From positions 1-49,001 of the forward strand of contig VGYC01000028.1 of assembly GCA_016873095.1 (NCBI GenBank): a DNA stretch of 49,001 bases, in the 5' to 3' direction. The DNA is from Planctomycetota bacterium. GTDB taxonomy: Bacteria > Planctomycetota > Planctomycetia > Gemmatales > Gemmataceae. Below the pieces are notes generated by a model. It saw nothing but the letters and a program-made list of their open reading frames with translations. It searched no databases and was not told the origin of the DNA. The translations under genes and the position numbers were made by a program. Shown here in pieces: positions 1-49,001 of the stretch (its first letter is position 1; each line of letters starts with the position of its first letter).

Positions 1-15
1 GATTGAGAGGTGTTC

Positions 16-132
16 ATGGACGACAAAACCCGACGCAAGCGACCCGGCTACGGGATGCGCCGATCCCGCGCCCCGGCCCGCTGCCAGCGCCCAAGCCGCA
101 AACCGTTCAGCCTACGCTTGATTAAGGGCTAG
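16..132 (+). CDS. possible small basic peptide (38 aa)
   Basis: An ATG at 16 opens a 38-codon frame that is rich in Arg and Lys and ends at TAG 132, immediately next to the convergent prfB stop. A purine-rich GAGAGG lies a few bases upstream of the ATG and could serve as a ribosome binding site, and an in-frame TGA at 4-6 shows it does not continue from outside the window. I recognise no family. The short length and arginine bias of high-GC DNA make a chance frame quite possible. Confidence 0.25.
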   Translation: MDDKTRRKRPGYGMRRSRAPARCQRPSRKPFSLRLIKG

Positions 133-1249
133 CTACCCCGTTCGCTTCTTGTGCTCGCGCTCCGCCTTCTGTCGCAGGTACGCTTCCATGAACGGGTCAA
201 GCTCACCGTCGAGTACGTTCTGCACCTGCGAGGTCTGCACGTCGGTGCGGACGTCTTTGACCATGGTATAGGGCTGCATGACATAGTTGCGGATCTGATA
301 GCCCCAGGCGACCTCGCCCTTCTCGTCGTACTGTTTTTCGACCTCGGCCTGGCGTTTCTGCTCCTCGATCTTGTAGAGCTTGGATTTCAAGAGTGCGAGC
401 GCAACCGCGGCATTCTTGTGCTGGCTGCGCTCGTTTCGGCTCTCGGCGGCTATGCCGGTCGGCAAGTGCGTGTAACGGACACCGCTTTCGGTCTTGTTTT
501 GATGCTGTCCACCGGGGCCGCCGCTGCGAAAGGTCTCGCGCCGCAACTCGTCGTCGCGGATGTCGATCTCGATGGTGCCTTCTATGTCGGGCGTTACATC
601 CACGGCTGCGAACGAGGTTTGCCGGCGGGCATTGGAATCGAATGGACTGATGCGCACCAGCCGATGCACGCCGGTTTCACTCTGTAGGTAGCCGTAGGCG
701 TAGTCGCCCATGAGGTGGATGGTCGCGCTGCGGATGCCGGCCTCGTCGTTTTTCAGTTCATCCACCAACTCGACTTTGTAGCCGTGCCGCTCGCACCAGC
801 GCGTGTACATCCGCAAGAGCATCTGTGCCCAGTCGCAAGCGTCGGTGCCGCCAGTACCGGCCTGAATCTTGATGTAGGCGTTGCTGGTGTCCTGCGGGCC
901 ACTGAGCATGGCCCTTGTCTCAAAGCTGCCCAGATTCTGCTCGATCTTGCCCAGTTCCGCCTCGAGTTCGGCCTCAAGGCTCGGCTCTTCCTCGGCCAAC
1001 TCGGCTAGCGCCCCTAGATCAAGTGCTGCGGCCTGCATGCTCTCGAACGGCTCGAGTAGCGCGTTGAGCGGCTTGAGCTGGCTGATGATCTGCTGCGCCT
1101 TCTCCTGGTTGTCCCAGAAAGTCGGCCTGGTCATTTCTTCGTTAAGGCGGGCGCGAACGGCTTGCTTGCCCGCGACGTCAAAGACTGTCTCTAAGATGAG
1201 TGAGACGGCTGGTGACCTCATCCATGCGGCGGCGCAGATCAACGTTCAT
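133..1249 (-). CDS. prfB: peptide chain release factor 2 (+1 programmed frameshift)
   Basis: RF2 recognises UGA and UAA codons in the ribosomal A site and triggers hydrolysis of peptidyl-tRNA. The C-terminal two thirds carry the class I release-factor core with the GGQ catalytic motif in SGGPGGQHQNKTES. The start is ATG 1249, preceded by AAAGGA at a good distance. From there 23 codons are read (MNVDLRRRMDEV...RDSL) up to an in-frame TGA at 1180-1178, and the remaining frame is +1. The distance 1249 to 133 is 1117 nt, one base more than a multiple of three, as a single +1 shift requires. The product is about 371 residues, normal for RF2. A single-frame call starting at 1242 would give a wrong N-terminus. 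Confidence 0.97.
1177..1183 (-). promoter_or_regulatory. prfB recoding site CTTTGAC
   Basis: The minus strand reads CTT TGA C after 22 codons of prfB. This is the same heptamer used for autoregulatory +1 frameshifting in bacterial RF2 genes: low RF2 makes termination at UGA slow and lets the ribosome slip from CUU to UUU. In E. coli an AGGGGG sits three bases upstream as an internal Shine-Dalgarno. Here the equivalent bases are AGAGAC, a weak match, so stimulation by anti-SD pairing is probably reduced. Confidence 0.9.
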
Positions 1250-1266
1250 TTGGTTCCTTTCATGGC

Positions 1267-1285
1267 GTGGAGCAATCAGCTCCAC
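1267..1285 (-). promoter_or_regulatory. hairpin just upstream of the prfB ribosome binding site
   Basis: A perfect 7-bp inverted repeat (GTGGAGC / GCTCCAC, 5-nt loop) ends 17 nt before the prfB start codon on the minus strand. There is no following T-run, so a classical rho-independent terminator for the upstream gene is unlikely. It could be a 5'-UTR structure affecting prfB initiation or a weak terminator of the anti-sigma gene. Function is inferred only. Confidence 0.35.
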
Positions 1286-1473
1286 CACGCAACTAAATCG
1301 GCTGGCTTACGGCGTCCATTGCAATACTATACGAACCCACAGCCGGCGATTTCGCCTGGGCGCTATCGGAAAAGCGAAAAAGCATTCCCCACATCAACAT
1401 AGCAGAAACAACGCGAGCGAGGCAAGCGAGCATTGTCTTGCCGCGACGATGCGTACACTTGACCGAAGACAAG

Positions 1474-4400
1474 CTATCGCACCGATAGTGTCTCGCGCGT
1501 CTGGCCGACGCGGCCGTTAGCGTCGTGGCCAAGGATGAGGATGCGATAAGAGGCTGGAAGCCGAGGCAATTCCAATGTCACGCTCGCCTTGCCCTCGGGA
1601 GCGAAGAGCGACGGATGCCAGAGCAGGGTGGCTTCCACCGGCGTGACCTCGTTGGCTTGATAGCGAAACTCACGAACCAGGTTGGCGACTGCGCGTTTGC
1701 TCCCTCCGGCCTTGTCGAGCTTGCTCTTCGTCCCCTCGTTTGTCTTGGCGGCGTTACTCAGGTCGGCGAAGCGTTGCTTCATCAGGTTGCTGACCGTCGG
1801 TAGTGGCGAGGCGTCGCGGTTGTGGTCGCCGGCCTTGGCAAAGGAGTCCTTGGCGACCATGCGAACGGACTTACGGTCCATCCCAGCACGGACGTCGTCG
1901 TGTTTACCATCATGTTCGCCTAATCGCGGGGACATGGTGAAGAGTCCTTGCGCTGTGCTAGTCGCCAATTCCGGAGTGGTAGACTTCTCCTGTTGCTGAA
2001 GCACTTCCGGAATCAGAAGTTTCTTCGGCAATTCAGCAACGCCAACCGGCACAGCCACGTGCGTCGGGTCGGGAAGCGACCCGGAGGCTGCATAAATGAC
2101 CAAGCAAGCCAGCAGGCAGCCAAAGGCACTCGCAAACGCGGAGGTCGAGGACGCCGAGCGCCGCAGGCCGCGCACCAGGCCCACGCACAAGGCGACTATG
2201 CCTGAGGCGATCAGGAACAACACCAGCGCACCCATGCCCAGACGCAACATCTCGACGGGCCGAGCATGCAAGTGAGCGAGTTCGCGGGCCGCCAGCGTGA
2301 CGCCGGCGGTAACGTTACCGCGCTCTTCGTCGAGCGCGGCCAAGGCACGGATGTGTTTGTCGCGCAGCTGAGTCCGTTCCGCCTGCAGGCGTTTGGCCCC
2401 CCTGGCTTGCAACTCACGAGCGGAGGCGCTCTCACGGCAGAACAGCGTCATGCCGGTGTCTGCGCGGTGGGCCGTTAGAAGCGTCGGCTCGACGGGATCG
2501 ACCGCCACAAATCGCCGCCAGCCCTGTGTTCCCAGAAACAGGTCCAGGTCGCGCCGCGCCTGTTCGCTGTCCTGCACCAGCAGGTCGGCAGTGTCCAGGT
2601 CCTGAGCTTGCCGGATGTCGGAAAGGAGATAAAAAGTTGCGGCCAGTCCGGCTGCATTCTGGTCAAATGCGCCAAGGGCGCGTTCGTTGACAACGCTGGC
2701 AAGAAACCAGGTCGGAACCTTCTTGCCTGTTTCTGTCGTCGCGGCTAGCGGCACCGAGACGCGTTCGCCACCCAGATAGGCTTTCTTGTCGAGCGGGGCG
2801 GCTATCGTCAGCTTTTCCGCAGCAGAGCGATACACCAGACGCTCGGCCAACGGCATCAGCGACGCACCGCCGGCATCGTACACGGTCAGCCGCACGACGC
2901 CACGTGTGCCGGCGATCGGATCGAGTTGTATTTCATGGCTGCCCTGTGTGGCATCGACGAAGGACTTGGCGATGATGTGCCCGCGGCAGGAAGCGACAAT
3001 CAGCAGGCGGCGATACGCGCCGGAGTTGCGGACCACGGCTCGTAATGGCTTGCCCTCAGCCGTCACAACATCGGGCACATGCAAGAGCACTCCCTTGTCG
3101 TGGATGCCGAGCTTGGCAAATGGGTTGGCAGTCTCGACGACCCCCTGTGACGAGGTGATTCGCAAGCTATAGGAATCTCGCAAGTCCGGTGTGAAGGTGA
3201 AGGCCCCGAGTCCCTGATTGCGCTCGGATGCCAGCACCACATCCTTGCTAGACAGGATGATGACATATCCTTCCGGGTCGACCGGCTGGCCCAGCGGTGT
3301 GCGCACTCGATAGTAAACCCGGTTCGGCAAGCCGGAAACCAGTTGCCCGCCCTCGGGGAAGAAATCTACAGTCAAGCGCGAGGCGACCACGGGGATGCTC
3401 TGCACGAGCTTGTCGCGCTGCTTGCCGTCGCGGGACTGAATTTCGACAACCGCCTTGCCAGTTTCAATCTTTGCGGGCAATCTGGCGCGGAATGCGGCAT
3501 GGCCGGCCGCGTCTGTACGTAACATGGCAGCAGCGCCGCCAGGCGCGGCAGCTGGCGCGGCTAGTTTTTGCTCGGCTTGCTCGACCTTCAGTTCCTGGCC
3601 ATCGACCGTGATCCGGACGTTGATGTCCGCGTTGGGAACTGCCTTGCCGCCAGGGGCGCGGCGTCCCTTGTAATGCGCCTCCAGCGTATCGCCGCCGCGA
3701 TACTGATTCTGGTCAAATTGCAGTTGCGGCGGTGAATCACGATAAATCTCCACCTGCCGCCGCGCCGGTTGCATGGCGACGGCTGACTCGGCAGCTTTCA
3801 CCTCCAGCGTGTAAGTCCCTGAATTCAGGTCGTGGGTGAGCGGCAACTCGCCGGCGGCGATGCCGCCGCGGCCGGTCAGGGCCTGCCACTGCCTGACGGA
3901 CTTGCCGCGCTGATCAAGCAAAGCGAATTGCACGGGGACCGGAGTCTCAGGCAACCGCATGTCAAAACTTCGCAGCACAAGTGCGCGGAAAAAGAGAACC
4001 TCTCCCAGCTGGTACATGGATTTGCTGACGGCGAGGTGGGTCATGTGCGTGGGCGCTTGCAGCTTGATGGTCTCTTCGATTTGCGCGAAGCCATCGTCCG
4101 CGCGAGCTTCTACGAGGAGCTTGTTGTCACCCGTTGTCTTGACCCCAGCTGGCAACGTGACCATGCGGTCGCCGCCGCTGGCGACTTCCTGGCGATGCAG
4201 TTCCTTGCCATTGTCGAATTGGCGGACTGTCAGACGGGCAGCTACCGGCTTGCCGGCCACGTCGCGCGTGCTGACATGGATTTGAGCGGGCACTCCGGCC
4301 GTCATCGTTCCCGGCCCAGCGACTTCCACCCGCAGCAGGCCCCGGCCTGCCTTTTCAGGCAGATTGTCTTGCGCTTGCTGATAACGTTGTTGGGCCATGG

Positions 4401-4866
4401 CGATGCGGTCATCGAGATCGCGCAGCCGCCCCTTCGCCTCCGCCAGCTCAGTCTCGCGTTCAGCGACTTCTGTTAGATGCCTGCCCCATAAACCAATGAC
4501 GGCCAACAGAAGGGCAGCGGCTGCCGCCACGACTGCGATCATACGAACGCGGCGGCGTGTACCAGTCGTTGTCGGTCTCGGTTCCAATGGTTGGCTCAGC
4601 GAGAGCGGGCTCGCAGGCAACGGCAGAATTCCAGGCTCGGGCGCGCCCGCGACGATCGATTCGGAAGGCACGCGGAATTCCGGGACGGCGACGCACACCT
4701 GCGCAGCGCGCGCCAGCAACCGGCACTGCTCTTCGGTTTCGGCAGCCAGGGCGCGGCAGTTCGCGCATTCTGCGACGTGCAGACGCAGAGCCTCTTCTTC
4801 GGCTGGCTCCAGCAAACCGTACAAGGCGTCAAGCAACTGTTCCTGAGCTTTTTCGCAACGGATCAT
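1474..4866 (-). CDS. anti-sigma factor fused to macroglobulin-like (MG2) domains, 1130 aa membrane protein
   Basis: Residues 1-55 form a zinc-binding anti-sigma (zf-HC2 type) domain: H30-x3-C34-x2-C37 in HVAECANC. A single membrane helix follows at about 109-127 and then a short coiled coil (130-170). The large middle part has beta-rich repeats resembling alpha-2-macroglobulin MG domains, including an MG2-like stretch starting with THMTHLAVSKSMYQLGE. No thioester CGEQ motif is present. Near residue 870-945 there is a second hydrophobic region of two closely spaced helices, followed by a low-complexity linker and a C-terminal beta domain. Its ATG overlaps the sigma-factor stop by ATGA, so the two are translationally coupled. 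Expected role: hold the ECF sigma at the membrane and release it on an envelope signal sensed by the extracytoplasmic domains. The signal is unknown. Confidence 0.85.
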   Translation of the reverse strand: MIRCEKAQEQLLDALYGLLEPAEEEALRLHVAECANCRALAAETEEQCRLLARAAQVCVAVPEFRVPSESIVAGAPEPGILPLPASPLSLSQPLEPRPTTTGTRRRVRMIAVVAAAAALLLAVIGLWGRHLTEVAERETELAEAKGRLRDLDDRIAMAQQRYQQAQDNLPEKAGRGLLRVEVAGPGTMTAGVPAQIHVSTRDVAGKPVAARLTVRQFDNGKELHRQEVASGGDRMVTLPAGVKTTGDNKLLVEARADDGFAQIEETIKLQAPTHMTHLAVSKSMYQLGEVLFFRALVLRSFDMRLPETPVPVQFALLDQRGKSVRQWQALTGRGGIAAGELPLTHDLNSGTYTLEVKAAESAVAMQPARRQVEIYRDSPPQLQFDQNQYRGGDTLEAHYKGRRAPGGKAVPNADINVRITVDGQELKVEQAEQKLAAPAAAPGGAAAMLRTDAAGHAAFRARLPAKIETGKAVVEIQSRDGKQRDKLVQSIPVVASRLTVDFFPEGGQLVSGLPNRVYYRVRTPLGQPVDPEGYVIILSSKDVVLASERNQGLGAFTFTPDLRDSYSLRITSSQGVVETANPFAKLGIHDKGVLLHVPDVVTAEGKPLRAVVRNSGAYRRLLIVASCRGHIIAKSFVDATQGSHEIQLDPIAGTRGVVRLTVYDAGGASLMPLAERLVYRSAAEKLTIAAPLDKKAYLGGERVSVPLAATTETGKKVPTWFLASVVNERALGAFDQNAAGLAATFYLLSDIRQAQDLDTADLLVQDSEQARRDLDLFLGTQGWRRFVAVDPVEPTLLTAHRADTGMTLFCRESASARELQARGAKRLQAERTQLRDKHIRALAALDEERGNVTAGVTLAARELAHLHARPVEMLRLGMGALVLFLIASGIVALCVGLVRGLRRSASSTSAFASAFGCLLACLVIYAASGSLPDPTHVAVPVGVAELPKKLLIPEVLQQQEKSTTPELATSTAQGLFTMSPRLGEHDGKHDDVRAGMDRKSVRMVAKDSFAKAGDHNRDASPLPTVSNLMKQRFADLSNAAKTNEGTKSKLDKAGGSKRAVANLVREFRYQANEVTPVEATLLWHPSLFAPEGKASVTLELPRLPASYRILILGHDANGRVGQTRETLSVR

Positions 4867-5450
4867 GAGGTCGTGCCCTTCAGTATCTCGCGCAATTTTT
4901 GCAGGGCGGTGCGCATCTGCGTCTTCACCGTTCCGACAGGACGGCAGCGTAACTCGGCAATCTCTTCATAAGTGAGGTCGCCGTTCTGCCTGAGCAGAAA
5001 AATCGCCTTCTCCTCCGGCCGAAGTTGAAGCAAGGCCCGGCGTAGCTGCTCGAGGACTTCCTTCTCCTCGAGGTTCTCGGCCGGCGAAGCGTCTCTCTCC
5101 GCGCCAGGCTGCAGGTCTGGACACAAGGGCCTGGCCCGTTTCCTCCAGGCGCTACGCTGCAAATCCTTGGCGGCATTCAGTCCGACCCGGAAGATCCAGG
5201 CCCGCAAATTGCGCACGTCCTTGAGGGACTTGCGGGCCCGCCAGCATTTCAGGAACGCGTCCTGGGCGGCGTCGTGGGCATCCTCCATGTTTCCAAGGAC
5301 AAAAAACAAGGTGCTGACAAGCTCGGCGCGCGAGTCGTTAAAGGCGCGGACGAACCTCTCTTCAGAGGTCTCGGCTCCGCTCCCCGGAAGGCCGGAAGCA
5401 CCGTTCACGGCCGGCGACCGCACAGGAGTCCCCACGGCCAGCTTGCTCAT
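4863..5450 (-). CDS. ECF-type RNA polymerase sigma factor
   Basis: A 195-residue sigma-70 family protein of the extracytoplasmic-function class. Region 2 is seen in FVRAFNDSRAEL...AHDAAQDAFLKCWRARKS and NLRAWIFRVGLNAAKD. Region 4 helix-turn-helix is seen in LLQLRPEEKAIFLLRQNGDLTYEEIAEL...GTVKTQMRTALQKLR. The start chosen is ATG 5450 (MSKLAVG) because AAAGGA precedes it by 7 nt. A longer frame from 5501 lacks such a site. The stop overlaps the anti-sigma start (ATGA), the usual arrangement for a sigma/anti-sigma pair. It probably transcribes its own operon, though I could not identify a matching promoter. Confidence 0.92.
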   Translation of the reverse strand: MSKLAVGTPVRSPAVNGASGLPGSGAETSEERFVRAFNDSRAELVSTLFFVLGNMEDAHDAAQDAFLKCWRARKSLKDVRNLRAWIFRVGLNAAKDLQRSAWRKRARPLCPDLQPGAERDASPAENLEEKEVLEQLRRALLQLRPEEKAIFLLRQNGDLTYEEIAELRCRPVGTVKTQMRTALQKLREILKGTTS

Positions 5451-5658
5451 ATCGCCATCCTTTAGACGAAGCGCGCGGAATCTTGGATTGGTCTCGCCCA
5501 AAAATAGAGGACGCCAAAGCGTTTATGGCCGCGCGCCTCCGCCTCTAGGAATGAAAACGGACGACTGCAGGCAATTCTCCCAGGATTGGCGAATTATGCA
5601 AGTCGATTGCCACATCCAGATCCAGGTTGGCCTGGTCCGGATTCCAGAATCCGGCAGT

Positions 5659-5689
5659 TGTCGAAATCACCGTTCCGCTTTGCTATAAT
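5659..5689 (+). promoter_or_regulatory. sigma-70-like promoter for the 5728 gene
   Basis: TTGTCG (5659-5664) and a perfect TATAAT (5684-5689) are separated by 19 bp, slightly longer than ideal, about 40 bp upstream of the ATG at 5728. The region is otherwise non-coding. Assignment rests on motif match alone. Confidence 0.5.
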
Positions 5690-5727
5690 TGGCTCGACAG
5701 GAGGCCGCATCCTTTACCGAGGCAACC

Positions 5728-6159
5728 ATGCAATTTGATGTCGCATCGATGGCTCCGGCCACGCCGATCGTCGCTTCCGATTCTTCCTCTCTGACCCTGG
5801 AAATGCTCCGACAGCTGCTCGAGGTGCAAAGGCAGCAACTCGCCCATTCGCAGGCAGTGGCCAAGGCCCACGACCCGATGACGCGCTGGCGCATCCTGGC
5901 CGCTCGCTGGCAGCAAGATTTTCCAGACCTGCTCGACAATTGCCGCGAAGCTCTTCCCCAGCTGGAACGCGCCTACGCCTCGCTCATCGCCGCGCTTGTC
6001 GATGAGCTTCGGCAGAACGGCGATGACGCCGTGGAAAATGACTACGCCTTGCAGGATTTGCTCGACCGCTACGGAATGAAACTCGGCCAGCTCGGCAATA
6101 TCCTCAGCTTGGTGGGACCGCTGGCTGAAGCGGGGTCGTCCAACGAAGCTGCCCAGTGA
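5728..6159 (+). CDS. hypothetical helical protein (143 aa)
   Basis: I do not recognise a named family. After a short Ala/Ser/Pro-rich N-terminus the protein is predicted mainly alpha-helical, with a Gln/Leu-rich amphipathic stretch (LTLEMLRQLLEVQRQQLAHSQ) and a central RWRILAARWQQDFPDLLDNC segment. It has no signal peptide and no membrane helix. ATG 5728 is preferred because GAGG lies 5 nt upstream and a TATAAT promoter precedes it. A TTG at 5689 would overlap the promoter -10. It lies 40 bp ahead of the PSD1 gene and may be co-transcribed with it. Confidence 0.75.
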   Translation: MQFDVASMAPATPIVASDSSSLTLEMLRQLLEVQRQQLAHSQAVAKAHDPMTRWRILAARWQQDFPDLLDNCREALPQLERAYASLIAALVDELRQNGDDAVENDYALQDLLDRYGMKLGQLGNILSLVGPLAEAGSSNEAAQ

Positions 6160-6199
6160 CCATTTGGATCGCGGATTTCTTGCCCAATTGAGTGATGGG

Positions 6200-9100
6200 A
6201 TGACGGTTCGCGTCAGCATGCCAATCCTGGTGTTGCTCGTGCTGCCTGCTGCTGTTTCGGCAGGCGAGCCTGTCGACTATTTGCGCGACATCAAGCCGCT
6301 GGTCGAGGAAAAGTGCTTTGCCTGTCATGGCGGCTTGCAGCAAAAGGCTGGACTGCGCGTCGATACCGCGAAGCTGATGCTCGAAGGTGGCGATCGCGGA
6401 GCGGTCATCGTCCCCGGCAAGAGCGGCCAGAGCAAGCTGATCGATCACATCACCGGCAAGAAGGGATTCAAGCTCATGCCGCCGGCGACAGACGGCGAGC
6501 CGTTCTCCCCCGCCCAGGTCGCAACCATTCGCAATTGGATCGACCAGGGCGCGAAGGGGCCTGCCGACGAAAAGCCCGAGGCCGACCCGCGCGAGCACTG
6601 GGCGTTTCGTCCACCGGCGAAGCCACTCCTGCCGAAGCTGAACAACGCCGCGGGCAGCAATCCGATCGACCATTTCATCGTTGCCGAATGGGAGAAGCGC
6701 GGACTTCAGCCTCAGTCGCCAGCCGATAGTCGGCTGCTGCTGCGGCGACTGCACCTGGACCTGGTCGGCCTGCCACCGACGCGGGACGAACTGGACAATT
6801 TCGCCCGCGCGCATGCCGCCAATCCGCAAGCGGCGTTCGAAGCCGTCGTTGATCGCCTGCTCGCGTCGCCGCATTACGGCGAGCGCTGGGGGCGGCACTG
6901 GATGGACATCTGGCGTTACAGCGACTGGTATGGCCTGGGGCAGGAAGTCCGTAACAGCCAGAAGCATATCTGGCACTGGCGCGACTGGATCGTCGAGTCG
7001 CTAAATGCCGACAAGGGCTACGACCAGATGGTCCGCGAGCTGATCGCTGCCGATGAGCTTTATCCCAACGACCTCGATCGCCTCCGGGCCACCGGCTACC
7101 TGGCCCGCCATTATTTCATCTTCAATCGCACTACCTGGCTTGACGAAACGGTGGAGCACACCGCCAAGGCGTTTCTTGGCTTGACGTTCAATTGCGCCAA
7201 GTGCCACGACCACAAGTACGATCCTGTCCGGCAAACGGACTACTATCGTTTTCGCGCCTTCTTCGAGCCGTACCAGGTCCGCACTGAGATGGCACCCGGC
7301 GAGACCGATTTTTCCAAGGACGGTGTGCCGCGTGCCTATGACGCCAACCTGCAAGCGCCCACGTATCTCTTCTTTCGTGGCGACGACCGGCAGCCGGTCA
7401 AGGACCGAGTCCTTGCTCCCGGCTTGCCGAAACTGCTGCTCTGGCAGCCGCTGGAGATTGCGCCGGTATCTTTGCCGGCCGAGGCGATCGCTCCCGGCTT
7501 GCGGCCGCATGTTCTCGATACCCATCTCAAGCTCGCAGAGAAGAAGATCGTCGCTGCACGCGTCGCGCTGGCACAAGCGCAGAAAGATCTCGCCGCCGCG
7601 CGCGGGCTTGAGAAGATCCCGTCAGCAGAAGCGACCAAGGATTCTGTCCTCCTGCGCGACGATTTCAGCCGGGCGGACAAGAACTGGCGTCTGGGCGACG
7701 GCAATTGGGACAAATCTGCCGGCAAGTTGCGGCAGGCATTTCCCGGCGAGATGCGCTCGTACATCGAGGCGAAGTCAAAGCCGCCGGACGATTTCCAGGC
7801 GCGTTTCAAGTTCCACATCACCGGCGGTGAGCCGTATCGCTCCGTGGGCATCAGCTTCGATGTGGCCGGCGACAACGAAGTGCTGGTTTATGCCAGCGCC
7901 GTTGCAGGCGGCCCGCGCATCCAGGTTGCCTACAAGCAGCCCGGTGGTGCTTACGCCTATCCGCCAGCAGCGAGCAAGCCCTGGCCGGTGCCGGTCAACA
8001 AGCCGTTGGAGCTTGCAGTCAAGGTTCGTGGCGACCTGGTCAATGTCTCGGCCGACGGCCGCTTCGTCCTCGCCTATCGCCTGCCGGTGGCGCGCAAGTC
8101 CGGAGCATTGCAACTGATCACCTACGCGGCCACCGCCGAGTTTCGCACGTTCGAATTGGCGACTTTACCAGCGGAACACCGTCTCGTGCAGGCAGGCGCC
8201 AGCAAGGATTCCGGTCAAGGGCCGCGGACCGTGGAGCAAGCGCTGGCTGCCGTCGAGGCCGCTCAGGCAGAGATCGAAGCGGCCGAACTGATGCCGCCTG
8301 CTCTGCGGGCCGTGGTGGCGGCGGATCGAGCCAAGTTCCAGCAGCCGCAAGCTTCCAGTTTCAAGGAGCTGGCGGTCAAGGCCGGCGCCTTGCAGCGCCA
8401 GCAAACCATGGCTCAGCAGCGGGCCAAGCTGGCGCGGGACAGGTTGGCGCTCCTGCTGGCCAACCAGAAGCCGAAAGGCCCCGATGCCAAGAAAACCGTC
8501 GCTGACCCGAAAGAGAACTACACGTCGCTGCGCGGCGCCTTGAAGTCGCCCGAGTCCAATCTGGAAGGGGATGCTGCCAGGCACCTGCAGTTCCCTCCTA
8601 CCAGCACTGGTCGGCGGACGGCCCTGGCCCGCTGGCTGACCGACCGTCGCAATCCACTCACGGCGCGCGTGGCCGTCAACCACGTCTGGGGCAGGCACTT
8701 CGGCAAGACCCTGGTACCGACGCTATTCGACTTCGGCCGCAAAGGTGCGCCGCCGACCCACCCGGCCCTGCTTGACTACCTCGCTGTCGAATTCATGGAC
8801 AACGGCTGGAGCATGAAGCATTTGCACCGGCTCATCGTCACATCGCGCGTGTATGCGCTGGCCTCGACGACCGCCGGCGCCGACGCGAAGACGCGCGACA
8901 GCGATGGCGAGAATCGCTACTACTGGCGGATGAATCCGATTCGCATGGACGCTCAGGTGCTGCGTGACAGCTTGCTGTCGCTCGGAGGCGAACTGGATCC
9001 GAGGATGGGCGGCCCCTCGATTGCGATCACCGACGAACAATCGCGCCGCCGCAGTCTCTACTTCGTTCATTCGAACAACGACAACCAGCGGTTCCTGTCC

Positions 9101-9445
9101 ATGTTCGACGACGCCAGCGTGCGTGAGTGTTACCGTCGCTCCGAGAGCATCGTGCCGCAGCAGGCGCTGGCGCTCGCCAATAGCAAGCTGGCGCTGGCGA
9201 TGACGGCGAAGATCACCGATCGGCTTCAGCAGAAACTCGGCAAGGCGGACGACACGGCTTTCATTCGTGCCGCCTTCGAGACCATCCTGGCCACGCCGCC
9301 CAGTCGCGCGGAACTGGCCGAGTGCACGCAAGCGTTGCAGGAACTCGGCCGGTTGCTCAAGGGCCGGCCGGATTCTACTCGACGCGCGCGGGCCGACCTG
9401 GTGCACGCCCTCCTCAATCACAACGACTTCATCACCGTCAGATAG
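6200..9445 (+). CDS. PSD1 cytochrome c / DUF1549 / DUF1553 protein, 1081 aa, with inserted jelly-roll-like domain
   Basis: Characteristic planctomycete secreted protein. From ATG 6200 a cleavable signal peptide (ILVLLVLPAAVSA) is followed by a PSD1 cytochrome c domain with the haem site C39-F-A-C42-H43. Then comes DUF1549 (about 140-350; HWAFRPPAKP, HYGERWGRHWMDIWRYSDW, NCAKCHDHKYDP with a further CxxCH) and a C-terminal DUF1553 domain (about 790-1060; RRTALARWLTDRRNPLTARVAV, GRHFGKTLVPT). Between them is an insert of about 200 residues that looks like a concanavalin/LamG-type beta sandwich (DDFSRADKNWRLGDGNW onward), often carbohydrate-binding. It is flanked by an Ala/Gln-rich helical linker. 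These proteins are thought to act outside the cytoplasm, possibly with polysaccharides. Substrate is unknown. No DUF1501 partner is adjacent, which is unusual. Confidence 0.93.
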   Translation: MTVRVSMPILVLLVLPAAVSAGEPVDYLRDIKPLVEEKCFACHGGLQQKAGLRVDTAKLMLEGGDRGAVIVPGKSGQSKLIDHITGKKGFKLMPPATDGEPFSPAQVATIRNWIDQGAKGPADEKPEADPREHWAFRPPAKPLLPKLNNAAGSNPIDHFIVAEWEKRGLQPQSPADSRLLLRRLHLDLVGLPPTRDELDNFARAHAANPQAAFEAVVDRLLASPHYGERWGRHWMDIWRYSDWYGLGQEVRNSQKHIWHWRDWIVESLNADKGYDQMVRELIAADELYPNDLDRLRATGYLARHYFIFNRTTWLDETVEHTAKAFLGLTFNCAKCHDHKYDPVRQTDYYRFRAFFEPYQVRTEMAPGETDFSKDGVPRAYDANLQAPTYLFFRGDDRQPVKDRVLAPGLPKLLLWQPLEIAPVSLPAEAIAPGLRPHVLDTHLKLAEKKIVAARVALAQAQKDLAAARGLEKIPSAEATKDSVLLRDDFSRADKNWRLGDGNWDKSAGKLRQAFPGEMRSYIEAKSKPPDDFQARFKFHITGGEPYRSVGISFDVAGDNEVLVYASAVAGGPRIQVAYKQPGGAYAYPPAASKPWPVPVNKPLELAVKVRGDLVNVSADGRFVLAYRLPVARKSGALQLITYAATAEFRTFELATLPAEHRLVQAGASKDSGQGPRTVEQALAAVEAAQAEIEAAELMPPALRAVVAADRAKFQQPQASSFKELAVKAGALQRQQTMAQQRAKLARDRLALLLANQKPKGPDAKKTVADPKENYTSLRGALKSPESNLEGDAARHLQFPPTSTGRRTALARWLTDRRNPLTARVAVNHVWGRHFGKTLVPTLFDFGRKGAPPTHPALLDYLAVEFMDNGWSMKHLHRLIVTSRVYALASTTAGADAKTRDSDGENRYYWRMNPIRMDAQVLRDSLLSLGGELDPRMGGPSIAITDEQSRRRSLYFVHSNNDNQRFLSMFDDASVRECYRRSESIVPQQALALANSKLALAMTAKITDRLQQKLGKADDTAFIRAAFETILATPPSRAELAECTQALQELGRLLKGRPDSTRRARADLVHALLNHNDFITVR

Positions 9446-9458
9446 CGGCGGCACGTTC

Positions 9459-10148
9459 ATGTGGTCCATCGCCGTTGTCATTGTGGCCGCCGGCCTCATT
9501 CTTCTTGGCTGGTGGCGCTCCGGTCAAACCTTCCGAGACTTTCTGTTGCTGCGTGCCTCGCTGGCGTATGCCCGTATCTGGCATCGCTGGACCGGGCCGC
9601 GGCCGGCGCACTGGCCGGGGGACGGACCATGTCTGGTCATCGCCAATCACACCTGTTCGGCGGACCCGGCGTTTCTGCTGGCGGCATCAACCCGCGGCAT
9701 CAGCTTTCTCGTCGCCGCCGAACATTATGACGTGCATCCGGCCATCCGCCTGATTCTGGATCACCTGGACTGCGTGCGCGTCCGCCGCGACGGCCGTGAC
9801 TGGCTGGCCATTCGGCGGGCGCTACGTCGGCTCGAAAACGGTCTGGCGGTGTGCCTGTTTCCGGAGGGGAATCTTAGCGGCGTGCCCAGCGGACGCCTGC
9901 TCCGCGCCAAGCAGGGCATCGCCTACCTTGCCCTCAAGACGCGCGTGCCCGTCTATCCCGCCTACATTGCCGGCGGTCCGCGCACGGAGGAACTGCTCAA
10001 CTCCTGGGTTCTGCCCACGCGCAGGGCCGTCCGCGTCACATTTGGCGCCGCTATTGACCTGTCCGAGTACCGCGACCGCCGGATCACCCGAAGCCTCATC
10101 GCGGAAGTGACGGAGCATCTGATGCAGGCTGTCGAAGCCCTTGGCTAA
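9459..10148 (+). CDS. 1-acyl-sn-glycerol-3-phosphate acyltransferase family protein (PlsC-like)
   Basis: A 229-residue membrane-associated acyltransferase. It has an N-terminal hydrophobic helix (MWSIAVVIVAAGLILLGWW), the NHx4D catalytic motif as NHTCSADP, and the FPEGN block that binds the glycerol-phosphate acceptor. The start ATG 9459 is 13 bp after the PSD1 stop, so the two genes are probably co-transcribed. It is expected to transfer acyl groups from acyl-ACP or acyl-CoA to lysophosphatidate or a related lysolipid at the inner membrane. Exact substrate cannot be read from sequence. A second PlsC homologue lies at 13707-14384. Confidence 0.88.
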   Translation: MWSIAVVIVAAGLILLGWWRSGQTFRDFLLLRASLAYARIWHRWTGPRPAHWPGDGPCLVIANHTCSADPAFLLAASTRGISFLVAAEHYDVHPAIRLILDHLDCVRVRRDGRDWLAIRRALRRLENGLAVCLFPEGNLSGVPSGRLLRAKQGIAYLALKTRVPVYPAYIAGGPRTEELLNSWVLPTRRAVRVTFGAAIDLSEYRDRRITRSLIAEVTEHLMQAVEALG

Positions 10149-10255
10149 CGAACCACAGCACGCTGCGGCCCTGGACGTCGCCATCTGTCCGAAATATTCG
10201 TCCAGGATTCGTCCAGAAAGAGACATACACCCCCTCGGCAAATCCTCTCGATGGG

Positions 10256-10263
10256 CAACCCTT
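10256..10263. repeat. left 8-bp target-site duplication of MITE copy A
   Basis: CAACCCTT directly borders the left terminal inverted repeat of the 115-bp element and is repeated exactly at 10379-10386 on its right border. An exact 8-bp duplication on both sides is direct evidence of transposition. Confidence 0.85.
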
Positions 10264-10378
10264 GTAACTTCTCAATATCCCTGGGCAAACGTGGCGATGG
10301 ATTGCGTTGCGCCTGCGGGTTTTGCACACGCGCACAAACATTGAGGCCCCCCTTCACCCAGACTTATTGAGAAGTTAC
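10264..10378. mobile_element. MITE-like element, copy A (115 bp, 14-bp perfect TIRs)
   Basis: The element begins GTAACTTCTCAATA and ends with its exact reverse complement TATTGAGAAGTTAC. It encodes no protein. The 8-bp direct repeats on both sides and the 5'-GTAA termini are features of the IS66 family, so it is plausibly mobilised by an IS66-type transposase encoded elsewhere. A diverged inverted copy lies at 10426-10537. The family assignment is inference. The TIR and duplication are seen directly. Confidence 0.8.
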
Positions 10379-10386
10379 CAACCCTT
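10379..10386. repeat. right 8-bp target-site duplication of MITE copy A
   Basis: CAACCCTT immediately follows the right terminal inverted repeat and matches 10256-10263 exactly. Confidence 0.85.
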
Positions 10387-10425
10387 GACGTAACAATTTA
10401 TCTGGACGCTGGTTGCGTTATTCCA

Positions 10426-10537
10426 GCACCTTCTCAGTAAGTCTGGGTTGAAAGCGGCCAAGGGAGGCGCGTGGGTGTGTAAGACTCGCAGCGTAATGCA
10501 ATCCAAAATGCCGCACCCAGGGCACTTGAGAACCTAC
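10426..10537. mobile_element. MITE-like element, copy B (about 112 bp, diverged, opposite orientation)
   Basis: This segment aligns along its whole length to the reverse complement of copy A with scattered substitutions and a small gap. The best-conserved block, 10430-10448, differs from the reverse complement of 10356-10374 at one base in 19. Its ends (GCACCTTCTCAGTA and ACTTGAGAACCTAC) are decayed versions of the same TIRs. Flanks share only TTCCA, so the target duplication is degraded. It is an older insertion of the same family. Confidence 0.7.
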
Positions 10538-10579
10538 GTTCCAGCCTCCGGCCGTCGCCAGCAGTCATCACGGTCGATT

Positions 10580-11992
10580 TCAGTCTGCTCTCGCCGGCTT
10601 CATCAAGAAGAATGCATACACTGCCGCCCCCAGTGCAATGAACGCCATTCCCGCCGCTGCCTCGGTTGTTTGCTTGAGGAACATGTTGCCTAGCAGCAGG
10701 GCCGGCAGGATGAGGTAGACGATGGGCACGACCGGATAGCCCCAGCAGCGGTACGAGCGGTTCGCGTCCGGCAGTTTGCGGCGGAAGACGAAGATCGTCG
10801 TCACTGCCAGGGTCTCGAAGGTGATGGCCCCGAACATGGCGTAATCGGTCAGCACATCGAACGGCGACTTCATGGGATCCAGCACTTCAAGCTGAATTCC
10901 CAGTGCCACGGCGAGCACCAGCAGCACCGCCCAGCTTGCCATCACCAGGATGGCGCGTGCCGGCGTATGGTAGCGTGGATGCACCGCACCGAGGGCCCGC
11001 GGAGCCAGGCCATCCTCACCCATCGCATAGAGCAAGCGTGGCCCGACGAGAAGATTGCCGTTCAATGCGCCGAAGACGGAACACATGACGGCCGTCGATG
11101 CCAGCAGCACGCCGATGGGCCCGAGCAGCCGCGAGCAGAATTCCGTCGCCACCGTGGTCGATTCCGGCAGCACCGCCATTTCACGCTGCGGCACGACGGC
11201 GTGATAGGCGTAGTTCACTCCCAGGTAGCAGAAGATGATGATGCCGACGCCGCCGAGGAATGCGATGGGGATGTTGCGTTGCGGCCGGGCGACCTCCTCG
11301 GCCACGGGGGCGAGGTTCATCCAGCCGTGATACGCCCAGAGCACGCCGAGAAACGCCGTGCCCATGCCGCCCAGGCTGAACTCCGGCGCCGGTCGGAGCA
11401 CGAGGTTACGCGGTTCCACGGCAACGGCGCGGCTCACGATCACGATCGGCAATACCATGATCGCTGCCAGCGACAGTACCTTGACCATGGTGATGAACAG
11501 TTGCAGGCCGCCGCCCCAGCGGACGCCGCGCACGTTGACCAGCGCCAGCGCGAGGATGACGCCGGCGGTGACGGCGCGCTCTTCCCAGAACAGCAGCACC
11601 TCACTGCCGCCCTCCAACTGACGAAGGATGTCGTGCAGGGAAATGGTAAAGATCGTTGCAAGCGCAGCCAGCGACGCGGCGCGGATGATCCAGAACTCGA
11701 CCCAGCCCCACAGGAAGCCGGCCATCCGGCCATAGCCTTCGCGCAGGAAGACGTAGTTGCCGCCCGCTTTCGGAAACAGCACGGCAACTTCCGCCAGCGC
11801 CAGAGCGCCGAGCAACGTGAGCAAGCCGCCCGTCACCCACAACAATGCGATGTAGGAAAAGTCCGGCACATTGCCGGCGATCGAGCGCGGCTTGACGAAG
11901 ATGCCCGAGCCTATGACGGTGCCGACAACGACCGCCGTGGCCATCGGCCCGCCCAGACCACGCAACAGGCCGCCGGATTGCTGCTGGCTCAT
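10580..11992 (-). CDS. amino acid permease, APC superfamily
   Basis: A 470-residue polytopic membrane protein with about 12 hydrophobic segments. The first helix carries the APC signature GTVIGSGIFVKP (substrate backbone-binding loop of LeuT-fold transporters). A conserved FPKAGGNYVFLREGYG follows, close to the L-amino-acid transporter/YfnA-type permeases. It probably imports or exchanges amino acids using a proton or sodium gradient, and the specific substrate is not deducible. The ATG at 11992 is the first Met and is followed by a short polar N-terminus typical of the family. It is on the same strand as the DUF362 gene but 60 bp away. Confidence 0.9.
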   Translation of the reverse strand: MSQQQSGGLLRGLGGPMATAVVVGTVIGSGIFVKPRSIAGNVPDFSYIALLWVTGGLLTLLGALALAEVAVLFPKAGGNYVFLREGYGRMAGFLWGWVEFWIIRAASLAALATIFTISLHDILRQLEGGSEVLLFWEERAVTAGVILALALVNVRGVRWGGGLQLFITMVKVLSLAAIMVLPIVIVSRAVAVEPRNLVLRPAPEFSLGGMGTAFLGVLWAYHGWMNLAPVAEEVARPQRNIPIAFLGGVGIIIFCYLGVNYAYHAVVPQREMAVLPESTTVATEFCSRLLGPIGVLLASTAVMCSVFGALNGNLLVGPRLLYAMGEDGLAPRALGAVHPRYHTPARAILVMASWAVLLVLAVALGIQLEVLDPMKSPFDVLTDYAMFGAITFETLAVTTIFVFRRKLPDANRSYRCWGYPVVPIVYLILPALLLGNMFLKQTTEAAAGMAFIALGAAVYAFFLMKPARAD

Positions 11993-12053
11993 ATGCCATT
12001 AGGCTCTTGTTTACATTTGTTGTTCGAAGGCAACCGGCGTTGAGACGTCTTCT

Positions 12054-13478
12054 TCATGCCATGCGCAAGTAGCGATGCTCGATCAACCGCGCGTCGAAAG
12101 TACCCAGACCCAGCAGGCCGGCGAGGATGATGTGCTCCGGCTGGCGGCGCTCGAAGGGTTCGGCGCCGCGACTGTCGGGGATGGCGCGGAACTCCTGGGC
12201 GGCGAGCAGTCCCGCCTCCGGCGTGCCCAGCGCGGCGAGAGCGGCCAGCCTCGGCGACAGCGTCACCGCCGGGCCGCTGATGGTTTGCCCCATCTGTGCC
12301 ACGGGCCGCCAGCCTTCCAGCGCACGCTTGGCGTCGATGATGTCCCAGCCGACATGGTCCATGGCCACCGGGTCGGTGGCGAAGAACAGCGATTGCCTTC
12401 GCCACGTTCCCCACGTGCGGTTCCAGCTTCCCGGGCCCCCCTCGTAGACGCCGATCAGGCCATCCATGATGTGCAGGGTCGCCTTCTCACGCAACGGCCG
12501 CTGGGCCACCGCCGTGGGAATGAATGTGTTGCACTGGTTCGGACCGCTAACGGCGCCATCCAGCCGGTAGATGCCGGCGATGTGGCTGCGCGCCACGTTG
12601 TTGTTCATGCCGTGCGACATGTTCTTCAGCGCGATCGTGATGCCTGACGAACGATGATCCTTCAAGCAGGGGATCGTGATGATCTTGTCCACCATGCGCG
12701 TGACGATCGTGGACAGGTGCGACCGAAACCGGCGATCGTCGCGCGCGCTGTGCTCCGGGGCGGCAAAGCCCATCGACACGAACACGTCCGGATCGTAACC
12801 GACAGCGTGAGGGTCACGATCCCGGCCACGGAGTTGCCCGTCAATCTCAAGCTGCGCCTCGTCGTAATCCGCCGAGGCAGCGTACCAGCGGACACCGTCC
12901 ATCTCGCGCTCGCGCATCAGAGTCTCGTAGCCGGTGTCGCGAAATTCGGCAGCATAGCGCTCGTAGACGATGATGTCGCGCGGCGGAATGCCGATTTCCT
13001 TGAGCTTGTTGACCGTTTCGAGCAGGACTTCCGGGCTCGAAATCGAAGGGATGGAACCGTTGCGCGTCCGGCCGACGGGATTGACCTTGATGCCGATGCG
13101 GTCGCCGCGCTGAAAGAAGCGCCGCCAGCCGTCGAGCGGGTTGTCGGCTCCCACCAGCTCGCGCATGCCGCGATCCATCATCTGCCGCACCACGTCGCGG
13201 TTGATCACGTGCGTCGGACTGACGGCGGCCGGATGGCGCACCTCGACGACCCGGCCAGGGAACGGTCCCGGCATGGCGTACTCTGCCCGTGGGTCCTCGG
13301 CGGTTCTGCCCGTGAAGGGCGAAGGCGCCCCGTCGCGCCCGCGCAGCGCCTGCCAGCCCAGCGCCCCCCACCAGCCGGCGGCGCCGCCGGCCAGCAAGCC
13401 CAGCCCACCGCCCACAAGCAAGCCGCGGCGCGTCACGCAGCAACCGGGTTTCGTGCCGGGAGTACTCGCATTGCTCAT
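12054..13478 (-). CDS. DUF362 domain-containing protein with Tat-type leader
   Basis: 474 residues. The N-terminus has a twin-arginine motif (TRRGLLVGGG) followed by a Gly/Ala/Leu-rich hydrophobic helix, so the protein is probably exported folded or membrane-anchored. The body matches DUF362: KVNPVGRTRNGS, LKEIGIPPRDIIVYERY, IPCLKDHRSSGITIALKNMSHG and the DPVAMDHVGWDIIDAKR block. I see no 4Fe-4S ferredoxin cysteine pattern, which some DUF362 proteins carry. The biochemical role of the domain is unknown. The start is ATG 13478. Confidence 0.85.
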   Translation of the reverse strand: MSNASTPGTKPGCCVTRRGLLVGGGLGLLAGGAAGWWGALGWQALRGRDGAPSPFTGRTAEDPRAEYAMPGPFPGRVVEVRHPAAVSPTHVINRDVVRQMMDRGMRELVGADNPLDGWRRFFQRGDRIGIKVNPVGRTRNGSIPSISSPEVLLETVNKLKEIGIPPRDIIVYERYAAEFRDTGYETLMREREMDGVRWYAASADYDEAQLEIDGQLRGRDRDPHAVGYDPDVFVSMGFAAPEHSARDDRRFRSHLSTIVTRMVDKIITIPCLKDHRSSGITIALKNMSHGMNNNVARSHIAGIYRLDGAVSGPNQCNTFIPTAVAQRPLREKATLHIMDGLIGVYEGGPGSWNRTWGTWRRQSLFFATDPVAMDHVGWDIIDAKRALEGWRPVAQMGQTISGPAVTLSPRLAALAALGTPEAGLLAAQEFRAIPDSRGAEPFERRQPEHIILAGLLGLGTFDARLIEHRYLRMA

Positions 13479-13581
13479 GATCGTTTTCCTTGGTTCGGCA
13501 ACAACGGGCCAAAGCTCATGTTACCTGTGCCGAATGTATCGGGCAAGTTTGCCGTTGCCCGAATGTCGTCCACCGACAGAA

Positions 13582-13624
13582 ATGTCCCCTCTCTCTCCAA
13601 GATAGAATTGTCCCCTTGGGACAT
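13582..13624. repeat. short palindromic TGTCCC/GGGACA motifs in intergenic gap
   Basis: TGTCCC-CTT-GGGACA at 13609-13623 is a perfect 6-bp palindrome with a 3-bp spacer. A further ATGTCCC at 13582-13588 also pairs with GGGACAT at 13618-13624. It lies in the 228-bp gap upstream of the DUF362 gene, so it could be an operator or a repeat relic. Nothing else is recognisable in the gap. Confidence 0.35.
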
Positions 13625-13706
13625 CTCAAGGTGGGGGGGCGATTGCGGATCGGAAGAAGGGTTAGCCCGACTGGAGTTCCGGCAACCGCCCACCACCAGC
13701 CGCGGC

Positions 13707-14384
13707 TCAGCCTAACCGCTGCCGCCCCTGCCGACGCCGCAGTTGCTCCGCCCGCGTGCACGATTTCTTGATGATGTTGAACAACTCGTCGAGGAATTGC
13801 TCGCGGGGCAGCGCAAGCAGCTGCCGCGAGTCGATGGGCGGGGCAACGGAAACGGCGATGGCGCCGGGGCGTGCTGGCCAGAAAAGCGGCGCCGGGACGG
13901 GATAGGGTCGCCAGCGCGGCCAGGCATCGTAGGCGCCGGCAATGCCCATCGGCACGATCGGGCAGGCCGTGCGCCGCAGCAGCAGATGCACGCCGGCGCG
14001 CATGGGCAGCAATTCGCCGGTCGGCGTGCGCTCGCCTTCGGGGAACACGACGACCCCCTTGCCCGCGCCGAGCAGGTCCAGCACGGTGCGGATGCCTTCC
14101 TTGCCGACACCGTCCTGGTCGATGGGTACGGCGCGGAAGGCTCGGATCAGGCCGGCGAACAGGCGATTGCGGAACAATGTCTTGCGCGCCAGGTAGCACA
14201 TGCGCCGGCCCGCGGCCAAGCCGACTATCACCGGGTCGAGAAAGCTCTGGTGGTTGGCCAGCACCAGCACCGGGCCGCTCGCCGGCATGTTGTGCTGACC
14301 TTCCATGCGCAGGCTGAAACCAAACGTCATGATGCCCGAATTGAGCAGGTAGGAAGCGTCGTAGATGGCGTCGGAAAAGGTCAT
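13707..14384 (-). CDS. 1-acyl-sn-glycerol-3-phosphate acyltransferase (PlsC-like)
   Basis: 225 residues with the full set of acyltransferase motifs: NHQSFLDP (catalytic NHx4D), a central RxxRAFRAVPIDQDG block, FPEGERTPTG and the distal VPMGIAGAYDAWP. It is closer to canonical bacterial PlsC than the homologue at 9459-10148. It has no strong N-terminal membrane helix and probably associates peripherally with the inner membrane. A longer overlapping reading in another frame is a shadow. The start at ATG 14384 gives the normal family N-terminus. Confidence 0.9.
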   Translation of the reverse strand: MTFSDAIYDASYLLNSGIMTFGFSLRMEGQHNMPASGPVLVLANHQSFLDPVIVGLAAGRRMCYLARKTLFRNRLFAGLIRAFRAVPIDQDGVGKEGIRTVLDLLGAGKGVVVFPEGERTPTGELLPMRAGVHLLLRRTACPIVPMGIAGAYDAWPRWRPYPVPAPLFWPARPGAIAVSVAPPIDSRQLLALPREQFLDELFNIIKKSCTRAEQLRRRQGRQRLG

Positions 14385-14704
14385 GTGCCGTCCGGCCAGT
14401 GGATTGTGCGACTGCAGATTGAAGATTTAACGAAACAAGGCCATGTCTTGTCAATCGGCAATCCGCAACCCAGATCGGAGCCGGATCGAGATCTCCCCGG
14501 CAAAAATGCGAACACGACTGGCCGGGCGTGAGCCTCGCGAAACTTGGCCGTCCACTCGTTTCGATTTCGTAAGCAATTGATGCGAGCTATGTTACGTCGA
14601 GGAGTTACCGGCCACATGGGGGTGGGGATTTGGCCGGCAAGTCCGGCATTGTCGTCGCCGGGGGAACGGCCAAGCGGCCTGGCGGTACTCACTGCGCCAG
14701 TTCG
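14385..14704. other. non-coding gap, no recognisable feature
   Basis: 320 bp between the PlsC start and the cytochrome/beta-propeller stop. Minus-strand reading frames here show no family resemblance and no good ribosome binding sites. I see no tRNA, strong terminator or repeat. The promoter of the PlsC gene should lie in its first part but no clear -35/-10 pair stands out. Confidence 0.5.
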
Positions 14705-16453
14705 CTACAAGCTGTTCAGAAAATGCAACAGATCCGCGAGTTCCTCGCCCGCAAGGGCACCACGTAGCTGATGTCGAAAGCGTGTGAAGACTTCTTCGAG
14801 GTCGCGGGCCCGTCCATCGTGAAAATAGGGGCCGGCCTGGCTGATGCCGCGGAGCGACGGCGGATTGAAGTGAGATTGGCCGTTCTCGTCCTTGAGACCG
14901 ACATCGAATGATTTCGCTGAAGTGTAAGTAGCTGGCGTATGACACGTTGCGCATTTCTCCCTGGCGAAAACCTTGCGGCCGCGTTTCAACGCCTCCGCGT
15001 CGATGGTACCGCGGGCTTTGGCCAGCGACGGTGGCGGCGGCAACGTTTGCAGAAACGCGGTGAGATCGCGGACCGCTTCCGCCGATGGCTTCGGGCCGCG
15101 CATGGTGGTCGTCAATGACGAACGAACTTGTGTCTCCAGATCCGGCATACCGCCGTTCCAGGCCCACGGTCCCGTATCCTTGACACCCAGGAGCGAGAGT
15201 ACGCGCTTCGGCGTGCCGAATGAGCCGTCGCTGAAATTGTCGTTGAGCCGGCCATTGCTGTGACCGTCGGGATGGCAACTCTGGCAGCTGAACCATGCAA
15301 GATGGGACAGGCGGGCATCGTGAAAGAGCGCCTCGCCGCGCTCCGCGGGCGTCAAGTGGGCGGGCATCGTTCCCAGCGCGATTTCACCCAGCACGCGCGA
15401 ACGTTTCAGGTCCAGCACCGACACGGAATCGGCGAAAGTGTTGGCGACGTAGGCGCGCTGGCGCTTGCGATCGACAGCCAGCGCGACGGGGCGCTGGCCA
15501 ACCGGCAGCCGCGCCCAGATGACTTTTTCCGGCCGGCCGATCATGACCTCGTTGGTCCCCGCCAGGGCGACCAGCAGTTGATCATCGTGGATCTCGGCGA
15601 CGTCGGCCGGGTCGCCGGCGCCGCGCTCGATGTCGCCGACCATGTAAAACTGGTCGTCGCGGGTGGCGTCGGCGAGCGGGTCGAGCAGGCTCGCCAGCGG
15701 CAGTTTGCGGACGTGGTTGATGAGCACGTTGCTGTTTTGAATCTCGCCGGCGACGGTGTGGCCGAAGCGGTTGAGCCGTTGATGCGACAGCCAGAGTGAC
15801 TTTCCGGATCGGTCACGGGCCAGGCCGCGGATGTTGTGCCCGCCCAGGTCGCGGACGGACTCCAGCTTCCGCGCAGCGACATTGACCACGGCCAGCTTGC
15901 CGCTAAAGGCATCGGCCACGATCACCTTGCCCGCCGCGGGGATGAACAGCTGCCCGCGCGGTGCGAACGGCAAATCCACCGTTGTGCCCGCACCCCTGGC
16001 AAGGTCGATGATCGCCAGCCGCCTCGACCAGAGGTCGGCCACCGTGGCGACACCGCCGTCCGGCGACACCTGCACGCTCATCGGATACAGGCCGATCTTG
16101 ACGCGCCGCAGTTCACGTAGCGAGTGGCGCTGATACTTGCTGACTACCAGTTGCCCTGGCGTCGTCGCGAGAACCAGGTCGCCCGAGGCGACCATGTCGG
16201 AGATTTTGCCACCGACTCGCAGTTCGCCAATCAGCGCGAGTTTGTGCGTGTCGATGATGCTGATACTGCCGCCATCGCGGTTGGCGGCAAGGAGTGTATC
16301 GCCGTCGTCGGTGAGTGATAAGCGGATCGGGCGGCGCAGACGTGCCTCGCGTGCCGGGATGGAAGGGGGGTCGACGAGCGCGGGCGACTCGGAACTGAGC
16401 CAGCCATGAGTGAGCAACGCTGCCGACAGATAGATGAGGCAATGCCGCAGCAT
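14705..16453 (-). CDS. YncE-like beta-propeller / di-haem cytochrome c protein
   Basis: 582 residues from ATG 16453, which is followed by a signal peptide (MLRHCLIYLSAALLTHGWL). A longer frame to 16633 lacks a signal and runs into the DUF1501 gene. Residues about 50-370 are seven-bladed beta-propeller repeats of the YncE/40-residue type (LSLTDDGDTLLAANRDGGSISIIDTHK; later AYVANTFADSVSVLDLKRSR). The C-terminal half has two haem c sites, CQSCH and CATCH, as in MauG/cytochrome c peroxidase-type domains (FSCQSCHPDGHSNG, FHDGRARDLEEVFTRF). It is presumably a periplasmic redox protein. The gene follows DUF1501 by 80 bp on the same strand, so they are likely one unit. Confidence 0.88.
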   Translation of the reverse strand: MLRHCLIYLSAALLTHGWLSSESPALVDPPSIPAREARLRRPIRLSLTDDGDTLLAANRDGGSISIIDTHKLALIGELRVGGKISDMVASGDLVLATTPGQLVVSKYQRHSLRELRRVKIGLYPMSVQVSPDGGVATVADLWSRRLAIIDLARGAGTTVDLPFAPRGQLFIPAAGKVIVADAFSGKLAVVNVAARKLESVRDLGGHNIRGLARDRSGKSLWLSHQRLNRFGHTVAGEIQNSNVLINHVRKLPLASLLDPLADATRDDQFYMVGDIERGAGDPADVAEIHDDQLLVALAGTNEVMIGRPEKVIWARLPVGQRPVALAVDRKRQRAYVANTFADSVSVLDLKRSRVLGEIALGTMPAHLTPAERGEALFHDARLSHLAWFSCQSCHPDGHSNGRLNDNFSDGSFGTPKRVLSLLGVKDTGPWAWNGGMPDLETQVRSSLTTTMRGPKPSAEAVRDLTAFLQTLPPPPSLAKARGTIDAEALKRGRKVFAREKCATCHTPATYTSAKSFDVGLKDENGQSHFNPPSLRGISQAGPYFHDGRARDLEEVFTRFRHQLRGALAGEELADLLHFLNSL

Positions 16454-16533
16454 GACTGTCCTTGCGTGGCTTCCGTTCGGTGTTGGCAGGACTGCATCGT
16501 CGCCAGTGATTCTTCGGATGCGAAGCGTAAAAT

Positions 16534-17967
16534 CTACGCCAGGATCTCGCGCACCGGCCGACCGCCATGGGCGATGGGGATGGGTCGGCCGCCGCGATCG
16601 CGAACCAGCATGTCCGGGTCGATGCCCAGACACTCATAAATCGTGGCGCAGATGTCGCCGGTGCTGACCGGCCGCTCCTTGACATAGGCCGCGTGCGCGT
16701 CCGAAGCGCCGTGGATCGTGCCGCCGCGAATGCCGGCGCCGGCGAACAGCACGGTGTAGCAGTACGTCCAGTGATCGCGGCCGGCGTTGCGATTGACCTG
16801 CGGAGTTCGGCCCATGTCGCTCATCATCACCACCAGCGTCTCGTCGAGCAGGCCGCGTGTATCAAGGTCTTCCATCAGGGCGCTGAAGGTGGCGTCGAGC
16901 GAGGGGAGAGCGCCGCGCAGCCAGCCGAAGTTGTCCGCGTGCGTGTCCCAGGAATTGTCGGCTGGGAAATCCCAGGTCACGTTCACGAAACGGACGCCAG
17001 CTTCGACGAGACGGCGAGCGATCAGCGTGCTCGAGCCAAACAGCGTGCGATCGTAGCGGTCGCGCACCTGGCCCGGCACGGTGCTGAGGTCGAAAGCGCT
17101 CTTGAGCTTGTTGGAGGTCAACAAGGAAAGCGCCCGCTGCTGGACGCGGTTCAGGTCGTCGAGGCCCCGCCCCGCTTCCATGCGCCGCTGGTGGCGATTG
17201 AACTGCTGCAATAATGATTCGCGGGTCCGCAAGGCATCCAGCGTCACGCCCTCGGCCAGCCGGCTGTTTCGCGACAGATACGGCTCGCCGGCCAGCAGTC
17301 GTGCCCGGCCGACAGTGCGCACCTGCGATGAATCGAACTCCGAGAACAGCGGATCGTAGCGCTTGCCCAGAAAGCCTGCGTAGGGTCCCGGATAGCGGAC
17401 CACGCCGCCGGCGTTGCCGGCCCCGGCGTAGTTGGGCAGGTACAGATAGGCCGGCAAGTCGTCGCTCTCGCCGCGCAGATACTCGCAGACGGCGCCCATG
17501 CTGGGCGGGAATGTATCGCGAGTCGACGTGATGTCCGGCAAGAACTCCTCGTAGCCGGTATAGCTCGGCAGCGGGTTGTGGCAGCCGGCCTTGTGATTGA
17601 CCGAACGAACCAGCGCGGTCTTGTGCATCCAGCGGGCCGAGCGCGGCAGGTGCTCGCAAAGCTGCATTCCGGGGACGTTCGTCGCGATGGGGCTGAATTC
17701 ACCCCGGATGCGCTCCGGAGCGTTTGGCTTCAGGTCAAACATGTCCTGCGTCGGCGCTCCGCCCAGCAAGTACATGAGGATGACGTTCTTGGCGCGACCG
17801 GGCCGGCGGCGGCCTCCCTGGTTCTGCTCCACCGCCAGCAGGCTGGGTAAGTTGAACGCACCGCCCAGCAGCGACAAGGCACCGGCTTTCAGCGTTTCGC
17901 GGCGGGTCAGTCCATCACACAGGCGACGTTTGCTGCCCAGCATCGTGATCATCGGCATGGCCTCCAA
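16534..17967 (-). CDS. DUF1501 domain-containing protein (Tat-exported, sulfatase-like fold)
   Basis: 477 residues. The N-terminal LTRRETLKAGALSLLGG is a twin-arginine-like leader typical of planctomycete DUF1501 proteins. Family hallmarks follow: ILMYLLGGAPTQDMFDLKP, RGEFSPIATNVPGMQLCEHLP, NHKAGCHNPLPSYTG, NSWDTHADNF, and SDMGRTPQVNRNAGRDHWTYCY with the C-terminal alkaline-phosphatase-like metal-site arrangement. The enzymatic activity is unproven; these proteins commonly accompany cytochrome/DUF1553 proteins. Translation may begin at ATG 17967 or at the internal ATG 17952 (MITMLGS). Codon use looks like the neighbours. Confidence 0.92.
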   Translation of the reverse strand: MEAMPMITMLGSKRRLCDGLTRRETLKAGALSLLGGAFNLPSLLAVEQNQGGRRRPGRAKNVILMYLLGGAPTQDMFDLKPNAPERIRGEFSPIATNVPGMQLCEHLPRSARWMHKTALVRSVNHKAGCHNPLPSYTGYEEFLPDITSTRDTFPPSMGAVCEYLRGESDDLPAYLYLPNYAGAGNAGGVVRYPGPYAGFLGKRYDPLFSEFDSSQVRTVGRARLLAGEPYLSRNSRLAEGVTLDALRTRESLLQQFNRHQRRMEAGRGLDDLNRVQQRALSLLTSNKLKSAFDLSTVPGQVRDRYDRTLFGSSTLIARRLVEAGVRFVNVTWDFPADNSWDTHADNFGWLRGALPSLDATFSALMEDLDTRGLLDETLVVMMSDMGRTPQVNRNAGRDHWTYCYTVLFAGAGIRGGTIHGASDAHAAYVKERPVSTGDICATIYECLGIDPDMLVRDRGGRPIPIAHGGRPVREILA

Positions 17968-18095
17968 AACCTACGCTTGATCATAGCGACTCGTCATGTG
18001 TCGCTCCAGTCAATTCGAGTCGGCGGCGCTGGTGGCACTGGTGACTGGTGGCATTGGTGCTTGACTCGACGCGCCGCGGCGACTAGATCGGCTGC

Positions 18096-18782
18096 ATGGG
18101 CCGACAACCATTGCTCGACTGGATGCAACCGCCGGCGCCGCGCTTGCCACTCTGGCTGAAACTGCTCTACTCCGGCTTCCTGGCCGTGCTGCTGCCCATC
18201 TACTGGCGCGACTACGGGCCGAGCAACTTTCTGTATTTTTGTGACGTCGCGCTGTTCTTCACGCTGGGTGCGCTTTGGTGCGAGAGCCCGCTGCTGGCCT
18301 CGGCGCCGTTGCTGGGCATTTTCTTGCCGCAGATGCTGTGGGTGCTCGACTTTCTCTTCGAGCTGGCGGGCTTGCATCTGACGGGACTCACCGGCTACAT
18401 GTTCGAGGAGCGGCGGCCATTGTTCACGCGGTTGCTGTCGCTGTTTCACTTCTGGCTGCCGTTCTTGTGCCTTGGGCTGGTGTGGCGTCTGGGTTACGAT
18501 CGCCGCGCCCTGGTCTTGTGGACGCTGCTCGCCTGGACGCTGATGGGTGTGTGCTACGTGGCCATGCCGCCGCCGGCCCCCGTCGATCCGGCGGCGCCGC
18601 CGGCGCTTGCCAATCGGCCGGCCAACATCAACTATGTATTCGGCTTCGGCAGCGAACACCCTCAGCAAATGATGGAACAGGACTGGTACTTCGCCGCGTA
18701 CATGGCGGCGATGCCCTTGCTCGTGTTCCTTCCCAGCCACTGGATGTTCGCGTGGTTATTTGCGCGGAGAGCCACTCCATGA
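18096..18782 (+). CDS. polytopic membrane protein, unknown function (228 aa)
   Basis: I do not recognise a characterised family. Five to six hydrophobic helices are visible (about residues 20-38, 45-62, 65-90, 110-135, 140-155 and 205-222). A short soluble loop, rich in Pro and Ala and ending NINYVFGFGSEHPQQMMEQDWYF, precedes the last helix. The start ATG 18096 places LLDWMQPPAPRLPLWLK ahead of the first helix. The stop overlaps the next start (ATGA at 18779-18782), so it is translationally coupled to the enolase-superfamily gene. That suggests a linked role such as substrate uptake, though it has no transporter signature I know. Confidence 0.75.
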   Translation: MGRQPLLDWMQPPAPRLPLWLKLLYSGFLAVLLPIYWRDYGPSNFLYFCDVALFFTLGALWCESPLLASAPLLGIFLPQMLWVLDFLFELAGLHLTGLTGYMFEERRPLFTRLLSLFHFWLPFLCLGLVWRLGYDRRALVLWTLLAWTLMGVCYVAMPPPAPVDPAAPPALANRPANINYVFGFGSEHPQQMMEQDWYFAAYMAAMPLLVFLPSHWMFAWLFARRATP

Positions 18783-19954
18783 AGATCACCCGTCTCGAGA
18801 CTTTCCTGGCCAACGGCGGCCTGCGCAACTACCTCTTCCTGCGCCTGCACACCGACGACGGGTTGACGGGCGTGGGCGAGGCCACTCTCGAATGGCAGGA
18901 GAAGACGGTCGAGACGCTGCTGCATGAATGGGTCGAGAGACGCGTCATCGGCCGCGATCCCTTTGATGTTGAGTCGGTTGTCGGCGGCATGATCCGCGAT
19001 CAGTACCAGGGCGGGGCGACGGTCATGACGGCCATCAGCGGCGTCGAAATCGCCCTGTGGGACATCATCGGCAAGGCGTGCGGGCAGCCGGTCTATCGCC
19101 TGCTCGGAGGCCGCTGCCACGAGCGCTTGCCGGCTTACGCCAACGGCTGGTACGGCGGGGCCGACGCGCCGCGCGACTTTGCCGAGCGCGCGCGTGTCGT
19201 CGTCGGCCGCGGCTATCGCGCCCTCAAGTTCGACCCCTTCGGTGTTGCCTGGAAGGACATGTCGGCACAGGAGAGCGCGCTGGCGCTCGAGCGTGTCGCC
19301 GCCGTGCGTGAGGCCGTCGGCCCGTCCGTGCAGATCATGGTCGAGTTTCATGGCCGGCTATCGGCGGGCTGCGCGCTCGACATCATCCGCAACCTGGAGC
19401 GCTACCAGCCGGCGTGGTGCGAGGAACCGGTCGTGCCCGAGAGCATTGAATTGCTGGCAGAGGTGAAGCACAAGGTGCAGGCGCCGATCGCCGCCGGCGA
19501 AAGGCTGTACACTGCGGCGGACTTCTATCGGCTGATCTCGCGACGGGCCGTCGATGTCGTGCAGATGGATATCGCTCACTGCGGCGGCATCCTGCAAAGC
19601 AAGAAGATCGCCGCAACTGCTGCAATGCAGGACATCCGCGTCGCCCCGCACTGCTCGATCGGTCCGGTCGCCCTTGCCGCCGCCCTGCATTTCGACATGT
19701 GCACCAGCAACTTCATGATCCAGGAAGCTTTCGGCGAGTTTGATGTCCCGTGGCGCAATCAACTGGTTTGCGGCTGGAACCCCATCGCGCACGGAGAGTT
19801 TTTCCTCGTCGACAAGCCAGGATTGGGACTGGACATCGACGTCGATGTGATCGCCGAGCATCCATACGTGAGCAATGCTTTTCCGAGTCTGTGGGACGAC
19901 GCCTGGGTAAGAGACTTCACGCAGGAGAGGAATTCCGGTGCCGCGCGCGGATAG
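18779..19954 (+). CDS. mandelate racemase/muconate lactonizing enzyme family, D-galactonate dehydratase-like
   Basis: 391 residues of the enolase superfamily. The capping domain (MKITRLETFLANGG, LHTDDGLTGVGEATLE) is followed by a TIM barrel. Metal ligands can be placed at VEFHGR (E where galactonate dehydratases usually have D, plus the catalytic His), WCEEPVVPE, and AAGERLY. The general base His is in VAPHCSIGPVALAAALH, and ISGVEIALWDIIGKACGQPVYRLLGG is the MR/MLE signature. It is expected to remove water from an aldonic acid such as D-galactonate to give a 2-keto-3-deoxy acid. D-to-E at the first ligand position and the absence of KDPgal/kinase genes nearby leave the sugar acid uncertain. 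ATG 18779 overlaps the previous stop. Confidence 0.85.
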   Translation: MKITRLETFLANGGLRNYLFLRLHTDDGLTGVGEATLEWQEKTVETLLHEWVERRVIGRDPFDVESVVGGMIRDQYQGGATVMTAISGVEIALWDIIGKACGQPVYRLLGGRCHERLPAYANGWYGGADAPRDFAERARVVVGRGYRALKFDPFGVAWKDMSAQESALALERVAAVREAVGPSVQIMVEFHGRLSAGCALDIIRNLERYQPAWCEEPVVPESIELLAEVKHKVQAPIAAGERLYTAADFYRLISRRAVDVVQMDIAHCGGILQSKKIAATAAMQDIRVAPHCSIGPVALAAALHFDMCTSNFMIQEAFGEFDVPWRNQLVCGWNPIAHGEFFLVDKPGLGLDIDVDVIAEHPYVSNAFPSLWDDAWVRDFTQERNSGAARG

Positions 19955-20044
19955 TCGAATCGGGGTTCACATGCTACGGCCATTGCGTGGCCAAGCTCGA
20001 GTCAAGTCCTGCAGCGGAACTCGCAAGGATTGCGACAGCCGGCG

Positions 20045-20818
20045 TCAGGTCGCCAGCTGCTTTTTCCGGCGTGCCATCCGTGCCATCAGGGCCGCAACAT
20101 AGCCCCCCTTGAAGCCGCTATCGATGTTGACGACAACGACGTTTGCCGAGCAAGAGTTGAGCATGGTGAGCAGAGGCGCGAGTCCGCCGAAAGCGGCCCC
20201 GTAGCCGACACTGGTCGGCACGGCGATCACCGGGCAATCGACCAGGCCGCCGACGACACTGGGCAGCGCGCCATCCATGCCGGCCACGACAACGATGACG
20301 TCCGCTCCCGCGAACTGATCCTGATGCCTCAGCAGGCGATGGATGCCGGCCACGCCCACGTCCGTCAACAGCGTCACACCGCTTCCCAGGGCCTTGACGG
20401 TGACGACAGCCTCGCGCGCGACCGGCAGGTCGCTCGTCCCGGCCGTGATGACGACAACCGTGCCCACCGCCGGTCCGGGCGGCTGCGCCGGCAGCCAGAA
20501 CGTCCGGGCCACGCGGTCCTGCTCGGCCTGCGGAAACTCCCGGGCCAAACCCTCGGCTTGCTCGGCGGTCACGCGCGTCGCCAGACAATCTTGCCCGGAC
20601 TCGTTCAGCTTGCGCACGACGCCGGCGACCCACTCGAGTTGCTTGCCCTCGCAAAAGATGACTTCGGGGAAGCCGCAGCGGTCGCGCCGATGAAGGTCCA
20701 CCTGTGCGTAGCCGAGATCGGCCACCGGCGGCGATGTCAGCCGTTCCAGCGCGGCGTCGATGGCTACCTCGCCCACCTTCACCTGGTGCAAGAGATCACG
20801 CAGTTCGCCAGTTTTCAT
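20045..20818 (-). CDS. larB: nickel pincer cofactor biosynthesis protein LarB
   Basis: 257 residues. LarB carboxylates and hydrolyses nicotinic acid adenine dinucleotide to give pyridinium-3,5-dicarboxylate mononucleotide, the first step to the nickel pincer nucleotide of lactate racemase and related enzymes. An N-terminal helical part (MKTGELRDLLHQVKVGEVAIDAAL) leads to an AIR-carboxylase (PurE)-like domain with VVITAGTSDLPVAREA, GVAGIHRLL, VVVAGMDGALPSVVGGL and CPVIAVPTSVGYGAAFGG. LLTMLNSCSANVVVVNIDSGFKGG contains the conserved Cys. ATG 20818 gives the standard N-terminus, while the longer frame to 20920 would overlap the divergent promoter. larC and larE are not in the window. Confidence 0.93.
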   Translation of the reverse strand: MKTGELRDLLHQVKVGEVAIDAALERLTSPPVADLGYAQVDLHRRDRCGFPEVIFCEGKQLEWVAGVVRKLNESGQDCLATRVTAEQAEGLAREFPQAEQDRVARTFWLPAQPPGPAVGTVVVITAGTSDLPVAREAVVTVKALGSGVTLLTDVGVAGIHRLLRHQDQFAGADVIVVVAGMDGALPSVVGGLVDCPVIAVPTSVGYGAAFGGLAPLLTMLNSCSANVVVVNIDSGFKGGYVAALMARMARRKKQLAT

Positions 20819-20887
20819 CGTAATCCTCAAGAATGCAACGCGGCGCACCATTGCCCGAAACTGCAAGCGGTTATTGTAGCGACACCG

Positions 20888-20896
20888 TGATACAAT
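20888..20896 (+). promoter_or_regulatory. extended -10 promoter for the MacB-like permease gene
   Basis: TGATACAAT is a TGn extended -10 with one mismatch from TATAAT, 41 bp upstream of the GTG at 20937. No good -35 is seen at the right spacing, as is common for extended -10 promoters. It lies in the divergent gap with larB. Confidence 0.4.
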
Positions 20897-20936
20897 AGCT
20901 CTCAGCTGATTTCGCCGCATCGTTGAGGATCACACG

Positions 20937-22148
20937 GTGGATTTCTTCTCTGCTGTTCGCGTCGCGCTGTCCGCTCTGCTGGTGCACAAGGGGCGGTCGG
21001 CGTTGACCAGCCTCGGTATTGTCATCGGCACCGGAGCGGTCATCGCCATGGTATCGGCCGCGGGCGGCGCCCGGCAGAAACTTGACGAGCGGCTCGACAA
21101 TGTTGGCAAGAACCTCATCCTCGTTCGGGCGGGCGTCCATACCCAGGCCGGCGCCATTGCCGATCTGAAGCCGCTCACCAATGAGGACGCCGCCGTGCTG
21201 CGCAAGAACCTCGGCAGCCTCGTCCAGGGCGTGGCCGAGGTTCAGGTCATCGTCCGGATCGCCACCACACGCACGCATAACTGGAAGACGATGATCACCG
21301 GCACCCACCCGGACATGCAGACGGTCCGCGGCTGGACGATGGCATACGGCCGCTACTTCGACCGGGACGACCTCAAGAAGCGGGCCGCCGTTTGCCTGCT
21401 TGGTCAAACCGCGCGTGAGAAACTCTTTCCGGATCGGCCCAATCCCGTCGGACAACTGGTGCGCGTCGATCAGCTGCAACTGCGGGTCATCGGCGTCTGC
21501 AATCCCAAGGGCCGCTCGCCCACCGGCGGCGACCAGGACGATCAGATTTTCGTACCCATTTCCACGCTGCAAAAGAAACTGGTCGGCGAGGAGCACATCA
21601 GCATCATTCTCACGTCGGTGGCGTCGTCGCATCTGCTGGAGAAAGCAAAGGAGGAAGCGGCCCGTCTGCTCCGCGAAAAACGCCGCGTCAAGGAGGGACA
21701 GGAGGACTTCGATGTTTCCAGCGTTCAGGAGATGGCGGAACTGGCCGTCATCCTCACGGCCACCATGCAGATCCTCATCTTGATCGTCGCCTCGATCTCG
21801 CTGGTGGTGGGCGGCATCGGCATCATGAACATCATGCTGGTGTCGGTGACGGAGCGCACGCGCGAGATCGGCATCCGTATGGCCGTCGGCGCCACCCCGG
21901 GAGACGTGCTTCTGCAATTCTTGATCGAAGCAATCGCGCTGGCACTGGTGGGCGGTGTCCTCGGCATCTCGCTCGGCATGGCCGGGGCGATCGCCCTGGC
22001 CCTGATTGCCGGCTGGCCCGTGCAGATCGATCCCAACATGGTGCTCATCGCGTTCGCGGTCTCGGGCGGCGTCGGCATCTTCTTCGGATTTTATCCGGCG
22101 CTCAAGGCGTCGAGGCTCGACCCGATCGAGGCGCTGCGCTACGAGTAG
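20937..22148 (+). CDS. MacB/FtsX-type ABC transporter permease
   Basis: 403 residues starting at GTG 20937, with GAGGA 7-8 nt upstream and no in-frame ATG near the family N-terminus. Layout is that of MacB-type permeases: an N-terminal membrane helix (LTSLGIVIGTGAVIAMVSAAGGA), a periplasmic MacB_PCD domain (about 45-265), and three C-terminal helices of the FtsX domain with the signature VGGIGIMNIMLVSVTERTRE and GIRMAVGATPGDVLLQFL. Such permeases act mechanically with an ATPase and a membrane-fusion protein to export peptides, lipoproteins or drugs. Neither partner is adjacent, since both neighbours are on the other strand. The ATPase must be encoded elsewhere or shared. Confidence 0.9.
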   Translation: MDFFSAVRVALSALLVHKGRSALTSLGIVIGTGAVIAMVSAAGGARQKLDERLDNVGKNLILVRAGVHTQAGAIADLKPLTNEDAAVLRKNLGSLVQGVAEVQVIVRIATTRTHNWKTMITGTHPDMQTVRGWTMAYGRYFDRDDLKKRAAVCLLGQTAREKLFPDRPNPVGQLVRVDQLQLRVIGVCNPKGRSPTGGDQDDQIFVPISTLQKKLVGEEHISIILTSVASSHLLEKAKEEAARLLREKRRVKEGQEDFDVSSVQEMAELAVILTATMQILILIVASISLVVGGIGIMNIMLVSVTERTREIGIRMAVGATPGDVLLQFLIEAIALALVGGVLGISLGMAGAIALALIAGWPVQIDPNMVLIAFAVSGGVGIFFGFYPALKASRLDPIEALRYE

Positions 22149-22167
22149 CATCTCGGAGCCTTGCCGA

Positions 22168-23016
22168 TCAAACAACCAGCACTGGATACTTGGCGCCGAG
22201 GATCAAATCGGTCGCGCGGTGAAACGTCGGCGACGTACGGTCCTTGGAAGCCCCGGTGACAAGCAGATGGGGACGCTGATTGGCCTCGTCAAGAACCACG
22301 GAGACAAAGCGGCCGACCTTGACGTCCACGCTCACGGTCAGGCCGGCTTCGTTGCCGCGCCGCTGCACAGCGCCGACCACGCTCGCGACCTCCTGGGTCA
22401 TGGCACGGCTCAGGGCATCGGGCTCCGAGGCCGACGCCGCGATGGCATCGCCGAGCAACTCGCGCGCCTCGTCAAGCACGTCCTGGTCCGCCACGGCCAG
22501 CAGTTGCAGTTGTCCCTGCTCGGCAAGGAAATGCAAGGCCCAGCTGGCTGCCCGCGCGCAAGTTTCATCGCCGCCGTGAATCGGCAGAAGGATGTCATTC
22601 AAGGCCAACTGCACGGCCGCTTCGTCCATCAGTTCGCGCACGCACAGCAGCGGGCACACGGATTCCTGCAAGAGCATGTCGATGATGGAGCCGAGGCTCT
22701 CGTCGCGAAGTTCCTGAATATCCTGGCCAAAGGGCACGGGGACTACCAGCAGCCCGGCCTGATGTTTCCGACAGGCTTGCAGGATCTCGCTGGCCGACGC
22801 GGCGCCGCGCTGTTCGTGCACGGGACAACCGGCCCTGGCGGCCATGGCTGTCGCCCAGGTCCGCGCGGTGGCGTCCTGGTTCGATCCGTCCGGGGCCAGC
22901 ACGACCGCCGCCAGCACAGGCTTGTCCAGGGCCAGCGGGCGCGCGTGCACGGCCGCCTCGAACATGCCGAGGTCCTCGGCCAGGGTGTCGCCGTCCTCGA
23001 AGGGATCACGGGCCAT
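22168..23016 (-). CDS. universal stress protein, two UspA domains
   Basis: 282 residues with two tandem Usp-like alpha/beta domains. The second ends HLLVTGASKDRTSPTFHRATDLILGAKYPVLVV, close to the Usp ATP-binding consensus G-2x-G-9x-G(S/T), though here KDRT replaces part of the glycine loop. The first half is more diverged (LLVVPVPFGQDIQELRDESLGSIIDMLLQESVCPLLCV). ATG 23016 was chosen because it lies one base after the stop of the upstream transporter (TGACATG), so the genes are translationally coupled. This pairing suggests regulation of, or by, the transporter, as seen for other Usp-transporter operons. Confidence 0.8.
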   Translation of the reverse strand: MARDPFEDGDTLAEDLGMFEAAVHARPLALDKPVLAAVVLAPDGSNQDATARTWATAMAARAGCPVHEQRGAASASEILQACRKHQAGLLVVPVPFGQDIQELRDESLGSIIDMLLQESVCPLLCVRELMDEAAVQLALNDILLPIHGGDETCARAASWALHFLAEQGQLQLLAVADQDVLDEARELLGDAIAASASEPDALSRAMTQEVASVVGAVQRRGNEAGLTVSVDVKVGRFVSVVLDEANQRPHLLVTGASKDRTSPTFHRATDLILGAKYPVLVV

Positions 23017-23017
23017 G

Positions 23018-24418
23018 TCAGCCGCCTTCACGCGTCGGGAACAGATCGAAGTAGGCAAACAACAACAAGTACAAGAGCACCAGCGCGGCCTGCGCGATGG
23101 TGATGAGACCGCCCACACGGATGAACTCGCCCCAGCTCACCTTGACGCCGCGTTCCTTCTCCAGTGCGTGCAGGGCGATGACCGAGCTGATGCTGCCCAC
23201 AGGCGTGGAATTGCCGCCGAGATTGGCGGCCAGCACCAGGGCCCACCACAGCGGTTCCGCCGGAATGCCTTGCTGCTCCATGGACCGGACGATGGGAATG
23301 AGCGTGGCCGCCACTGGGATGTTATCGACCACGCCGGACAGGGCCAGCACGAAGGCGGCTACCAGCAGCATGGTGAGCGTGGCGTTGCCGCCTGCGACGG
23401 CGATCATCTGCCGGGCCTGCCAGTCCAGCAAGCCGCTCTCCTGCACGGCGCCAATGATGACGAACAGGCCGATGAAGAACAGCACCACCGACCAGTTAAC
23501 CTTCTTGATCGCGTCATCGAGATGAATGCCTGAGAAGAGCAGTGCCGCCGTGCCGCCGCAAAAAGCGATGAAATCAATGCCCACGCCAAGTGGCTGCGCC
23601 AGCACGAAGCCGATGATGGTCCCCGTCAGGATCAGACCGCTGCGGTAGAACATGCGGCGGTCCTTGACGAGGGCCCACTCGTCGAAGGCGGCGACCTTGC
23701 TTGCCCGCTCCGCCGCATCGCCGCGCCGCGACAGCGCTTCCGCATAGAAGCGCCGCAGCATGAAAAGCGCGATCCCCGCAGACAGGAAGGCCATCGGCGT
23801 GGACACGCGGAAGAAGTCCACGTATGCCAGATTGCCCGCCGTTCCCAGCATCAAGGTGCAGATGCCCGAGGCGAAGGTGACCAGCGCTCCGGAGTTGGCG
23901 CAGATCGCCACCGTCATGATGTACGGCTTGGCCTCCAGTTCAAGCTCCTTCGTGACCACGAGGGTCAAGGAAACCATGATCAGGCTTCCCGGCGTGATGG
24001 TGAGAAACGTCACGAACAAGACCGTGGCCAGCCCGAGCGCCAGATGCAGCCACAGCGGATCGCCGCGCGTTTGCTTGACGATCTTGACGGCCAGGAAATG
24101 AAACATCCCGGATCGCCCCACGATGTCCACGAGCACCGAGGTGCCGACGATGACGCCGATGACGCCCAGATCGTGGCCGATGATGTCATGGACCGCCCGG
24201 TCGTAAGCGGAATGCCCCGCTTCGGACTTGAAGACGCCGAAGGCCATGGCCGCGATCACCGCGGCAATGGCCCCGAGCAGCGCCGCCAGGCTCTTGTGCA
24301 GCCACTCGAAGGCAATGGCCAGATAGGTTGCCGTCATGATCGCCCCCAGAACGATCATGGGCAAGACCGGCTTGTCCCCCGGCACGGGCGGCGCCACGGC
24401 AAATAGTGCGCTGAGCAT
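23018..24418 (-). CDS. ArsB/NhaD-like ion transporter permease
   Basis: 466 residues, about 11-12 membrane helices, of the ion transporter superfamily. Characteristic stretches are GVIVGTSVLVDIVGRSGMFHFLAVKIVKQTRGDP, FLTITPGSLIMVSLTLVV, and SGVVDNIPVAATLIPIVRSM near the second half-repeat, together with the AANLGGNSTPVGSISSVIAL block. It most resembles ArsB/NhaD-type sodium/proton antiporters and arsenite or anion permeases; no ars genes are near. It is followed by a Usp gene one base after its stop. The start is ATG 24418. Confidence 0.85.
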   Translation of the reverse strand: MLSALFAVAPPVPGDKPVLPMIVLGAIMTATYLAIAFEWLHKSLAALLGAIAAVIAAMAFGVFKSEAGHSAYDRAVHDIIGHDLGVIGVIVGTSVLVDIVGRSGMFHFLAVKIVKQTRGDPLWLHLALGLATVLFVTFLTITPGSLIMVSLTLVVTKELELEAKPYIMTVAICANSGALVTFASGICTLMLGTAGNLAYVDFFRVSTPMAFLSAGIALFMLRRFYAEALSRRGDAAERASKVAAFDEWALVKDRRMFYRSGLILTGTIIGFVLAQPLGVGIDFIAFCGGTAALLFSGIHLDDAIKKVNWSVVLFFIGLFVIIGAVQESGLLDWQARQMIAVAGGNATLTMLLVAAFVLALSGVVDNIPVAATLIPIVRSMEQQGIPAEPLWWALVLAANLGGNSTPVGSISSVIALHALEKERGVKVSWGEFIRVGGLITIAQAALVLLYLLLFAYFDLFPTREGG

Positions 24419-24504
24419 GGTTCGAAGTATAAGAGCAGGGAAGGTCGCCGCCCAGCAAGTCAGCCGGCGTGAGCAGCAAGTTGGTGAGGAGAATCAAATG
24501 CGAT

Positions 24505-24546
24505 CGGCGGTTTCGCGCGCCTTGGATTTGCCGCGCGAAACCGCCG
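24505..24546 (-). terminator. strong hairpin downstream of clpX
   Basis: A perfect 15-bp GC-rich inverted repeat with a 12-nt loop (arms 24505-24519 and 24532-24546) lies 32 bp after the clpX stop. There is no U-tract, so it may act as a factor-dependent terminator or an mRNA 3'-end stabiliser, separating clpX from the transporter gene. Confidence 0.6.
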
Positions 24547-24578
24547 AGCGAGCGTCGATGACGCCTGTCTGCAAGGCG

Positions 24579-25877
24579 CTACGCGCTCTTCTTATCTGCG
24601 GGCTTCTTCTCGAAAAGCGGCTTTTCGCCGCGGACCACGCCTTCGGTGATGACAAATTTTTCCTTGGGCTCCATCTCGGGGAGGTCGTACATGATATCGG
24701 TCATGACCTCTTCGACGATGCTGCGCAGGCCACGGGCGCCGGTATCGCGTTCCTTGGCCTTGCGGGCGATCTCGGAGAGGGCTTGCGGCGTGAATTCCAG
24801 CTCCGCGCCTTCCATCTCGAAGAGCTTGCGGTACTGCCGGGACAAGGCGTTGCGCGGCTCGGTAAGGATGCGGACCAGCGATTCCTCATCCAGCGGGTCG
24901 AGCGGGGCCAATACCGGTAGCCGGCCGACAAACTCGGGGATCATGCCGAACTCGATCAGGTCGTCGCTGGTCACGCGGCCGAGCAGTTCGCCCAGGTGAT
25001 GCTCGCGATGCTCGGGGTTGCTGCCGAAGCCGATCGTCTTGCGGCCGATGCGGCGGGCGATGAGATTGTCCAGCCCCACGAAGGTGCCGCCGCAGATGAA
25101 CAGGATGTTGGTGGTGTCAACCTGGATGTATTGCTGCTCGGGATGCTTGCGGCCGCCCTGCGGGGGCACGTTGCTGACCGTCCCTTCGAGCATCTTGAGC
25201 AGGGCTTGCTGGACGCCCTCGCCGGAGACATCGCGCGTGATGCTGACATTCTGACTGGTCTTGGCGATCTTGTCGACTTCATCGATGTAGACGATGCCGC
25301 GCTGGGCCGCCTCGATGTCGAAGTCGGCGGCGTGCAGCAGCTTCAGCAGCAGGTTCTCGACGTCCTCGCCGACATAGCCCGCCTCGGTGAGCGTGGTGGC
25401 GTCGCCGATGGCAAAGGGCACGTCCAGCACCTTGGCGAGCGTGCGGGCCAGCAACGTCTTGCCGCTGCCGGTCGGGCCGATGAGCAGGATGTTGCTCTTG
25501 TCCACCTCAACGTCGGTATGCCCTTCCTCGCCGATGCTGAGTCGCTTGTAATGATTGTGCACGGCGACGGAGAGAACCTTCTTGGCCCGCTGCTGGCCGA
25601 TCACGTACTGGTCCAGCTTCTCCTTGATGGATCGCGGCGAGGGGATGTGGGTGACGAGGCTCTTGGATACGCCGCGGCGGCGCTTTTCCTGGTCGATGAT
25701 CGACTGGCACAGCTCGATGCATTCGCCGCAGATGTACACGTCGCCAGGCCCCTCGACGAGGGGACCGACATCGCGATAGCTCTTGCGGCAGAACGAGCAA
25801 AATGCATTACGGTTGCGGCCGCTATTGCCGGTCGGCCGACGCCCGCCATTGCCCGTGCCGGTATCTTTGGTCGCCAA
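24579..25877 (-). CDS. clpX: ATP-dependent Clp protease ATP-binding subunit ClpX
   Basis: 432 residues. It has an N-terminal C4 zinc-binding domain (CSFCRKS ... YICGEC), then an AAA+ module with Walker [16 protein letters not shown], pore loop [11 protein letters not shown], Walker [13 protein letters not shown], the IGRKTIGFG segment near the ClpP-binding loop, and the arginine-finger/sensor region [23 protein letters not shown]. ClpX unfolds tagged or specific substrates and feeds them to ClpP. The Gly/Asn-rich N-terminal tail ahead of the zinc domain is somewhat longer than usual. clpP and tig are not adjacent, which differs from the common tig-clpP-clpX order. Confidence 0.97.
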
Positions 25878-25945
25878 TGCAATCTCCTTGTAAAGTAATC
25901 GACCTGGAGAATTCTACGTTCTGACCTGGATGCACGCAAGCGATT

Positions 25946-26338
25946 TCAGGACACTTCGGCACCGGTGGGCGGCTGATTATTGACCGAAGACGCGTCCGGA
26001 GCCGAGGATCGTGTTTCGGCAGCGTTGTCCCGGGCTTCCATCTGTGCGGAGGCCGCGGAAGAAGTGGGCGTGGCCGCTTCCGGCTTCTGGCGTCCGCCGC
26101 GGATTCGCTCCAGTTCCTCCCGACTCAGTAAACCTTGCTCGAACAGGGATTGATAGTCCAGAGAACCGTCCGCGGCGCACGAGTCGTCTCGTCGCCGCCA
26201 GCGATTGACAAGAACAACAGCAATGGCACTCAGCAGCAGCAAGGCGGCGAGAGCGACTGTGGCCCAGACAAGCCCGGGATCGAGAGATCGCCTGGCCAGC
26301 AGGGGAAGAACATCCGGCGGTCGCCAGGCCTGCCACAT
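25946..26338 (-). CDS. small single-pass membrane protein (130 aa)
   Basis: No recognised family. ATG 26338 gives MWQAWRPPDV followed by one strong membrane helix (about 22-44, VWATVALAALLLLSAIAVVLV) and a positively charged stop-transfer RWRRR. Next is a short conserved-looking motif SLFEQGLLSREELERIR that resembles the SHOCT-like short C-terminal motif found after membrane anchors. The tail is Ala/Ser/Glu-rich and disordered. A much longer frame to 26872 is not coding upstream of this point. It lies 69 bp upstream of clpX on no shared operon evidence beyond strand. Confidence 0.6.
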   Translation of the reverse strand: MWQAWRPPDVLPLLARRSLDPGLVWATVALAALLLLSAIAVVLVNRWRRRDDSCAADGSLDYQSLFEQGLLSREELERIRGGRQKPEAATPTSSAASAQMEARDNAAETRSSAPDASSVNNQPPTGAEVS

Positions 26339-26620
26339 CGAAGTCCACCGCGGCTCACTGGAGCATTCCAGTAACCGGCCGAGCAGTTGCGTCTCGCCCG
26401 TGCAGTCTATTATAGCGCCGAGCTTGCCGAGGTCGAAAAAAAATGGCTCGCTCGATTGCGCCGTTACGACGGCCCGCCCCACGAAGCGGAACCACCGCCA
26501 AACCCGCCACGGCAAGCGGCCAGGCCGCCCGGCCTCGCGTTGTTTTGGAGACGGCGAATCATAAGATTTTCCGAAGACAGCGACCTTGCCGGATCGATCT
26601 CTTTCCCAAGATGATTGCCC

Positions 26621-27172
26621 ATGACGCGCATCTTTCTCACCCTGGCCGTTTTCGTCATCCTGGCGATGACGGCCACCATCATCGTGGGCTTCGCCTCCTT
26701 TTCGATGGAAGTGTCCGGGGCCAAGTCGGACACCTTCATGGTGCATTTCAATCTCGGCCTGGTCACTGTCCTGGCCATCCTGCTGGTGCACTGCATCATC
26801 TTCACCTATTTCCTGGGAACCGGCCGCTGGGTGAAGGAGGTCGGCCTGGCCTATCAGCTGCCGGACCAGCACTTACCCAAGCTGACGCGCGAGCTGAAGC
26901 GGAGCACGTTTCCGCCGGCGCTGTTCGCGATGCTGACCGCCATCGGCACAGCCGCAGCCGGCGCCGGCGCCCAGCTGCAGGAATGGCCGTGGTACATCCA
27001 CGCAACTGCGGCCGGCATCACCTTCCTCGTCAACCTCTGGGCCTTCGCCGTCGAGTATGCCAATCTCAGGCTCAACGCCCGGGTCATCACCGAAGTGCTA
27101 GACGAGGTGGACCGCATCCGGGCCTCGCGCGGGTTGCCCTCGAATCTGGAAGCACTGGAACAGGACCAGTGA
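26621..27172 (+). CDS. membrane protein of unknown function (183 aa)
   Basis: From ATG 26621 the protein has an N-terminal membrane helix (IFLTLAVFVILAMTATIIVGF), a second (VHFNLGLVTVLAILLVHCIIFTYF), then a soluble helical stretch (QLPDQHLPKLTRELKRSTFPP). Two more helices follow, then a charged helical C-terminus (NLRLNARVITEVLDEVDRIRASR). The FNLGL-x-HCIIFTYF-GTGRW pattern suggests a conserved heme- or quinone-type four-helix arrangement, but I cannot name a family. It is convergent with purB (31 bp between stops). Confidence 0.7.
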   Translation: MTRIFLTLAVFVILAMTATIIVGFASFSMEVSGAKSDTFMVHFNLGLVTVLAILLVHCIIFTYFLGTGRWVKEVGLAYQLPDQHLPKLTRELKRSTFPPALFAMLTAIGTAAAGAGAQLQEWPWYIHATAAGITFLVNLWAFAVEYANLRLNARVITEVLDEVDRIRASRGLPSNLEALEQDQ

Positions 27173-27202
27173 CGGCGACCAGGATGAGCACGCGACGTGC
27201 GC

Positions 27203-28612
27203 TCACGAACGCATCTCCGCCAGCCGCTTCTCCCAGCGTGCGCACGTCTCGTGGGCCGTCTGTGACGACGAGCCGACATAGCCGGCAGGATCCTTCAAGA
27301 TGCTCTGCTGAGCCGGGGACAGCCGTTCGAGATAAGGCCGGAGGCCGGCGTCCGCCTGGATGAGCTGGGCGAGCGTGACCTTCATCGCCAGCGCCTGACG
27401 GGCGAGAACTCGGGCCTGTTCGTGGGCGTCCGGGTGGCCGGCCAGGGACAGCAAGACGTAAAGCGGCTCGGCAGTCACCGGATCCTTGCCGGCTTCGAGC
27501 ACTTCGCGCATGCGGGCCGCATCGGGCTCGATGCTGGCCAGGGCGCCTTTCAGCCGGTGCACGCCATAGGCGAACGCAGCCACGAATTCCGTCACGAAGC
27601 GGCTCGATGCCGAGTTGGTCAGGTCGCGCTGATGCTCCGACACCTGATCGAGCAGCACGGTCGTCAGCCGCGGCATGTACGCCTTCCACAGGCTCTTGAC
27701 GTTCTCGAAATCCTTGGGATTGATCTTGTGCGGCATGGTGGACGAGCCGACGACCTCGGACTTCGGATCCTCTGCCTTGCGGTCGCGCAGCTCGCGGATC
27801 TCGCTGCGCTGCAGGTGTCGGAAATCGTCCGCCAGATTGGCCATCACCCCCCAGCACGACGCCAGAGAATAGACGAAGTCGGCGATCGGCTCCGGCTGCA
27901 CGACCTGGCTGGAAATCTCCGGCACGGCCAGGCCCAGCCTGGTCATGAGCTGGGCTTCCAGGTCGGCCGGCCGCTGCGGATGGAGCAGCGACAGCGCGTT
28001 GTACGCTCCCACGGCGCCGGCGAACTTGCCCGGCAACCTACGCGCGGCAGCGATGATCGTTTCCAGGCGCTGGCCCAGCCGCGAGACATACAGCGCGACG
28101 GCGAAGCCGAAGGTGATGGGCACTGCGTGCTGCCCGTGTGTCCGGCCCATCTGTGGCGTGTCCGCGTGTGCGCGGGCCAGGCGGATCAACTGCCCGAGCA
28201 GGTCGCGCAGAAACGGCACGACGACGCGCTCGGTCGCTTCCTTCAAGCTCAACGCGCGAGCGGAATCCATGATGTCGGCCGAGGTGGCGAACAGGTGGAC
28301 ATAGGGCCGGGCCTGCGGGCCGATCTTGCGGCGGATGCAGTTCACCAGGGCGCGGATGTTGTGCTGGATGCGGCTCTCTTCCTCGTAAACCTCCTCGGGC
28401 GTCACCGCGGCGCAGGCCGTGACGATCTCGGCCGCCTGCTCGCGCGTGCACACGCCCCGCTCCGCCAGCACCTCGGCAAGGGCGCCTTCCACGCGCGCCA
28501 GATACTTCACCTGGGCCGACTCGGAGACGAAAGGATGCAGCTGCTTGAAGAAGCCCTCGTCCGCGAGATAGTAGCGGGCATCCAGCGGCGAAGCAGTGTC
28601 AAACGGATTCAT
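27203..28612 (-). CDS. purB: adenylosuccinate lyase
   Basis: 469 residues of the fumarase/aspartase superfamily. Conserved regions are seen as QMGRTHGQHAVPITFG (first catalytic His region), SSRFVTEFVAAFAYG and the signature loop GSSTMPHKINPKDFENVKSL. The enzyme acts twice in purine synthesis: it splits SAICAR to AICAR and adenylosuccinate to AMP, releasing fumarate each time. Length and domain order are typical. The ATG at 28612 begins MNPFDTASPLDARYY, matching the family N-terminus. It stands alone and no other pur genes are adjacent. Confidence 0.95.
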   Translation of the reverse strand: MNPFDTASPLDARYYLADEGFFKQLHPFVSESAQVKYLARVEGALAEVLAERGVCTREQAAEIVTACAAVTPEEVYEEESRIQHNIRALVNCIRRKIGPQARPYVHLFATSADIMDSARALSLKEATERVVVPFLRDLLGQLIRLARAHADTPQMGRTHGQHAVPITFGFAVALYVSRLGQRLETIIAAARRLPGKFAGAVGAYNALSLLHPQRPADLEAQLMTRLGLAVPEISSQVVQPEPIADFVYSLASCWGVMANLADDFRHLQRSEIRELRDRKAEDPKSEVVGSSTMPHKINPKDFENVKSLWKAYMPRLTTVLLDQVSEHQRDLTNSASSRFVTEFVAAFAYGVHRLKGALASIEPDAARMREVLEAGKDPVTAEPLYVLLSLAGHPDAHEQARVLARQALAMKVTLAQLIQADAGLRPYLERLSPAQQSILKDPAGYVGSSSQTAHETCARWEKRLAEMRS

Positions 28613-28710
28613 ACGCAGCCTCGAAGAAACACGAATGGCGAGAGGGCATTATATCGCCGGGCAAGACTTCTGAGAGCTCAGCGTGATTCCTTGCACGCGA
28701 ATCCAAAGAG

Positions 28711-28775
28711 AACCACGGATTTCACCGATTTCACGCTCGTTCTTCCGATCAGTGCTATCCGTGAAATCCGTGGTT
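28711..28775. repeat. 15-bp inverted repeat followed by T-run (repeat/terminator-like)
   Basis: AACCACGGATTTCAC (28711-28725) pairs perfectly with GTGAAATCCGTGGTT (28761-28775); the spacer is 35 nt and contains another partial TTTCAC unit. A six-T run follows on the plus strand. Such ATTTCACGGATTTCAC units are a frequent intergenic repeat type in bacteria. It sits between purB and the cysteine-cluster gene, both on the minus strand. Confidence 0.6.
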
Positions 28776-28789
28776 TTTTCGCAGCCTCG

Positions 28790-29311
28790 CTAGCTACTAT
28801 AGGACAGCCGTCGCCGCGCTCTCTCCGCCTGGCGCTGGATATCTTCGAAGTCGCGGTCCAGCGCGCTGCAGCCTGGTGGATGCTCGATGAGCCCCTTGTC
28901 GCGCAAGCGCTCCCAGAGCCGGAAGTAGAGCCCCGCCTCGGCGGCGTCCTGTTCGCGCGCCCGGACGGTCGCCGCGTACCGTCGCCTGGACTCGTCAGCC
29001 GACATGTGCGTATCGAAGTAGGCGCAGCCATACGGCGCATGCTCGTGCACCACGCACTTCCCCTCGAACAACCAGTGGCAATGGCCGTTCGCCTGACGAG
29101 CCGGGACCAGCACCGGATACGGCTTGTCGATGCGGGCCCGCAGATGCTCCTCGGCCCAGACAAACAGGTCGCGCCCCTCCGGGCAGAGCCGGTCAAGATC
29201 GGCGACATCCAGTCCGCCGGGCACGTGCCGGCATGGCACCCGGCAGCGCTCGCAACCGCAACGCGTGCGAGCGAAGCCGTGCATCTGGCGATCGGCGGGG
29301 GCTTCATCCAT
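28790..29311 (-). CDS. YkgJ-like cysteine cluster protein (173 aa)
   Basis: A cysteine-rich N-terminus, RCGCERCRVPCRHVPG, is followed by LCPEG and later GHCHWLFEGKCVVHEHAPYGCAYFDTH. This spacing resembles the zinc/iron-chelating YkgJ/UPF0153 family, where eight cysteines bind metal. The C-terminal 70 residues are charged helices (RRRYAATVRAREQDAAEAGLYF). Function in the family is unknown. Start may be ATG 29311 or the internal ATG ten codons later (MHGFARTRC); neither has a clear ribosome binding site. Confidence 0.65.
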   Translation of the reverse strand: MDEAPADRQMHGFARTRCGCERCRVPCRHVPGGLDVADLDRLCPEGRDLFVWAEEHLRARIDKPYPVLVPARQANGHCHWLFEGKCVVHEHAPYGCAYFDTHMSADESRRRYAATVRAREQDAAEAGLYFRLWERLRDKGLIEHPPGCSALDRDFEDIQRQAERARRRLSYSS

Positions 29312-29428
29312 GCAGTACGATGTAGCGAAATGAGGCTCGCTTGTGCAAGATTGCGTTCAAATCGCGCTACCGTGCCGGAGCATTCGGCCAGAAAGGGTAA
29401 GTTTGGTTAGAGCCCTGACAAGCAGCCG

Positions 29429-29890
29429 TCATTGCCGGGGCAGGACTCGCGTGGCCACCAGCACAATGCGTGGTACGCCCTCTACCTCGCTGACGCGAAT
29501 GGAGCCAATGACGATGACTTGTTGTCCGGTACGGAATTCGGTTTCGCGCAGGCAATGGATGCGGCGAAAACCTCGTCGCCAATTGTCTTTGTCGCTTTGG
29601 GCCGGGTCGTGTTCCAGGAAAAAGCCCTTGTTTGCCCTGCGGACCACGCCGGCGATTTTCAACTCAAAGTCAGCGGGATACCTGTCGACGAAGTCTTTGG
29701 CGCCCAAGCGAACGAGTTCGGCGTACATGGCTTTGGCGTCGATGGTCTGCCTGGACAATTCGAGCAGTCTGAGTCGCTCGCGCTCGGCGGCGGCCTTGCG
29801 CTTGACCTCCTTTTCAAGAGCCTCCTGAGCCTCCCTGGCTAGTTTTTGCAGCCGAGCTTGTTCAGCGGCAGCTTGTTTTTGCAGTTCTTG
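29429..29890 (-). pseudogene. OB-fold-like C-terminal part of the amber-interrupted lipoprotein gene
   Basis: This open stretch is in exactly the same frame as the gene that stops at TAG 29893-29891 and continues to TGA 29431-29429. It encodes an Ala/Glu/Lys-rich coiled coil (QELQKQAAAEQARLQKLARE...) and then a beta-rich domain (DFELKIAGVVRRANKGFFLE ... GQQVIVIGSIRVSEVEGVPRIVLVATRVL) resembling tRNA_anti-like OB folds. There is no ATG before the middle of the domain, so independent translation is unlikely unless from the TTG at 29758. Best read as the tail of a longer protein cut off by a CAG-to-TAG type change, or reached by readthrough. Confidence 0.6.
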
Positions 29891-30835
29891 CTAGTGTGCC
29901 AGCAAGAAAGTACGCGGCAAGTGAAAGCGCAACAAGCCATAGCCCTCGAACACGTCTGCAGGCAGTTCCAGGCGCAAATACTCGATCCTGCTCGGTGCGG
30001 CCTCGAATTCCAACGACTCCGTGATCGTTTCGTTCGTCCGCAGCAGGCGCCGGGCTGGAGTGGCTGTCGGCACACGCTTCAAGAACGCGTTGGTTTGATC
30101 GCGCAGCCGCGGTTGATCCTCAGCTGAGGCGGCCGACCAACCCCTGAAGTCGATGGCTTGATCCCCGCGATTCTGCACTTTCAAGCGCACCCGCAACCGG
30201 TTTGCCTGAAATTGAAGATCATCAACAGAAACAAGCAATCCGGCTTGCTTGACGGCGAACTTGCTGGCGTCGGCCCACTCGGAAGAACCTTGTGCCGTGC
30301 CCGCCGCGTTTGCTCCCGGAAGGAACTTCAGGGGCTCCAGCGTCTGGTTGGTGGTGTTGCGCATGGCAGCCCGTTTGGCGGTCTCCTTTGCCTTCGCTTC
30401 CAGGCGAGCGTTTTCGGCCGCCTTGGCTGCTTCCCGATCCGCGCGCGGATTCGGCAGCAGACTGGGTTCTGCCTGCGAAACAACGGTTCCATGTTGACCG
30501 TTGATGATCGCTTCAAATGAAGTCACGCGGCCGGCGACATCGCGACGGAGGTTAAAAATCTTTCCCGTGTAATGTTCGGCTGAATTCTTGCTCTTGAAGT
30601 CGAAATCAAATGCAATCACTCGCTTGTTCGGGTCGAATACGGTATTGGACACCGTTTGAGTGACATCCTGCGAATCCATGATGACGGCCGGTTCGCCGTC
30701 TTGAATGGTCAAATGCTCGCCGAGGTTCGGGCCCTGCTCAGCGTGGCCGCCGGCGCACCCCAGCTGCCAGGCGAGAATCACGGCCATGAGCCATCGCTTC
30801 AACTTCGCAGACTTTTCATGAACAATCACAGGCAT
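29891..30835 (-). CDS. lipoprotein with internal Ig-like domain, ends at an in-frame amber codon (314 aa)
   Basis: The N-terminus has a basic segment (KSAKLKRWL), a hydrophobic core and a lipobox ending at C27 (WQLGC-AGG), so it is probably a lipoprotein. A first domain (about 40-135) is not recognised. An Ala/Glu/Lys-rich helix (ADREAAKAAENARLEAKAKE) follows, then a beta domain (about 200-310; VSVDDLQFQANRLRVRLKVQN, FEAAPSRIEYLRLELP) similar in style to DUF4352/Ig-like modules. The frame stops at TAG 29893-29891 but continues open downstream for 154 codons (see 29429-29890). The truncated product may be non-functional or the shorter form may be real. Confidence 0.7.
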   Translation of the reverse strand: MPVIVHEKSAKLKRWLMAVILAWQLGCAGGHAEQGPNLGEHLTIQDGEPAVIMDSQDVTQTVSNTVFDPNKRVIAFDFDFKSKNSAEHYTGKIFNLRRDVAGRVTSFEAIINGQHGTVVSQAEPSLLPNPRADREAAKAAENARLEAKAKETAKRAAMRNTTNQTLEPLKFLPGANAAGTAQGSSEWADASKFAVKQAGLLVSVDDLQFQANRLRVRLKVQNRGDQAIDFRGWSAASAEDQPRLRDQTNAFLKRVPTATPARRLLRTNETITESLEFEAAPSRIEYLRLELPADVFEGYGLLRFHLPRTFLLAH

Positions 30836-31068
30836 AACACCATTTTCGGGTACAACGCATGTTTGGAATTCCTACATGGCTTTCACGGTTCAGGTTGCCG
30901 GCGAGTGTGAACCCCGCTCCTTCCCATCCAAGGAACTACCGGCATTGTAGCGTCGGTTGGCTGGCACGCCAGGAAAATGTGCCTGCGTCGCCAGCGCGAG
31001 ACTTCGCGAAGGCAGTCCAGCCGCACGGTTGCATGGGCGCGGTGCAGCACAACGTCTTTTCCCACGTA

Positions 31069-32649
31069 TCAAGATCGGCGCGATAACGCACTTTCCCGGC
31101 GCCACTGTCGCCATTGGTCGAGATAGTAATTCAAGAGCACCGGTCGATCCAGCGTGGACGTTGCCGCATCGACATCAGCCCGATCCTCCGGAGCGAACAT
31201 GGCTTTCAGGGCCGCGGCGGACAGAGGGCCGGCATGCTCAATTTTCTCAAGGGTCGATAAGTCGAGCGGACGCCGGGCGGCCATGACAAAACCCCAGTCG
31301 CCAAACGACGGCACGAAGCGGCGGTATGGCAGCGGATGCAAACCAGCCGCCTTGACCGTGTCGTGGATGCACCAAAACGCATCGCGAGCCAGAACGGGCG
31401 AGGTGGCCTGCGTGACAAACAGGCCCGTCGCACTGAGATGCCTACGGACCAATCGATAAAACTGCACGGAGTACAGTTTGACAAGAACCTCATGGCTCGG
31501 ATCCGGAAGGTCGGCGAGAATGATGTCATAAGTCGTCGTCGAGGACTCCAGGAACTTGAAGGCGTCCTCGGAGACCACGTGTACGCGCTGATCATGAAAG
31601 GCGCCCCGATTCAAGAGGACCAGGGCGGGCAAGCTGCGACCCAGACGGGTCATGCTTGGGTCCAGGTCCACAATGGTAACGGCGTTGACAGCGGGATCCT
31701 TCAGCAGTTCGCGGGCCACCAAACCGTCACCGCCACCGAGCACAAGGATCCGTTCGCGGTTCGGCGCCAGTGCGAGTGCGGGATGGACGAGCGCCTCATG
31801 ATACAGGTGCTCGTCGATGGAGGAAAACTGCAGATGGCCATTAAGGTACAGACGCCAGTCGTCCTGCCAGCGGGTCAGCACGATGCGCTGGTAAGCAGTT
31901 TGTTCGGAGTAGACGATTTCATCCTGGTACAGTCGGCTTTCAAGCCAGAAGAGAAGGCGCCCCGAGTACAACAGGCCGGCCGAATGAGCGCCAGCGATCC
32001 CGCCACAAAGGGCAAGCGCGAACCACGGCCGCCGCAGGTCCTTCCGGAAGGCCAGAATGTTCCAGCCGGCTACTACCACGTTGAGCAAGCCGACCAGAAA
32101 AGAAGTCCGCATCAGGCCGAGGGATGGCAGTAGAAGCAATGGGAAGAGTAGCGAGCCGAGCAGGGCGCCAAGGTAATCAAATGACAGTGCTTGGGCAAGA
32201 ATGATCTGCAGCGAGCCGTAGCGATTGAGGAGCCGGGTCAGAAGAGGCAGTTCCAGGCCGGTCAAGGCGCCAACACTCACCAACGTGCCGTATTGCACAA
32301 ACCCGAAGACGCCTTCCATTGAATAGGTCCAGAAGAGCAGAGCGGCCGACGGTCCACCGACAACGGCCAGGAGCATTTCCGTGAAGATGAAAACCTCCAG
32401 GAGATGAACGCGCACTAGGTGCGAAGCAAAAGAGCCAAGTCCCATGGCGCCGATGAAAACACCAATGGCAATGGAGAACTGGGTTACGCTGCTGCCCAGC
32501 AGGTAACTGGAGACAGTGGCGATCATCAATTCGTAGATCAGGCCGCAGCCGCCGACGAACAGGATGGACACTAACAGGATCAGGCCCTTGCCGCGCTGTC
32601 CAGGCAGAGGCGGCTGCGGAGCGCTGTCTTCTGCAGTTGCATTTTCCAT
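31069..32649 (-). CDS. membrane-anchored spermidine synthase-like aminopropyltransferase
   Basis: 526 residues from ATG 32649 (MENATAED). Residues about 20-240 contain seven or so membrane helices (LILLVSILFVGGCGLIYELM, FSIAIGVFIGAMGLGSFASH and others). The C-terminal half is a spermidine-synthase fold with the SAM-binding signature ILVLGGGDGLVARELL, VTIVDLDPSMTRLGR and the catalytic-region ILADLPDPS. Such fusions transfer an aminopropyl group from decarboxylated AdoMet, or at least bind it, at the membrane. It closes a four-gene minus-strand operon with an AdoMet decarboxylase at the head, which fits that role. The longer frame to 32760 overlaps the preceding lipoprotein gene and was not used. 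Confidence 0.9.
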   Translation of the reverse strand: MENATAEDSAPQPPLPGQRGKGLILLVSILFVGGCGLIYELMIATVSSYLLGSSVTQFSIAIGVFIGAMGLGSFASHLVRVHLLEVFIFTEMLLAVVGGPSAALLFWTYSMEGVFGFVQYGTLVSVGALTGLELPLLTRLLNRYGSLQIILAQALSFDYLGALLGSLLFPLLLLPSLGLMRTSFLVGLLNVVVAGWNILAFRKDLRRPWFALALCGGIAGAHSAGLLYSGRLLFWLESRLYQDEIVYSEQTAYQRIVLTRWQDDWRLYLNGHLQFSSIDEHLYHEALVHPALALAPNRERILVLGGGDGLVARELLKDPAVNAVTIVDLDPSMTRLGRSLPALVLLNRGAFHDQRVHVVSEDAFKFLESSTTTYDIILADLPDPSHEVLVKLYSVQFYRLVRRHLSATGLFVTQATSPVLARDAFWCIHDTVKAAGLHPLPYRRFVPSFGDWGFVMAARRPLDLSTLEKIEHAGPLSAAALKAMFAPEDRADVDAATSTLDRPVLLNYYLDQWRQWRRESALSRRS

Positions 32650-32680
32650 GTGGACAGGAATTCGCGTCCGGGCTTCATGG

Positions 32681-32968
32681 TCAAGATGAGCCCGCAACAC
32701 CGGAACGGCCGAAACCGCCGCGGACCACCGACGACCGGACTGCACCACCCGGCCGCACACCGGCAGACGCCACGGATGCCACGGGAGCGGCTACCCGCGC
32801 AGGTCCGTGTCTGGTCACGATCGGGAAGATGAACACACCTCGACGGCCACCTGACTGGCCGCCAGGATCACGGTCCTTGGGATCCTGATCCTCCCGCGCT
32901 GTGCAACTCGGTAGCAGCCAGACAACCGACTGAAGCAGAACCAGCTTGACGAAGGTGGACTTTTTCAT
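32681..32968 (-). CDS. small lipoprotein with RGGFG tail (95 aa)
   Basis: ATG 32968 follows AGGAAGG and is 2 bp from the DUF350 stop. The leader MKKSTFVKLVLLQSVVWLLPSC ends in a lipobox (LPSC), so a lipidated protein of about 75 residues results. The mature part is Gly/Arg/Ser/Val-rich and ends SSVVRGGFGRSGVAGSS. The same V-x-RGGFG-x-S tail occurs in E. coli YgiB/YjfM-type (DUF1190) proteins, and YjfM is encoded next to the DUF350 protein YjfL. The match is short and from memory, so homology is tentative. Confidence 0.7.
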   Translation of the reverse strand: MKKSTFVKLVLLQSVVWLLPSCTAREDQDPKDRDPGGQSGGRRGVFIFPIVTRHGPARVAAPVASVASAGVRPGGAVRSSVVRGGFGRSGVAGSS

Positions 32969-32970
32969 CT

Positions 32971-33219
32971 CTACCTTCCTTCGGACTTGATCACAAGGCC
33001 GACGACAAGGCCCAGCGAGACGATCAAGGCAGCCAAGATCACTGCCATGGCCATGTTGCCCTTCTTGATCTCCTCCCATTCATCGATCTGGCGTGTGGAA
33101 ACTGTGAAAAGCTTCAAGGCAACGATGATGCCGATCCCCATCGACACAGAACCGATGATTGCCCATCCGAACGTGATGAGATAGTTTTCAAACAGTTGCT
33201 GGTACCTTTCCCAATCCAC
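32971..33219 (-). CDS. DUF350-like membrane protein (82 aa)
   Basis: GTG 33219 is preceded by AAAGGAGA at ideal spacing. Two membrane helices (YLITFGWAIIGSVSMGIGIIVALKLF and MAMAVILAALIVSLGLVVGLVI) flank the loop DEWEEIKKGNMAMA, which matches the DUF350 pattern of a charged segment ending in an Asn-x-Ala entering the next helix. Full DUF350 proteins such as YjfL have two such units and this one has a single unit, so it may work as a homodimer. It is placed between the AdoMet decarboxylase and the lipoprotein. Function is unproven, with channel or envelope roles proposed for the family. Confidence 0.78.
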   Translation of the reverse strand: MDWERYQQLFENYLITFGWAIIGSVSMGIGIIVALKLFTVSTRQIDEWEEIKKGNMAMAVILAALIVSLGLVVGLVIKSEGR

Positions 33220-33284
33220 TTGATGTCTCCTTTATTGAGGTGGGCCCCGGCACTCGCACAAAATGCAGGAACTGGTGCTTGCAA

Positions 33285-33704
33285 CTATCTTTCGTGATTC
33301 TCAACCAGTTGAACCTCATGCAGGTCAACAGGGCGGCATGGTCCACGTGGCCCACTCACGCCGCGACGAAAGGTGCGAACGTGAACGCGCTTTGCGTCGA
33401 GCCAGACGCGCAAGTGCTGTTCCCAGGGCCAGCGCGGGCGGCTCTTGCAGCAGTAAAGGCTAAAGGTAATACTCTGGTATTCCGGGTAGGTGTGAACGGC
33501 GAGGTGCGACTCCGTGAGCAAGTAGAGGCCGGTCACTCCGCCAGGCTCTGGAAAGCGATGCCACAGACACTCGCCGACAACGTGCAAGCCAAGATCGCCG
33601 AGGATGGTGTTGCAAAGGTCCTGCAGCCGCACGACGTCGCGCAGGTGCTCCGGCTTGCAGCCGCCAGCATCCACCAACCATTCTCTGCCTAAGGAGACAA
33701 ACAC
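33285..33704 (-). CDS. speH: S-adenosylmethionine decarboxylase proenzyme
   Basis: 139 residues of the short bacterial AdoMetDC type. The self-cleavage/pyruvoyl site is in YLLTESHLAVHTYPEYQ, where the chain is cut between Glu and Ser to make the beta and alpha subunits, and the conserved Cys lies in SLYCC. The start is assigned to GTG 33704, giving VFVSLGREWLVDAGGCKPEHL, because GGAGAGG is upstream and the family begins this way. The only ATG in frame (33869) would overlap the DUF1501 gene by about 50 bp. The enzyme makes decarboxylated AdoMet for the aminopropyltransferase at the end of the same operon. Confidence 0.92.
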   Translation of the reverse strand: MFVSLGREWLVDAGGCKPEHLRDVVRLQDLCNTILGDLGLHVVGECLWHRFPEPGGVTGLYLLTESHLAVHTYPEYQSITFSLYCCKSRPRWPWEQHLRVWLDAKRVHVRTFRRGVSGPRGPCRPVDLHEVQLVENHER

Positions 33705-33816
33705 GCAGGTCCTCTCCTGCAGCTTGAAATCGGACAATCGCTTATCGTAGCTTAACCGCGATACCCGGCAAGTCCGAATGGCACGCAGTAGTCGCAAGTC
33801 GCAAGAACGCCCCGAA

Positions 33817-35205
33817 TCAAAACACCTGCCGGACAACCTCGCCGCGGCTGATGGGGAATGGCCGGCCAAGGCTGTCCTGAATCTCGGTGTCGGTGTGGAA
33901 GCCGAGGGCGTGGAAGATGGTGGCGCTCAGGTCTTGCGGCTGAACGCGGCCGTCGCGCGGGTAGCCGCCGATGGCGTCCGAAGCGCCGATGACCTGGCCG
34001 CCGCGGACGCCGCCGCCCGCCAGCGCCACGGAGTAGACGAAGCCCCAGTGATCGCGGCCGGCGCGGCCGTTGAAGCGCGGCGTGCGCCCGAACTCCGCCA
34101 TGTTCACCACCAGCGTCTCGTCGAGCATGCCGCGCGCGGCAAGGTCCTCCAGCAGCGCGGCATACGCCTGATCCATCGGCGGCATCAGCACGGTCCGCAG
34201 CCGTTCGCTTTCACGCGTGTGGCTATCCCAGCAGGGATTGTCCGATGGCTCGTCCGGCCCGCGGTACCAGTTCACCTGCACCAGCGACACGCCGGACTCG
34301 ATGAGCCGGCGGGCGAGCAAGACGCTGCGGCCGAAGGGGCTGTCGCCATAACGTTCGCGCACGCGCTCCGGCTCGCGGTCAAGGCGGAAGGCCTCGCGCG
34401 AGCGTGTCGAGCGCAGCAGGTCGAAGGCTTGCTGGTTGCGCTGATCGAAGCTCTGCAAGAGATCGCCGTGCGACACGGCATCGAGCTGACGATTGACCTC
34501 ATGCAGCAGCGAACGCCGGCCGTCGAGCCGGGCCTGCGACACCTCCACCGGCAGCACGAAGTCCGGCAGCCGGAAGTTCACCGTTGTCGGCTGGAACGTG
34601 AACAGCCAGGGATCGGCGCCGCGGCCGAGCATGCCCGCGTCCTGCCCAGGCCAGACGCTGCCGTCGGTGTTGAAGATGCGGTGCGGCAACGTCATGGCGG
34701 CCGGAAACACGCCGCCACGCTTGAGCCGCCGCACGATGCCGCCCATGTTCGGATAGTTGTTGGGCGGGCCGGGGTTGACGTTCTCCGCGTTCATCGGCTG
34801 GTGCGGATGCCCGGTCATCATGTAATAGCCGCTGGACGAATGGGCGTTGTCGTTGCTGGCGACGGCCCGCAGCACGCAGATCTTGTCCATGTGCCGCGAC
34901 GTGCGCGGCAGCAGCTCACAAACTTGCACGCCAGGACCGTTGCTGGCAATGGGCCCGAACTCGCCGCGAATCTCGGCGGGGGCATCCGGCTTGGGATCCC
35001 AGGTGGAATGCTGCGGCGGCCCGCCCATCAGGAAGAGGACAATGCAGGAGCGGGCCCGGCCACCGGTTGCCGGCGGCTGGCTGGTGCGCGCTTGCACAAG
35101 CGCCGGCAGCGACAGGCCAAAGGCGCCGAGACTGCCCGCACGCAGCACATCGCGACGCGTCAGCCCGTCGCACAGCCGGCCGGTGGTGGTTTGCAGATTC
35201 AGCAT
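33817..35205 (-). CDS. DUF1501 domain-containing protein
   Basis: 462 residues from ATG 35205 (MLNLQTTTGR). It carries a twin-arginine-like leader (LTRRDVLRAGSLGAFGLSLPALVQA), then the DUF1501 blocks CIVLFLMGGPPQHSTWDPKPDAP, RGEFGPIASNGPGVQVCELLP, SSSGYYMMTGHPHQP, CWDSHTRESERLRTVLMPP and EFGRTPRFNGRAGRDHWGFVY. It is a paralogue of the protein at 16534-17967, differing in the middle third. No PSD1/DUF1553 gene is beside it. It may read through to the polyamine operon, 113 bp downstream on the same strand, but a fresh start there is equally possible. Confidence 0.92.
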   Translation of the reverse strand: MLNLQTTTGRLCDGLTRRDVLRAGSLGAFGLSLPALVQARTSQPPATGGRARSCIVLFLMGGPPQHSTWDPKPDAPAEIRGEFGPIASNGPGVQVCELLPRTSRHMDKICVLRAVASNDNAHSSSGYYMMTGHPHQPMNAENVNPGPPNNYPNMGGIVRRLKRGGVFPAAMTLPHRIFNTDGSVWPGQDAGMLGRGADPWLFTFQPTTVNFRLPDFVLPVEVSQARLDGRRSLLHEVNRQLDAVSHGDLLQSFDQRNQQAFDLLRSTRSREAFRLDREPERVRERYGDSPFGRSVLLARRLIESGVSLVQVNWYRGPDEPSDNPCWDSHTRESERLRTVLMPPMDQAYAALLEDLAARGMLDETLVVNMAEFGRTPRFNGRAGRDHWGFVYSVALAGGGVRGGQVIGASDAIGGYPRDGRVQPQDLSATIFHALGFHTDTEIQDSLGRPFPISRGEVVRQVF

Positions 35206-35315
35206 AGCTGTAGTTTGGCCGAGAAACCGTGCGCGTGTCAAGCGCCCTGTTTACGTTTCGCGTTCGCAGGCTCTCTTGCCGGATGTTGCACGCGGGCGCG
35301 GAACATGAACCAAGC

Positions 35316-36557
35316 TCACGACTTCAGATCATGCACCAGCGCCCTTAGAAACGGCTCCGCATCGGTGACGATCCCCACTGTCTGGCTGGTGCCGCGGTCG
35401 GACAGCTTGGTCACTGTCGCGGGGTTGATGTCCACGCAGGCGACGCGGACCCAGGCCGGGAGCAGGTTGCCGGTGGCGATGGCATGAAGCGCTGTCGCAA
35501 TCATCAGGGCGAAGCCGACGCCGCGGATCTGCTCGCGCATCTGCGCCTGCGCCTCGAGGATGTCGGTGATGACCTCCGGCAAGGGGCCGTCGTCGCGGAT
35601 GCTGCCGGCCAGGACGAACGGCACGTCGTGGCGGACGCATTCATACATGATGCCGCTCTTGAGCACGCCCTTGTCCACGGCGGCGCGGATGCCCCCCTGC
35701 CGGCGAATCGTGTTGATCGAGCGCAGATGGTGCTCGTGCCCCTCGGCGGCCGGCAGGCCGCGATCGAGCGACACGCCCAGGCTGGTGCCGTACAGCGATT
35801 GTTCGATGTCGTGCGTCGCGAGAGCGTTGCCGGCGAACAGCACGTTGAGATAGCCCATGCGGATGAGTTCGCAGATGTGCTCGACGCTGCCGGTATGAAC
35901 GACGGCGGGACCGAGGACGGCGAGGATCTTTTCCCTGGCCTCGCGCGTGCGCCGCATGGCCGCCGCGATCTCGCGTACCGTCACGCCTTTCGGCTTCTCG
36001 CTCGACACGGGGCTGGACATGAACTCGAACAGGCTGTGTCGGGCCTCCGTCTCGGCAGGGAAGACGCGCGTGCCCTTGCGGCCGACGACGATGCGGTCCC
36101 CCTTGCGGACCAGCGTCATGGCAATACAGCGCGCCGCCCCGCCTTCTGGATCGATGAGAATGCCGCAGTCCATCTCCTGATCCTCGACATCGACCCACTC
36201 GCCGTCGAGTCGGACCTGCGTGCGATAGTTGGTCGTGCTGTAGAAGCCCTCGGGAAAGGCGCCGTCCATGTCGGCGTTCTCGATGGCGCAGTCGGCTGCC
36301 GCCGCGGGAATGGCCCCGTGGTCGTGAATGGCGTCGAGAATCTCCTGCAAGGTCTCTGCGCTGTCGGCACGCACCTCGATGCGCGCGTGGCTGGGATCTT
36401 CCTGCCGGGTGCCGACGCGGATGTCCTTCAGAAGGTAATTGCCGCCGTGCGTGAGGATCTCGTCCAGCACCTTGGGCAGGAGCAGCGAGTCGATGATGTG
36501 CCCTTCCAGCATGACATCCTCGACATGGCCGGAGGCGTGGGGCTTGGGGGTAGACAT
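35316..36557 (-). CDS. TIGR00300-family protein (LOR/SDH fold, ornithine cyclodeaminase type)
   Basis: 413 residues. It opens with a small N-terminal LOR/SDH domain (VMLEGHIIDSLLLPKVLDEILTHGGNY ... RQEDPSHARIEVRAD). The larger C-terminal region has Rossmann-like features (VHTGSVEHICELIRMGYLNVLFAGNALATHDIEQSL, GVSLDRGLP, LPAWVRVACVDINPATVTKLSDRG). The family includes the archaeal ornithine cyclodeaminase that makes proline from ornithine, and the domain also occurs in the C-terminal part of cyanobacterial arginine-degrading ArgZ/AgrE proteins. I recall that family annotation links it to the nickel pincer nucleotide made by LarABCE enzymes, and larB is 15 kb away. Ornithine specificity here is inferred. 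Confidence 0.85.
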   Translation of the reverse strand: MSTPKPHASGHVEDVMLEGHIIDSLLLPKVLDEILTHGGNYLLKDIRVGTRQEDPSHARIEVRADSAETLQEILDAIHDHGAIPAAAADCAIENADMDGAFPEGFYSTTNYRTQVRLDGEWVDVEDQEMDCGILIDPEGGAARCIAMTLVRKGDRIVVGRKGTRVFPAETEARHSLFEFMSSPVSSEKPKGVTVREIAAAMRRTREAREKILAVLGPAVVHTGSVEHICELIRMGYLNVLFAGNALATHDIEQSLYGTSLGVSLDRGLPAAEGHEHHLRSINTIRRQGGIRAAVDKGVLKSGIMYECVRHDVPFVLAGSIRDDGPLPEVITDILEAQAQMREQIRGVGFALMIATALHAIATGNLLPAWVRVACVDINPATVTKLSDRGTSQTVGIVTDAEPFLRALVHDLKS

Positions 36558-36621
36558 TGCAAGTCCTTTTCAGAGTTGCTGTGGCCTTGGCGGAATGCAG
36601 GCGATTCCGCCTCGTGACGCT

Positions 36622-37068
36622 TCACTCGCTTTTCCTTTTGAACACCACGACGGCAATGCTCGATCCTTCGGGCGACTTGAACTTGTCAGGGCGATCTTTG
36701 CCGAATGCCTGGATGCAGAATGTCAACTTGTCGTCCTTGAGCTGATAGATGCCTTCAAGCTTGGCGCCCTTCTGCCCGCCGACGATGACCGCGAAGTCGA
36801 CGCAGCGCGGCGTGGTGCGCGGATCGACGGTCAGGGCGAACTTGCCATATTCCTCGGCCACCTTGTTGCCCGCAACCGCCAGCGTGCCATCCTTGATGGC
36901 GATCTCCACCTTGTAGGTCTCGGTGATGTCTCTGCCGCCATACTCGAGGCGCTCCAGCGTCCAGGCTCCCTGGAGCTTCTTCAACTCCGCCTTGACCTTG
37001 GCGCCGTCGTCGCCGGCGGCAACAACTAGCACTAGCGTCCCGACCGTGAGAAGATGCAGCGTGTTCAT
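36622..37068 (-). CDS. TIGR03067 domain protein, secreted
   Basis: 148 residues from ATG 37068, which is preceded by GGAGG. A short hydrophobic leader (LHLLTVGTLVLVVAAG) suggests export. The body starts ELKKLQGAWTLERLEYGGRDI and ends LTFCIQAFGKDRPDKFKSPEGSSIAVVVFKRK, the pattern of the planctomycete-specific TIGR03067 beta-barrel-like domain often found in expanded paralogous sets. No function is known. It lies downstream of a small CGATGG/CCATCG inverted repeat (37152-37171) that may be a regulatory or incidental palindrome. Confidence 0.85.
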   Translation of the reverse strand: MNTLHLLTVGTLVLVVAAGDDGAKVKAELKKLQGAWTLERLEYGGRDITETYKVEIAIKDGTLAVAGNKVAEEYGKFALTVDPRTTPRCVDFAVIVGGQKGAKLEGIYQLKDDKLTFCIQAFGKDRPDKFKSPEGSSIAVVVFKRKSE

Positions 37069-37414
37069 GAGACGACCTCCTGACATGGATTGTATGCATG
37101 AACCGAACGTGGTTTCAGGACGTGACGACAAGCCGCTGGCTCATCCTCCGACGATGGATCGTTAACCATCGGCGTGCGACGTGCCATAAGCCACCTGCGG
37201 CATGCTAAATCATGATGAGGTGCGAGGCAATGGCAAGTGCGCGCAGGGCACGCTGCATTGATAATGGGTTGATCCTCGCGGCCGGCGCCGAATTGGCAGA
37301 GCCCGAAGCGTAAGCGAGGGTTGATCGTTCTCCCTCGCTAACGCTTCGGGCTCTGCTTCGGGCTCTGCAAAAATCGCCGCGAAGTCCGCGCTGCGAGCGC
37401 GAAACGTAAACAGC
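37069..37414. other. intergenic region with REP-like hairpin
   Basis: 346 bp between the TIGR03067 start and the recQ stop, both on the minus strand. It must contain the TIGR03067 promoter. It also holds a 6-bp palindrome at 37152-37171 and the long hairpin described separately at 37296-37368. I see no gene or RNA gene in it. Confidence 0.6.
37296..37368. repeat. REP-like long inverted repeat
   Basis: Arms 37296-37320 and 37332-37356 are 25 nt each and complementary at 24 positions, with an 11-nt loop. The core reads AGCCCGAAGCG-T-AAGCGAGGG on the plus strand. The last 12 bases of the right arm (TTCGGGCTCTGC) are repeated directly at 37357-37368. It lies after the recQ stop with no T-run on the recQ side. 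The motif is of the CCCTCGCTNACGCTTCGGGCT type that I recall from many planctomycete intergenic regions, so it is likely a dispersed REP element also able to block exonucleases at the recQ mRNA end. Confidence 0.75.
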
Positions 37415-39613
37415 CTACGTCAAGTGCGACACCACCAGGCGGATCTCGTCGTACGGGATCTTGCCTTCCAGAGCCTCGAAGATGGGTTTCAGGCGTTCCA
37501 TGCCGACCTGCTTGGCGGCAGCGGCGACTCGCGCGTAGACATCGTCGGAGACCCAGGCGGAGATCGATGCCGGGTGCTCGCGGCGGATGAAGTCGGCGAG
37601 CCAGCCCATCACCGTGCTGCGCGCGCGGGTGGTCTGGTGCATGACGTCTTCCACGGCGGCGTTGTCGCGGAACAGGTCCTCGGCGACGGCCTTCATGCCG
37701 GTCGGTTCGCTGACGGCGGCACGGCGGGGCGGCGGCGCCGGCTCGCTGTCCACGACCGTGTCCATGCTCAGATCCATGTCGTCGCAATAGGCGCGAATCT
37801 CCTTGAGGAACTCGTGCCCCCATTCCTCGAGCTTCTTGTCGCCGATGCCGTAGACGGCACGCATGGCCGGCAATGTCGAAGGCCGGCGGCGGGCCAGATC
37901 GCGCAGCGTCGTGTCGGAGAACACCAGGTACGGCGGCAGGCCGCGGTCCGCGGCCAGCTCGCGGCGCACCTCGCGCAGCCGGTCGAACAGCCCGCGGTCC
38001 ACGCCTTCCCACGACGTCTTCTCGACGCCGGACCGGCTGGTCTCCTTCTCCTTGCGCTTGCGCGGCGTCTGGAAGAGCTTCGCGGTCCGCTGCTTCTTCA
38101 TCACCTCCCATGAGGCGTCATTGAGCCCAAGCACGGGATACTCGCTGCCGGTCTGCACCAGCAAGCCTTGCCCCAGGAGCTGATGCACCCAGTCGCGGAC
38201 ATCGTCCTTGCTCTCTCCCTTAAGCAGGCCGTAAGTGCTGAGCTGATCGTGGCCCTGTTGTTTGAGCTTGTCGCCGTTCTCGCCGCGGAGCACGGAGACG
38301 ACATGGTTGACGCCGAAGCGTTCCTTGACGCGGGCCACGCACGACAGGATCTTCTGGGCAATCACCGTCGCCTCGGGGACGGGTTCGCGGTCGCCCAGGC
38401 ACAGGTCGCAGGCCATGCACGACGGCGCTTCGTAGCGCTGGCCGAAGTACTCGACCAGGGCGCGGTGCCGGCAAACGGCGCCGCGGCTGTAACGATCCAT
38501 GTCGTTGAGATGCTTGAGCGCGTTTGGCAGGAAGGAGGCATCGACGCCCGGCTCGCTGGCGGACTTCTCCATGATGAACTTCCAGGTCATCGCGTCCGAC
38601 CCGGAGTGCAGCAGCACGCATTCCGCCTCCAGGCCGTCGCGGCCGGCCCGGCCCGTCTCCTGCTGATAATGCTCGATCGACTTCGGCATGCCCGTGTGCA
38701 GCACGAAGCGGATATTCGAGCGGTCGATGCCCATGCCGAACGCCACCGTCGCTACGATGAGATCGCACGTCTCGCTCTTGAACGCCTCCTGCACGCGCTT
38801 GCGCTCGTCCGGCGAGAGCCCGGCGTGATAGCCCAGCGACTTGTAGCCCATGCTGTTCAGCGTCTCGGTCAGCTCGTTGACATCCTTGCGGCGGATGCAG
38901 TAGATGATGCCGGCCTCTCCCTTGTGGCGGTCGAGCACCTCGGCGACCTGGTTCTCGAGGTCGTAGCGCGGCAGCACGCGGTAGGCGAGGTTGGGCCGAT
39001 CGAAGCTACCGACCAGCACCTCCGGGTTCTTGAGGCCGAGTTGCTGGCAGATGTCGTTGCGGACCTGCTCGGTGGCCGTGGCCGTGTAGCCGTGCACCGT
39101 GGCATCGGGGAACCACTCCTTGATGCGCCGCAACTGCCGATACTCCGGACGGAAGTCGTGCCCCCAGTGGCTGATGCAGTGGGCCTCGTCGATGGCGAAC
39201 GTCTTGACGCCGGCCCGGCGGAGCATGTTGCCGAAATCGGGCAGGACCAGCCGTTCCGGCGACACGAAGAGCAGCTTCACCGCGCCTTGCTGGACATCGA
39301 TCTCGCGAGCGAACTTCTCATCCGCCGAGAGCGAGCTATCGATCTGGACGGCCGGCACGCCGCAGGCTTGCAGGCTATCGACCTGGTCCTTCATGAGCGA
39401 GATGAGCGGCGAGGCGACGACGGTGGTGCCGGCCTGCGCCATGGCCGGCGCCTGGTAGCACAGCGATTTGCCGCCGCCGGTGGGCAGGACGACCAGCGAA
39501 TCGCGGCGGTCGAGTACTGCCCGCATGGCCCGCTCTTGCAACGGGCGAAAGGAGCGGTAGCCCCAGTGATGCTCGATGATTCGCGTCAAGTCTTGGAGCT
39601 GAGCCGCGGCCAT
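37415..39613 (-). CDS. recQ: ATP-dependent DNA helicase RecQ
   Basis: 732 residues from ATG 39613 (MAAAQLQDLT); the frame to 39694 adds a non-conserved leader. It unwinds DNA 3'-5' at stalled forks and recombination intermediates. Superfamily 2 motifs are clear: LPTGGGKSLCYQ (Walker A), FAIDEAHCISHWGHDFRPEY (DEAH, here box II plus the RecQ aromatic loop), GYTATATEQVRND, and HYQQETGRAGRDG (motif VI). The zinc site is CRHRALVEYFGQ...CMACDLC, followed by RQC winged helix and an HRDC domain (LFDRLREVRRELAADRGLPPYLVFSD). A further C-terminal domain (about 640-732) follows, making it longer than E. coli RecQ (609). Confidence 0.95.
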   Translation of the reverse strand: MAAAQLQDLTRIIEHHWGYRSFRPLQERAMRAVLDRRDSLVVLPTGGGKSLCYQAPAMAQAGTTVVASPLISLMKDQVDSLQACGVPAVQIDSSLSADEKFAREIDVQQGAVKLLFVSPERLVLPDFGNMLRRAGVKTFAIDEAHCISHWGHDFRPEYRQLRRIKEWFPDATVHGYTATATEQVRNDICQQLGLKNPEVLVGSFDRPNLAYRVLPRYDLENQVAEVLDRHKGEAGIIYCIRRKDVNELTETLNSMGYKSLGYHAGLSPDERKRVQEAFKSETCDLIVATVAFGMGIDRSNIRFVLHTGMPKSIEHYQQETGRAGRDGLEAECVLLHSGSDAMTWKFIMEKSASEPGVDASFLPNALKHLNDMDRYSRGAVCRHRALVEYFGQRYEAPSCMACDLCLGDREPVPEATVIAQKILSCVARVKERFGVNHVVSVLRGENGDKLKQQGHDQLSTYGLLKGESKDDVRDWVHQLLGQGLLVQTGSEYPVLGLNDASWEVMKKQRTAKLFQTPRKRKEKETSRSGVEKTSWEGVDRGLFDRLREVRRELAADRGLPPYLVFSDTTLRDLARRRPSTLPAMRAVYGIGDKKLEEWGHEFLKEIRAYCDDMDLSMDTVVDSEPAPPPRRAAVSEPTGMKAVAEDLFRDNAAVEDVMHQTTRARSTVMGWLADFIRREHPASISAWVSDDVYARVAAAAKQVGMERLKPIFEALEGKIPYDEIRLVVSHLT

Positions 39614-39837
39614 GATCACCTGGCTCGTTGGACCAGAGATGGGGCGAGTTTTCGTAGAATAGCGGAAGTGTGTACCGATGTCCAGATGCGGCACGCGTCG
39701 CGTCTTCTCCTCATTTGGCTACTGCGCGCGTTGAGCATGAGCTTGGGCGCTGGCTGACGCTTCGCCACGGAATCCCTTTCTCCTCGCGCGACTTTCATCT
39801 ATCCTTATGGAAGGCATTCAGTGCGAGGAAAAGCCGC

Positions 39838-40329
39838 ATGGCCGGGTCGGCGGAAGTCGCTTCCCTGCAAGCCTTGATCGACTGGAAGGCGTCGCTGTGC
39901 ACGTTCACGGCGGAGGCCAAGGAGGCGCTGTCCTCGCTGGCGATGGAAGTTCAACACACGCTGGCCTGGCTGGAAGAACAGCTCAAGTACTGGACGAGCA
40001 TGGTGCGAAAGTGCGAGGAGGAGGTGTTTCAGGCGAAGCTTGAGCTGTCGCGGCGCAAGATGATGCGCATCGGCGATCGGCCGCCGGACACCACCGAGCA
40101 AGAGCGCGCCCTGCGCCGCGCCAGGGAACGACTGGAGCACGCCGAGGAAAAGGTCGAATACTGCCGGCACTGGTTGCGGCAATTGCCGGAGGACATCAGC
40201 GATTACGAAGGCCCGGCGCGGCAACTCGGCGCGATCCTTGAAGCCGACATGCCGAAAGCCGACGCGCTGCTGGGCAGCAAGATCGCGTCGCTCGAGGCGT
40301 ACCTGCAAGTAGCGGGAGGCGGTCCATGA
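39838..40329 (+). CDS. coiled-coil protein, first gene of FtsK/EccC-like cluster (163 aa)
   Basis: ATG 39838 follows GAGGAA. The protein is almost entirely helical with long coiled-coil heptads (AKEALSSLAMEVQHTLAWLEEQLKYW, KCEEEVFQAKLELSRRKMMR, RALRRARERLEHAEEKVEYCRHWL). It has no signal peptide or membrane helix. Its stop overlaps the start of the WXG-like gene (ATGA at 40326-40329). By size, fold and position it may be a helical-hairpin substrate, chaperone or LXG/WXG-type partner of the ATPase encoded downstream; no family name can be assigned. Confidence 0.82.
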   Translation: MAGSAEVASLQALIDWKASLCTFTAEAKEALSSLAMEVQHTLAWLEEQLKYWTSMVRKCEEEVFQAKLELSRRKMMRIGDRPPDTTEQERALRRARERLEHAEEKVEYCRHWLRQLPEDISDYEGPARQLGAILEADMPKADALLGSKIASLEAYLQVAGGGP

Positions 40330-40538
40330 GCCTGGACACCGGCCGCTATCAGCTGTACTCGACGCTCAAAACGGCGTCGGCCCACTGGGACCAGACGCAG
40401 ACGGCGTGGCGCGATCAGGTAGCCAGGGATTTTGCCGAGCAGACCTGGACCCCGCTCGAGCAAAAAGCCAAGCAGGTGTTGTCGGCCATCGACCGACTGG
40501 GACAGATTATCGTGCGGGCGCGACAGGAGTGCGGCTGA
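40326..40538 (+). CDS. WXG100-like small helical protein (70 aa)
   Basis: Two helices with the central motif AWRDQVARDFAEQTW, comparable to the W-x-G turn plus following AxxF seen in WXG100/ESAT-6-type proteins, except that Asp occupies the glycine position. The second helix (PLEQKAKQVLSAIDRLGQIIVRARQ) has the usual heptads. It overlaps the coiled-coil gene by ATGA and precedes the EccC-like ATPase, as WXG100 genes often do. A second frame (+1) continues to TGA 40621-40623 with an amphipathic tail (ELRLQEILHGLLQADRMRRL). A +1 shift near 40537 would give about 98 residues, the standard WXG100 length, and would leave only 3 bp before the next start. Confidence 0.72.
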   Translation: MSLDTGRYQLYSTLKTASAHWDQTQTAWRDQVARDFAEQTWTPLEQKAKQVLSAIDRLGQIIVRARQECG

Positions 40539-40626
40539 ACTCCGGTTGCAGGAGATCTTGCATGGGCTCTTGCAGGCCGACCGCATGAGACGGCTCAGGA
40601 GAACCGTCCCACAGAGAAAATGAGGC

Positions 40627-43600
40627 ATGGCGAACCTTCCTTACAGTGATCGGCAACGCACGGCCCTGCGAGCGATCAGTGCCGAGGGGGCAGCACGCGC
40701 TATCCTGGAAGAAGACACGGCCAGCGGCGGGCACGCGCGGCAGGCTGCCGCGGACACCGAGTTTCAAGAAGCTCAGAGACGAGTTCAGGGACTCTACGAA
40801 GCTGCCCGCCAGGCCACCGAGCGGCAGCTTCAGGATGCACGCCAGTGCATCGCCGAACAGGCCAGCCATGATCTTCAAGAAGCCACCCAGGATCACGCCA
40901 CCGCTCAGCACAAGGCCAACTACCAGTACACCACCGCCAAGGAGAAGATCGAAAGCGATTTCAAGGAATCGCGCTGGACGATCACGACGATCTACGACGC
41001 GGACAAGAAGGTCGCCCGCGAGCAGCGCGCCCAGGCCGAGAGCCGGGCCGAGGCCGCCGTCAACAAGGTCCTGCATTCCCATCAAGAGGCCGAGAAGTTG
41101 CTGGCCGTCTGGCGGCTGCTGGATCTGACGCCGACGCTGGCGCCGACGTCGTTTGACAATGAACCGGACCCGGCGCGCGCCATGCAAGAGTGTGTGGTGC
41201 TCGCCAGCACCAAGCTGCTGGAGCTGAAGAGTCTCCGCCTGCCTCGCTATCTGAATCGCTTCGGCTGGCTGTGGGGTCTGGCCTGGGTGCTGTTCACCGT
41301 GCCGGCGCTTTTCATTGATCCGCCTTTTTTCTGGGCTTTGGGCAGCGCCCTCGTCGTCGGCAGCATGGGCTGGCTGGTGCGGCAATGGATGAAACAACAG
41401 GTGCGGACGCAGGCCGGCTACATCTTGCAGACCATCAGCCAGGCACTGTCCGACGTGCACAAGCTGAAACCGCGGGCGCTGGCCATCGCCAAGGCCCATT
41501 ACAAGAGCCAGCGCGCCGAGAGCAAGCGCCGCAACCAGGAGACGCTCCGCCAGGCCGTCAGGACCTGCCGCCAGCAGCTCCGCGACATCACCGCGCAGCG
41601 CGAGATGCAGATTCAGCAAGCGCAGCAGCAGTTCGCGGTGCGCCGCGACGAGATCACACGCCGGCAACGCAACGACATCGACCAGGCCGAGTCCACCTTC
41701 CAGCGGCAATGGACCGACATCCACAGCATCCGTGACAGCGAGCTGGCCCAGGTGACGCTGCGCTTCGAGAGGCTGCGCAAGGAGAACAACACCCGGCACG
41801 CGCAGGAATGGACGCACATGGCCTCGACGTGGAAGTCGGCACTGGACCGCTTCCAGGCCGTGCTCTGGGAAATCGACCAGCCATGCCGCAAGCTGTTTCC
41901 GCCCTGGGACGACCCGTGGTGGGCGGCGTGGCAGCCGCCGACGGCGGTGCCTCTGGGAATCCGCTTCGGCGAGCTGGGCGTGTCGCTGGATCTCATTCCC
42001 AACGGCGTGCCCCGCGACCCGCGTTTGCCGAAGCCGAGCCTCGACGGCGTCACGTTTCCGGCGCTGTTGCCCTTTCCCAACAAGGCATCGTTGCTCTATC
42101 GAACGCGCGACGAGGGCCGCGCGCAGGCGGTTGCTTCGCTGCAGGCTCTGGTGCTGCGTTTTCTCACGGCATTGCCGCCGGGCAAGGTGCGCTTCACGAT
42201 CATCGATCCGGTCGGCAGGGGCGAGAACTTTGCCGCCCTCATGCATCTCGCCGATTTTGACGAGCAGCTCGTCAGCAGTCGCATCTGGACCGAGTCAGCC
42301 CACATCGATCAGCGGCTTGCCGACCTGACCGAGCACATGGAGAACGTGATCCAGAAGTATCTGCGCAACGAATATGAAACACTGGAAGAATACAACGCTG
42401 CCGCGGGCGAGGTCGCCGAGCCGTATCGCATTCTCGTGGTCGCCAATTTTCCGGTGAATTTCAGCGGTGAGTCCGCGCGCCGGCTTGTCAGCCTGGCCAC
42501 CAGCGGCGCCCGCTGCGGCATCTACACGCTCGTGTCCGTCGATGAACGGCAACCGTTGCCTCAGGGCTTCGAACTCGCCGACCTGGAGCAGCCGGGACTG
42601 GCCCTCGCCTGGAACGGCCAGGGATTCACCTGGAACGACGCGGATTTCACGCCTTTTCCGCTACGGCTGGACGCGCCGCCGCCGGCGGAGTTCAGCACGC
42701 GCATCCTGCAGGTGATCGGCGAGCGCGCCAAGCTGGCCGGCCGCGTCGAGGTGCCGTTCGAATACGTCGCCCCGGCGCCGGACCGCGTCTGGACTGCCGA
42801 TAGCCGAAAGGGGCTGGCCGTGCCCATCGGCCGTGCGGGCGCCACCAAGCAGCAGTTCTTCCAGCTCGGTCAGGGAACGGCGCAGCATGCACTGGTCGGC
42901 GGCAAGACGGGCTCTGGCAAGTCCACCTTCCTGCATACTGTCATCACTCAGCTCGGCCTGTTCTACAGCCCCGACGAGGTCGAGCTTTACCTGATCGACT
43001 TCAAGAAAGGCGTCGAATTCAAGGCCTACGCCAATCACGAGATGCCGCACGCCCGCGTCGTGGCCATCGAGAGTGAACGCGAATTCGGCCTGAGTGTCTT
43101 GCAGCGGCTCGACGCGGAGTTGACCTTCCGCGGCGAGGAATTCCGGCAGACCGGCGTCAACGATTTGCCATCCTACCGGCAGTCGCATGACGCGGACGGT
43201 GTCGCTCCCGTCATGCCGCGCATCTTGCTGATCGTCGATGAATTCCAGGAGTTTTTCGTCGAGGATGACAAGATCGCCCAGGAGGCGGCCCGCTATCTCG
43301 ACCGGCTGGTTCGCCAGGGCCGTGCCTTCGGCATTCACGTGCTGCTCGGCTCGCAGACCCTGGGCGGCGCCTACAGCCTGGCACGCAGCACCATCGACCA
43401 GATGGCAGTCCGCATCGCCCTGCAATGCAGCGAGGCGGATGCGCACTTGATCCTCAGCAAGGACAACTCGGCGGCCCGCTTGCTCTCGCGACCCGGCGAA
43501 GCGATTTACAACGAGGCCGGCGGCCTGCTTGAGGGCAACAACCTCTTTCAGATCGTGTGGCTGGCGGATGAGCGCCGCGATCGCGCGCTCGCCGACATGG

Positions 43601-44574
43601 CCGGCCTGGCGCGGCAACATGGCCTTGCGTTGCCGCCGCAGATTGTTTTCGAGGGAACGGCTCCATCCGATATCACGCGCAATCCGCTGCTGGAAAAAGC
43701 CTGGCAAGAGTTTCCGCCCAGCGCGTGTCCAGCAGCTTTCAGCGCCTGGCTCGGGGAGGCCATCGCCATCAAGGACCCGACCGCCGCTGTTTTCCGCCGC
43801 CAGAGCGGCTGCAATCTGCTGATGGTGGGACAGCAGGCCGACGCCGGTTTCTGCATGATGGCGTCTTCGCTCTTGAGCCTGGCCGCGCAGCTGCCGCTGA
43901 CCGTAAACGTTCCCGCGTGCCATCTCATCGTGGGCAGCCCGCTGGATTCGGCCGAGGAAGAGTTGCTAAGGCATCTGCCGCAGGTCATGGGCCGGGCGCT
44001 CAGCGTGTGCCCGGTCCGCGACCTGCCCGGGCTGCTCGGACAGCTGGCCGAGGAAGTGGAACGCCGCCAGAAAACGCCGGCGAGCGGCGACCCGGTCTTT
44101 CTGTTCTTGTTCGGCCTGCAACGGCTGCGTGACCTGCGCCGTGCGGATGACGATTTTGGCTTTTCTCGCAAGGGCGAGACGGCCACGCCGCCCAAGCTCA
44201 TTGCCAGCATCCTGCGCGACGGCCCGCCCGTCGGCGTCTTCACCACGCTCTGGTGCGACAACCTCAACAACCTGAATCGCGCTCTCGACCGGCAAACGTT
44301 GCGCGAGTTCGAGATGCGCGTCCTCGGGCAGATGAGCGCCGCAGACTCCAGCAATCTGATCGACTCGCCGCTGGCCGGCAAGCTTGGGCCGCATCGCGCC
44401 CTGTTCTACTCCGAGGACCAGGGCCGCATCGAGAAATTCCGGCCGTATGGCATTCCGCCGGCCGCCTGGCTGCAGCGTCTCAAAAGCACGCTCGATGCTC
44501 ACCAGGCGGCGACGACGAATGGCGTGCCGGCCGACCTCACGAATGAACCATCTCTCGCGGAGCCTCGCTCATGA
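40627..44574 (+). CDS. membrane-anchored FtsK/SpoIIIE-EccC-like protein with one intact and two degenerate ATPase domains (1315 aa)
   Basis: Layout: a helical coiled coil (1-160), two membrane helices (211-230, 233-251), a long coiled coil (255-415), then three successive FtsK-like ATPase-type domains. D1 (about 480-690) has a degenerate P-loop but a Walker B-like FTIIDP and RILVVANF. D2 (about 720-1000) is complete: Walker A GGKTGSGKST (758-767), LYLIDFKKGVEFKAYA, Walker B RILLIVDEFQEFF (865 on), and GIHVLLGSQTLGG. D3 (about 1045-1290) is degenerate (NLLMVGQQADAGFCMM, FLFLFGLQRLRDL). A membrane anchor plus three tandem domains is the EccC/EssC design of type VII secretion. No FHA domain is present. 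It probably drives export of the helical proteins encoded upstream. Confidence 0.9.
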   Translation: MANLPYSDRQRTALRAISAEGAARAILEEDTASGGHARQAAADTEFQEAQRRVQGLYEAARQATERQLQDARQCIAEQASHDLQEATQDHATAQHKANYQYTTAKEKIESDFKESRWTITTIYDADKKVAREQRAQAESRAEAAVNKVLHSHQEAEKLLAVWRLLDLTPTLAPTSFDNEPDPARAMQECVVLASTKLLELKSLRLPRYLNRFGWLWGLAWVLFTVPALFIDPPFFWALGSALVVGSMGWLVRQWMKQQVRTQAGYILQTISQALSDVHKLKPRALAIAKAHYKSQRAESKRRNQETLRQAVRTCRQQLRDITAQREMQIQQAQQQFAVRRDEITRRQRNDIDQAESTFQRQWTDIHSIRDSELAQVTLRFERLRKENNTRHAQEWTHMASTWKSALDRFQAVLWEIDQPCRKLFPPWDDPWWAAWQPPTAVPLGIRFGELGVSLDLIPNGVPRDPRLPKPSLDGVTFPALLPFPNKASLLYRTRDEGRAQAVASLQALVLRFLTALPPGKVRFTIIDPVGRGENFAALMHLADFDEQLVSSRIWTESAHIDQRLADLTEHMENVIQKYLRNEYETLEEYNAAAGEVAEPYRILVVANFPVNFSGESARRLVSLATSGARCGIYTLVSVDERQPLPQGFELADLEQPGLALAWNGQGFTWNDADFTPFPLRLDAPPPAEFSTRILQVIGERAKLAGRVEVPFEYVAPAPDRVWTADSRKGLAVPIGRAGATKQQFFQLGQGTAQHALVGGKTGSGKSTFLHTVITQLGLFYSPDEVELYLIDFKKGVEFKAYANHEMPHARVVAIESEREFGLSVLQRLDAELTFRGEEFRQTGVNDLPSYRQSHDADGVAPVMPRILLIVDEFQEFFVEDDKIAQEAARYLDRLVRQGRAFGIHVLLGSQTLGGAYSLARSTIDQMAVRIALQCSEADAHLILSKDNSAARLLSRPGEAIYNEAGGLLEGNNLFQIVWLADERRDRALADMAGLARQHGLALPPQIVFEGTAPSDITRNPLLEKAWQEFPPSACPAAFSAWLGEAIAIKDPTAAVFRRQSGCNLLMVGQQADAGFCMMASSLLSLAAQLPLTVNVPACHLIVGSPLDSAEEELLRHLPQVMGRALSVCPVRDLPGLLGQLAEEVERRQKTPASGDPVFLFLFGLQRLRDLRRADDDFGFSRKGETATPPKLIASILRDGPPVGVFTTLWCDNLNNLNRALDRQTLREFEMRVLGQMSAADSSNLIDSPLAGKLGPHRALFYSEDQGRIEKFRPYGIPPAAWLQRLKSTLDAHQAATTNGVPADLTNEPSLAEPRS

Positions 44575-45512
44575 ATGAGTTCAAGATCTGGGAAACCCGA
44601 CGGGCCAGTGAGCGACGGCTGTCACCCACACTGGCGCGTCGCGCTCTGGTCGTCCTCGTCGCGATTGCTTTTCCAGCAGCTGCCCACGCGCAGGTCACGC
44701 TTGCCTGGAAGCTCGATGCCGGCGAGCGCTTCGCGCTTGAAGAAACGGTGCAGTCCCGGCAGACCATCCAGCTCGGAACCATGGAGACTCGACAGGACCT
44801 CGACCAGACTCGACAGTCGCGCGTGAGCGTGCTCAAGAAGAACCCGGACGGCACCCTGATCCTGGAACAAAAGATCGACAAAGTGAAGGTGCAGCACGGC
44901 AGCGATGGGCCAGACGCCAACACCAAGGTCTTGAAGCAACTCGAGGGCGCCAGCTTCTGGTACCACGTGGATGGCAAGCACAAGATCGTGCGCGTGGAGG
45001 GATACGATGCCCTCGTCAAGCAACTAGCCAAGGACAATCGCGCCGACGCCAGGCTGATTCGCGCCGTCTTCACCGAGGAATCGTGCAAGCGCAGCGTCGA
45101 CACCTGGCTGGGGTTCCTGCCCGCCGGACCGGTGGACAAGGGCAAGACCTGGAAGAGCAAATCATCGTTGCCGCTCGGGCCGCTCGGTGTCATGGCCATC
45201 GACGCGACCTACAAGCTGGCCGACTTCAACATGAAGACGCAGATCGCGACCATCTCGTTCTCGGGCGTCGGCGAATACAAGGCTCCTGCCGAGGATGCCG
45301 ATCTCCCCCTGAAAGTGACCGCGGGGTCTCTTCGTCTGCCGAAATACGAGGGGACAATCACCTTCAATGCCGACAAGGGTCGGCTCATCGGGCTGGAAAC
45401 GAAGATGTCGCTGCAAGGCAAGCTGACGGCTGCCATCCGCGAAACGGACATGCAACTCGAGATCACGCAGGAGCAGATACTGATCGTGAAGTGCGGGCCG
45501 GCGGCGCCGTGA
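44571..45512 (+). CDS. secreted protein, DUF6263-like (313 aa)
   Basis: ATG 44571 overlaps the ATPase stop by ATGA. After a charged N-terminus a signal peptide (RALVVLVAIAFPAAAHA-QV) leads to a beta-rich protein starting VTLAWKLDAGERFALEETVQSRQTIQLG. Its later parts (EESCKRSVDTWLGFLPAGPVDKGKTWKS; KYEGTITFNADKGRLIGLETKMSL) resemble planctomycete DUF6263-type envelope proteins. No catalytic site is visible. Its translational coupling suggests it serves the EccC-like cluster, for example as a periplasmic or envelope partner, but this is inference from position. Confidence 0.82.
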   Translation: MNEFKIWETRRASERRLSPTLARRALVVLVAIAFPAAAHAQVTLAWKLDAGERFALEETVQSRQTIQLGTMETRQDLDQTRQSRVSVLKKNPDGTLILEQKIDKVKVQHGSDGPDANTKVLKQLEGASFWYHVDGKHKIVRVEGYDALVKQLAKDNRADARLIRAVFTEESCKRSVDTWLGFLPAGPVDKGKTWKSKSSLPLGPLGVMAIDATYKLADFNMKTQIATISFSGVGEYKAPAEDADLPLKVTAGSLRLPKYEGTITFNADKGRLIGLETKMSLQGKLTAAIRETDMQLEITQEQILIVKCGPAAP

Positions 45513-45554
45513 CGCCCGTTTGCTCGACCTGATCGGCCCTGGCGCCTCGGCGAA

Positions 45555-45782
45555 TCATTTCTTGGAGTGAACGAACTTGTTGGGCGTGCCCTCGAGAGGG
45601 CCGCCGGCGGCGGGACGCCACAGGACGACGTCCTCGATCTTGCGTGCCAGCGCGAAATCCTTGTCGGTGATGCCACCGGCAGAATGGGTCTTGAGTTTCA
45701 CCCAGAGCTTGCCCCAGGTGATGGACAGGTCGGCGTGGTGCCAGGCCGCCTCGCACAGGTAGCCGATGGCGTTGGTCAGCAT
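45555..45782 (-). pseudogene. pterin-4a-carbinolamine dehydratase, 5'-truncated by element insertion
   Basis: 75 residues open at ATG 45782 and match the C-terminal two thirds of PCD: EAAWHHADLSITWGKLWVKLKTHSAGGITDKDFALARKIE, corresponding to the motif ExxxHH-x(P)...W...TH...D. The usual Pro after the two His is Ala here. The roughly 30-residue N-terminal strand region of the family is missing, and immediately before this ATG the DNA is the 3' end of a serine recombinase gene (TGATG overlap). The enzyme dehydrates 4a-hydroxytetrahydrobiopterin. The fragment is probably inactive, unless a fused or alternative start restores the fold. Confidence 0.75.
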
Positions 45783-45835
45783 CAAGGTCGTCGGCCAGCC
45801 GACCGCCCCGAACTATCGCTTGGTTTTTCCTGGGA
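45760..45835. other. putative attachment-site junction (att) of integrated element
   Basis: Here the sequence passes from PCD coding sequence to the 3' end of a large serine recombinase. Serine recombinases recombine at a 2-bp crossover within short att sites that commonly flank their own gene, so one att half should lie here. The exact crossover cannot be placed without the other end of the element, which is outside the window. Confidence 0.4.
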
Positions 45836-47956
45836 TTTCTGGGATTTCTCGTCTTCCGCATCCACCGACAACCCCGGAATATCGCTCTCGACGATCAGTC
45901 TCTTAACGTCACCCAGATGCAGAAATTCCTCCTCGACCTCGGTTAGCTGGTCCGTCAGGGCGTGGCGAGCCGCCTCCTTGACGTGCCAATGGTGAAATTC
46001 TGTCTTGTCGGGAAGCCAGCCGCCACGCTTCTTCGACTGGTCGAACTTGACGACGATCCGGGTGAACAATCGGGCCACCGTAGCACCCTTCATTCTATTG
46101 TTGCCCGCCTTCATCGCCCGGCGAACCTCTTCGAGTTGATCTAGTTTCTCCTGATACATGGCAGTGGCTTGTTCCTTCCGTTCATCGTAGGGCCGCAAGT
46201 GCTTCGCCAGCACGTCCAGCTTCGCCTCCAGTTCGCCCAGGCGGCGCTCCATCACCGCCTTTTGTCGGTCACTAACAGCACGTCGGGTAGTGGCGAGAGT
46301 CACGTCGGCGTGTTCCTCCTCGGCTTGGTCTGCCAGATGGCGGGCCATTGGCACTTTCAGCTTTTCGCACTGGAGCAACGCATCCATCTGCTCGTCAGTA
46401 GAGATGTCCTTTGCTTTCAGCGATTCCCTCACGAGATCGGCCAACGGGCCTGGGTGGGTTTCCAGTTCCAGGTCGCCCCACAACTCAAAAAGGTAGTCCT
46501 TGAAACCCAACCCGGCCTGCCGTGACGCCTCGTCACGGGCCAGGGCAACTTCCTCTTCAAGCCGCCGCTCGGCCTGCTGCTCCAACGCCAGTACCAGCCG
46601 AACACCTAGCTTGTCCAGGTAGCCCATGACCAGTGCCTCGATGCGTTCGTGCAGGACCATGTTGCGCTTGCACGTCAAATTCGCCCGAAATCGCTGGTAC
46701 TTGTAGCAGTAGGAGGCACAAATGTAGGCCCGCTTCGAGTTGTTGGACTTGCCACAAACCATCTGCTTTCCGCAGTGTCCGCAGTAAAGCACGGGTTTCA
46801 GCCAGCCGTCATCATTTCGTGGCGCACGGATTCCGGTCCACCGATTCTGCTCACGGAATGCTTGCACGGCCTCGAAGAGTTCGTCATTGACCAGCGGCTC
46901 GTGCTTTGGTTCGTCCGAAAGAATCCACTCCTCCCTGGGTCGGTCCCGCTCCTTATTTTTCAGTTCTTCGGGGCGGCGCTCCAGGTGGTTGCCGTCCTTG
47001 GCCTCCTTTCTAAAGAAGAAGAACTTGGCCTTGGTCGTCCTGTTCCTCACTCGATAGCCGAGGTAAGTCGGGTTCTCCAGCATGTATTCGATCATGCCCT
47101 TGTCGAACGGCCTGCCCTTGTAGCTGGTGAACCCTTCGATCTGGAGGCGGCGAGCGAGTTGGGCAGACGAGATACACCCGGCCTCTGCGTGGTAAATCTG
47201 AAAGGCCCGGAGGACGCAGTGCTGTCGCTTCAGGTCAAAGCTGGGTACATAGGCGTAGTGCTGGCTCGTCGCCCTGACCGGGTGGTTGCCCTTGCCATTA
47301 AACGGAACCTGCGAGCCGTCTGGAAGAATTTGAATGCGTTCGGATCGGTCGAGATAGTGGAGCCGCCAGACAAGATTGCCTTGTGCATCGAAGCAGCCCT
47401 GATCGTAGCCGAACGTCGGAACTTGGCCCAAGTCCCTACCCACTTTCGCCATCTCACCGACCTGCCCTGCCACTCGCTTGGCAATCTTATGCTGCTCTTC
47501 TCGGCTTCCACGGGTCTTGAACAGCGCCTCGATCATGCCTTTGAGGTCGTCCTCGTCGCCGGTCAGGTCGCCTTCCATAACAGAGATGATCTTGCAGCCG
47601 TGTTCATCGAACTCGTCGCAACGTCGGAACCACTGCCTCGGCCCCTTTACGCCGAACCTGTCGAGTTCGTAAATCCAGAACACCTTGAGCCGGTTCGGGT
47701 CATCACGCCGTTGATTCAGCACCCGCTGATACTGAGCCATGAAGTTGGGACGGGCCTCGGCCATATCACGGCTGCCCCAATCCCATTGCACCGGGCTATA
47801 CAGTGGCATGGATTTCTTTTTCAGCACCAGTTCCCAAAGGTGGTCGGGAATGTTGATACCCTCGGCCTTCATCCTTTCACGGAGGCCCGCAACTTGGCGA
47901 TCAACTTCTTGGCGTTCGTCTGAAATGCGGACATAGCAAACATCAGTTGGCAGCAT
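45782..47956 (-). CDS. large serine recombinase
   Basis: 724 residues from ATG 47956. The catalytic resolvase domain begins VCYVRISDERQEVDRQV, where Ser of RIS is the expected nucleophile, with FWIYELDRFGVKGPRQW and the EEQHKIAKRVAGQ helix completing the active site. A recombinase domain (about 210-340; AFQIYHAEAGCISSAQLARRL ... YLGYRVRN) and a zinc ribbon (PVLYCGHCGKQMVC ... CASYCYKYQRFRANLTCKR) follow, then long coiled coils, as in integrases of the phiC31/TnpX type. It would integrate or excise a mobile element. Its last codons overlap the truncated PCD gene, which marks the insertion. A GTG at 47983 is a less likely start. Confidence 0.92.
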   Translation of the reverse strand: MLPTDVCYVRISDERQEVDRQVAGLRERMKAEGINIPDHLWELVLKKKSMPLYSPVQWDWGSRDMAEARPNFMAQYQRVLNQRRDDPNRLKVFWIYELDRFGVKGPRQWFRRCDEFDEHGCKIISVMEGDLTGDEDDLKGMIEALFKTRGSREEQHKIAKRVAGQVGEMAKVGRDLGQVPTFGYDQGCFDAQGNLVWRLHYLDRSERIQILPDGSQVPFNGKGNHPVRATSQHYAYVPSFDLKRQHCVLRAFQIYHAEAGCISSAQLARRLQIEGFTSYKGRPFDKGMIEYMLENPTYLGYRVRNRTTKAKFFFFRKEAKDGNHLERRPEELKNKERDRPREEWILSDEPKHEPLVNDELFEAVQAFREQNRWTGIRAPRNDDGWLKPVLYCGHCGKQMVCGKSNNSKRAYICASYCYKYQRFRANLTCKRNMVLHERIEALVMGYLDKLGVRLVLALEQQAERRLEEEVALARDEASRQAGLGFKDYLFELWGDLELETHPGPLADLVRESLKAKDISTDEQMDALLQCEKLKVPMARHLADQAEEEHADVTLATTRRAVSDRQKAVMERRLGELEAKLDVLAKHLRPYDERKEQATAMYQEKLDQLEEVRRAMKAGNNRMKGATVARLFTRIVVKFDQSKKRGGWLPDKTEFHHWHVKEAARHALTDQLTEVEEEFLHLGDVKRLIVESDIPGLSVDAEDEKSQKSQEKPSDSSGRSAGRRP

Positions 47957-48208
47957 GGTTCGTCTTTCTTGAGGGAAGGACACTCAGGGGAGGTCGAGGG
48001 CAGAATCGACGGCAAGAGCCGATCCACTCGGTCCAGACAATCCCCGCTCCGCAACACTCGTGCGGAATACGCAGATTGCCTTGAACGGGGGTCGGGTCGT
48101 CGTCCCTCAAGGCGAAAGCCGGGAAACTTGCAAAGCGACCACAAATAGAAGTTCCCGACGAGCAGGATTGTACCACGCAGTAGGGCGAGTTGTAAACCGA
48201 TCTGACGA
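47957..48208. other. spacer between the two recombinase genes
   Basis: 252 bp with no convincing coding frame. It contains the upstream region of the large recombinase gene. No clear promoter, repeat or RNA gene was seen. Confidence 0.4.
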
Positions 48209-48667
48209 TCATTCGTTGCCGGACCCAGCCTCAGCAGTGTCGGCAGCGGCCCGGCGCTCACGAGCCGCCCAAATGCCCTGCTTGATCCGCTCGCTCCTGC
48301 GTTGCGATTCCGTCTTGGCAAGCTGGTTCATGATCGCCTGGGCGAAAAGATCAGTAATGCCGACCTCGCCGCCCTCAGCCGTCATGATGCGGACCCCAGC
48401 CATCTTCAACGTCATGATGATCTCCGGTGTCACTTGCCGAGTCAGCCGGGAAAGGTCGGCACAGAGTAGCACGTCGAACTTGCCCTGCGCTGCGTCTTCA
48501 AGCAGCTTCTTCAGGCCGGGGCGGTCGCCGACGCCCTGGTTGCCGCTGGCGTCGTCCCGGTACTCGCCGACGATCTCGTGCGTGTCGCCCAACTTGGCGA
48601 CGAGTTCATCACGCTGGCGGTCGTGGTCGCCTGTAGACGATCTCGTGTAGATGGTTGCCTTTGTCAT
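48209..48667 (-). CDS. serine resolvase-type protein, catalytic domain only (152 aa)
   Basis: ATG 48667 is chosen because GAGGAG lies 7 nt upstream; ATG 48673 has it too close. The protein is a resolvase N-terminal domain: ATIYTRSSTGDHDRQRDEL (nucleophile among the Ser pair), GVGDRPGLKKLLEDAAQGKFDVLLCADLSRLTR, and a C-terminal helix (FAQAIMNQLAKTESQRRSERIKQG). It lacks a helix-turn-helix or zinc ribbon. Alone it may be a partner or control subunit for the large recombinase 250 bp downstream, or a small-resolvase relic. Confidence 0.82.
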   Translation of the reverse strand: MTKATIYTRSSTGDHDRQRDELVAKLGDTHEIVGEYRDDASGNQGVGDRPGLKKLLEDAAQGKFDVLLCADLSRLTRQVTPEIIMTLKMAGVRIMTAEGGEVGITDLFAQAIMNQLAKTESQRRSERIKQGIWAARERRAAADTAEAGSGNE

Positions 48668-48725
48668 GGTCATGCTCCTCATCATTTGCCGGGTCAACGT
48701 GTCCTTCTTCGCTTCTTTTCCGTAC

Positions 48726-49001
48726 TCAAATATGCCACGGCTCTTGTCCTTTGGGGACGAGGCGGCATGTCATCAGCACGTCATCGTCTACAATTTCGTT
48801 CTTCAACGTGAACTTGCCGTCCCCTCCTTGCTCGGCAATGACCTTTCCAATGCGACGGCTGCTGTCCCACTTGAAGTACAGCCAGAATTCACGTCCATCC
48901 GGGAGGATGTACATTCGGTTTCGATACAGGCGTTTGGTCGGGGTATTCGTCTTGGGCTTGGGCTTGTGCAACCGAACCCTCTGGTACGCTTTCAGAAAGG
49001 C
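48726..49001 (-). CDS. hypothetical protein, open at the window edge
   Basis: The frame runs from the right edge to TAA/TGA-type stop at 48726 with no stop inside and no ATG before codon 30 of the visible part, so the gene probably begins outside the window; alternatives are TTG 48971 or ATG 48914 (MYILPDGREF). The visible protein is basic at first (HKPKPKTNTPTKRLYRNR), then a mixed beta-like part (ILPDGREFWLYFKWDSSRRIGKVI ... LKNEIVDDDVLMTCRLVPKG). No family is recognised. It is part of the recombinase-bearing element by position. Confidence 0.55.
   Translation of the reverse strand, partial: AFLKAYQRVRLHKPKPKTNTPTKRLYRNRMYILPDGREFWLYFKWDSSRRIGKVIAEQGGDGKFTLKNEIVDDDVLMTCRLVPKGQEPWHI

What the first reader, a model, noticed from the sequence alone, without database searches (positions are those of the whole stretch)
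39838..45512. Divergent type VII-like (EccC/WXG100) export cluster in a planctomycete
Seen directly: four consecutive plus-strand genes, three of them joined by ATGA overlaps or very short gaps. They encode a coiled-coil protein, a 70-aa protein with a WRDQVARDF turn in the WXG position, a 1315-aa membrane protein with a complete FtsK P-loop (758-767) and Walker B (865 on) between two degenerate copies, and a secreted beta-rich protein. Known: EccC/EssC proteins of type VII systems have two membrane helices and three tandem FtsK-like domains and export WXG100 dimers. Inference: this is a minimal or separate branch with the intact ATPase in the middle domain, a long N-terminal coiled coil instead of FHA domains, and no EccB/D/E or EsaA-type partners in the window.
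Basis: partly seen in the sequence, partly recalled or inferred. Interest (0 to 1): 0.8.

Follow-up and report, generated by a model that had tools for sequence, protein, structure and literature searches.

The report
Stripped-down type VII-like secretion cassette
A planctomycete carries a small, widely conserved set of genes built like a minimal type VII secretion machine (one EccC-like motor plus WXG100-type helper proteins), of a kind already noted in print, but here without the toxin end that some relatives carry.

Summary
The conserved unit is A (163 aa, two long helices), B (70 aa, WXG-like) and a 1315-aa motor; the DUF6263 gene behind it was found here only. In the window's genome W90 lies on another contig. 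W90 and A are kept or lost with the motor, also where unlinked.

The motor has three FtsK-type domains, only the middle one intact; its model matches EccC best. This branch is already described: a 2012 footnote (planctomycetes named) and the 2024 CoCoNuT paper. So it is a new variant of a known kind. What I did not find described: a mostly single-copy, membrane-anchored form in Planctomycetia whose A has no effector domain, while Chloroflexota A proteins have variable ends; and, in two Chloroflexota-type operons, a diversity-generating retroelement that rewrites a membrane protein (in one of the two, that protein shares its N-terminus with the planctomycete motor). Export itself is inferred, not shown.

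The parts
39838..40329 (+). gene A, 163 aa, two long helices (6-75, 86-159), presumably a hairpin; equivalent of the conserved N-terminal part of the larger A proteins of relatives
   Evidence: ORF; tblastn in 85 of 111 loci; alignment A1; model pLDDT 92.6
40326..40538 (+). gene B, 70 aa, WXG-like (W21, W28, D30 invariant, F36 nearly so)
   Evidence: tblastn in 84 of 111 loci; alignment of 30; profile match to W90 E 1.4e-6; 7 of 30 members hit PF06013 at E up to 0.1, the window's own does not
40627..44574 (+). motor gene, 1315 aa, EccC/EssC-like ATPase
40627..41256 (+). charged N-terminal region of the motor, probably coiled coil (residues 1-210)
   Evidence: read from the sequence, not modelled; similar region in separate membrane proteins of 4 Chloroflexota loci
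41260..41316 (+). predicted membrane helix (residues 212-230); a second, weaker hydrophobic stretch from 233 (mean 1.52 against 1.81)
   Evidence: hydropathy only; of 94 family members over 1200 aa, 74 have two such stretches, 13 one, 4 none, 3 three
41869..42741 (+). first FtsK-like domain, no P-loop (about residues 415-705)
   Evidence: resembles EccC5 DUF domain 8rin, Z 16
42769..43632 (+). middle FtsK domain, catalytic (about residues 715-1002)
   Evidence: PF01580 106 bits; EccCa 117 bits
42898..42927 (+). Walker A GGKTGSGKST (residues 758-767)
43219..43257 (+). Walker B RILLIVDEFQEFF (residues 865-877)
43633..44511 (+). third FtsK-like domain, no P-loop (about residues 1003-1295)

Best explanation
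It is a minimal WXG100/EssC-like export cassette of the branch in which only the middle of three FtsK domains works. Working model: W90 (made from another place in this genome), A and B pack side by side into a helical bundle, as LXG toxins do with their two small Lap partners; the bundle, through the W-x-D turns of W90 and B, docks on the motor; the motor, anchored by two membrane helices, forms a ring and uses ATP in its middle domain to push the bundle, or what it carries, through the inner membrane. In Chloroflexota A ends in a variable domain, so there A is probably the effector. In most Planctomycetota examined A lacks such a domain, so here the cassette moves A itself or serves an unknown housekeeping task. 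Shown: gene set, conservation, co-retention, domain layout, fold. Inferred: complex, ring, export, loss (rather than lack) of the effector end.
For: Gene order W90-A-B-motor in 77 of 110 loci. W90 is a WXG100 protein over the Pfam cut-off (two typed examples; own copy 35 bits against 27.3, and 31 of 31 members hit at E up to 0.001); nearest solved structures are H. pylori HP0062, then EsxB and EsxA. Co-retention: in 59 genomes motor and W90 both 46, motor only 3, neither 10, W90 only 0; in 149 genomes motor and A both 107, A only 1, motor only 5, neither 36; in 4 of those 5 the motor match starts within 190 bases of the contig start, on the side where A would be. A is kept though unlinked in single-contig genomes G099, G114, G120, W90 in G099. 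Motor model pLDDT 89.2, best PDB match EccC 4nh0, E 2e-31. A has differing ends in the six Chloroflexota-clade loci where it was found: HExxH in L098, ParB-like in L083, L089, L109, others in L093, L108 (read by eye). W-A-B triplets without a motor in the stretch read in two Caldilineaceae. In a Helicobacter plasmid the protein in A's place is a WHH nuclease followed by a SUKH (immunity-type) protein, but it is A by position only (profile E 0.34).
Against: No secretion is shown for this branch in anything I read. Pfam does not call A an LXG domain and Foldseek finds no PDB match to it at E up to 0.001. A and B profiles do not match each other. NCBIfam scores stay far below the EccC and EssC cut-offs (117 against 509; 103 against 778). 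None of the six Chloroflexota-clade motors listed has a hydrophobic stretch in its N-terminal part; of four plasmid motors two have none and two one weak stretch; so a membrane anchor on the motor is not constant. A was not found in 3 of 21 genomes searched by handle, all three Chloroflexota. Nothing known would carry a cargo over the planctomycete outer membrane. The cassette is patchy beyond the class: 39 of 294 genomes drawn over the phylum. Six Phycisphaerae-type A proteins have an end too, Imm33-like in the three scanned, so 'no end' is not true of the whole phylum.
Confidence: 0.6

Rival explanations
1. An intracellular device, not a secretion system: a HerA/FtsK-type motor that, with WXG-like and coiled-coil partners, works on nucleic acid or releases a restrained effector inside the cell, as suspected for the CoCoNuT-associated version.
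For: The Caballeronia relative L149 sits among VWA, CARF, PP2C and kinase genes, the Rhodococcus one L147 near TerD genes, and L149 has no hydrophobic stretch; the CoCoNuT paper expects 'a different mechanism' because of the lack of membrane helices (passage). By Z one FtsK DNA motor domain matches the model as well as or better than EccC and EssC (31.7 against 27.7 to 28.8, but over 285 residues against 491 to 746). One retroelement-target protein (G151, L155) has no clear membrane stretch.
Against: The planctomycete motor is predicted to be in the membrane; a WXG100 partner is kept; in Helicobacter L148 an immunity-type protein follows the nuclease, which fits delivery to siblings; over all three domains the model matches EccC best.
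Confidence: 0.28
2. A remnant: a toxin-delivery cassette that lost its toxin and is decaying.
For: No Pfam toxin domain on A and no further gene between A and the motor besides B; W90 split off from the operon in this genome; a few motors carry a stop inside the matched frame.
Against: Long open frames and 100% conserved catalytic residues over deep splits; W90 and A kept even when unlinked; the motor tree largely follows taxonomy.
Confidence: 0.08
3. An ordinary FtsK/SpoIIIE DNA translocase with unrelated neighbours.
For: PF01580 match.
Against: No gamma domain among hits, three tandem domains, fold nearest to EccC, linked WXG100 gene in relatives; the genome's ordinary FtsK seems to be another gene, matched only at E 7e-9 (its naming is inferred).
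Confidence: 0.02

Closest known systems
Solo-WXG 'mobile versions of T7SS' with three HerA/FtsK domains, only the middle one active (Zhang et al. 2012, PMC3482391, table footnote; passages seen)
   Same: Same motor layout, same WXG link; planctomycetes are named there
   Different: The passages seen do not describe A, B or the four-gene order; in Planctomycetia the motor tree largely follows taxonomy
EssC-like module of Type III-A CoCoNuTs (PMC11090510, 2024; passages seen)
   Same: Only central domain active, N-terminal coiled coil, two WXG100-type proteins, a coiled-coil protein
   Different: There the coiled-coil protein carries a nuclease-type domain and the motor has no membrane helices; here A ends without a domain and the motor is predicted in the membrane
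H. pylori HP0062/HP0066 WXG100 cluster (PMC4978471, PMC3397514; passages seen)
   Same: HP0062 is the nearest solved structure to W90; clustered with an FtsK/SpoIIIE protein
   Different: The pan-genome paper groups an HNH/Endo VII nuclease with it; none here
EccC/EssC of T7SSa and T7SSb
   Same: Fold, N-terminal membrane helices, WXG100 partner
   Different: Catalytic domain in the middle; no YukC or YukD in the genome; no FHA domain among Pfam hits
LXG-Lap1-Lap2 pre-secretion complex (PMC9600955; start of abstract in a listing, and passages)
   Same: Long helical N-terminal domain, in relatives with a variable C-terminal end, and two small helical partners
   Different: No sequence match to LXG; A here has no C-terminal domain

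Membership tests
WXG100/EssC-like branch with active middle domain | three tandem FtsK-like domains, P-loop only in the middle one | tested here: met
WXG100/EssC-like branch with active middle domain | WXG100 protein encoded with the motor | tested here: met
   next to it in relatives; in this genome present but on another contig
WXG100/EssC-like branch with active middle domain | second WXG-like protein and a coiled-coil partner | tested here: met
   B; A
WXG100/EssC-like branch with active middle domain | nuclease or other effector domain on the coiled-coil partner (feature of published examples) | tested here: not met
   A is 163 aa, helices only; ends present in some relatives
WXG100/EssC-like branch with active middle domain | mobile distribution | tested here: inconclusive
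   motor tree largely follows taxonomy, but distant plasmid copies exist and the phylum is patchy
Type VIIb secretion system | YukC/EssB and YukD/EsaB partners | tested here: not met
   0 of 1 genome, B. subtilis control rings
Type VIIa (ESX) secretion system | EccB membrane core | tested here: inconclusive
   no match, but no control genome rang either
Type VIIa (ESX) secretion system | EccD and EccE | not tested
   no search made
EccC/EssC (NCBIfam equivalogs) | score above the curated cut-off | tested here: not met
   117.1 against 509.15, 103 against 778.4, 83.7 against 346.55
FtsK DNA translocase | C-terminal gamma domain | tested here: not met
   not among Pfam families up to E 1
LXG toxins | LXG domain by sequence | tested here: not met
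   not listed for the A proteins scanned
Any protein secretion system | export of a substrate | not testable with these tools
   needs experiment

The most novel reading that the evidence does not exclude
The branch is a contact-type toxin export system with changeable aim: in Chloroflexota the membrane anchor is a separate protein whose C-type-lectin-like (FGE) end is rewritten by a retroelement inside the operon, while A brings exchangeable toxin ends. The planctomycete cassette is its toxin-free, fixed, inherited form, with the anchor fused to the motor and a new housekeeping role in a cell with two membranes.
Probability: 0.2. Interest if true: 0.85.

Novelty: new variant of a known kind. 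Interest (0 to 1): 0.55.

Why it matters
Type VII secretion is studied mostly in Gram-positive and mycobacterial cells (recalled). An inherited WXG100-plus-motor cassette without an effector end, in diderm bacteria, offers a minimal system to ask what the motor and the WXG partners do on their own. Relatives with variable ends and with a retroelement suggest how such a cassette may be armed and aimed, and give H. pylori HP0062/HP0066, solved but unexplained in the papers seen, a wider family to compare with.

Tried and rejected
Rejected: the DUF6263 gene as a member. Rejected: a plain FtsK translocase. Rejected: category-level novelty. Left open: whether the first domain is EccC's DUF domain, so that the layout would be DUF-D1(active)-D2 without D3; it fits 8rin at Z 16 and the EccCa over EccCb scores, but 4nh0 aligns over all three domains too. 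PDB profile search with A gave only weak matches to unrelated, mostly coiled-coil proteins, none below E 0.03; Foldseek of A nothing at E up to 0.001. tblastn of the L141 nuclease-like end against plasmids: no match. Pfam names no toxin end in the six Chloroflexota-clade A proteins of the main loci or the two extra ones (the L109 ParB_N hit has E 0.081), so 'ParB-like', 'HExxH', 'HNH-like' and 'nuclease-like' there are my reading of the letters. The efflux gene beside W90 is named by my reading too. Of six long Phycisphaerae-type A proteins three were scanned and match PF24719 Imm33-like, the one in L100 below cut-off. W of the Helicobacter plasmid is below the Pfam cut-off (24 against 27.3) though it hits the W90 profile. 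The phylum draw scored only 3 candidates a genome, so 39 of 294 may be low. Loci are not all independent: some genome-search loci and genome-contig loci are the same sequence (L020 and L034, L022 and L039, L025 and L077). L002 was dropped from the 111 before the order count, as it has no strong motor match. On rechecking I lowered the main odds from 0.62 to 0.6, because the Helicobacter nuclease is A by position only.
Full report
What is there. The window holds, on the + strand, A (163 aa), B (70 aa) and a 1315-aa motor, then a DUF6263 gene. Against 111 loci fetched with the motor as bait, tblastn (E up to 0.01) finds A in 85, B in 84 and the DUF6263 protein in 1, the window itself. The unit is therefore A-B-motor; the overlap of the fourth gene with the motor looks like a local accident.

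The missing gene. In relatives a 90-aa protein stands just before A. It is a WXG100 protein over the Pfam cut-off in two typed examples and in the own copy, and 31 of 31 aligned members hit PF06013 at E up to 0.001. Its closest solved structures are H. pylori HP0062, then EsxB and EsxA. On 110 oriented loci (L002 dropped) all four genes are present, in this order, in 77; of the other 33, 21 have 3 kb or less before the motor match and 12 have more yet lack one or more genes. Five of these lack all three; for four of the five A was found elsewhere in the same genome, with W90, B or both beside it; the fifth, L091, was not looked at. In the window's genome W90 lies on contig C120, 12022-12291, beside a divergent gene that I read as a cation-efflux transporter, with no A or motor in the 16 kb read; in G026 that gene flanks the complete cassette. 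So the operon seems to have broken between W90 and A here, unless the assembly is at fault. A has no second copy in this genome (next match E 0.07).

Kept together. I compared by hand the motor table (strong match, E < 1e-40: 112 of 149) with W90 (59 genomes) and A (149 genomes). Motor and W90: both 46, motor only 3 (G002, G014, G098), neither 10, W90 only 0. Motor and A: both 107, A only 1 (G060), motor only 5 (G002, G014, G070, G080, G086), neither 36. In four of the five the motor match begins within 190 bases of the contig start, where A would be cut off. Genes are also kept when unlinked: in the single-contig genome G099 W90, A and motor are at 2.50, 4.30 and 5.92 Mb. Losses tend to run by genus (for example g14, g19, g51, g56). 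W90 was found once in each of the 46 genomes; A once in 101 of 108 and twice in seven (G107, G111, G119, G122, G128, G143, G146), all of family f3, which also show two strong motor places. Genomes are related, so these counts are not independent. Across the whole phylum the motor is patchy, 39 of 294.

The motor. Pfam sees FtsK_SpoIIIE; the best NCBIfam models are EccCa, EssC and EccCb, all far below cut-off. Over the family only the middle domain has a P-loop; K765, D871 and E872 are 100% conserved. The model of residues 415-1295 (60 sequences, pLDDT 89.2) matches EccC 4nh0 best by Foldseek (E 2e-31). By VIA-align Z, single FtsK motor domains rank first (Z 31.7 over 285 residues), EccC and EssC stretches follow over 491 to 746 residues. 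The N-terminal part has two hydrophobic stretches in 74 of 94 long members; in the window one is clear (mean 1.81) and one weaker (1.52). The motor tree of 111 rows puts the Chloroflexota rows on one branch (support 97) and needs three changes for the Planctomycetota label, one row being a Lentisphaerae bin among Phycisphaerae and one a 'Bacteroidales' bin identical to a motor of the window's own family; plasmid rows sit on very long branches.

Partners. A models as two helices of about 70 residues (pLDDT 92.6), with no sequence or PDB match that names it. B and W90 profiles match (E 1.4e-6). Of 84 A proteins 12 exceed 290 aa: six from the Chloroflexota clade, which are all that were found there, and six from Phycisphaerae-type loci (tree). 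The Chloroflexota ends differ from each other by eye, three being ParB-like; Pfam names none of them. A Rhodococcus plasmid carries a motor relative beside an A-like protein (profile E 5e-8) whose end is 37.6% identical to one Chloroflexota A end. A plasmid of Helicobacter sp. NHP19-012 carries W, a WHH nuclease in A's place, a SUKH protein, a small protein in B's place, and a motor. In the four plasmid loci the W profile hits clearly (E 8e-11 or better); the A profile hits two clearly, one weakly (Caballeronia, 9e-4) and not the Helicobacter protein (0.34); the B profile hits one clearly, two weakly and not the Caballeronia protein in B's place (0.44). Two Caldilineaceae have an extra W-A-B triplet with no motor in the stretch read. 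A was not found in three other Chloroflexota genomes. Together these suggest that A is an effector carrier in part of the branch; in the Planctomycetia examined the end is absent or short.

A surprise outside the window. In Chloroflexota a separate gene between B and the motor shares the N-terminal region of the planctomycete motor in four loci (L098 4e-11, L093 3.5e-8, L109 2.3e-5, L089 8e-4; 0 hits in shuffled sequences); coiled-coil composition may add to such scores. The matching protein of L083 and the second one of L089 do not hit (E 7), that of G151 hardly (0.2). These proteins end in WD40 repeats or an FGE-sulfatase (lectin-like) domain (G151 and the second one of L089 not scanned). 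In L083 and L093 a reverse transcriptase follows, with a bAvd protein in L093, and a template repeat of the end of the FGE gene: 18 changes, all at template A, in L083; 17 at A and 2 not in L093; beside the extra triplet of G151 (L142) 11, all at A. This is the signature of a diversity-generating retroelement, in 3 of the 11 loci examined. In L083 and L093 the FGE end follows one hydrophobic stretch; the G151 protein has none above 1.33, so whether the diversified end faces outward is not settled.

What is known. Zhang et al. 2012 (PMC3482391, passages) note solo WXG proteins with a motor of three HerA/FtsK domains, only the middle active, in planctomycetes among others, as 'mobile versions of T7SS'. 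The CoCoNuT paper (PMC11090510, passages) describes such a motor with N-terminal coiled coil, two WXG100-type proteins and a coiled-coil nuclease. PMC4978471 (passages) speaks of WxG and FtsK as a minimal type VII set with HP0062 and HP0066; PMC3397514 (passages) describes HP0062. So the kind is known. The membrane-anchored, inherited form without an effector end, and the retroelement link, are what I did not find described; for the latter I made no search.

Verdict. Most likely a minimal type VII-like export cassette (0.6), with an intracellular motor as the main rival (0.28). No step of export is shown.

Noticed in passing
L083:1917-4743, L093:3446-6500, L155:1229-3536 with L142:272-2020: Diversity-generating retroelements (reverse transcriptase, bAvd in L093, A-specific template/variable repeats) that target an FGE/lectin-like protein; in L083 and L093 between B and the motor, in G151 beside an extra W-A-B triplet.
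   Followed up: partly
L141:2028-3835, L142:3431-5069: Extra W-A-B triplets without a motor gene in the stretch read, in two Caldilineaceae; both A proteins share a nuclease-like end by eye.
   Followed up: partly
window 45782-48697, - strand: A serine recombinase in two open frames (Resolvase N-terminal domain 48209-48697; Recombinase and zinc ribbon 45782-47983); possible cause of a local rearrangement.
   Followed up: no
L118:8023-9416: The WXG100 gene of this genome lies beside a divergent gene read as a cation-efflux transporter, the same neighbour as in front of the complete cassette of G026.
   Followed up: yes
G107, G111, G119, G122, G128, G143, G146 (family f3): These genomes have two A genes and two strong motor places each; in G107 and G111, the two of them searched, only one W90 was found.
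   Followed up: no
L034: A genome titled 'Bacteroidales bacterium' carries a motor identical to that of a genome of the window's family (L020); probably a mislabelled bin.
   Followed up: no
L045, L057, L100 (gene A): Phycisphaerae-type A proteins end in an Imm33-like domain (PF24719; L100 below cut-off).
   Followed up: partly
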